A stretch of DNA of 64,000 nucleotides, from assembly GCF_901933205.1 (NCBI RefSeq), contig NC_044573.1:58344493-58408492 (forward strand). Direction: 5' to 3'. The DNA is from Camarhynchus parvulus. Taxonomy: Eukaryota > Chordata > Aves > Passeriformes > Thraupidae. Position numbers and translations under genes: made by a program. The notes below the pieces were generated by a model. The model did not search any database and was not told the DNA's origin. It saw nothing but the letters and a program-made list of their open reading frames with translations. Positions 1 to 64,000 of this stretch are shown here, in pieces. Position 1 is the first letter of the stretch. Each line of letters begins with the position of its first letter.

Positions 1-3000
1 ATATAAGAATACATTAAAAACAGAATTATCATTTCCAAGGAGAAATATTTCAGGCTACCATGCAACAGAGGCAGAGGCACTATTCCCAAAACCAAACAGC
101 TACATACTCCACATTCTCTGACTCACTGCTTATATATCACTATCTCTAAATCCTGGGTCTAAGTTTATCCTTTAATTTACAGGAAGGAGGGACTTAATTC
201 AGACTCTTCTCTCTCAGGGCACCCAAGGTATTTATGAGCAGCATCTCCTCACAGCTTTTCTGAATTGATCCCACACACTCCTTTGAATGAAGCCCTTAGA
301 TTACTGATTTCCTTTGCTTCTAGTAAAGATGCTCAAAAATGTGTTGGTTGCCCTGGTCTATTTAGTCACTAGAAAAATTAATTAAAATACTTAATTATTA
401 TTTAAAATAAAACTGCTTTCCAGTTGCAGAGTTTCTTGTTCTTCAGAATTGCTCATAGGTCACAGAAATCATTACCCACACAGTGCTAATGATCTATCCA
501 TGCAACTCAGAAAAAAAACTCAATGGGAAATATGGTGCTCAGCCACTCTCACACTTGACCCTGGAGTACTTAATATGCAGAATATGACTAATCAGTCACA
601 GAGGCCTCCAGATACCACACAACAGTACTGATTATATTTACTCACAGTGTAATTTTAGTTGTAGTACCCCATGTATTATGGTCTGAAAAAGGCCAGAGCT
701 CTTCTCCCATGAATACTTTCTGCAGAACAGTTCTCATTTACAGATATATGTATAAAATCCATATAGCTACTATTGTGTTTATAATTTCAAAATAAGCAGG
801 TAGCTCACTTATAAGTACTTTCTCAAGCATGTAAAACGTCAGATTTTTATAAAACTGTACTTTTATAACTACAGTTTATTTGGCTACAGAAGAATGGGTT
901 TGTGGATTTTTGTTTATTTTTAATATTTTGGGATATTCAAGGCTCATCAAAAGTCTGGGGTGAAGACTGTAGCACCTCCTAAGAGAGCTCTGCGCTCCCA
1001 CTGGAAAGACATCTGACTGACATGTGAATGCAAATGCATGCACATCCTTGCATGAAGATTGTGCTTGGATTTATCCATGCAGCCACCTTGGTGAACAGGC
1101 ACACTGACCAGTATGATTCCCTGATGCTCTGTTTCTATTCTCATACTCCCAAAATAGCAGCTGTGGGAGTGTCTGCAATGCCACGGTTGGCTGGCAAGGT
1201 AGCTGGGTACCATTGTATAGTTCCTATTCATGACTGTTGATAAAACGAAACAGGTCATGTAATAAAAACAAATGTTGAGCATCTATATCTACTTGACAAT
1301 TTAACACACATCTGTCCTGTTTACATCTCTCATCCCACACTGCAGCTGCTGCTTGCCTGCTTCTTTGATGAATACAACTCCTTCGCAGCAGGCAAATGCT
1401 TCTTTGAGTGCACTGTCTAACATTATTGGAATTATTGGAATATCTGTAGAAGTCATTGCAGATATGAATGTTTTAGATTCAAAAGGAAGGTTTAAAAATA
1501 CACACTTCCTCTGTTTGTAATCTCTGTTCTGAAAAGAGAGTAGATACACCACAGCACTGTATTTGCATCAATATTGTGACACTACTTTATTTCTGTGCCT
1601 GTGAATAAAAAAATTCCACTGTCTTCTCCTCAATGTTGTTCAGAATAAAAACGAAAAAATCTTTCATTTTGTTTATCCCAGAATTCTCTTCTATAATTTT
1701 CAAGACATGAAAACTAATTCATACTCTGTGAATGTACCTCAATGCATTCATGCTGAGCAGCGTTTTTTATTACTAAAACTGAAGCATACAAGTTGTCCTG
1801 AAATGACCATAATTTTTTACAAAGGGAACTATCAGCTCCACAGAATTATTCAAAAGAGGCTTTATGATCCTACATCCTACTGCTAGCAGTTATGGACATG
1901 AACCAGATGCCTGCAACCACAGCCAAGTTTGGATTCAAATTCACTGCTGTATCTTTCTACTGGACTAGGTTTACTCTCCAAGCTTACACCCCCTACACAT
2001 TACAAGATTGTGAGCTGAATTTTGAAATACTATATTGGAACAAATCAGATATCATGGTCCTGGTACAGCATTTTCACGGCCCTGACACAGCCTGTTTAGA
2101 GGGCATGTAGCTATCTCAGATTTGGAGAGAGGCAGGACAGTTTGAATCCCTCTGTTGTTCATATGATTAGCCCATGGATTGTGATTTTTTTGTAACAGAT
2201 TTAATTGAAAAAAGCAACAGGGGATCCCTTTTATAGGAAAAGCCAGTTTTACATCCTTTTACCAGCTATGCTCCAAGACAATGTTCTGCAATCCTTCCCT
2301 TGGTGGCCTCAATGCACTGGGCTTTGTTCTTCCTTCCAACAACCTTTCATGGCAACAAAACAATGATAAACTGGGAACATTATAAAAGAGACCCTTAGTA
2401 TTTTGAATAGGTGACTGAGACCCTCTGAGAAATTTGGTGGCAGAGGTTCTGCTCTGGGACCTAGGGAGGGCTGTGGTAACAGATGTGCCTCTGTCTATCT
2501 TTTGGGTTATTCTAATAATCATTTCTAATACAGTTTTTACAAACTCTATGACACAAATATGAGCACATGCCCATATCTAATCAACACAGTAATTAGAGAC
2601 AGGAAAGTCACAACTCTGAACATTTCCTTGTTAATTAAGAAGGACTTGCATGAAAAGTCTCTTAAGTGGTCACTCAAGAAATTGACACAAATAAGGCACT
2701 GAGAGGAAGGTGAAATTATAAGCTCATTAGGACACGAGGGTGATGACATTTCTGTTGCTGGATGTTCCCACCTGATGTGGGGCATCTAACAAATTTCTTT
2801 AGGTTTACATATATTGCTCTGCAAATACAGGACTGTCTTACAAAGCAATACCAATCTGTCCTTCATGCTGAATACATGGTTTCTAGTTTGCTGGAAAGGG
2901 TTTTTTAAATTTAATTTGGCACACCATGGAACTAACCTGGTAAAGTAGGAATTTCTACTAAAGAGGAAATTAAGGGTGTTACAGCTATTCAGGGAAAGTG

Positions 3001-3762
3001 GTGCTCTTGCCAGATTCAGTAATGACAACAGGAATACCTGCAGGTCCCTTTGAGCTCCAGACTTGGCAAAAGTTTGTTTGGTTTCACATAAACCCCTGTG
3101 AAGCTCTGATATAAATTTTCTGACCACCTCTAAATGAAGAAAGAGGATGTGATCTGCTAAACCTACTCATCCCTCTGCAAGCACTTAGGGATGTGATGCC
3201 ACAGGCAAGAGCCTCCAGAACAAACAAAATTTAAAAAGTTATATAAGACTCTAGTCCTGGCATACATGAAGTTCTGTTAAATATCTTGGGTTTATTTTTC
3301 TATTAAAAGAGATCTGTTGACAGAGAAATTCCCCAGCTCCTTTAATGGGGTTTAATGTTTAAATTGAACTAATTTATAAGAAGTCTAGTGCAACAGGCAG
3401 GAAAGATAGCAAAGTGGCCGAAGGAACAAGATGGCTTAAAAAGCTATGAGTTTTACTTGATTTTTCCCACCAACACTCCAGCAGAGAAAACAGGCCAAGT
3501 TACAGAAGTGGTTTTACATAGCCACAGAAACATCCACTGCACAAGATGGCAATGGGAGAACCAAAGGGTTGAGGCAGATTGTGATAGCAGACATCCAGGC
3601 AACATTATTCACTCCCTTTTGTGCTGCCTGGTGCCAGCAGCTCTCAGGAACAGGGAATAGGGCAGCTTGGGTCAGCAGGCTGATCAAGGAGAGCAGAAGA
3701 GTTGCTCTGCCCTCTAGGATGGTGCCAAGGGGGAAGCCTCCTGCTGTTTTCAGAGCCTAAGA

Positions 3763-3774
3763 GAGAGAGAGAGG
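3763..3774. repeat. Short (GA)n microsatellite
   Basis: A short gagagagagaga run in an otherwise unremarkable stretch. Confidence 0.7.
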
Positions 3775-5532
3775 GATCAGGCTTCCCAGTTTTCCCAGGG
3801 AAAAGCTGAACTCTGGAACAGGGCAGACACGCCAGTGCCTTGCCTTCAGTGGTCCTCCAGAAAAAATACTGAGAATGTAACACACTGTGGGTGACACATA
3901 GGTTGCTTCCCCATCAACCTCAGTCACCAGTGACCACAGACAGACCTGGATGGTCTTGAAGGCATAAAGACCTAGACCCTGCTAGGTCACCAAGCTGAGG
4001 GAGGTAGAAGCCCAAAAACACAGCTGGTAATGAAAAGGGTATATACAGAGATTTTAATTGCCACAGTCCAAATATTTTGGCAAAACCTTAAAGTCAATGC
4101 TTATGGACCTGTCAGCCATGAAAATCAAATGTTTAATCACCAGCATGCCAAGGCAAGTCATTTGTTAAATATTCCCTTCTTGTTACTGTTTCCTTATCCT
4201 TCCCATAGTCATGGGAACTTCAGTGTCATGTCTTTAGGATTCATTTGTTACTATACAGCTTCCAAAGGGATGCTATTTTGGCTGTGACTTTTCCATGCTG
4301 CTGTCAAGTGTACTAAAAAAAGCAATCTTTTTTGGCCTAAGACAGATTGTTAAACAAGTGTTAATAAGTGAATCTTAACAAGCTGAACCTGCGTTGTTGT
4401 TCCTCCTGAGCTCAGAAAAAGACTCCATACAAACTCATGTTATCACAGTCTCTCACATAGCGCATCTCTTTCCCTGGGGAAAGCAATTGTGAATGTACTT
4501 GTAGGTTATGGACAGAAAAGTCAAATTTTAATCAACATCCATTTTAATTTAATTATTTAAGTTGCAGAAGCATGAGTTGTCAAACACAGCTGCATACTGT
4601 TTGAACTGCAAAAGGAAGATGAAATCTTGCAAAAAAAAAGATATAATCGCAATTCGAGAGTATGTCCAACAGCGTCCATAAAATACCATAATAATTTTAA
4701 TTTTATTTAAAAATTTTAAATACTATATCATTATAATGAAAAAGAAAAGGTTATCTGCAAGGTGCTTTTAACATGTCTGTAACCATGCTTAATTAGATTC
4801 TGAATCTAATGGAAGAAGGTTAGAGTCCCCTCGCTCAGTATGAGCATCTTAAATAGGTTTGGACAGGTAGCAAAACTGCATCCAAAGGCAGACAAAATAG
4901 ATGGGTCTAAGCCTTTTCCTCCAGAATCTTCCCCTTGAACAAACTGAGCTCACTTCATAAGCTTCTTATGCAAACCATGAAGTTATGTGGTTTTGAACAT
5001 CTGAGTAGGATTGTCGCTGTCTTTCCTTTCATGGATCAAGTCTATAGAATCTGACCAAATTTGCTAACAGCTTTGGGAAAAGTAACAAGATACCCTTAAA
5101 TCAATTTGAATTGCATTTAAAAACATCCCCTTCCATTAAATACTTATCATGACCTTTCCTATCTAAATCCCCTTTATCTATCATAGATTTTGCCTTAAAT
5201 AATGTATTTAGTTTTGTTCCTTCTTCCCTCCCTTTTGTTTGCCACCTAACTTCCACTTTAAATGGAAGAGCTGGAGTTTGCTATCAAGTTTTTAAACTGA
5301 TATTGTGAGATGTAGCTGTATAAATGTTCACTGCTCTACTACACAAAAGTTTGTAAACATGAAGCTGACTTTTGATACTTGGAGAGTACTAGTACATAGA
5401 AGTTTAGGCCTCTCTTTAAATGCTCTGGCCTTGAACCCATAAAACCACTGTTTGGGATCTTCTTTAGGACAAGCTCTTCCTCAACTTTTATTGCTTTCTA
5501 AAAGCCCAAATATACCCACTTTCCAGAATACT

Positions 5533-5760
5533 GAATCACAGGATGATTTAATTTGGAAGGAACCTTAAAACTCATCTAGTCCTACCCCTGAAAGGGACAC
5601 CTTTTACTAGACCAGGTTGCTCAGAGCCCCATCCAACTTAGCATTGAACACTTCCAGTGACTGGGCATCTACAACTTCTCTGGAATCATCACCCTCTTTC
5701 AGTTTAACCACCCATTGTCCTTTCACCACATGACCTTGAAAAAAGTTCCTCTTGATTTTA
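5533..5760 (-). mobile_element. Old CR1 LINE fragment
   Basis: A diverged CR1 3' end: ttggaaggaaccttaaaact, then catctagtcctaccc, accaggttgctcagagcccc and a catgaccttgaaaaaagttc block. It is older and has more deletions than the copy at 18082. Orientation is minus. Confidence 0.88.
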
Positions 5761-8287
5761 AAGCAAAATATTCCAAAGAAAAGATAAGCAGCAAATTCAG
5801 GCATGTGCTTAGTCATAATAAATTGCTCCGTATCATGGGAGTTTTGATGACCTCAGACATGAAATCAGAATATCTGTAGATAAAGAGTTAAGAATGCTGA
5901 AGGTATGACTACAGCTCACTTAAATAAATTCACAGAAATTTAAAAATTGTTGCTAGAGGATGGCAGAACAAAATCCTGAAACATTACCATGCCATAGAAC
6001 TAAATTTAATGCAATCAATCCTTCAAATGAAAAAACAGACTTTATAATTTAGGGCAAGAAAAAATTGAAAGAATATGAGAGAACAGTACAATTTTTTTCC
6101 CATCCTATGTTCTTTATGAATAGAGCAAATAACCTCACTTACTGAACAAGCACCCAATAATCAAAATTAACATTATTCTTGAGTCTGTTTCACCATTAAA
6201 AATCAAGAATAAATGAATCCTAATTACTGTTTTTAAGCCACTGGATCTTACTTCCATATCCTTCCAATGTTAAATATCAGTTATAAAAGCATTTTCTTTC
6301 TGAAACAACATAAAACTCCTTAAAAACCCCACTTCCCTACCTAATACAACACTTCTTTGATGAGAGTAAATCCCAACAGGTCTAACACTGCATTCTAGGA
6401 AAGTAATAACTCCCCCTCCCTTTCTTCCCCCATATTTCTACTTCCTCAAACAAAGACTGTTCTAGCAACACTTCAGTGAAATCAATCCAGAAAAATATGT
6501 CTGCTATGCCAAAAACTGAACTAATCATCACAATTTTTTCCCAATTTACTCTGTACCATAATGGATTGCTCATTACCATGCCTTAAAACTGATGGTTCTC
6601 ATCTCTTTACATTCCTTTTTCCATCTGCAAATTTTCTCTCTACCTACATAGTATACAGACTTCCACACCTTCCTCTTTACCATCCCAATAATCTTAAATC
6701 TGTCCCATAAAATCAATAGAAAACTGCTAATTTACACCAGCTGGTCTTTTGGGCCTTTATTTCTATCAGGCTAAACAGTTCTAATTTGGAGTTTCATATA
6801 TTTTTTTGTCCTCTTATTTTAAAGCAGTATTGTTGTTAGCCTTTCCTCAATTCAAGAGTAAAAGAACAAAGGGTGGATATTCACGCCATAACCAGTTTTT
6901 GCATTTCTTTTCACTCTATTCAGACCCAACTTTGTGGTGAAAAGCTGGTACTTTAGTTTGCTTTGCCTTTATGTTTTTCATACAGAAAAGTTCCGTATGG
7001 AAACAAATCCTGCTGCTGATGGAGAAGATCAAACTTGGACAGACTTTAACACATACCATGTTTTTATTTAAAGTCTAATCCTGTACTGTTTTCTAATTTT
7101 ATGCCTTCTTTAAAGGTTATGGTTAAAAAAAAGGCAAAGGGAATAAAATGGATCTTTCAAAGTAAAATGATGCACTTACTTTGGAATGGACTTGTTATTA
7201 TTATTCACTTGTGCTGAAACAAGCATTATAGGCAGTGACTCCAAGATCCAGGCTGTATTACACATGGCCCCTCTTCCAAATGTTTCAGATCAATTGTGGC
7301 AGAGGACACACACGCAATGTATGAATAGGGCACACAGGTCAGGCGTCAACATAAATTAACACTTATGTCATTAAATCAGAGGATCAACTGTGCTTCAAAA
7401 CACAAAAACACTACAGCAAATTTCATTTTAACAGAGAAAGGTAAACTCTGACTTTGAAAGGGGGTTCAATCCCTATAACTCACCTCATCATGGATTACAG
7501 TTTGTAGAACTGCAAGAGAAAACTCATCATTTTGTGCTGGAAAACCTCTCACATTGTATTAATGAGGTGTATGTGAAAAGCAAAAGAGGATGTGAGAGAG
7601 AAAGAAAGGAAAACCTTTTTGGCTGCATTAGGCTATGCGAGATGGTAATGGATTTTTAAGACAGAAAAAAGCCTACATTTCCTAACTCACAGTAAGTGAT
7701 ACAGAAAACAAGGCTGCCTTAATATGTTTTTGTTCAATCCTTTTGCTTTGTAGTAAAATGAAAGATTGAACAAAATGTCATTTAAAAATTATTCCTAGGA
7801 TATAAAACAGAATAACACAATAATAGACCATAAGGTAAGACAATTTGCCTCTTAGCAAAAGGATAAAATCTCTCTGGTGAGGGAAATGAATTATCCATGC
7901 CTGAGGATTATAACTCACAGGAAACTTAGCAAGTGCCCAGATCAAATTCACCTGAGATTGGCAGATATTCAAAGGGATTAAGCCATCAGCAGAAAAAATA
8001 AAGCTAATGGTGTATTCTGAGATTTGGGGATGGGGATCCAGAGGGAATACCTAGTAAGAAGTGAATTTTCCCTACACCAATTTAGGACAACAATTCAGGC
8101 AGGGTCAAGAACCTGACAAAAGTTCGGCTGTGTATGCTAATATCAGAACTACAAGTCTAAAAGTACTGACTATTGTACAAGTGGCAGTGCCAAATTGGTC
8201 ATTGGTATGGCATATTTCTAGCTATTTAGGGCTCAAGGACAGCCTGCACCCAGTTAATTTTTAAGACAAATATCCAACCTCATGCTC

Positions 8288-8365
8288 CACAGAATGGTTA
8301 GGGCTGGAAGAGACCTTAAAAGATCATCTAGTTCTAAGCCTTCTGCCATGGGCAGGGGCATCATG
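8288..8365 (-). mobile_element. Very short CR1 fragment
   Basis: About 80 bp matching the extreme CR1 3' end: cagaatggttagggctggaa, then ccttaaaagatcatctagtt and ccatgggcaggggcat. Severe 5' truncation, minus orientation. Confidence 0.8.
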
Positions 8366-11300
8366 CTAACTTACATAGCATATACAATCATATACGTCAA
8401 TTTCCTCTAAATCTCAATCTCTTCTGTCCGTTCTCCAACTTCTCAACACTTATGGAAACAGGACCACTCAAGTTTTAGGAATGGCAAAATGATTTGGCAT
8501 AAAACATTATTAAACCATCAGTAATCAGCTGCTGAACAAGGTATCAGTACGCCTTGCTATGATACTTTTCAAGTTATCTTATTTTCCACTTTGCCTATAA
8601 TAATTTCACAAATAATAACAGACCAATGTCATCTAAAGCACAACCCCTCACTCAACCAAGGACCTGTTGTTTGTCTTGCCTCTTTGTTTGTCTGCCTTAA
8701 TCTCAAAATCTTGGTCACAACATTGCAAAATGTAGACTCTCTGCAGCCCAGCATCTGTCACTGACAGGAAGCTTTCCCTGAAATATATACAAAATGTTCT
8801 CTCTTGTTCTTATTTCACATGATGCAATAGAAGTAATCCCATGCTATCCTAACAGTTGCTTAATCATGTTAACTAGTTCCTCCTCCTGCCTCCTGGCTTT
8901 ATAGCTTTTTTTTGTAAATTCAAAATTAGCTAGGTCCTGCTCTCAGAGCTCCCTAAGACATAGATCTGCAGCTCCCCAGGCATTTTATGAGGCACAGCCT
9001 GGGCTCCTACTTCACGTTTCAAGCACTATATTCTTTTGGAAACATAGTACTTCCTCCAAACATCTATTTCCTCTGCTCCATGAGCTTCTGATCTTCCCAG
9101 GGTAGATTTAGCTAGCACGGCATGCATACCATTTCTGCTAAAAGGTTATACGTCTGGCGGCACACAAGCTTGCTGAAGGGGAAAAGAGGTGATTTTGGGG
9201 GATTGTTTTTACCTTCCCAGAAGTGAACCTTTCCACAGATGAAATCTGTTTTCACCCCTTTTTGAAAGAGGACCAAGTACAACTTCCTGATTATATCAGG
9301 TCAGTACAGAAATGTCAAAATTGAGAGTCTGATTATTAGTCCATATTCGAGTTTCTAGAGACCTTTAATGAAACAAAATAACAAATTTTCTCTTTCTTAG
9401 TTATATGGCATCTTTAATGGAAGCTGTAAGACCAATTTTGTAATTTTTTTAAAAAAATTCATTCTTAATGGTTTCTGGAATTGAGGTTAGAACATGCCTG
9501 CCTGCTTCCAGGAATACCACTCTCCATTATAAACAAAGCCCTCAACTACCTAGCATTAAGCATCACAAATCAGACAGTACAAAGGGGAAAAAGTACATTT
9601 AAAATATCAGCTTAGGAAGAAGTAGACAACTACCACATTTTGGTTGTGTAACAAACACTTTCCCACTCTCAAGTGTGGCTATTCTATTTCTGTAATACAT
9701 GTTTTATCCATATGCTACAATTTCTACATTGTGAGTGGCTCTACTCTAAGCTCACAGGGATTAAGTAGGACTTGTCTAGCAAGACAATAGGTGGAAGAAA
9801 ATTAGTTTCTAATTGAAGGGGTAGCTGCTCATATACACTAACAGAGAATGGTATTTCATCTTTAGCATGTTGCACTTTCTATTTGGCCGTAATATGGATT
9901 TGCTTGTGGATCACTTTCAAACAGAGAAGGAAAATTCAGCTTGGGCTCTCTGTTGACATTAGACAAACACCTGTTCTCACAGTACCATGAAAAGCATCTC
10001 TGAAACCTGGCATTTTATGCAGAGGCACCTGCCTGTGTTTACACAAGTGAACTCTAAAATGCCAGTACTTGTTGGCTTTAAGGACAGTTAGCATAGAGCA
10101 ACTCAGCTCCATCCCATCCAGCTCTGTAGGCCTCTGAAATGCTGTGGCTGTATCCAAACTGCCTGCTGGCAAAGGACTTGGGTTGGTGTTAACTCCTAAC
10201 CTGCAGCATGTTTGCCAGGCCCAGAACTATGCCAGGGTGGTGGCATGGGCAAGGCAGTCCCAGTGTCCAGGTGCAGCCCCAGACACCCTAGCATGCAGTG
10301 CACTGGAGTCCAAGGCACCCAGAGCAGTCACAGAGCTGGGCTGTGTTTGTAGGTAGCAAAGCTGGGAAGTACATTGAGCCAAATTCTGCATTCGTGGAAC
10401 AGTTACTACTGGGGATTTCTCCTGGCAGAGGTTTTGAATCGTAACTCCAAAGCAGCCCAGCACAAATGAAAACAGAAGTATGAACTAAGAACAGTTTTAG
10501 AGAGTAATGCAGTGGTAGCTAGAGTAACGTGTATGCCAGAGGACAGGATTTGGCTCCTGACTCCAGTAAAGCTGTGGGAACAACAGAATTTCTATTTCCT
10601 CTTTTACTACAATGAAATCTGACTGCTGTAGTTCTGATTTAACCTGCAGAAGTAAGGAAATGGAAAAGCAAAATTCACAAATCTAAACATTTAGACCTTC
10701 CAATGCTTTTTACTTTTCAGGGCAGGCCTTACAGCACTTCAGAACACCATGCAGCTCCTTCTACTGTTTGGTGTGTAGAGAGTAGCGCAATTTTTATAGT
10801 GAATAGACAGAGGCACTGTGCCAGAGTACACACAAATCTCAGTAAACTGAGACAGGAGCATGCAATAATGAATGAGAGAAATAGTACTTCCATAATGTAG
10901 AATAAGGTATTTGGATATTGTTCACTGGGAATATAGGGCAGCTTTTAATATCATCTGATAGCAATGACCTGTAATTTACCCTCTGAAAATCGATAAAAAC
11001 ATAATGCTAATGTAGCCTTTGCTATTCAAATATATCTAGAGTAAAGCAAACAGAGCTCCTCTGAGAACCCAGTCTTCCTTTTGCTGTAGCAATGGTGTTA
11101 CTAAGATAATCTTTAAATCATTTTAACAGCTTAAAAGACTGAATATCTCATATCTAGGTGTATATGTGGTGGATACCAAACATATTTTCCACTAATGACA
11201 AATAATGTTTAACCTGAATACTTATAGAAGTATGAGAAATCCACTACACTTTCTCTTCTTAAGTTGATCAGCATACAGGACCATCAGGGAAATTACGCTC

Positions 11301-14300
11301 TTCGATTCACCCATGACACATTTATGTACATTTACTTTTTCTTTTGGCCTTTATTTTCCCTTTTAAACCCAAAAAGAATATGGGATGGCAGTAGACACAT
11401 TGCTTGGAAAACCTAGTGTAAATGCAATTTAAAAGTGATCTTAATTTCTTTCCGGGCTCACTCTTTTTAAAGAAATCATGTTGGAAATCTCCTGCAAGAG
11501 CCAAGAGAGCAGACTACCAGTCTGATTTTTAATGCCCAGGGCTGCATTTTACCCAGGCTCCTTCCCTTGCTACGTATGTACTTAGAAAGAGGATTCCAGA
11601 TGGAGTTGGCAATTTGTTGGCTTGCCATCTGAACCAATCTTTCTGATATTATTTATAGAAGGTCTGCTTCTAAATGGGCTGGCTGATACTCCCATCCATC
11701 TTGCTGCAGCTCTGGACTCCAGGGGCTGCCAGTGGACTGTCACAGCCACAACACTGGGCAGGCCAGGTCCTTGGTTGGTATAAATCAGCACGATGCCTGC
11801 TCACTGCTGCTAAGGGTTTCACTTGACATTTTCAGTACCACTTGATTCATGCCCCAGTTAATGTTTCACTTTCACGGTTTTACTTGCATGTTTAGCAAAA
11901 ATCCTTAAACACTATTAGCTCATTTCTAATTGACTATTCCAAATGAAGCATCCTTTTAGACAGCTTTCAAGCACTGCAGTACCAATTGGTGTATTATTAT
12001 TGAAATTATTTTAAATTAATATAAAAATTATTAAAATTAACAATTCTGTTAGTGGACATCAGAAATTTTTCTGAGATTTTACTACTACCAGAAAAATTAC
12101 CTGCGTAGTTATTTTTATTACTCAGAAATAAATGTTTTGGGCAAAAGCAACATGTATTCCTATTTGTTATATTGGAAATTGTTAGACATTAGTTAACTGT
12201 CAGTTATTACCCATTTATAAAAGATGAAAAGCAATTAATCATTACAGTATATTTTAAAGGAGTTATTCATTTCTATTCCAACTTTTTGTCTAACTTTATG
12301 CTGGAGATTTACAAAACAAACTAATTGCATTTGAAAGATTTAGCCCCATGAGAAATTGCATTCACTACTCTTTGGTCTGTTTGGCTTTTTGAACCAAGAA
12401 GCAGCACAGTTTGGAATTTTAAATGCAACTTTCAGCTGTAATCGGCCACTGCAGCTGGTGGCCCACAGTAATGCTCAGGGCTATTTGAGTGTGATTGCAG
12501 CAGAATTTGCTCATATTCCAGATCATCATAAAGCTTCTTCTTTCCAACTGCCAATGGAGTGTTCGGATATATTTTTGTGCTTTCCTGCCCCCCCTTACAG
12601 GGCAAGGAAATTAAATTACCTATGGTGGATGGAATTTTAACTGATATCTATATAACCTAAGAAATACAGGACTCAATTCTGCATCTATTGAAGCCTTCTG
12701 TCTCCCCAAACTTTTGTCAATCAATTTAACTGATGTAGCATCAGTGTGCTCAGTAAGAAGTTTAAGAAAATACTACTGTTCCTTTGGAAGCTGCTGGTTT
12801 TATTTATGTATTTTTTTGAATGAAATACTTTCCAGAAACAATGAACAAAATGTCTGGCTAATGTCACGGTTAGAAACTTCTCCACATAAGCAACTTTCCA
12901 GTGGCTTACTTCTCTACATAGATTGTCTGACTTTGTAGCCAAGTGTACTAAAATGTTATTTGACCATAAATTTTGAAATAGAGAGCAAAATCAAGAAAAC
13001 AAATCACATAAATAATTAATTGCATCAATGTGCAGTAAAATAAAGATTTTAAGGAAGGTCCCTTTGCTTGACAGAGGATTCTTTTTTCTTTCCTTTACAG
13101 TACCATACATGCAACAGCAGCAATACTGCATGGTACTCATCATCACCTCTTACTGTGTTTTATTTCCACTCAGAAAACTGCATAACCATAGTATAACTAA
13201 TAATGCAACCACAGTCCCCTGAAGCAGCAGCCTCTGAAAAGTGTGCTGACTAGTTCCAGCAGTGGTGACCTTTGTATGGACTCACTGGGATCACAGGCTC
13301 GCTTCCCATATCAGCAAAGAAGCCTTCAGCTTTAAACAAAACAGTTTTAATGCTGTCACTCATCTTTGCTCAATGAAAAGTCCCACAACAGAGTTATCCA
13401 CTGCAGTACTAACAGGACTAAACAGTGATTACCTAAAAAATCCACAGATGGCTCATAAAATGCCCTTCACAGCAGAAAAAGTTGCATCAGTTTTTAAATT
13501 TTCTTTCATGTCTTTTAATATTTTCTGACCAGCATTAACTAACAAACAATCATTTATTTGTCAATAAACTCATTTCTGAATTATAGCTTTGCAGATCAGA
13601 AGAGAATAGGAAAGCACACAAATATGAAGATAACCTTCCTGTGAAATAGAAGCATGATAAATGCTACAGGACCTTGGAAGTTGGCCAACCAATAAGAAGT
13701 ACAGGACTTTACCCTGCAGAACAGCAGCCGTACGAGGCAATACAACTGGGAGGAGTGGCAGAAGGGAGATACAGAGTCCATACACGTCTCAGAGCTTTGC
13801 CCTTCCAACTGCTTTTTTGCTGCCGTTTCTGAAAAGCACTCGGCTACAACCAGGCAGGGCTTCCTTGTTTTCTCCATCTGAGTCCAGGGTAGGTAGAGAG
13901 ACACCATTTCACTATCCTGAGACTGTTACACTTAGCAGGAAGGCTGACCCATCTGACATGGTTTAATGTTTGATGTTGGTTTAATGGTTACATAATTTAA
14001 TGTTTGATCCACATGTCCCAATGGATCAATCTGCACAGAGGCAGAACTTACTATTTTAAACATAGTAAAAACTCCTTCATTACACCAATGGAGCAGTATC
14101 CTCTGTTTGAGAAAGACATCATAATCAGTTTTTCTGGTCAATACCTCCTCTTCCCACTCTGTTAGTCCTTTCCACATGCATCAGAAACTTCAGCTCCTTG
14201 CCACTCCAGCATGATCTGCTGGCAGTAGGAAGCATCTCCATGTGTGCACATGTTCACATGGTATCAAAGCTGCTTAGCACTTTGCAAAATTGAGCCCGTG

Positions 14301-15665
14301 TATTTCTCTTGTGTATTATTCTTCACTAGATCCAGTCACAGAATGGAAGAAGCTACTGTGGCTATGTGACCCTTACCATTAGCTGCTCCAGGGTTTGTAA
14401 GAACTCCTTAATTCACTTAAAACAAAATTACCCAGGTTAGTCAGCTAATGATGGAGAAGCACTTAACCTCACTGTGGCGTTTTTGCCTTTATTAAAGGAC
14501 TGTTCACATAAAACCTGCTCTGCGATGGATCAGTCTACACAGCACAGATCACCAGCACACAGTGCACACAAACAGGGATGGTGGCAGCAATGATTCCGTG
14601 GGGTCTGCAACTTCTTCTATCAGGACTTTTTACTCTAGAAGAGGATAGGGTTTTACAGTCATCGAGCCATTACTCTTTTGCTTATCTTTGTTTCTATCAA
14701 CATCTATCTGTAAGAAGCCAGGTTAACCAGGATTGCATGTGATCACATATTTCTTGCTAGAACTCGCTATGAAAGACGGCAGCTTGTAGCAACCTCCCAC
14801 AAACTACAGGCAGGGTTATAAAGTGTGGCCAGTTTTCACCTTGGTAGTCTTATCCAAATATCACGCAACTCCCCCATCGGGGTAAGGAGGACTGAGATCA
14901 TAGTGAGGGTGAAAGCAAAAACCAGCTACATTCTGTATATCCTCCTCTGCCAGTCATTAAACTGATATCAAAGACACTCCCTCCCAGTATGTTTGGGACC
15001 TAATACAGTTCCAGAGGTATTGACAGTAAAGTAATAGTAGCATGTGAATGGAAGACAGAGCACTTGGCCTCAATGTAGAAAAGAAATAAAATTTCAATAA
15101 CATAGGAGGAATCTATGTAAATACTTATGCACAATATGATGTGTCACATGATAGCCAAAAAGGTACTTATTTTTTCCACCTATGCAGAGTGATGGTTTGG
15201 CAATTAAGCTGAAGGTAAGACAGCCTTTGAACACTTAAGCTAACGGACAGTCTAGATACAACACACAGTGGCAAAGTGCCCACAAAAACATCCTAGATGG
15301 AAGCTGAAAGAAGATCTTAACCAGATATTTTCTCTCACTGGCATCAGTGGAAGACAGGAAACAAAGTACTATAATGAGAATGGCTGCACAGTTACCTGGG
15401 CAGTATTCAACCTGCTACACAGTCACAATTCACTGGAGACTGGTTCTCTGCTGACACACTTTTTATGAAAAGTGATCATTAAAGTTCATTAAAGTTCCAA
15501 ATCCATCAACATGGAGCCAATTTTAGTGACCTCATCTCCATTTCAAAGTCTCTCATCAGGGTCTTCTGAACTCTAGTACTTTTCCTTTTTCATCTCTTCC
15601 TGGGATCAAGAAAAGTGTTGGTACCTGTCCCATCTAGCTAATCCTGATCTTCTGCTTGCTACATC

Positions 15666-15686
15666 TGAAATGAAATGAAATGAAAT
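15666..15686. repeat. (TGAAA)4 microsatellite
   Basis: Four tandem tgaaa units lie in AT-rich intron. Confidence 0.85.
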
Positions 15687-18081
15687 CTCCTCCTATCTTC
15701 TCATGAGTTATTAGTAAAGTCCTTTAATACAAACAGGTTTAGTTAAGACTTTTCCAGAAGTTTCTCAGCATAGTGTAGTTAGGATCACTGTGGCCAATAG
15801 CACTCCAAATAAGGCCTTCAGCCCCACATACATCCTCATTTCATTCATAAGTGTATATTATATAAGGATTAGACTTTTAGTGGAATTTACAATGTTCAGT
15901 ATTTTAGAACAGCTACAAATTAACCTCAAGATTTTTTGCTAATGAACCACAGAACTCCCTGACTTTGCTCATGTTTCCTTTCAGGAAAAGAAGCAGTTCT
16001 GTCATATCCCTAAATAAATTATGTAATAAACACTTCTGCTTTTTCCCACCATCAGTAACATAACCTAATCACAAGGCAATCACATTTGACTTGGTCCATC
16101 TCCAGAATTTCTAGTTGCAATTTATTTTACACAAAACATCCTGTCAGGAGGGTGGAAGGGAACCCAGCTTTTGCAGTGTGATAGATTATAGAGCAAGACA
16201 GTCTGCTGCATACTTGTGAAATAGTAAAACATAGCCTATTTGAAAAAAAATTGCAATTCTATGTTTCAAAATTCCTTATACTCTAATAAAAACTGGTATA
16301 AAAATTAAATTCAATAATTTAATGTCTTTCCACAGTCCGCATATGCTGGTGGGATTTGAATTCGGGATATGTTTGTATCAAACACAAAGGGAGAAAAAAA
16401 ATTAAATTCCACTTTTCAGTTAAAGTCTAATGCCACCTAAAATTACTATAGATCGGACACAGAAGAAAATTCAGCAATATGTGTTCATATAATGTAGGAC
16501 TATTTTCTAAATGTAGTTATTAATTAAAAAAAACCCCAACCAACAACCCCAAATATGTTGAGACATTTTAATTTCGAGGAAGATTGCCTAATTGCCTAAG
16601 ACATATGGAAACATCCAACACAATTTTTAAAACTTCCCAATTGCACAGTCACTAGTATTTTTATCCTTTTTACTTCAAGATGACTAGATTCTTCATTCTT
16701 GAGGCCACAAAAAGGCATCCACTTCTGATGGCTTTCTTAAATATCATTCCTCTGATTTAAGAGCCTGTCCTTCGATAGATCCACCCCATTGATACCTCTT
16801 TGCAGGGAAAGTGAACTTAACACCTTATTTTCTCTCCTAGATTTTTTTAAAAATCTCTCTTTATCTTCACTAGTGTGAAGATAATAAGTGTTCTCTTAGC
16901 AATCTAGCTGCATTACTGAGAGATTATATTTGACAGCCACTGTCAGACCCAAGAATGGACATACATGTAAGATACTCATGATTCTACTGACATTGATGGC
17001 AGTCTTCAGGCCATGGTTGGGCTTACTGCCTTGGTCATCAAACCTAAGGCTGGTTGCAGGAGGATGAAGACTTCTGTAACTTTCAACTTTGACATGGTAA
17101 GTATTGAATACTTAGTTTTGGTTTAGACTGTTAAATTTTCTTTCTTTTCTTCCCATAGAGAATGGAAACAATGTTAGCAATCTAATCACAGGCACTGTGA
17201 ATTTCTATGAGAGAAAAAGACAAACAACACCTAGTTGTTATTCAAAATGTCATTTCGAGGAATGCACCTTTCCTTCAGATTGTTTGTTTTTTCACCCACA
17301 TCATGCACCTCTTTGTGTGTATCTTGTGTGAATGTATGTGTAGGAGTGAAGAAACAACATCTCACAGGGAGATTGGCAAGACAGGATATAAGCACTGGAG
17401 AATGAGTATAAATAGGACTCACCAACCTCAGCTGATGAGTGTGCTTTCACATTTCAGGAAGAAGAAGGGAAAAGAATAGTGTCTTTATAGTGCCATAGCA
17501 GGTATCACTATGAGCAAGCAAGAGTTAAAACCTCACAAAACAGAAGTGAGAAGGACACAACCTGCAGGACAGGGAGCAATCAGTATTGGACAACCTGGCA
17601 AATGTACAAGGCCTGCTTAACAACAGGGATTGACTTACTATTTGTGGTAGGCAAACCTGTCCTGTCTCTCATGACAGAAAGCCAGACAATGCAACTTTTG
17701 TACTACAGCTATGTAAACACAAAACAAATCATAACTTACACCAAACTGCAAATTTGACCAAGTCACTGATTTGCAAATGCAACTTTCAGTATTTTCAAAA
17801 TCAATTTAAGACTTCAATAAAGTAGTTGTATTCTGTTCATTGAACTTTGCTTTACCCTGAAAAATCAATTTCTAATTTGATACAGCTGAGTAATATTTGG
17901 TCAGGCCTTAAAGATCTGGACTGCATATTGCTGGCCTGGCTGTATGTTGGAACTTGCCAGCTTGCTTGGTTCCTCTGTACAGGCTACAGAGCCCCAGACC
18001 CTGTGTTTATTTACTCATTTCCACAACTACTTACCCACTCTATGTTCAATATGCCCTATGAGTATTAACATATAATAATAA

Positions 18082-18763
18082 AATCATAGAATGGTTTGGG
18101 TTGGAAGGGGCCTTAAAGATCATCTAGTTCCTGCCATGGACAGGGACACCTTTCATTAGACTAGGTTGTTCAAAGCCCCATCCAAACTGGCCTTGAACAT
18201 TTCCAGGGCATGAGCATCCCTAGTTACTCTGGGCAATGTGTACCAATGCCCCACCCCTGTCACAATAAAGAATTTTTTCTTAATATCTGATCTAAACCTA
18301 TGTTCTTTCAGATGAAGCCTTTCCCTCTAGTTCTGGCACTACATGTCCTTGTAAAAGATTTCTCTCCATCTTTCCTGCAGGGCCCTTCAGGCACCAGAAG
18401 GTTGCAATAAGTTCACACCAAAGATATCTCTTCTCCAGGCTGAACCCCCATTCTCTCAGCCTTTCCTCATAGGACAGGTTCCATCCCTCTCATTATCTTG
18501 GTGGCTTCCTCTGGACTCATTCCAGCAAGTCCATGTCCTTCCTGTGCTGGGACCCCAGAGCTGGATGCAGCACTGCAGGTGGGGTCTCACCAGAGCAGAG
18601 GGACAGAATCTCCTCCCTGGCCCTGCTACCCACACTGCTTTGGATGAACCCAGGATACAACTGGATTTCTGGGCTGTTAAGTTCACATTGCTGGGTCATG
18701 TCCAGCCTCTCACCCACCAGCACTCCCAAGCATACCCTTCTCAGCAGAGCTGCCCTCGTTCTG
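18082..18763 (-). mobile_element. CR1 LINE 3' fragment
   Basis: The plus strand begins tcatagaatggtttgggttg and continues with the typical reverse complement of an avian CR1 3' end: a CTTAAAGATCATCTAGTTCC-like block, then TTCTCTTCTCCAGGCTGAAC-like and GGGGTCTCACCAGAGCAGAG-like blocks. The element therefore lies on the minus strand and is 5'-truncated, as is usual for CR1. Small open frames here are chance frames within it. Confidence 0.93.
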
Positions 18764-21700
18764 TTTATAATAGCATCGAACAACAAATTGTTAAATTTCA
18801 TTAAATTAAAACATGCAAAACTGCTCACACTGCTATCCTCTGACCTTTTAAGTTGAGAATCACATTTTTTAGAACGCAAATAAGTCTCATATTCTATTTT
18901 GATTTTATGACCAGCCTTATTTCACATCAGTAATTGTATAATATGGGAATTTTGTAGGCATTCAATATTTAACAGCCTTTTAAAACCATTTCTGGCCAGT
19001 ACAACCTGTTCCTTGGTTTCCCATCAAGTAGCAAATGGGCTTCCTCATATATAGCTATAATGACATATAACAAAGCTTATTTTGTAAAGTGCTTTCTTTT
19101 ATGTCAGATTAAAAAGTGTCATGCTGTGAAGTTAAAACAAACAACTTTAGACCAGAAATGAACTTACAATTAGATGATTGCAAAAAGCAGTTAAAAATCA
19201 TTTGAGACCATTTCCAAAATGAAAAAGCACTTATTGAGCATTGATACAAGCAAATCAATAAAAGGGCTAATTACAGGGTTATCATGCAGGCAATTCCTTC
19301 ATGATCTCAGAAATATGAAGAATTAACTGTTAGACTAAACACTAATCTTTATTTGAAAAGCTCCTCCTTGAGCATAGTGAGCCAAGTTTTGAAACTCCAA
19401 CCAATTTCACTGGAACTCAACATGCTGAATTGAGTGTCTCTATCCTTGTAGAAAGCTTTCTCGGCCTTAATGGTTATATGACCATTCACTAACACAACAG
19501 AAAGAACAGGTTGTGAAGGTCCTACATGTCTAAGTTTTAACAGTTTCTACTCACGCTTTACTTGTGTCTATCCCACAATCAGTGGTGAGAAGAGATACTA
19601 TACTTTTTTTCCTTTCCTTCATTGCAGAATACCTTAGATCTACTCAGATCTGGGAATTGATTTCTACCAAGTGTAGCAGAAAAACTTTTTACTAAGATAA
19701 TATTCAGGAAATGAAATTGTATTGGTAGGCATGGCTAGTAAGATTTTTTACAAAAAACATATTTAAGCCATAAAGCCTCTTGCCAGAAGATAGTACAGAT
19801 ATTACAATTTTCTATGGATTCAAGAGGAGACTGGAAAAAAATAATTAAAGACTCATGATTATCAAGGATGTCACCCTACTTCACAAAGTCCACAAATCTT
19901 GAAGTGCAGCAGTATTAGAACTTAGTTTTGAGGAAACACCTTCTTACACACCTGCCCTTTTTTAATGGCTTTAACATATGTTAGGCACGTGTTAGGAAGA
20001 CAGATCCTAAATCTGGTCCAGACAGCCACTCTTATGATCTTACCATAACCATAAAACTTGGCTAAATGTTTTACATAGCTATACCTAAATTTGAATAGAA
20101 TAGAAAGAGATGTGAAATATCTAACTCTGTGTGGATACAAGATGTAAGCAAGTGGCTGCTAAAACTTAATAACACAACTCAGCTTCCACTTGTCAGCACT
20201 TTGGTGTGTTTCAGTCATAAGCACCTATTAATTTCTAAGGTAAAACAGGTTAATTTTTTTAACAATGTAGATTGAGTTGAAGCTAAATTCAATTCACACT
20301 TGCTGTGAAATAGATCTAAACTCAAATTTTAAAAAGCACACCATGAAAGCATTGAGCTTTCACCTCACTCAACACAAAGATGGACAATGCAACAGTACCA
20401 GACAATACAATTACAATACTTGTTGAAATTATGCTTTACATGAAATGAAAAAATTTCCTTACTGCATAACGAACAAACCTTCAGCAATTCAATAACTGTC
20501 TGAGTTCACTTGAGGCACCTCAGCTAAAACAAAACTTATAGGAAAACCATAATGAAGTTCATACATTTTCATTTTCACTGCAAATGAAATGAGTCAAGCA
20601 GTACAGTGAGCTGCTGTTTACGGCACATGCTTACACCTTTATAATGTACTTTTTGTTTCTCATGTACCACAGCCACATGATTGTGATTTGCACCTGCATG
20701 TTTCCTAACCAGGATAATTTAGTAATAAAAAGCCTAGGTTAATTTCTAAGCACAGTTAGTTTAGAGGTCACTATGATAATATGATAAGAAGAGGGAAATG
20801 GATGTGAGACACATTCCCTTCTGCCTGTTCCTCGTGCCCAGCTTCAAACCACCTCTCTGGCTGGGGCCATGCAAGATGCCCAGCAGTGCTTCCTCCCAGC
20901 ACACAGAGGGAGAAACAGATGTGGCAGAAGAGAGGGAAGGAGGCCAGATGAAAGGAAAGCAATTTCCCTTCTCTCGGTTTTCTTCAGTCAGTACTGAATG
21001 AAGGGAAAAACCAATCACATTCACCATGCTCATTCTATACTTCCTCTCTCTTTCCCTTTTTAAGATTGCTCAGCCATGTTACTCCCTCGTGAACACTGGT
21101 AAAACAGTGCCACATCTACTTTTTTCTCCTCATTTCAGACACCACCTTCTTACCTCACCCATAGCCAGATCTCCTTGCTTCAGATTCCCCTCATCCTATA
21201 ACTATCCATTTCTTCCTTTCCACATTCTCAAGGGGCTATGCCACACCTTTCAGTTGCTACATGCCAAAAGCAGACATCTTTCAAAAGCCTTTGTGACTTT
21301 GCACATACATAATGACATCTCCTGAATGATTTTTTTGATTACCGGTTGTTTGAGGTCATGCTGTGCTAAACGTTATATTGTGTATGTTCTAGTCACTCAC
21401 AAGAGCACATAGAAAGAAAGCTGGTGTATGACAGGTGATGTCAGAAGAAAAGTTAAAAAGCAGTGAAGTGAAGGGACTGAGAGAAGCAGGATGCAGAATA
21501 TAGTGCTTTTCTCTTGTTTTCTGTCAACAGAACAATTTTAAAAAACTCGTTTTGTATTTGTTGTCTGTCTTCACCAAATCTATATTAGAAGTGAGATGTG
21601 CTACTTACTTGCTCTTCATATAAAGACATTCTGTACTGGCTAGATGAGAAAATAGTTTCAAAATATAAAATGTTCCTAGTCATTTCCCCAGTGCAAAATT

Positions 21701-22693
21701 TGTAACATTTACCCTCATACCATGACCTGGGAAGGAAAAACATTTTAAAATAACTGCCAACTCATCTTCTTGAGGCTGTTTTCTAGATTCTTGCACTAAT
21801 GGTAGACACATTTATTGTTTAATTGATGGTATAAACTCCCACTTTATGTATGCCTAGACAGCTTTCTGAGAAACAAGAATGGAATATAAACCAGATTAGA
21901 AAACTGGATTTTCTAGCCTACAGCTAATGAATTATGTGAATTTAGTTAAAACTGATTTCAGACATAATGTGACAGAAATTTGGCTGCATCTTCTAGGAGA
22001 AAGGTTGAAAGTATTTCACTGAGGAAGAAGTCGAGAGTAAATATTTTATTGTGTAACCAAATTTAGGACAAATATCATTTTCAGCATAGAATTTAACAGA
22101 AACAACATTCCAGTCAAATTAACTAGCTTTACTCAGTACACCAAAGGATAAAGAGATCAGAACTGCTCCCTCTGATTCAAGTTATATTTACTCAACTGAA
22201 AGCAAAAGCAGACACTACCAGATCCATACATAAAGTGTGACTGTTCCTGCCCTTGGTCATCTTAAAACTACACATCCAACCAACACCCAAATGGAAATCC
22301 TTTGTCATCTGTCAACATTGATATCAACAAAATCTCCATTCTTTCTATCTGTCGCTAATGAGCTTTACCATCAACATGCACATGCTTACAACGTCAAACC
22401 CTTCTCATCCCTCACTCTAAACTGCACTTGCCAAAAAGGAAAATCAAAATACTCACTTCAGCTATATTTGCTTGCAGAAATGGAGTGACAGAATGCTCAT
22501 AGACAAAATTATACCTGATCACTTATCACTCTTAGAAAGAAATCTTCATCTACTTGGTGAAAATATTGCTTCATTTTTCTCAACCCCTTCTCTAAAAAGC
22601 AATCAGTTAATTTTCCAGAAGGCAAAACCCCGCAGGAATGCTCCCGCAGCTCCCTCCCCGCGGCGGCGGCGGCAGCCAGCGCCGCGCACTTAC

Positions 22694-22742
22694 TGATCTT
22701 CTCCTCCCCTCTGGAGAAGGGAAAGCAGCAGAGCTGGCCCAT
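22694..22742 (-). CDS. AKAP7: AKAP7 alternative first exon (short alpha/beta isoform)
   Basis: The minus strand opens with ATG in a good Kozak context (G at -3 and +4). It encodes MGQLCCFPFSRGEEKI plus one base, and stops at a perfect donor gtaagtgc. MGQLCC is the lipid anchor of AKAP15/18 alpha: Gly2 is myristoylated, and Cys5 and Cys6 are palmitoylated. This targets PKA to the plasma membrane beside L-type calcium channels and other substrates. The mammalian exon reads almost the same. It lies 22.2 kb downstream of the last long-isoform exon seen, inside its own CpG island, as expected for an internal alternative promoter. The downstream common exons should lie left of position 1. The longer open frame running past the donor is intronic read-through. 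Confidence 0.93.
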
Positions 22743-22938
22743 GGCACTGGCCGCCTCAGCCTCTCCCTCGTCCTCTCTGCTTGCACCTTATGCAAAACCT
22801 GCAAGTCGGGCGGCGGTCCGTGCAGAAACTGCTTAACTGCTTATTCCGCCCTGGAAGCGAGCGGGAGACGGGGACCGAGCGGCGGCCCCGCCCCGCCCCG
22901 CCCCCGGCACGGCACCGCCAGCCCCCGCCAGCCCCCGC

Positions 22939-23107
22939 CCAGCACCAGCACCAGCACCAGCACCAGCCCCAGCCCCAGCCCCAGCCCCAGCACCAGCACC
23001 AGCCCCAGCCCCAGCCCCAGCCCCAGCCCCAGCCCCAGCCCCAGCCCCAGCCCAAATCCAAGCCCCAGGCCCAGCCCAAATCCCAGCCCCAGCCTCAGCC
23101 CCAGCCC
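22939..23107. repeat. Hexamer array, (CAGCAC)n and (CAGCCC)n
   Basis: About 170 bp of near-perfect 6-bp units: first CAGCAC, then CAGCCC, a second short CAGCAC run, then a long CAGCCC run that decays at the right end (ccaaatcc, ccaggc). On the minus strand this reads GGGGCT repeated, with at least ten runs of four G. Open frames through it in four frames (His-Gln, Pro-Gln, Gly-Leu, Trp-Gly dipeptides) are by-products of the repeat, not genes. Confidence 0.95.
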
Positions 23108-24535
23108 GCGAGGCTGGGGATCACTGGCATCCTGCACCTGTCTCCCTGACATCCAATTTGTTTAAAGACAGATTTCCCGTCCTGACGTTACGGGAGGGAT
23201 GGGCGCTAGAAAATACAGGCAGACGTCTGGCCGCCTTAAATACGGCACCGGCCGGCGGGGCTGAGTGCCCCTGCCACCACTGCTCCCCTCCGCCCCACAG
23301 CCGAGTGCCGAGAAACTCGAGAAAATATTATGTCTATATATATTAGTATTCATAGTTAATATATGGGCTCTCTTTCTTTCCCCCCATAAGGAAAAATGAA
23401 GTTACAAGATTAAGGAAGGAATGAAGAAAGCTGCTCAAGCAGCTGGAGGAGCTGGCACAGCAGCCCTAGCCTGAGATGCTGAGAAACAAACGGGGATCAT
23501 GGCTCTGGGTGTGGTGGGGATTTGCCGCCGACTTCAGAAGGAATAGACCACCTTCACTCCAAGTCACTAGTCCTCCTTTCTCAACACGGTGTGTACTGCA
23601 AGTGTGGGTGATGAAGGTCACCTGGTGGATGTGCTAAACCTAGGATTTTCTAAGGTAATAAAATGCTAACAACATGCAAGGAGTTAGTAATTAAAGACAA
23701 AAAAGAATCAAAGGCAGTCCTACAAGGATTAGTATTAGTCCTAACATTACTCAACACAGTCATTATTAACTTGAAAGTAAATAAATTATAAAACTCCTAA
23801 GAGTGAAAGTTTGGCATACACCGTGAGAAAGGACAGTAAATGAGCACAGCCTGTACAGCTTTGGCAAACTGAGTCTCTTCTGCCAAAGTATGTCAGTCAG
23901 TAAAAACAAATGAAAAGACATACATTTTGTTTAAGTATTCTTCCACTCACCAGAACCAAACCCACATAGCTTTCTACTTATTTTGTCCTGTGGTTCCTTT
24001 AATTTAAAGGAATCAAACATTATTGGGGTGATCACACTATTGGCTATCAAAGCATCTTTACAGGGTAAGTCTATGCAATTAGCTGTCAGCACAAGCTGTT
24101 CTGTTAAACAAGAGGGAATGTACATGACATGTGGCTGAGAAGTAGCTCTCTAGTGTCCAATAAAGTTGTATTGAAGCCTGACCCATGGTCAGACATTCAT
24201 AATGGCAAAATTCTCTGATGCCCTGTGGCTCTTAAAACTCAAGCTCATACTGCAATTTTTGCTTCATTGTGAGAATTAATATAATTTCTCTCTCTTCTAT
24301 CTGGATGTATATTTCTGCCAACATGTAGATATTTAATACTTCAAGATTTCTACATCTGATTAGTTTACCAGAAATTTGCCAACAACTTTTGACATTAATG
24401 TTGTAATGGGCAGATAACACCCATACATACACATAAGCAAAACATGATCCCACAGATCTTCTGTAACTTGGCTAATAATGAAGGAATGCAGGTGTACATA
24501 GAAATTGTTGGATTACAGAGTAGAAAGTCTGCACG

Positions 24536-25070
24536 CTGTCCTGGAATAGAGTTCCATTTTCTTCCCTGTAGCTGGTACAGCGCTGTGTTTTGGATTTAGG
24601 ATGAGAAGAATGTTGGTAACACTCTGATGTTTTAGTTGTTGCTGAGCAGTGTTCACTTTAAGTCAAGGACCTTTCAGTTTCCTGTGCTCTACCAGCGAGC
24701 AGGTGCACAAGAAGCTGGGAGGGAGTGCAGCCAGGACAGCTGACCTGAACTGGCCAAAGAGATACTGCAGACTATAGAATGTTGTGCCCTGTATCTGAAG
24801 CAGGGGGAGTTGGCTGGGAGGCACCAATAGCTGCTTGGGAACAGGCTGACAACCCATTTGTCAGTGGGTTTTATTATTCTTCTTTTGTATTATTATTTAT
24901 TATTATCATCAACAACAGATTTATTTCCTTTATTAAACTGTTCCTATCTCAACCCACAGCTTTTAATTTTTTTTCTGCTTCTTCTCCCCATCTCACCATG
25001 GGTAGGGGTGGACAGCCAGTGAGTGAGCAGGTGTGGGTACTTAGTTGCTGGCTGGGGTTAAACCACAACA
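24536..25070 (+). mobile_element. Solo LTR of an old avian endogenous retrovirus (copy A)
   Basis: This shares an ordered series of blocks with 60856-61422: a gagcaggtgcacaagaagct-like block, ggacagctgac, a late attaaactgt with ctcaacccaca, a gtgagtgagcag-like block, and an end ggggttaaaccacaaca. I recognise the consensus as a widespread avian LTR, probably of the ERV-L class. The 5' edge is eroded. A simple TTATTATT stretch lies in the middle. There is no internal retroviral coding sequence next to it, so it is solo. Confidence 0.8.
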
Positions 25071-27227
25071 GAATTTACTGTCCAGGAGATCCAGGAAAAC
25101 CATGGTGTTTCATTGACAGATCATCCATGTGCACTTGAAAAACCAGCCTTTCATGACTGCAGTCAATTTGCTTTTGAAAGGAATTTTTTCTACATTCAGA
25201 AAGTAAAAATAAATCAGAAGAAACCAAATCCACAATTACTTTCCATTTAAAGCCCTAATCTTGCACCTAATATCTCCTTTGGTGATACCTGCAGTCACTG
25301 ACAATTGAGCACCATTACAGACAGCCTGTGACAGAAATGGTTCTTAACATTTGATATTGATATGAAGGATGCTAAAGCATGCAAGTTTCTCCTTATCACA
25401 TTGATGAAATAAAACATAAGGCTCATATCACTTTTTTAATATTCTTGTTTCCATTATAAAGACTAATACTTACATATGAGAAAAGAATCCAGTTACCACA
25501 TAGGTGAAGGTATGAATTCTGCTACCATGAAATACTCTAGTTCATTAAATGCTCTTTTTAAATGCTCTAGTTCATATTACATGCTTTCCATAAAGCAAAT
25601 AATTTAACCAGTGGCAGAAGTTCTTCACAAAAATGTCTACTACTTCACATTCAAACTACTATTTGATTCAAGAAATTATATCTTTGTTTTCCCAAAAGTA
25701 AGCACCTCAGACAGGAAAATCCTATGAATATGTCTTATTTTTACAGAGATAAGTCAGCTTATCTCAGAAGAACAAGTGTAATATATTTAGCATACTAGTA
25801 AAGCATGGTTTTTCATAAAATTAGAATTGTCTTTAAGCTACATAATATTAAAAACCTAAATGTATAAGGATGGTAGGTGGTAATTTTTATTCTTTTCCAT
25901 TACTACTCCGTTATTAACAATGATTAGATCATCTACTGTTTAAAGAATTTTATCTTCTAGTAGCAGAAATAAAAAAATCAAGACAGTATACAAGTTTTTT
26001 AAGTAACTATAACAATTTTTACATTCTGTATTCGATGAAATTCCTTTGAGCTATGTAGTTGCCTCACTTGATGAGATGCTGTCAGCCTAACGCAGAGCAA
26101 AAAGAAAAGAACATGACCCATATTCTACAACATAAATGAATTAAACATGAATACTAGAGGGCATAAATGAAGACAGTCATCTAAGCATGGAGAAAGTATT
26201 TCTAAGAGTGAGGAGTATCTTCCATTCAGTTCAGGATCCAAACAAGACAGACAACATTTTAGGCAAACCCCTCAAATATTCTCAACCAAAAAAACTTTAA
26301 AAAGAGAAAAAACCCAAACAATCAAAAATGTTCAAGTAATAAAACAAACATTAACATATATTTTTCAGTTTTCTGTAAGCATAATCTCCTTCTATATACA
26401 CATATCACATCTATATAGCACCTAAATGAATACAGAGCTCCTGGTGCTCTCATCTTTCCACAAGTATGTTTAACCAAGCAGTATCAAGAAGCACAAAGTA
26501 CTCTTGTACTTAAACCCAAGAATCCTTCTGTTAAAACATGCGATAATCACAGTTCTTACTGATCACTTTCTAAGCAGTCCTGGCAATCCATGGATGTCAG
26601 GATGACAATAATCTATTAAGCAGTTCTGGAATAGTCACAATCAGTGATAGAACACTTTCATTCATCTATAAACCATCTTTAAGCCAAGACTAACAAAATA
26701 CAAAAGCACGACTGTGGGTACAAGGAAGAAACAGAGGATTCAAGGAGGGATCTGGCTTTTTAACACTGGCCCCATCATTCTACATGCATTCTAACTTCTG
26801 GAATGAGGGTAGGGACCATCAAGTCCATTGAAACCTCCAGAGCTGGAGAGGGTCCATTTTAAATATTTGAAATATGATATTCAGTAACAAAAGTGGGTCT
26901 GATCACATTTTCAGTGCTTTGCTAGCTCAAGGCCTGCCATTTGTTCTGTTTGGACATCTCTTGAAATTTTGGTGAGATATACAAAGGACATTTTTGATGG
27001 AAGTTAAAGCAGAGCAGCAAAGCCTTCAGCTGAATCAGGCACATGTGACTGGATATAGAATTATAATAACTCTAGCCACATGAGGCCTAAACAGCCAAAA
27101 CATTATTAAAAATGAATAGGCCCCAAAAGATACTGGTATATATTTTGTTGGGAGGCAGAGAAACTGAAGGACACCTTGGGATTGAAACAGAGCGGTAAAA
27201 TTTTGCCAGGTAAAGAATGGCAAGGTA

Positions 27228-27247
27228 CCATCCTTTATAAAGGATGG
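27228..27247. repeat. 20-bp perfect palindrome
   Basis: ccatcctttataaaggatgg is its own reverse complement. Unlike most AT palindromes here, its outer arms are GC-containing. Confidence 0.85.
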
Positions 27248-27958
27248 GTGGTCAGATTAGCCAAAAGAAAGTAGTGCAAACAACACCAGCAAACAGGATT
27301 ATCAGCCTCCCTGAGCAGAAATTATGGTTTTGAATCTTGGAAAGTCTCTCTCCTTACAGCAGGTAAGGACTAAGAGAAACTAAAAGGTATCATTTTAAGC
27401 AGAGGCAATTTCAGCCTTCTTAATGCTCCTGAATACTGTTCAGCTGATCAGAAGGAACCTAGCTTTTTTTAGATGATGCTTGTGGTGCAAATTATGTAAA
27501 AAGTGGGTGAGGAGGAAAAGCTGATCTGCATTTCAATTTAAAAGTATTTCTGCACTCAGAACCTAAGCTGTTCTCAAGCTTATGTATAAAAACACACATA
27601 CACACACAGAGAGTGCAGAAGGCAGTATATCAGTGTAAGTTTTGTTTTGGGAGCATCTACCAAATCAGAATTACAATCCCCATTTAGAAGATAAAACAGG
27701 GATAAATAAATTATCTGTTGGACTTGCCAATATGCAAACATTTTCCTACTGTGTTTGACAGTGCAGACTACGCTCCCACTTCTTACTTGGTTTGTAATGC
27801 ATTGTATAATTTTAACAAATTTTCAATTGTGTCTTTCTGAAAACAGTTGTAATTCTATTTTTCTGAAGAAAAAGCTTAAATGATGATCCTAAATTAAATT
27901 TAATGTATTTTATTTTCTTTCAATAGCTTAAGAATATTCCTAGAAATATGCATTATAC

Positions 27959-27984
27959 AAAAAAAAAAAGAAAAAAAAAGAAGA
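27959..27984. repeat. A-rich simple repeat
   Basis: Two A runs are broken by single G residues. No retroposon body is recognised beside it. Confidence 0.8.
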
Positions 27985-29113
27985 TAATGAGTTGGCATTT
28001 GCATTATAAAACAGGAGTGCATATTTGAGCTATGCTTTTTAAAACCACATTAAAATCCTCCAGGGAACTCTCACCACTAATATGTGTTTTACAACACTGC
28101 CTTCTAGAGAGAGAATCTTGCTCCTACTCACTGCAAATCACTATTCCTGTGAGTTCCATTTCTGGAACACACTGTACCTTTCAGGAAAGGCTGGGATGCC
28201 AGCCACCAATGAGCCTGCCTTCTATTTTAAGTGCAACCTAAGGGCAAGGCTCAAGACCAAATCTGCAATCTGTACAAGTTGTTACCCTCGGGAACACATT
28301 CAGAACCACATTTAGAATAAGCCATACAGCACTTCTGGGGGCAAACCACAAACATGTCATGGCCCCCTTCTTTGCAGAGTGGATGTGACCACCTATAGTG
28401 TATACATCCCAAGGTAGCCCATCTATTCCTGGAGTGATTTGACCTCACTGAGAGGATGTGTATGAGAGGGACTTTCATACTGGCTTGCCAGTACAAGAAT
28501 GCATCCTCGTTGACATACAAAGCCTTGTAGATAGGTCCCATGACAAAGACAATGTGAAAAACCAGGGCAAGGCCCTCCTCACACTTCAGGATTTTGCCAA
28601 GGCTCAGTTTACAAGCCTAAGCCTCTGAGACCTCCTAAGCATTCATTTCACTCAATATTCAGGTAGTTCCTGCTGTTTCTGTGAAAAAGAAAGATTAAGG
28701 ATATATATAAATATGAGGACCAGAAACTGAAGGACACATTCATTATTGTGAGGGAAACGCCCTTTAAAATCCTGACTCTCTTATCTTAATATGAATTATT
28801 AAATGCCATGCGTGCAAAAAACTGTAACATAAGTCAAGGGAAAATTTTTGGTACTTACATACTTTTTCCTTCTGAAATAAGGAAACTGAGCAGCTGAGAT
28901 AATAAGCTTGAAAAGAGTTCTGTTCCTAGTATGCTGTCTCTCAATTCTATGCAGTGGTCAGTAGCTACAGCCAGCTATTATTGTCCAGTGCTGGTTTACT
29001 GAGAGTCAACCTGACTGTGAGAGCACCAAAGAAATTTTAAGGAGAATATAAAAGATTCATTTAACTTTCAAATTATTTACTATAGCAAAATAATGATATG
29101 TGGTTTTCCTATG

Positions 29114-29156
29114 TGTATAAAAATTAAACAAGAGTACGATGTGGCAGTAGCAAGGG
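29114..29156 (+). repeat. 43-bp direct repeat, copy 1
   Basis: This segment matches 30581-30623 at 40 of 43 positions with no gaps, while the flanks do not match. It includes tgtataaaaatta and gatgtggcagtagcaaggg. The origin is unknown. Confidence 0.85.
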
Positions 29157-30580
29157 TTTAATGACTATGTTCTGACATCTACATTGCTAAATCTTAATTT
29201 CCAACAAATCATCATTATACAGTTTGCCTTGTTTTAAGAGGACTTTCATTTTTTTCTCCAAATGTTGTTTTGAATATTTTATTTTCCTGATTACATGTAA
29301 TGTTTCTAAATTATTATTTTGAAGATCTGGGAAACCCTGCTACCAAGAAAAAGAAGTTAGAGATCTACTCTTGTACATCGTTCCTTTGTTCTTCATTCAA
29401 ACATGACAAATTTTTACATTTATGCACACAGCACAGTGAGATATTTTTTGCAATGAGTATATATTTTTGATCACATTATGTTAAAATTTTCTTTCTGAAA
29501 TGCTGTTGTGCATAGACTAGAAGAACAATTCTTGTTAAAAAACCTGAAATGAGTTCTCCACTAAGAACAAGCAAATTGAATACACTTTTTTCCAAAAGGA
29601 AAAAAAGAAATTGCAATTAATTGTGACTACTAATATTTTTTCCCATCAAAGACTGTCATGAAAGTCACTGAGATGCACTGACACTGTACCACAGTTCTGT
29701 GTATCCAATCTGCTACTGCCACTGACCCTAGTCAGTATTTTATTGCTGATGTATTGCTCTTCATTACCATTCTTTACTGAAATTCTTCTCGCATTTGGAA
29801 TACTTAAATACATAAATAACTCACTGAATGTGCCCAAAATTTAGCTAGCATAAGGTTGCACAGGGAGGTCCTTATTGCAGTCCCCTTCTCACTCCTGTTG
29901 CAACACCCCTCAGTATTGCAGCTTTTCCCTGATCTCCTATATCTGGTACTCCGGTGCCCATTTGTTAATTTTCTGAGAAATTACAAAGTTCCTTTTCCCC
30001 TGCTTGTTAAAACTTCTGGAAAGAATGCAAGTCAAGATAAAAATTAATATTTAAGGTGGTCCTTTCTGTAAAAGTTTTCATTTATTTTAGAAGTACTTGA
30101 TGGTACAACCACAGAAAGCTCCTTAAATATGTATTTCTACAGTCTGAGGAAAAATTAAATATTGAATAGACAGATGCCCGATGCTATTTGAAATTCTGGA
30201 AATCAGTAGAAAAAGGGTTTTTTTCCCTGACTTTCTAGTGAGAACAAATACCCTGTATTTTATGTAATTCTTCAACTTTTTGCCATATTATTCCTGAATG
30301 GCAGTGAAAATGAGGTATTTGGTACTGTGCAAACAAATGCTTAGAATTAAAGAACAGAAATGTAGGGACCAATACTGGTTACTGTGTGTTACAGCTATGT
30401 TTTTGAGGCTGTATCAAAGGCTTTTAATGATTGATTGAGGCGGGGGTAAAGGAAAGTAGCATAAAGTCAGTAAAGGAATCCATGTACAACTTGTATTTTA
30501 AAACCACAATTAATAAGGAAGGTTTTGATGTCATCAGCTAGTCTGCACCTTAATTGGTTCACTGAAATCTGTTCACATGC

Positions 30581-30623
30581 TGTATAAAAATTACACAAGA
30601 GTAAGATGTGGCAGTGGCAAGGG
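30581..30623 (+). repeat. 43-bp direct repeat, copy 2
   Basis: The partner of 29114-29156, 1467 bp downstream in the same orientation. The differences are three single substitutions. Confidence 0.85.
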
Positions 30624-33600
30624 CTGTTTGCCTTAGTAAACTGTACATGGAACACAGCTTAACCAATCTCTTTGGTCAGATTATAAAGAAAATAAATATT
30701 CTGAAAGAAAAGGATTAATGATTTCCTTTAAAATCACATATTTCACCTCAAAACCTTTCAGAAAATTAATTTCTAGATTTGAATGAATTCTTAAATGCAG
30801 CCTTTTCTTCCACAGCCAACAGTCGTCAAAAAGATCAGCCGCAGTAGAAAGAAGGTTTGTAAAAGGAGCAAGGAGGAAGAAGGATGCTCTGACCAGTGAT
30901 CATGTTCAGTCCTAATCAATCCTCAATTTTAAGAGATTGACTCCTCCTAAAATTGGCAAGGAGTCAGGCCAAAGTCAATGCCCAGAGAATTCTAGTTTCC
31001 TCCATGCCAATGAGATGAGAAAGCAGCTTAGTCTGCCAAGCAGTTAATTCTCCCCTAGTGCTCATGTTTTGGCCACTGGCAGCAGGCAAAATATTCCCAT
31101 CCCACACTTGCACCACACATCTGTGAGATTCCTCAGGAATATAATCTTTTTGGGCTATTTAAACCCATTCACCTCAGTAAAGAGCTCGCTACCTTGAGTT
31201 TCAAATAGAAACCAAGTATGGATCCTTCAGGCCACCCTCTTGTTTGAATTGTTTTATCTGATTAATGTGCAGCGCCATGGCTTTCATCTGACATGCACAA
31301 TGCTACTTAAAGCAGTACATGCCAGGCGAAGCTCAAATCTATGTTCAGCTAAAACTGATAAACAAAGAACAATCTTTTGCAAACAACAAATGCACTAAAC
31401 TGTTATGCTCTCTTCCGAGTATTCAAGTTAAAATAAAACTTATTTCAGGAAAATTTTGTTCTCACTCCTTCCTAAAAAGACAAAAATTGGAAATTGGAAA
31501 ATATTTCAGGATCTAGCTCACATATTCTTGAATATTGTGAACATTTAGTCCAGCAATCATTTACTGACTGTAATTTTAAAAAGCTGTTTCTTTCCTTTTG
31601 CATTTTTCTTATCACTGTTTAAATTTACACTATGAAAGGAAAGGGGAAAAGACCATGGAACATGAAATGTTCATCTCAAAAACAGGCACAAAAATGCATT
31701 CATTATTAATGTATCTTTGCAGTAAGTGTAGTGAATAATCTGCATTTATCACTTCCAGTTGACCCCTTAGCATATGGTCTATCAACACATCACAAACACA
31801 CCAACAGTTTGAAAGCTGGGTAACTGCTGGTGTAATTTTAACTAAAAGGCATTACACTGCCATGACTGCCTATGTGTGAATCTACCAGATTTATCATCAC
31901 AAAGAGAAGTGCCAGAGAGACTCTGCTAAAGGATCAGGACAGGCAGTAACACTGACTCATTTCTTACGCTATTCTGCTCCAAGATTTTCCTGAGACCGAA
32001 GCAGAAAACTCATTCTAAATGGAAAGAAAAGGAGAACTGGGAATGCCAGCCAGCTTTTGCTTTCTCAGATGACTATGAACTCACTTTGGTTTCTCATACA
32101 CAGATTCTTGTTATTCCTTTCATACATTCTTTTCTAAACCCCCTAAGTAACAAAAAAATCAAGTCCTGTCCTAAAGTTAACAGAGACTTAATCTAGAACC
32201 CAGCCATTCTTCTGCTACAGATCAACTGCCTCCTAATTTTGATTTAAACAAATAGTTCTGCCAGTTTTTCACTGGCCTCTAATTACAGATGAGATAAAAT
32301 ATTGGAGCTCACTAAAGTAATGTAGATGTAATTACAGGACTTACCCAAGAGACTCAGACATTAACAGAATAGGCTTACAGACTTAAAAGATATGCATTTT
32401 TAAATAAATTGATACGTTTCTTTGTAGGTCACATAAGATTACTGGCAACAATTAATCTGAATGTTATGCATATTTGGAAGAAGTAAAACGTAAAGTAAGA
32501 ACAAGTGAAGCAAAGATTATGCATTGTGATTTTCTATCACATCTCTATAAAAAGATATAAAAGTGATATCTACGTAATATAAGATTTGGAACACTGAAAG
32601 TGCATAATCTCAAAGTCCTAGAAAACTATGGAGTCCAAAGTGATCTAACAGCTAGAAGTGATTTACTGAAAGGTTCTCAAAAATAAGCCAGTTAGGATTA
32701 GAGCTCAAAGACCTTCTTGTATCTTCACCTAGAAATGCATTTATTGCCTTCCAGTCTCAGTATTTAAGATTTATAAATATGAAGGAAGTGTGTTCTGGAA
32801 TTTTAGTTTCATATATGAACACCTATTACCTATTTGTACAAAAACCGTGCCATTTTCAGAAAAATATTTTCATTCTTAAAATGGAATTTAAGAATTGGGA
32901 GACTGAGATATTTATTATATTAACTGAGTAAAATATAATTGAGTGGGCATTCCTGCATATTTCTATACTCCAAGGACACAGTGGTATTTATAAAGGTCAT
33001 AAAAAAGGGAATGCGATTCTGTATTTGCTCTGTGAACAAGAGGATAAAATAACAAATAAGTGAAACAACAAATTCTTTCTCTTTACCTCAATGTATTGAA
33101 AAGTATTCTTTTACAAAATTTACTCATGTAAGCAGGCATTAGATGAAGTAAAACAGTTTCTTTTGTTTGTTCTCATTCTGATTATTTCCATTAAATTTCT
33201 GTGTAATGTACAACTCCTTGAGAAGGGAAAAAGACATTGGTTTTATCCTTAGCAATGATAAATATTTTTGGAGAGAGGAGAAATCACTGGTAATACTGCC
33301 AGTATCTGTTCTGATTTCAAAATTGGTATTTTATACTAATTGATAAAATAGGATTTTTCTATGTATTTTGATTACAATGTGAAACATTAATTTTTTAAGT
33401 GCTAAGGAACTTCTTACATAAGAATTCAAAAGCTAGCATAGCTTGAAAAATAAGCTCACATACAAAAGATAGCAACATGCAACAGCCAAAAAATATGCTC
33501 CTTTAAATGGACATTCATGTATGAGATTCTCTGAACTGTTTCCAAAGAAAAGGAACATTTCAATGAACATGTACTAACAATAGTACACGTTTCATCTGCT

Positions 33601-35950
33601 GTGCAACTGGAAGGAAGCAGCTTGGATATATGTCAAGGTATCATACAAGTCCCATAGACAAAGGCTGTCCAAACCCACATGTATTCAATGCTTTTCTGCT
33701 GTGCTTTTTTTAACCTCCTCCATGCGAACAAACATCACTCACTGCTGTGGCAGAATTGATTGCAAGTATTTCAGTGAGAAAAGAGCTGCTCAAAAGCAGT
33801 GTTTTACATCACCTAACTGTAAACATGCATGCATGTGCACTATATGCAAGTATGCAAACACACACACAGGGACATAAATATAATATGTATGCATGTATGT
33901 ATGAATCCTATATATTGATAATTTGTTTCTAATGAAAACCAAAAAAAGACAAGTACTAAACTGAGCATTTAGCCAGCAGTGATGCATCTGCATCCAGAAA
34001 CCGAATAAACCCCACATATTCTCCTGCTGTCCAGTAGCAGAAATAGTCATGTTCAGAACTGGCTCAGATTGAACAGCCTGGGCTTAGGATCCAGAAACTA
34101 GGCACTCCCTTTTCTAAATCAGTCAAAAGATTAAGAGTTCAGTGAGCATTTTAGCATTGTGCTTGTGACCTCCGTAAGACTAGACACTCCAGGAAATAAT
34201 CACAGGATTACAGAGTCTGATTTGGGGCAGTGGTGGGGCTCATTCTTTGACTCTGTGATGTCTGAATTCTCTGCTGCTCTGGTGAAGCTCCTTGAAGAAC
34301 ATTACTGCATCATTAAGCTCCCACGCTAAGCTACCAATTGTGGCTTTGCTAGTCTTTGGGGGCTTGAATTTTCCCAAGATGAGAGAAGAAAAAGTCCAAA
34401 TGTCCAATTTCATTTGCAAGCAAACTATGTATGTAAAATGTATTTCCTCTTTAAAATAAAATGTGAAACCTGATTTAAGTACCAACGTATCATAAGCAGA
34501 GGTTTTGGATCCCAGTTGGGTGAGATGCCTAACTCAGAAATCAAAGTAAGACAAAGAGCTGTTGATGTCTGGCTTGTTCAATGCAGGATTCAGTTCAGCC
34601 TGTCTTGACTCTACTCTGAAATACTGGACTCCACACAACTGGAAATGGAGGCATCTCATTTTGGGGACAAATTCCTACAAAAGATATTAATCTAAAATCT
34701 TTTTTTTTTACTTCTAAATTTTATTTATACACAAGGATATGTAACAATCTCCTCCTCTAATAAGAAACAGAAGGACTTTTCAACATAATACACCTATGAA
34801 ATGCACTTTTTAGCTAGTAGATAACATACATTCAGTACATGTTGCATTTCACAGTGCAAGAGATTGTGGGCCAGCACTCTAAACCAAAATTTGTTTGGGA
34901 AAATAGCCCTTAAGAGAGAGTCTGAAGATCTATAGATTTCTTATTGTATTCGCCCTACTAGTACAAAGTTATTAATATAACTGCACTGACAGACCATTAC
35001 ACTTGGATTTGCACAAATGTAAATTTACATTGAAAAAATGTATGTATGTGACAAAACACAAACCCTTACAGATTCTTCCTCTATATTAAATAAATCATAA
35101 AGACAAAAATATTCAAATAAAAACTGAACAATCAGAATAACTACTGGTACAGAAGAGAAACTTATCAGGTATATGCAGCTGACTAATTCCACATATTTGT
35201 GCAGCACAACTTATTTAGACAAGATCCTTCCTCTAAACAAAGGGATGCTAAATAGTTCAAATATCCAAACAATCAAAAACATTTCATACTCAGCTATTGC
35301 ATTCTACTTAATAATTCTCACCTTTAAAATCTACTAACAAAAACCAATATTCTCCCAAGATAATTTTCTTTTCCTTAGAATTTCATTAGGTGAACCCCAC
35401 CACCACTGGCCCTGTACTACTTAAGTTCCAAACAGATAAAGAAGTGAAGAAAAGGACTGAAAGTAAGTGGAGAGTTTAAAACTGAACATGCAGAAAAAGC
35501 AGTAAGAAATGACTAAATCTTTAAAACCTCAGTCCTTGTTCCTCATAAGCACCTGAATTAACACGACAACATTGTTCAAGTTGGTCATATAAGCCAATAA
35601 AAGGCACCATGATACAGAGAAGAAGTAAAAATACAGATGACTCTTTATCTGGGAAATATTTGCAATAGTTCTCAAATAACTAGGACATTAGGGTTTACAC
35701 ATCTGTATTTCAAATCATAGATTTTGGTCTGCTCTGAAATGCATCCAGTTTTATGCCTATATAGAAAGAGTTGTACTACAACATTTCAAACTCCATTTGG
35801 AGACACAGCATACCTTCATGTGTTTTGTGTTCTCAGAAATTAAGAAAAGCTATCCCAAGACTAGAGATAACCACTAAGTACATTCAAACCAGCCCAAATA
35901 ATGAAATATGAATAAAGTTAAACCAGATATTCTGCATATTTCTGGGAATT

Positions 35951-35977
35951 AAAAAAAAAAAAAAAAAAAGAGAGAGA
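35951..35977. repeat. Poly(A) run followed by (GA)n
   Basis: Nineteen A residues run directly into gagagagac. This could be a retroposon tail, but no recognisable body lies upstream. Confidence 0.85.
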
Positions 35978-38900
35978 CTGTAACTATAATCTGGATTGTG
36001 GATGATATGTTATTTGAGATATTGTAGACATCAGGAAAGGAAACTACAATGTATAGAAAGCTGAATTCACCAATAATAAAGATGATAAAGAATTCAACAT
36101 AATCATCTGAAACAGTGCATCCCATGCAAAATAATGATTGCTTTTACTTGCTTTCATGTGAAAATAACATTTCTAATATTAAAGATACACTAACAAATCT
36201 GCCCTTCTTCCAGACATGGTGTAACAACCTAATCAAGTGATGAAAAATTTTAACATCCAATATGTTTTGAATCTGCAATATGATAGGAATGGGGAAGGAA
36301 AACCATAGAGCTTGCCTGCATTAGAAAGATAAAACAGATTAGCATTGCCTGGGAATTTTAAAGTACTAAGAGCTGTTTCTGAATAATTCCATATGTGAAC
36401 ACTCTTATCTTGGAATAAGAGAGTGCTTTGTTCCTGTTCAGCTTGACCCACTTTCCAAAAGCATGTAATTAGGAGCATTTATATGTGTAAAAAAGGCTTT
36501 TGTCTGTTCTCTTGATTAAAACAATAAAGTTCAGTATCTAAGGTTTCTGATTCAAAACATCTTAAACATTAAAAAAAAAAGCTATGGCAGCCTAGGTATT
36601 AAAATTCATTTGTGGCATTTTCACTGCTTCTCTAAATAAATGATTTAAAAGGCAAAAGGTTTTTCAAACAGTCTTCAGTCAGCAATTACTTTCTGGTGTA
36701 ATCCCTAGGCTACGGATGGCTACTCAGAATTCTATAAGTCAAACCTGCTCTTTGCAAAACATGAAGTAACAGCAGGGGTTTTTAAAAGTATGGGTCAACT
36801 GTAATGTCTTTGGACTTCAGAAAGTAAACTATTTATCTAAAGTAAAAGCATGCAGTCTAGGGAGGATATCCGTGCTGTACCAATAGCTGATCCAAATCCA
36901 CGTGAATAGAAGTCTGTGCTGCCAACTGAAACTGACAAGCTCAGCACTCTGGCAGCCACATATCCCCGAATATTTGCCCAGAATGCAAGCAGCGTGAACC
37001 CACACTGTCTCAGAAAATAAACAGTACACATGTTTAGAAAGTTAAAATATTGGAACCCTACCTTCAGATGTCTGTAAGTATGCCTGGTAATTATGAGTAT
37101 GTTTGCATGTTCAATCTACACCTGGGTAGCACAGCTTTGGCCATGTAAACCTCCTGAGCTGCTGCTGCTACAGAAATTAGTACACAGCTAAAGATTATAG
37201 CATCAGCCTAGTGGTGGCACCCAAACTTGAGAAGCAGGAAGAACAGCTGCATTTAGCATTGTCATCTCCAAGTGATCCCAAGTTCTCCCTGTCACTTCCA
37301 CAGCACAAGAGAGGTGGAGGTACATCAAACACTGGAGTAATACCACAAAACTTATGCCATGGGTGGTTCAGGTCTATTAGCTGTCATCATATATTAATGT
37401 AGACCTTAAATATCTTATCTTCATTGAAAAATAGAAGATCACATACTATGTATTCAGCAGATACTGTGACAACACTCTCTGTTGTGTTTAAGAACAGATT
37501 AAAACCAAGTAACTTGGAAGGCTACTGTTAAAACAATGATGTCATGTATTAGCTTCTGGTTGATGTAATCTTTGTCTTAGATTCTACTGCTTCCATGAGA
37601 AACAGCACATTGTGGTCTTGTTGGAAACAAAATGACACTACAAGCCACACTAACAATGCATCTTTAAAATATGTCCGGATTTATCTTGAAATTATTTTCA
37701 CTAAAAGAATCTACATTTACAAATACTAGGGGTCTCAAAAATATTTTATGCACAGTCAGAATAAGAAAACTATTGTTTCTATCCTAGAAATACCTGTTTT
37801 GATAAATTGCTGAGTACTGTCATGAAGGAGAAATTCAACTTGTGGTATAACTCAAAACAAGCCCTTTTCCCCAAAACCTGCATTTTTATGTCAGCATTTG
37901 TCATAATCCCTGAGGTACAGACCTCTACCGATCTGCAACCATATCTTATTTTAAAATACCTCATAAGGACTAGGTAGAAAGCCTACAGACTGTGGAACCA
38001 TGCCACGCACTGGGTTGGAGCTCTACACTAACCAGAAACAACTAAAAAATGGTGACATTTGAACAGTGGAAAAATTGGTTGTCCTCTCATTCAAGGTCCT
38101 TCAAACTACTGAAAAAGACTCAGAAATTGCAGAAAGAGTGTAATTTGATTATGGTAAATCAAACATACCTTTTATTTGATGTCAACACTATACAAGTAAT
38201 CTGTATCAACAAAAGCACCTTTCTAGCTAGCAAAATTTTAAGAATATAAATTAATTATCTTCTACTGATCCATTTAACAAAAGAATTTTATATATTTACT
38301 GATTTGTTCAATAAAGAATATTACATATTTTGTTTACTCCACATCACCTAAGTGGTCTGTTTACTTTTTTGCAATTAATATTGAATTCAATGTTTTACGC
38401 ATTTTCAAAGTATTTTTAATATATTAAATTTAGAAATAAATTTGTTGTTTGAACACCAAAGTCTGCTGAGGAAAATATCTTAAAAGCATAAATACTTAAG
38501 ACTAAAAACCTGCTGTATGTTATTAAATTATTTTTTTATAGCACACTATGTTCTGTTGTGAAAAATCAATTCTGCCTTTTTCATATACTCAATTAAATTT
38601 TCAGCTATGAATCACAATCTTACTGACGTCAAGTAAGACTTTGTGCTCTCCTGTTAGATTTACTTCATCAGTTTAATCCCATTGTTTGCACATATTTTTG
38701 AAAACCATTTTGGAAAAACTTATTTTGACTTATTTTCAACTACTGATAACAGCTCTGGCATAAAAACACATCATTACTTCAAATACTCTTTTGTTGAAAA
38801 ACAAAGGAAAATAGTCTTTTGAACAGAATTGCATTATGATATTTTAAAAAGAGTGTAGCAAAAATGATCCTGTACAATAAAGTAAATCTCATAATCAAAT

Positions 38901-41900
38901 ACAAAAAATAAATCTCATTATCACAGAAAGTGATGAGAAGGTTTTTTGCCTGTTTTCAGTACTAGGAGATGAATGATTGAATTCTAAACATCATGTTCCT
39001 GCCCTTGAAGCTCCCTGTCACAGTCTCATGAAAAGTTTGCCATACACTTGCCAACATTCAAGCTCAAATATTAGAATTTGCCTCAGAACAATTAAATATT
39101 ATTCTGAAATGAAAACTTCAATTTTCAAACCATTTTGGTTACCTCCCTCTTAATTAGCTTCTTCTCCTTATCCAGACACAGTAAGTATCCATACAGCTTT
39201 TAGGTCATAACTGGTATTACAAAACTAATACAAAAATACTATCTCATTATGAAAAATGTGATACTGATGATCAATAGCAGAAAATTAACAAATACAGAAG
39301 CAACTGCCCAGTGTAGCAATACAAGATGAGATACATTGCTAGAGACCATCCATCAAGTTCTAATGCAGAAGTAGTGAAAAGGAATCAATAGGGCACCACT
39401 CTATTGTCATTAGGAAATAAAAAAATATTTGATATGTGTTAGAAACCCCTGGATTGCTACTTTCTAGTTAGTGTCCATAAAGAGCTTGGCTTCTAGGTTA
39501 ATAACCAATATGTGAATTTTTCTCTGCCATGTTTAAAAGAACCATTTTTATAAGTCAATATTCCACCACACGACTCAGCTGAGAAACAGCGCTTTAGGGA
39601 AAGACTTTACTGATTAGCATGTAATACCTGTTGCTTTTTATTTAGGGAAATACTTATTCAGCACACTGCATGCATAAGACTGCAGCAGTTCTGGATAAAC
39701 TCAACACAAACAGTGACTTAATTACTAATTCCTAATGTTAAGAAACAGCCCCTGGGAAACCACCCAAGCCATTTTTATCCAGAAGCACCATGACTACCAT
39801 ATAATTAATTAAAATTCAGTAGAAGTGCCACAGATATGCAAGAATCTCAAAAACAGTTACTCAAAACCTAATAGGGTGGAGAAAGTAGAAGCTAGGCTAC
39901 AAATAGACTATCAAGAAAAGAAAACTAAGAAGTGAAAGAAACAAGCCTAAGGGTATTTTGAAATTACAAAGAAGGGCAAATAACAGGTACAACTAAAGAA
40001 TGTATCATTATTTTACAAAAAGGGATTCACTGTCATGCAATTAAGAAGGAAGGTGAAAAGAAACCAAAATATAATATGTGTAATCTTGCTGGGTGTAGAA
40101 TCTGGACAATTAAAGCAGCATTTACCTGCTTACCATTGCTGTTCCCAATGTGAGAAAATGCTCAATTACCATACAAATAAAATCAACAACACTGAGGTCA
40201 AACCACCAGTAAACAGAGAAGCAGAAGAGCATCTACAGGAGACAAATAGAAATCTTTCTTTCACTTAAGATAGTGCCACTATAAAAAGCTTTCAGACAAA
40301 CTGCCAAAACTTCATACTGCATACTGTTTGAAACATCTTCATCCTTGATGATGAAGGTGAAATGCTACTGTACTTTTTGCTTGACACTGTAAGTGCATTT
40401 TTATCAAGAGTAGACTGAGGGATGTTGACAATCTATCCAACTATCAATTGGTTTCCAACTCCTTTATTTTCAGTCTTCTGTTTCTTCTCAGTATTCAGAG
40501 TTCATAAAGTGACATTATCATATCTATTTTCTGTTTCAGGTACAGATGAGTCTTTCTTCTGTTCTTTCTTCTGTAATTCTTTCTTCCATGTGAGTATTCC
40601 CAAACCTATTGCTGACAAACTCGTGCTCAGTCTGGAGGGCTCATATGAAACTTACTATCAGAAGTATCTTAATGTTTAATCACATGGGTGTTGAGCAGCT
40701 GCCTGGCTAGCATTGTACAATGCAATGTGGAAGCATAAACTGCACCACGAAAGCCTAGTCAGGTTTATTAAAGGAACAAAAATATTACTTAAATGGTTTA
40801 AATAGCCTAACACCAGCAATTGACAGAAATTTTTTTGGTAACATGTTCTGTGCACAATGTTATTGATCTCCCTCAGAAACTTAAAGATTACAAATACAAT
40901 GCAACTTTTTGCTATTTAGTTGAAAACTTGCATCTTTTTATATACACATATATGGAATTAGCAAGGAAGCTAATTAACAAATATTAACAACTGCTCAAGC
41001 AGTGCATCTTATGCTCACAGCTTGGCTATCACAGACCCTGTTTAGATCCTGCCTTAGACACTCCATTCAGGATCGGAAGAGCAAATTCCTGCAGGTGTCT
41101 CCCATCTCAGAGAGACTGCAGAATGACCTTGGTGACAAGGTCAGACTGGACACCAAACTTGTACACAGATCCACTGAAAAGCAAATCGACCCACTGGTGT
41201 TCTGCTACTTAAAAAGGCATCTCTTTGAGGTATTATTAGAGCAGAAACAAGCATTACCTTTTACCATATGATTATGATTTTATGCACATAAACCAGATGT
41301 TTGTAGTCTGATATTTTATTTTCCATATTGCTACTGCTAGATTGCAAGGATTAAGGGGGACTGTAAGAGTACTTCAACCACCAGGTTGGTCCACATTCCA
41401 GAAATATGAATTTTGGCTCTGCAGAAAGTAACAGTAACCTGCTGGGTGGTTTCCACCCAGCAACACACTTCTTGAAGTTCCTCCACCTCAGAGATAGCAC
41501 GGGAGAAGACTGATGTATAAACTTCTTACAAGCCACTCAGAAGAAACACCACAAAAAACAGGTTGGCATGTGATAACTTTCTTTAATGTGCATTATCTCA
41601 TTTTACATTATAATACAACAAACCAATTTGCTTTGAAATGAGTCTACAAAAATCTTCATTAATGGATCCTGAAAATATTTAAATGAGATATTTAATGCTA
41701 AAGGTATATTTGACATAAGATTTAGATAATGCTCCTCCTGACAATAAGAAAATCTATTGAACATCTTTACCACAATATCAAAAACTAACCAATCGTTCAG
41801 GTTAAGGAGTATATATTGAAAAGCTCAACTCATTCCAGCATTCACTTGTCAGATTGAAAGCCACTGACCTTCTTTGGGATTTGAGGTGGCATACAACAGC

Positions 41901-42271
41901 TGCCATGAGATGGGTGGCCCAAAGAAGGACACTTTGTTGCCTTGCTGTTTTGTTTGCCTTAAACATCAAACTGAACTCTACTTTGAAGATGAAGCTTCAA
42001 CATTACCATCACTATCACATCAATTTTTAACTCCTGAATACATATCCTGTGGGGCTAGCACACAGATAGAGAAAGCTTCTGGTGCAGATGCAGGCTCTGC
42101 TAAAGTTAGACAATGCTGCTCTGTAACACCCTGTCCAAGCCTGATTACCTGCAGTGTATACTGATGCAGTTCAGCAAGTATTGTACTTCTGCTTTTATTC
42201 ATATCAATCTCTTTTGGTTCCCCCACTTTTAAATAAATGTGCAGGTGATATGTGTTGTGACACTTATTAGC

Positions 42272-42890
42272 CATAGAACCATAGAACAGGCTGAGCTGGA
42301 AGGGACCCATTGAGATCATCAAGTCCAACTCCTGGCCCTGTACAGGACAGCCCAAGAGTCACACCATGCACCTGAGAGCACTGTCCAAATGCTTCTTGAA
42401 CTCTGTCAGGCTGTGACCACTTCCCTTGGGAGCCTGTTCCAGTGCCCAACCACTCTCTGGGTGAAGAACCTTTTCTGGTTCCCAGCCTCCCTCACCTCAG
42501 GTTTTTGCCTTTTCCCCAAGTCCTGTCCCTGGTCACCAGAGAGAAGAGATCAGTACCTGCCCCTCTGCTTCCCCTCACAAGGAAGCTGTAACTGCAGTAG
42601 GTCTCCCCTCAGTCTCCTCTTCTCCAGGCTGAGCAGATCAAGTGACCGGAGCTGCTCCTCACATGGCTGCCCCTCAAGGCCCTTCATCATCTTTGTTGCC
42701 CTCCTTTGGACACTCCCTAATACTTTAATGTCTTTTTTACATTGTGGCACACAAAACTACCCCCAGCATGTGAGGTGAGGCTGTCCCAGTGCAGAGCAGA
42801 GCGGGACAATCCCCTCCCTTGCCCGGCTGGCCATGCTGTGCCTGATGCACCACAGGACACGCTTGGCCATCCTGACTGCCAGAACGTGGT
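42272..42890 (-). mobile_element. CR1 LINE 3' fragment, second subfamily
   Basis: It starts ccatagaaccatagaacagg and continues through ggaagggacccattgagatc, the hallmark of a different CR1 subfamily from the copy at 18082. It runs to a block resembling CACAGGACACGCTTGGCCAT. It lies in the AKAP7 intron on the minus strand and is 5'-truncated. The open frames on both strands here belong to the decayed reverse-transcriptase end and 3'UTR. Confidence 0.92.
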
Positions 42891-44864
42891 AGTAAGCAAA
42901 TCTCCATTGTGAATGGATTTCTGACATTAATTCTGACCCCCTTTCAGGTCTTTTCATCTTATTAAATGCAAAACACTCAACCATGACCAAACTCCAGGTA
43001 ATAAGTAAATTCTGTTTCTGTAATTTCTGTGTACTTCAAGGAAAAGTGCTTGAGTATATGTACATGTAGGAAGAACTAGACCTGGATACAGTGTTTTGTC
43101 TGTATTAAGTAGTTTTCAAAATTCACTATTTTTGATGTATTAATAGAACTACATTACCTCCCTTATTTTAATGTCCTAGCTACCTATAATTACTAAAAAC
43201 ACCATCCAAATCACATTTTGAAACACATCAAAATTTTTTTTCTAAATTCATTAAAATAAAATTTCTTCTTCTTTGAAATTAAAAAATAAGTAATTTTAAC
43301 TCCATTCCAATATAGTGTTTTCCTTCACTTGTTGGTTTTAAATAAATACATACTAACATGTAAAAAAACAAGAAATTAAATGCACATATTTCACCAAGAT
43401 GCATCTAAATCCATATAGAACTGGGAAAAATGGGGATAATAACAGTGTCCTTTCTTAATCTAATATTAGTGATGGACATCCATTCTCTCTATTGCTAGAG
43501 AAAGTCAGATGTAGTGCTCATGTAAAAATAATTCAAAGCAGAGTTCTGTTTGGACTGTGAAAATGACACATAAATTCTTTACGCATGGCCATACTGGGAT
43601 TGAGTTAAAGCCAAACAAGCATCTGATTCTTGCTTTGAGTACTGGTTGATTGACTGCTGTTGTAAACCATTTAATGGGACCCACATTCAAAATGCCGCTG
43701 AAAGACTGTCTCATTTTAGCAATCTGAGATGTCAGTAATAAGACAAGTTCAAGAATACAGATTTAAACAATTGTTTGGGCAAAACATATCTACCAAATAT
43801 ACTACTAAGCAGATTCTTTTTTTGTAATGAGTTATATACCAAATTCCTTAATCATATTCCAGAATACTCTGAAGAATATTTGTAAATAGCGGAGCCTCAA
43901 TTTCACCCAAATCAAAAATTTTATACCATGTTAAATGATCCTGTAATTTCTCCTTCTCAACCATTTGGATGCATATAAATAATATTGAAATGTACAAACA
44001 CATACAGAAGTTTATATATATGAACATATACATAGTTACGTACACAAACATAAACATAACTATGAGACATACATTACACAAGGTAATAAATATGATAAGA
44101 CAAATCTATAGATAAATAAATATGTATAAATGTATCTCATTTTGATTTTGACTGATCTGGATTTTGCAATAGTTTTGCCACATCCTGTACTTTTTTCCTC
44201 TGTACTGCTTTTGATTTTTTTGGCAACAATTTAGCTAAGCTAAAAAAGGTGACCCTAAGCATAAACAAAACATTAACAACAACTAGAATTTGTGAGGTGC
44301 CTGGCATGTTTAAGTATTTAATGCAATGCTGCAGCACAAAGAAATCTCCACAAGGGAAAAACCAAATCGTCGCCAAAGCCCTACATATAGTCCTGAAACC
44401 AGCACTAACTTCTAACAGTGGTATTTCTGTTCAGACAAAGCCGGAAGACACAACTCTGACTTCTAGCATTGTAGTAATCTAGCAAGGTGTCAGTACAATG
44501 TTTAAAGTCTAACAGTATTCTGAAGACTTATTTTCAAATCTGTGGTACCACTGCAATTCTCTCTGTACATGAATCTAGTCCAACTAAGGTCACCTCTCTG
44601 CCATACCAGAGACATTTCGCTTAGCTTTAATCATCTGTAAGTACTGTGTCTAATCTGACTTAGTCACACAGCCTGTCTTTAAAGTCAACAGAGAGATGAG
44701 CAACTCTGGGGAGTGATACACATCACTTATCTTAAACACTCCTTTTAGGATGAGAAATGGAACGGGATTCTGGAGATGGATATTTGAACATAAACTTTAG
44801 CTGTCAGTGAGAACCACTGCAAAGAGTTCCTTCAGAGCCACAGCTGAGGGAGAGACTTCTGTCA

Positions 44865-45140
<276 letters not shown>

Positions 45141-45859
45141 TCAGTTAGGCATTCTACTTGGAGACTGAATTTTCATATTTAATTCCTATAGTTTGCATTT
45201 TAACCGTAAGTACAGTTAGTATGGAAAAGTACTTCAAGATGCAAAAGGAATACAGAAATAATCATATGCCAAATCTTCTATTTTAGGTTTTATAAATCTT
45301 CACTGTCTACTGCAGAAAATAACAATAAAATAAAAGTGTCATTAGTCCTCCTTTCACCACTTCTTTTTCAGTCTTGTAGGAAGCAAACAGACATACACAA
45401 TGCTACAACTGCTTTAACTTCCAATGGTTTGCAACAGTGTTCATGGAACGTGTAACTGGAAATTATTCTTGCTGTCATTACTGGGCATGCTGCTACAAGG
45501 AAGAATCTCAAACGGTCATCAAGGGCAGTCTTCTGAGTCATTAAAATCAGCCCACAGGAAAAAATGGCTGTATTTCACTAGCACTAGACCTTTTTATCTC
45601 AGTAAATCTAAAAACTTGCTGGGATTTATAATATTGGAATCATTATGCAGTTTTGCATATATGAAGCAGAACATAATAAATATTCTATCAAGCTATTTTC
45701 AGAAAATATCATTTCAGTAGTTATTTTAAGAGGTTCTCATTCCATTGCATTGTCAATAAAAATATATGATCTCTGTAGAAATTCAGTATTTTCTCCTTCA
45801 ATCTACCTCCCAATAATACTGTTTGCTATTTAAATATCATTATTCTGTGCTAAAGAATA

Positions 45860-46600
45860 TTAGGAACCTCTAGCAGCTCCAGCCCCTACTGGTATGCTCC
45901 CAACTGCCTGGCTGCTGGAGTCCAGTCCAGCGTGTGGGAGCCTCAGTCTTTGATGGATGTACCTGCTGCTTTCACTTCCCAGAGACAAATACCCCTGCTC
46001 AAAGGACATGGACATGGCTGGCTACATGGATGCCACTGCCTTCACCAGCACCTGCACATGGGGCTCACAGGAGACACAAGTGCAGGTCATTCCTGGCAGG
46101 GACAGAAGGACTTTCTCTCCATGTTCATGTTTGTGCATTCCTGAAGCACTGTTATGGCTCCTCTGTCCCCCAGCACCCTTGCCCAGATTGCCAGCTTCTT
46201 ACTGAGCCCACAGGTCTCCCACTTGCTGCTGGCCCAGCTTGAGGTTTGGGAGTGAACACCTGCACTCCGACAGACACAGTTTGGGGAGGATACAGACATT
46301 TGCCCCTGGCAATCAGTTGGGCAGGTGCACCCACCAGCCTCATTTTATACAGGACTGGCCCCTTTTGCAGCCTGGACCATCCACTCCTCTCTTACGTTTT
46401 TCCCCAACCTCTCCCCCTGCACACACCCCATGCATTTGCACAGTCAACCTGCCAACCTCCTGGACCTTCAGTTTTACATCCCCAACGGCTGCAAAGTCCT
46501 GGTTTGCCTGTGGTTTCTCGGCAGCTCATCAGTGTGAAAAGTAAAGTCTGCTTTAGTGAAGGTCAAGTATATTTTCATTTCCTTAATCTCTGAAATGATG
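45860..46600. other. GC-rich block of unknown origin
   Basis: About 700 bp of markedly higher GC (many cc/gg-rich words such as cctggctgctggagtccagt) between AT-rich flanks. It is open in several overlapping plus-strand frames (70-115 codons), with no recognisable domain and no splice pattern linking it to AKAP7. It could be a diverged retroviral or other repeat fragment, or a decayed retrocopy. I do not recognise it. It does not look like a CpG island because CpG is sparse. Confidence 0.5.
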
Positions 46601-47639
46601 ACATCTAGTGGTGGATGCTTTTCATTTCAAGAAATGGAAATTTCAGAGTCTAAATCTCCGTGGAAGTCTACATTTACTCCATCCTCACAGTAATTACTTA
46701 ATCTTTTTTTATTCTATGGCTACACTAGTCCTTATGTAATAAGGTTATTCTGACATTAAATCATCATTCCTTGCTTTTTGGCTGACAGTTCTAGGAATAC
46801 AGTTAAACATCAATTAGTAATAAGAAAGACCTTTTCAGCCAGGAAAACACTTGTCAAAATGTGAAGCCTTGAGTTCTTCTGGAATGAAATGAAGAAAAGA
46901 TAAAAATCACAACTTCATGCTCCAATAAAAAAATAACATTTACAAGAGATTGGGATGTTACTTGTCAAAGACAGGTTGCTAAGGTGTGAATCAAATGTTG
47001 AATGCTCAGGAATTGAGTCATGCTTGTGATGCACTACTGAAAGGTATTTGGAAAAGCAGCCATGGGAAAACTATGATATTTTTAGTAACTGGAACAATTT
47101 CTGGAGTGCTGCTTGCAGTGAGATGTGAAAGGATGAAGCAATGCAGGCGCATGGGAAAGTCATGGCTCATTTCTTAACTTGAAAGGGTCTGGAGCAGTAG
47201 AGATGCGAGAGAAAAGTTGTTACCACATGGGAATAGTACAGATGCTAACAGTAAGATAAGTTGTAATGGGGGAGGGTGAGAAATAAGAGTACTCGAGAGG
47301 ACACTTTGAAGCATTTGGTGTTGGAACGGAAGGAGGAAGACATCTGCATCTGGGATGATGCCTGTAAAGGACACAGCTGAGTATCGCGGGCCTGAAGAGG
47401 CATGGCACGAGGAGATCTTGCAGGACCGCCAGAGCACCAGGATAATGCCTTTGGCATCCCTGCAATGTCTGGTTTTCCAGCCCGTGTCTCTGAGAAGGTG
47501 CAGCCAGCTATCCCAGCAGTTGAACCCCATGCATTCCCCGCAGCCACTGCCACAGTCAGCCCTGAGACCAGGGGCAGGAAGGCTCCAGTGGTGACAGCGC
47601 AGGTAGCAGAGAGGCAAGCAGCTCCGGGCTCCGTGTGCC

Positions 47640-47930
47640 AGAGCCCACAAGCCAGCAGAGCACTGGGTGCTCCTTCGGGGGGGCCCGCCGGCAGCCCGAG
47701 AGTCGCTCCCGGCGGCGCGGCCGCCCCGCCGGCCGGGCCAAGGCCGGGACAGGGCCGCTGTGGGCGCGGCCTGGCTGCAGAGGCGGGCCCGGGCGCTTGA
47801 CGGGCCCTCCCGACGGAGCGCCGAGAGAGGAAGGGAAAGGGAACAGCACAACGGCTTTGGGCTGCAGGGAGGTGCAGCAGCTGAGACGAGGTGCACGTCC
47901 GTGGTGAGGAGGGTGAGTAGCGAGCAGAGA
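47640..47930 (+). promoter_or_regulatory. CpG island, candidate promoter of the MSH5 retrogene
   Basis: A compact, CpG-dense block, very unlike the AT-rich intron around it, lies about 530-820 bp upstream of the MSH5 ATG. It contains runs such as ggcggcgcggccgccccgcc and several GC boxes, with no TATA box. A MYB-type site, CAACGG, is at 47849-47854. MYB-type sites matter because A-MYB drives many meiotic genes. No AKAP7 exon is recognisable here, so the island most likely serves the plus-strand MSH5 copy, though antisense or bidirectional transcription is possible. Donor-like sequences follow: gg|gtgagt with GT at 47913, and cag|gtgcgt with GT at 48104. The bases before the MSH5 ATG (ttgccaacag) resemble a 3' splice site. 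A noncoding first exon plus a short intron is therefore plausible. The promoter assignment is inferred from position and composition. Confidence 0.6.
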
Positions 47931-48447
47931 AGTGGGAGAGGATTGGAAGTGAGGTGCTGACAGGGATTGGTATGTCCCATCCCTTATGTACTTCTATAGA
48001 AACTGGTGCTGCCTGATGCTGCAGCATAAATATGGGGCTGCGACCCTGAAATGATGGCCAGGCTGTGGGGCTGCACTGCTGAGAGAAGCCACGGTCAACG
48101 CAGGTGCGTGTCACGAACCTCTGAGGGAGGATGATTTTGTGCATGGATATACGTGTCTGTCCATGTTATGTATTTATGGGTACTTGGGTCTACATAGACT
48201 TTAAAAAAAAATAAAGGATACAAAGAAAAACTGTAAAACTATTGATGGTATTTAGCTCTGTTACTTCTTCCTTGGAAGCCTTGGAAGTGGCTGTAGTTAC
48301 TGGCTGTGTCACTTGAACATGTCTAGTTAATTCCTAGTAGCATCTTAGATTCTCCAGGGTTGGAAGAGTGACTATCTGTTAACTTCCTGTTGTCAATTAA
48401 AGTTACTTCTCAGGACCTTTTGGATGAGTTGTGAATAAAAATACCTC

Positions 48448-48457
48448 TTGCCAACAG
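48448..48457 (+). other. Splice-acceptor-like sequence directly before the MSH5 ATG
   Basis: The ten bases ttgccaacag end in AG exactly at the initiator ATG, with a modest pyrimidine tract in front (cctcttgcc). A second candidate, ttacttctcag, ends near 48412. Either could join a 5'UTR exon from the CpG island to the coding exon. Transcript data would be needed to confirm this. Confidence 0.3.
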
Positions 48458-50893
48458 ATGAGTGCCACATCAGCTACGAGCTGTGTCTTGCCACCAGCAC
48501 TTGGGCCTGAGCAAGAGGAGCAAGAGAGCTCAGAGACACATATGTCTGTTCTGTGGTATGCAGGGCAGCTGGCAATTACTTACTATGATACAGAAGATTG
48601 CTCAGTCTACTTCATGCCTGACATACCTGATAATGAAGACCTCAAGCTACTGCAAAAAGTGATTGAGGAACTTAACCCTCAATGCATAGTGACCAGTGCA
48701 AAACAGGACCAGAATATTGCTAAATTCCTGACCAACCTAACAGCTACTGCTGGTGATAAAGACATAGGAAAACCAGAAATTGTCCTGTTTCCCAACATAG
48801 ATTTTGGTCTAGAAGTCAGCAAGCAACGGATCCTGTCTAGGCAATTTCCATTTATTCCATCTCATATGACTGCCACAGAGAAAATTCTCTATTTGTCCTC
48901 AATCATCCCTTTTGAGAGTCCACTCATGATACGAGCCTTAGGGGGGCTCCTCAAGTTTCTAGACAGAAGAAGGGTTGGAGTTGAACTCGAAGACAGCAGT
49001 ATAGCAGTTCCTATTTTGGCCTTTAAAAAATTTGTGCTGTCAGATACTGTGAATATGGACCAAGACACTTACTGTGTCCTTCAGATATTTAAAAGTGATA
49101 TCCATCCTTCTGTGTACAAGTTATCCAGTGGACTAAAAGAAGGATTTAGCTTATTTGGAATTTTAAACCGTTGCAGATGCAAATGGGGAGAAAAACTGCT
49201 GAGGTTGTGGCTCACACGACCTACCCGGAACCTGACAGAGCTGAACAAACGGCTGGATGTTATCAACTTCTTCCTGCTAGCTCAGAACCATGAAACAGTC
49301 CTCACTCTTCAAAACTGCCTCAAGAATATTAAAAATGTGCCTCTTATTTTAAAGAGAATGACTCTTTCCAACACAAAAGTTAGTGACTGGCAAGCACTGT
49401 ATAAGACAGCATACAATGCAGCGTGCCTTAGAGACACGTGTCGTTCTCTGCCCAACACTATTGAACTTTTTCAGACTATTTCACGTGTCTTCACTGATGA
49501 CCTGCACTACATTGCTAACCTGATCAGCAAAGTGGTAGACTTTGAAGGCAGCCTCTCTGAGAACCGCTTCACTGTTAGACCCAATGTAGATGCCACGATT
49601 GATGAGAAGAAACGAAAGCTGATGGGACTGTCAGACTTCCTTACAGAAGTGGCACGAAAAGAACTGGAGACTTTGGACAATCAGATTCCCTCCTGTGCTG
49701 TCATCTATATTCCTTTGATTGGGTTCCTTCTCTCCATTCCACGCCTCCCAAATATGGTGGATAAGACTGACTTCGAAATTGAAGGCTTGGACTTCATGTT
49801 CTTGTCAGAGGACAAACTACACTACAGAAGTGCCCGGACCAAGGAGCTAGACAGCCTGCTGGGTGACTTGCACTGTGAGATCAGAGACCAGGAAACACTC
49901 ATCATGCACCAGCTGCAGACAAGGATCCTGGAGAAGTCTGAAGTACTCAACAGTGTGATTGAGTACACTGCACACCTGGATGTGCTGCTAGCCTTGGCAG
50001 TGACAGCCCGGGAGAACGGCTATTGCCGACCCCACTTTACTCACCGCCACGGCTTCCACATCAAGGACGGGAGACATCCACTCATGGAACTATGTGCAAA
50101 GACTTTTGTGGCCAATCCTGTGGACAGCGGTGAGGCTACTAGACGAATAAAGATCATCACAGGGCCCAACTCCTCTGGAAAGAGTGTTTACTTAAAGCAG
50201 GTAGGTCTTATAGTGTACATGGCTCTCATAGGCAGTTACGTCCCTGCAGCAGAGGCAGAGATTGGAGTAATTGATGGGATTTACACAAGAATCCACAGTA
50301 GGGAATCAGTTTCTGTAGGGCTCTCCACGTTCATGATTGATCTTAACCAGGTTGCCAAGGCTGTAAACAATGCCACAGAGAGGTCACTGGTACTTATTGA
50401 TGAGTTTGGTAAAGGCACCAACACATTGGATGGCCTGTCCCTTCTGGCTGCTGTCCTGAGATACTGGATCAGACAAGGAACACAGTGTCCACAGGTCTTT
50501 GTCTCCACTAATTTTCACAGTTTAATGCAGCTAGAACTCCTGCCTGACACACCTCTTCTGGAGTACCTGACCATGGAGACCCATCAGGATGGAGAGGAGT
50601 TGATATTTTTCTACCAGATCAAACAGGGCATGTCCACCATTAGTCATGCTGCCAATATTGCTGCATTAGCAGGAATGCCAGCCAAAATTATTGAAAGAGG
50701 TGTGGAAGTATCAGAACTGATACGCAACGGAAAACCTATCAAACGTCTTGATCATCCTTCAAAATGTGATAGGATGGAAAAATGCAAGTCTGTTGTGGAA
50801 AAGTTTCTTTGCCTAGACCTTGACGATCCCCAGGTGGACTTGGAAGAGTTCATGTCTAAAGAGGTGTTGCCTTCTGCAGCCTCAGTCCTGTAG
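48458..50893 (+). CDS. MSH5: Intronless MutS homologue 5 (MSH5) retrogene, complete
   Basis: One uninterrupted frame encodes 811 residues. MSH5 pairs with MSH4 to form a sliding clamp that stabilises meiotic recombination intermediates and promotes crossovers. It lacks the N-terminal mismatch-binding domain of MSH2/3/6, and so does this protein. Visible parts: a variable acidic N-terminus (about 1-28); connector and core/clamp domains (about 30-540), including [19 protein letters not shown] and [16 protein letters not shown]; then the ATPase. Walker A is GPNSSGKS at 569-576 and Walker B is LVLIDE at 644-649, followed by FGKGTNT. The motif STNF at 683-686 has Asn where most MutS proteins have the switch His, as expected for MSH5. 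The C-terminus [10 protein letters not shown] matches the family end. Mammalian MSH5 is about 830 residues, and the deficit is in the variable N-terminus. The start is the ATG at 48458. An in-frame TGA lies at 48425 and the codon at 48431 is GTG, so the open frame is longer than the protein. Kozak context is weak (C at -3). The vertebrate gene has many exons, so this single-exon copy is a retrocopy, nested antisense in an AKAP7 intron. No disabling lesion is seen. Confidence 0.95.
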
Positions 50894-51312
50894 CCAGTGT
50901 ATGTTTAAATACATAGACTGCGTCATACCTACCATGGAGAGTCTGGGACTTTAAAGAATGATCACTATGACATGACACCTCACAGGACATTTAGCTTTTA
51001 ACAAACTGTCTGTACTTATATCCTTCCTTCTTCTTCTTCTTGCTTAAACCAAGTACTTACATATCCCTGCAACATGGTGCATCATATGAGTGTATGAAGA
51101 GGAAGAATTTTAAGAACCTCTTACAGCTGTTGGGTCACTCAGTTTGCATTTTCTGTCCCTGTTACTGAACCTCAGATAAAAAAAATATGCTGCAGAAAAA
51201 TCACAACACATTTCTACTGGTCTTAGAAGACTATTAAAGGAACATGTTTATTGTTTCATATTGTGCCAAAGTGATGGTTTAAGCCATTTTAGGATCACCA
51301 TAAAAGATTCCA

Positions 51313-51318
51313 AATAAA
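51313..51318 (+). terminator. Candidate MSH5 polyadenylation signal
   Basis: A canonical AATAAA lies 420 bp after the MSH5 stop codon, preceded by the variant ATTAAA at 51233-51238. An A-rich stretch near 51178-51186 could be a worn remnant of the poly(A) tail of the original insertion, but it is too short to be sure. The 3' end actually used cannot be told from the sequence. Confidence 0.35.
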
Positions 51319-52798
51319 TATGTGGCTCAGACTCTTGTGCCAACAATTAATAGTTGTCCCAATACAAACCACTGATATAGAGGCTGGCATAAGTGGCAAT
51401 GCAGAGGGATTTAGTGGCTTTGTGGCTTTTCTTATACCAGCTTTTATTTCCAAATGGCAGAGATCCCATGGGTTAGTTATAAAAAGAATGCTGGTGGTCA
51501 GATTCAGTGGGGACTGATAAATAGCAGTACCTTAGTTTTACTGAGAACTGTTCTTTTCTCTAAGGTTCTGTATGATACAGTTGTATCATGCATATTATGT
51601 GTCTGTGGGTATAAAGGCAAAATTACAAACCTAGGAATTGAAACAAGAACTTCACATATTCTATTCTATTTTCAATTATTAACATTTGAGGATTAGTATC
51701 ACAAAGGGAGGATTCCCTTTCACTTCTCTTGTCATGTAAAGGATCTTTACTGAACACAGTATTTTATGTATGCATATGCAAGAAAAATTCATTAACAAAT
51801 TAATGATGCAAGAGCCATATCTAAACACTATCAAAGCAATAACCTTTCCTGCAGCCAGGCAAGTGCCTGAGATTCCTCATGTAAATAAGACAGAGGAGAC
51901 ATTAGATAGCTTATTGTTTGCCAAAACTTGCTCTAACCACTTACATTATGGCAAATAAAAGATACACTACATCTTTCATCTATATGTCATTTCAAGAAGC
52001 CAAAAATATTAATGTCACATAAACTGAGAGAAAATTTACATTTTAAAAAAATTAAATCCCTTGATAATTATCAGTATTGAACATGTTATCTGGTTATCTG
52101 GCTGAAGATAGCAAAAAGATGAATATCAGCGTACATCAAAAAGATCTGAAATTTGAGACACTGCTTTGGGTTTGTTTCAGTGTGGAATTTCCTCCTTGAT
52201 GATAAAGGAAACTATTACCAAATAAGTACCTTATGCTATTTCTGTATGAAACTGGAAAGTGACAGAAGTTTAACATACTTTACATTAAAAAAATACAATA
52301 ACAACTTACTGAATTGTGCATTTAATGCTATTTCCAGTGCAATCACAATAATACTGTCTGCATAATATCTGGTATCATTATGATGTTACCATTGAAGTGA
52401 ATGGCAACAGTGAATCAGGCCTTGAACAATACTCAGAAGTGTTGCAAATACAACTATTTTTCCAATAATATATTCTCTTTTACTGACTATACATTGAGCA
52501 TTGTAAAGATACACCATACAAAGGAATATAATATAGAAAAGATTCATGATTTATAATTTCAGCATTTTTTGTTGTCAACCACTGTCTAGGCTAGGGATAT
52601 ACTCTGCACTAATTAAGCAGATGCCATCAGAGCAATTTAGCTGTCAGTCATCTTCTACCTATGAAATTCATTTCACAGCATTTGCAGTTCTGGCAGTACT
52701 GGGTATCAAAGGGCCTTCAAACATTATAGAGCATTTATGAAGTGCCTCACAACACACCCTGAAATAAATAGGAATCTGGACAAATGGAAAACACAGGG

Positions 52799-53521
52799 TG
52801 TTGCGGTGTGACCACTTTTCTGTTCTTAGTTATGTTCTGTGTAAGTTTATTATGCAAGTTGTATTTTAATGTTCTTGTTATATTCAGTTAGTATGTTCGG
52901 TTTGCCCCTGTTCAGTTATTAAAATGGTTCTGCCTAGGGCTCCCTTCCCGCCTTTCCCCTCACAGTTAACTGTCAATCCTTTGCCCCCTCCCTAGTTGTC
53001 TAGGCAACTTCTGCCACTCCCCATGTCGATCATTTGTTCCCTCCTTCGTTACTACAGTTTCTCTGTAACCCCTCCTATGTTTCCCTAGCAACTGCCATGT
53101 CCGTCACTCTCTGCCCACACCCTTTCCCTAGAACCTTCCACTCAGGGCAAGGAGTGATTGGACCAGAAATTGTTTCCCCTCCCCAACTAGTCCCCCATTC
53201 GTTGTTCTGTTCTGCCAGTCATTGTTTTCTGTACGTTTATTTGCCCGAGGACGAGTTGTTCCTCCCCTCGGGAACCCTTTATAATCTCTGTTCACCCTGC
53301 CCCTCAGGGCAGTTGCCTGCAGCCTTTCTCCCTTTCCAATAAAATCCCTTCCTACTGCGGACAACTGTCTCGCTTCTGGATCTTCCTTACGCGCTCGCTG
53401 GAGTCTGTTCCTGCTCATTGGCCAAGGGTGAAGCCTCTCTGCCCCTGCCGCAGTCAGGTCGCCCTAGGTAGCAGCACGCCAGAGCCTGTCTCCCACTTGG
53501 AGCCGCTGCTCCGTGGCAACA
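52799..53521 (+). mobile_element. Solo LTR-like element of a second endogenous retrovirus family
   Basis: A 723-bp block with LTR anatomy: inverted termini TGTTGC / GCAACA, a TATA-like tttataa at 53278-53284, AATAAA at 53338-53343, and a CpG-bearing U5-like tail. It is pyrimidine-rich and much higher in GC than its flanks. No target-site duplication is evident at these edges, so the right boundary is provisional (53521, or a little further, to about 53640). It lies 1.9 kb downstream of MSH5 on the same strand. No viral genes are present. Confidence 0.65.
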
Positions 53522-55207
53522 CTGCTACCACGCCAGGCTGCTAACATGTGTTAGAGCTAGCCAGAGCTCAAGGATCTGCACGCCAGCAACAGGGCTTATG
53601 ACTGACTGGTGGCAACTTAGGAGGTGAGTGAGGGAAGCAGGAACAGAAACATTATCTTCAAATACAAAACTCCAGTTGCTTCTTTTATTGTGCTTCATTA
53701 GGTGCTTTGCATAGAAGATAACGCTACTAACCCAGGATTCTTCTCATTCAAATAATTCTGGAAATGGCTGAACATGAGCAAGTAAATTATATCCTTTTGT
53801 CTCCTCCAACAAGGACACCTAGGAGCACACTATACCTCCTGTTTTTGGGGAAGTGTTCAGTGGCACATCTAATCTGAGAAATGTCCGACTATGCATGAAG
53901 AACAAGTTGGTCCCACTTCTGAGTAGGTAAATAAGTCCTTTAATTTGAGAAGCTGAAGGGGATACAGTAAACCGCATAGTTCTTTCCTAATCCACTTTAT
54001 TTCACACTTCCATCCTTTATTAATATCTGTTTCCAAGTTTTTAGATTTACCATTGTTAGCTTAATGATGTGCCTTCAAAGTGAAAACCTGATTTCATGAG
54101 ATCTTTACTAGTTCTGAATTCTCAAACTCTTTGCTTTGTAAATACAATTTTTAACTCTGGAAAAGTTAAAATCTCTACAGAATATATAAATTTCAAAACT
54201 GCTACAGTTATATTAAGGTTTAAAAAACAGATTTTTTTCCCCCCAAAATAAAACTTTGGTGGAATTTGGATGTCATTGAGAGGAGGGTGACTTAACAGAA
54301 TATTGTTGCAAATAAGGAAGCTTACATTTAAAAAATAAATTAATATAGTTACACAGCGCTACAGCTGAGAACTATACTCAACCACTTCAGTACTATTTGC
54401 TCTTTTATAAGCTTGCTCATGTAACCCTCATCCACTTCCCTTTTCTTCCTTTTCATATTGTTCTAAAATCTGAAAATACAATTAGACATCGTATTTAAAT
54501 GTACTGACAAATAATTATTCCTTTTTGTGATACATATTTTTATTTACTGTTTTCTGTAAATGCATTAAACTGTCTAACTAAATGCAGGAATACAATGAAA
54601 GAAAAAAATATAGTAAAGACTGATGCTTATGCCTCACACTGAATTGACAGAGAAAAATGTACAGATTTTTAATACGTAGTATCCTTCTATGCAGTAGATC
54701 ATATGCATTATCCAGCATTATGGAGGGCTCAGGAAGATGATTTGGAATGACATTGACCTGGTTCTGTCAGCAGCCGTGAATATCAGAACACAGAAAGGAT
54801 GTATCCTGGCTAATATGTCATGGAAGGTAGATAAATGTAAATGAAACAACCAACCAGCCAAAAAACAGAAAAAATACAGAATAGCAAAAATCCCACCCAG
54901 ATTGTCTCAGATCTTTTAACCAGTTAAATCATTGAACAGCTGATATTCTAGAAGATCTGTGGATTTTTAAAATTAGCATTTTAAAAACTCAACTGTCATT
55001 TCAAGCAAAAGCTTCTGTGAGTTTAAAAATTTCATATCTATCATATACCACCTGCATCCTATGGCTAAGTCTTTGTTTCTATTTTAGAACAAGTACACAT
55101 ACCCTCAAATTTTCTTGATGTATCTCAAATCTCGCTACCTTCTTTCTACTTACTTGAAAACACTACTTAATTAAAACGTGCACCTTCAGCATTTTTAGAG
55201 ATATTTC

Positions 55208-55231
55208 TAATTAAACTTTAAAGTTTAATTA
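55208..55231. repeat. 24-bp perfect AT-rich palindrome
   Basis: The 24 bases centred on aaactttaaagttt read the same on both strands. Composition is almost pure A/T, so chance is a real explanation. Confidence 0.8.
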
Positions 55232-56057
55232 TTAACTTCAACCCACTATTAAGGAAAAATCAACTTAAAAGATTAGTTTTATGTACTTTAATTCTTATGT
55301 AAAATATTTTTTCTGAAAATTATTTTCCAGTCAATGTTAAAGAATCACATAAAACATTCTATACAATGTCAGTAAAAAAATGTAGAGACATATACCTTGT
55401 GTTAAATAATAACAGGTACTACAGTTAAATTAATATGAAATTTTAAAAAAGATACACTAGTATTGCTTCTATGTATTTTAATGACAGTTATATCCTATTT
55501 TCATGTATTTGTGTATTTTGTAAAAAAAACCCCATAATAAATGGGCAAGAAATAACTGCCTGCCAGAGAGAATATAGAAGATATATTTAATTATATACAT
55601 GTATTAATACAGTTTTTCCTCATTACTCTGAAATTCACCAAAGCACATTCAATGGGGAACTAACTGCCTACTATGCATATCCAAACAGAAATTCTACTGT
55701 TTATTTGCTCATTTTCTCCTATACAGTAACAAAACTCAGCAAACACACCGCCTGCATACAATCTACCCCCTGATGGGAGTTCTGCAACTCTGAAGAAGTA
55801 CTTTTATCCTTTGGTCTTGCCTAATTTCCCAAGAGAAAACAGACCATGATATTACTGCACCAAGAATATCAAGAGTGATAAATTAAGTACAGGACTGCTT
55901 CTACAGTAGAGACATTAATTATTTCTTTAAAAGCATAAAAGTCTTACCTCTTCAGCTGGTTACAAAGTAGCAAATATGATGCTACAGCATTAACAACAGT
56001 GTCCATCTCCAAATTAAAAATTACTATGTTGCTACTTTCTAGATTGCTTCTGAACTA

Positions 56058-62660
<6,603 letters not shown>

Positions 62661-62821
62661 CTGCTATTTCCTTAAGTAGTGCTGTATGATCATTTTCTGC
62701 CAAATTCACAAATCCAACTTGATTTCTGAAGTGATCAATTCCTTGAAAAGACAAATTCACTCTTTTTCCTTTCAGGAGATCATCTACAAAAACCTTGCTG
62801 TCTGAAAGAGCACCAACTGCT
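62661..62821 (-). CDS. AKAP7: AKAP7 internal exon (long isoform, 2H domain middle part)
   Basis: On the minus strand an acceptor ctttcctctcaacag opens a 161-nt exon that ends ...GAAATAGCAG before the donor gtacaa. It enters with one base of a split codon, carries 53 codons and leaves one base. The peptide includes KVFVDDLLKGKRVNLSFQGI and NQVGFVNLAENDH, which match the segment of AKAP7 (AKAP18 gamma/delta) between the two HxT motifs of the 2H-phosphoesterase-like core. This core binds nucleotides such as AMP, and in mouse AKAP7 it can cleave 2',5'-oligoadenylates. The upstream exon with the first HxT motif is not in the window and should lie beyond position 64000. An alternative acceptor a few bases into the exon cannot be excluded. 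Confidence 0.88.
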
Positions 62822-64000
62822 CTGTTGAGAGGAAAGAAAAGAGCAATGTCAAATATATTTCTGCTGTTAATATTGCTATTAATAATTATATCAATAAATG
62901 TAACAAAGATTTTTTAGTACCAATTTATTATCTACTGCAGTACTTTTGCACTAATTTCTATCAATACAATTGTTGTCATTATTATTACCACCTTTTTATA
63001 AAGGTAAAGTGGTTCATACACTGTGCAGTAAAACCAAACAAATAATAAAGGCAGACTTAGCAGTGGGTGCAATTCCTCAAAAGAGTTTATCTCAGTCCTC
63101 AAGGTATCCAGATACTAACATGACAATGTCCCTATTACTTTGTGAATTCCATTTAGAAAAGATGATTACTTAGGAGCATTTTGTTTTCCATTCTTAAATT
63201 AATTTTTTTCCTGTCCTGGTATGTCAATTGAACTAAGAGCCTTCTTCAGTCAAAGTTACAAAAGTGTTAGTTAAATTATAAACAGATGTGACATTACATA
63301 TATAATGATAAAATTATATGGAAATTACAATTAAGCTCATGGAGAACTGTTGTTAAAAGAAGTAGAATCTCAATTTACATTTACTTTCTGTAAGAGCTAA
63401 GAGACATGCACACTATAACTGTAACAACAGGGTAGAAACCTTTTAATAATCATCTAAATTAGCCACATCAAGTGCATGTACAATTACATGAAATGATTGT
63501 TTTGACCTGTACTAAAAGTGATTTAAATTCTAAACAAAAACCATATAAACATTTTGGTGTTTTCTAAAAGATTTCTCACATCTCACAGTTTTAATTCTAT
63601 TTAATTAACCTGAATGTAATCTTTTCCCCAAATTGATGCAGACTTTATAAACGCTAGATGGCAGTAATAGGTTAAAAATGCTCAAAAGAGGTATGTTTAC
63701 TTTTTCTGTCCTAGCTGGATGAAAGCAATCACCGATTTCTAGGGCAGGTTAAATTATTTCATTGAAGCCTGTACAATTCCAAGAATCTCTACACATTCTC
63801 ATTGTGTTTTACAAGGTAGACTTGATGTGAACTGTGCATAACTGGAACCTAGATAAGTTAAGAAACACATGAAGGTTGATAACGACAGAATATCCTTCAC
63901 TGATAGAGTCCTCTTGTAGTCTTTTCAGAGGGCTTTAATCTATAAGCTAGAAGTACTTTAGCTCCTTTATAACCATTTTAAACACCAACGTTCCTTGTTC
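62822..64000 (-). other. AKAP7 intron, incomplete in the window
   Basis: AT-rich sequence upstream of the 161-nt exon. The preceding AKAP7 exon, expected to carry the first HxT motif, was not seen. No repeat family was recognised. Confidence 0.75.

Follow-up and report, generated by a model that had tools for sequence, protein, structure and literature searches.

Intronless MSH5 in an AKAP7 intron of Camarhynchus parvulus, probably an orphan retrogene and the sole functional MSH5 of birds

Results

MSH5 is present as a single open frame

The meiotic crossover gene MSH5 was found in the genome of the finch Camarhynchus parvulus as one frame without introns, placed antisense within an intron of AKAP7, and it is the only copy found in the assembly. 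This gene is very probably an orphan retrogene and the sole functional MSH5 of birds. As to its origin, we lean towards a single retroposition before the split of turtles and archosaurs, with loss of the original gene. The stretch of DNA analysed, hereafter the window, is 64 kb long, and positions are given in it unless a contig is named.

48458..50893, plus strand: MSH5 coding sequence, 811 aa in one uninterrupted frame (ORF, Pfam and protein relatives)
50162..50185, plus strand: Walker A, GPNSSGKS, residues 569-576 (alignment position)
50387..50422, plus strand: Walker B / MutS signature, residues 644-655 (alignment position)

The frame runs from an ATG at 48458 to a TAG ending at 50893, with 0 stops and 0 frameshifts in 811 codons, and both the Walker A and the Walker B-region motif were located, which confirms the intact intronless MSH5 proposed by a sequence-only reading of the window. 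Pfam detected MutS_III (E 2e-27) and MutS_V (E 5e-52) above cut-off, while MutS_IV scored 21.9, just below its cut-off of 22, and MutS domain I gave no Pfam match at E up to 0.001. Lack of this mismatch-recognition domain is typical of the MSH5 family, and the frame has the clamp/lever and ATPase regions expected of a member. In a search of 5.8 billion proteins, the top full-length relatives bearing a specific name were MSH5. Best matches and the protein tree likewise group the frame with MSH5 and not with MSH2, MSH3, MSH4 or MSH6, and MSH2, MSH3 and MSH4 occur as separate loci. Its G+C content is 45%, compared to 36% in the adjacent intron stretch 51501-56000. An AlphaFold model built from 39 sequences had a mean pLDDT of 59 and was too poor for use. 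Seven other long ORFs chosen from the 64-kb window showed no Pfam match.

The Geospiza parvula database entry agrees with the finch protein at every residue apart from 27 that it omits. These residues (50627-50707, codons 724-750) are absent from 7 of 121 aligned sequences, six from birds, including Geospiza parvula, and one from Anolis, all found in UniRef only. At this position the frame in the finch DNA stays open; a GC-AG pair of matching length is present and a GT-AG pair is not. Most probably the omission is an annotation artefact common to these entries; an unusual splice that keeps the frame is less likely. We had considered missing internal segments in Anolis carolinensis models as skipped exons, and thus as signs of lizard introns, and dropped this idea because the same omission occurs in the six bird models. 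In another database protein, Chelonoidis MSH5 (P0041), 12 residues extend beyond the usual C-terminus, which might reflect loss of the stop.

MSH5 lies between AKAP7 exons on the opposite strand

The host gene was traced with a human AKAP7 sequence, whose matches in the window are as follows.

62656..62829, minus strand: AKAP7 exon (limits are those of the match)
56079..56216, minus strand: AKAP7 exon preceding the host intron in AKAP7 orientation; its match starts slightly outside the exon
44970..45119, minus strand: AKAP7 exon following the host intron in AKAP7 orientation
22689..22742, minus strand: AKAP7 alpha-type first exon (MGQLCCFPFSR...), within one CpG island

The sequence derived from the finch exons matched Geospiza fortis AKAP7 (P0122) at 100% identity and 98% coverage. 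A whole-genome search placed AKAP7 exons in order on the minus strand of contig C3 (113.18 Mb), with more exons past both ends of the window, and MSH5 on the plus strand, flanked by the exons that correspond to human residues about 192-234 and 236-285. Minus-strand AKAP7 exons therefore flank plus-strand MSH5 on both sides, and the antisense nesting claimed earlier holds. Elsewhere in the genome, two weak AKAP7-like matches (C2:101991661-101991855 and C2:102001484-102001609, at 45% and 52% identity, one of them interrupted by a stop) perhaps represent a diverged AKAP7 relative. Within the window, a simple repeat at 22750-23100, by the CpG island of the AKAP7 alpha exon, would translate as proline/alanine from one strand and as tryptophan/glycine from its complement.

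That the copy might be a contaminant had been named as a reason to abandon the reading. An artefact of assembly or contamination is scarcely credible: we found no support for it, and it is contradicted by the embedding of MSH5 in AKAP7 on a 113-Mb contig, by the same linkage in four other birds described below, and by the position of the finch protein beside Geospiza in the protein tree.

No other MSH5 found in the finch assembly

We searched the finch genome (1.05 Gb, 1343 contigs) with the finch MSH5 protein and obtained matches at 6 places, one full-length at 100% identity (C3:58392950-58395382) and five short and weak. The five were tried as possible exons of a parental MSH5 and ruled out, as they fitted best to probes for MSH3 (L002, L004), MSH2 (L003, L005) and MSH4 (L006), these probes being ATPase fragments. 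The MSH4 probe fitted L006 at 96% and 83%, so that MSH4 exons are present in the finch genome; in a PDB search with L006, Msh3 ranked first and no MSH4 stood among its 36 matches. Since the search reached exons of paralogues at 32-62% identity, exons of a parental MSH5, if assembled, should have appeared. The multi-exon MSH5 that the sequence-only reading had suggested looking for in this species was thus not found in this assembly, which may lack the avian counterpart of MHC class III. The gene is a single exon in the window, its relatives having many. A scan of viral contigs found no relatives.

The relatives search yielded 963 proteins out of 7993 scored candidates, and the best 120 of the 963, reaching down to 65% identity, were examined. 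Among these 120 were 34 named bird sequences (32 species, including ostrich, rhea and kiwi) at 87-97% identity and 7 further sequences from assembled reads at 89-95%; ostrich and finch MSH5 are 90% identical. None of the 120 was a second, more distant MSH5 of any bird. A multi-exon parental MSH5 could in principle survive on a microchromosome missed by assemblies, with the retrogene sharing its work, as MHC-bearing microchromosomes of birds are hard to assemble. This arrangement appears improbable given the absence of a second distant bird sequence in that sample. Four sequences at 78-79% identity fall among squamates in the tree, and a second tree, with 16 of 42 bird sequences, contains one orthologous line and one antbird-specific pair, with the finch beside Geospiza. 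The proposal that the copy had taken over the role of its parent is thus borne out as far as tested, by its being the sole MSH5 found in the finch genome and by the bird matches listed.

Two species contributed more than one sequence in a way that deserves mention. Merops nubicus had two MSH5 entries among the best 120, both on one scaffold. In the same sample Pithys albifrons (P0021, P0035) was the only bird with two distinct MSH5 proteins on different contigs; the second lies on another contig (127451547), differs by 47 residues from the AKAP7-linked one, and has a longer branch. The pair are mutual closest relatives, and the second protein represents a further, lineage-specific copy.

Linkage to AKAP7 and ARG1 in other species

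In order to find the position of MSH5 in other species, a shared contig was recognised by an identical contig size in bp in both search tables, using the best 120 of 963 proteins for MSH5, of 530 for AKAP7 and of 4996 for ARG1. Eight birds occurred in both the MSH5 and AKAP7 lists, and Catharus ustulatus and Amazona collaria came without a contig, leaving 6. Both genes shared one contig in 4 of the 6: Aptenodytes (14481189), Phaenicophaeus (127598818), Excalfactoria (105162541) and Pithys (121308221). The contigs differed in Falco biarmicus (92426045 for MSH5 vs 91472507 for AKAP7), whose MSH5 cluster spans three contigs, and in Alca torda (125510139 vs 248826). The search for this copy in AKAP7 of other birds, also suggested at the outset, was thus answered by a common contig in penguin, malkoha, quail and antbird.

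Because the AKAP7 list was full of birds, we used ARG1, the neighbour of AKAP7, to reach reptiles. In each of the three turtles named in both tables, MSH5 lies on the same contig as ARG1: Emydura (22796886), Carettochelys (212173194) and Chelonoidis (217722593). The 22.8-Mb contig of Emydura gives the strongest turtle linkage, the contigs above 200 Mb being weak indicators, with ARG1 serving as a proxy for AKAP7. In Alligator mississippiensis MSH5 is on a contig of 22531214 bp and ARG1 on one of 486595084 bp, perhaps from two assemblies. The contigs also differ in five amphibians (Rhinatrema, Ambystoma, Lissotriton, Pelodytes and Spea) and in the echidna Tachyglossus; those of Lissotriton are both near 2.14 Gb and may be pieces of a split chromosome. 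Judged by these contigs and by the AKAP7 intron of the finch, MSH5 sits at a new genomic location. Placental mammals gave a match in Ictidomys and Cynocephalus and a mismatch in Meriones, and such a match says little because human chromosome 6 bears both genes, on different arms. No lizard with a contig was among the best 120 of 4996 ARG1 proteins.

The very recent insertion that the earlier reading had offered as an alternative is rejected, since MSH5 is linked to AKAP7 in four other birds and, via ARG1, probably in turtles. The copy is evidently old and common to other birds, so far as these sequence comparisons indicate. The intronless state was read directly in the finch window and, elsewhere, from small contigs in birds such as Tauraco, where MSH5 probably has little or no intron because 775 of its residues fit on a contig of 4406 bp.

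The protein tree and constraint

A protein tree of 30 sequences picked from 121 joined birds with Alligator (100/97), then with turtles (97/92) and then with squamates, which is the accepted order of these large groups. Since the MSH5 tree follows the species tree, it fits one orthologous line. Root-to-tip distances from the amniote ancestor were 0.21-0.28 in birds, 0.21-0.29 in squamates, 0.13-0.16 in turtles, 0.16 in Alligator and 0.44-0.58 in mammals. The bird line is not clearly relaxed because its distances equal those of squamates and are below those of mammals, yet they are above those of turtles and Alligator.

Conservation of at least 98% was seen at 292 columns in 75 sequences outside birds, turtles and crocodiles; 289 of these columns are retained in the window and 277-291 in the other 41 bird sequences. 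A simulated copy without constraint acquired about 3 stops at 0.05 substitutions per site, and at 0.2 substitutions per site free drift left 67% identity and about 11 stops, with 0 of 300 runs free of stops; the identity between ostrich and finch MSH5 is, by comparison, 90%. As about 3 stops are expected already at 0.05 substitutions per site, it is not by chance that the frame is open across birds, and the conserved columns point to purifying selection at the protein level. An intact, intronless frame would also be seen in a recent neutral retrocopy that by chance is still open, an explanation of negligible probability here: it is contradicted by the AKAP7 linkage in four other birds, and the protein constraint, the single copy and the flanks described next also speak against it.

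Flanking sequences

CpG islands were called over 400 bp at G+C >=0.6 and CpG observed/expected >=0.6. The 64-kb window has two, one at the AKAP7 alpha first exon and the other ending some 300 bp upstream of the start codon of MSH5.

47421..48140, no strand: CpG island preceding the MSH5 ATG, a possible promoter and 5′ UTR exon (CpG criteria)
47911..47918, plus strand: donor-like GGGTGAGT within the CpG island (sequence inspection)
51313..51318, plus strand: AATAAA, about 420 bp past the stop, a candidate polyadenylation signal (motif)

Acceptor-like sequences (CTCAG ending at 48413 and CCAACAG ending at 48457) stand just before the MSH5 ATG, and MSH5 might thus have a spliced 5′ exon. In four bird models found in UniRef only, the N-terminus is extended by residues whose sequence varies between models, which could reflect an upstream exon or annotation noise. 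The CpG island and the AATAAA are suggestive of MSH5 transcription.

On the 3′ side the longest A run is A8 at 51178, in agreement with the earlier remark that a clear poly(A) tail is missing, and no target-site duplication was found around MSH5, where there are only 10-bp repeats. Such a tract and duplication mark young copies and are not required of old ones; an A8 without a duplication is what a very old copy would be expected to show.

Discussion

Origin of the copy

Retroposition is the likely mechanism because the introns are missing and the gene is at a new site inside another gene. Reverse transcription of an MSH5 mRNA would have given a copy that integrated antisense into an intron of AKAP7, most likely in the common stem of turtles, crocodiles and birds. 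The copy would then have taken on a germline role, probably using the adjacent upstream CpG island as its promoter, with a germline transcript presumably starting in the island, and the intron-containing original would have been lost. MSH4-MSH5 pairing and crossover promotion are the function of this family, and the full MSH5 protein is accordingly predicted to pair with MSH4 and hold crossover intermediates. On balance we favour, by a little, the conclusion that crossing over at meiosis in every extant turtle, crocodilian and bird relies on an orphan retrogene in an AKAP7 intron, put there by one retroposition before turtles and archosaurs separated, the MHC class III original having been lost.

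MSH5 might instead have first been relocated near ARG1/AKAP7 as DNA, with introns, in early archelosaurs, and later, in the bird stem, been retroposed into AKAP7 or stripped of its introns, so that turtles would have the relocated gene with introns. The turtle evidence, consisting of contig sharing, and the reading of the intronless state from the window and from contig room in birds such as Tauraco leave space for such a course. We regard it as unlikely, since it needs two rare events instead of one and since an antisense gene in an intron, with all introns gone, is what retroposition produces. Retroposition before the turtle-archosaur split thus remains our preferred account, and an origin before birds fits better than an origin within birds. 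What remains of the probability for the origin is spread over smaller variants.

Comparison with known systems

In the titles and abstract openings of the open-access literature, we found no description of MSH5 as a retrogene, as intronless, in AKAP7, or in birds or chicken. The word MSH5 is absent from the excerpted texts of PMC9679377, PMC3136929, PMC2048973 and PMC3155783, and in that of PMC6390344 it occurs in the reference list only; among the papers listed on MHC class III in reptiles, nothing on MSH5 appeared. Retrogene replacement as such is already known, with many cases in green algae according to the excerpted text of PMC4972966, and what is notable here is which gene is concerned, how widely the copy is shared and how old it probably is. 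If true, the lineage-wide replacement of MSH5 would be a very old and consequential takeover. It would also illustrate a route out of the MHC for an essential gene, in a lineage where CR1 elements are not believed to make copies of ordinary mRNA (PMC2048973, in excerpt) and where retrocopies are few, 78 having been counted in chicken (PMC3136929, in excerpt). This escape, again if true, may be one precondition for the shrunken MHC of birds.

Mammalian MSH5 has many exons and is indispensable for crossovers in mammals. According to the excerpted text of PMC1309616, it lies next to CLIC1 in MHC class III. The finch gene resembles it in family, full length, domains and motifs, with 65-69% identity to mammals among the matches listed, and differs in being one frame in an AKAP7 intron, in contrast to a many-exon gene in MHC class III. 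Germline retrogenes with meiotic roles are described in excerpted sources for Morc2b and Pdha2; like the finch gene these are retrocopies, and unlike it they are described there beside their parents Morc2a and Pdha1, whereas no MSH5 parent was found in the finch.

The closest parallel is with orphan retrogenes, 25 of which are reported in human, together with a tetrapod-wide case in the Iroquois-Sowah block (PMC8793726, in excerpt), a precedent older than the MSH5 copy. These share with the finch gene an intronless copy, an absent parent and strong constraint; the finch case differs in that the gene is essential for meiotic crossovers and that its copy seems to be fixed in birds, perhaps even in all archelosaurs.
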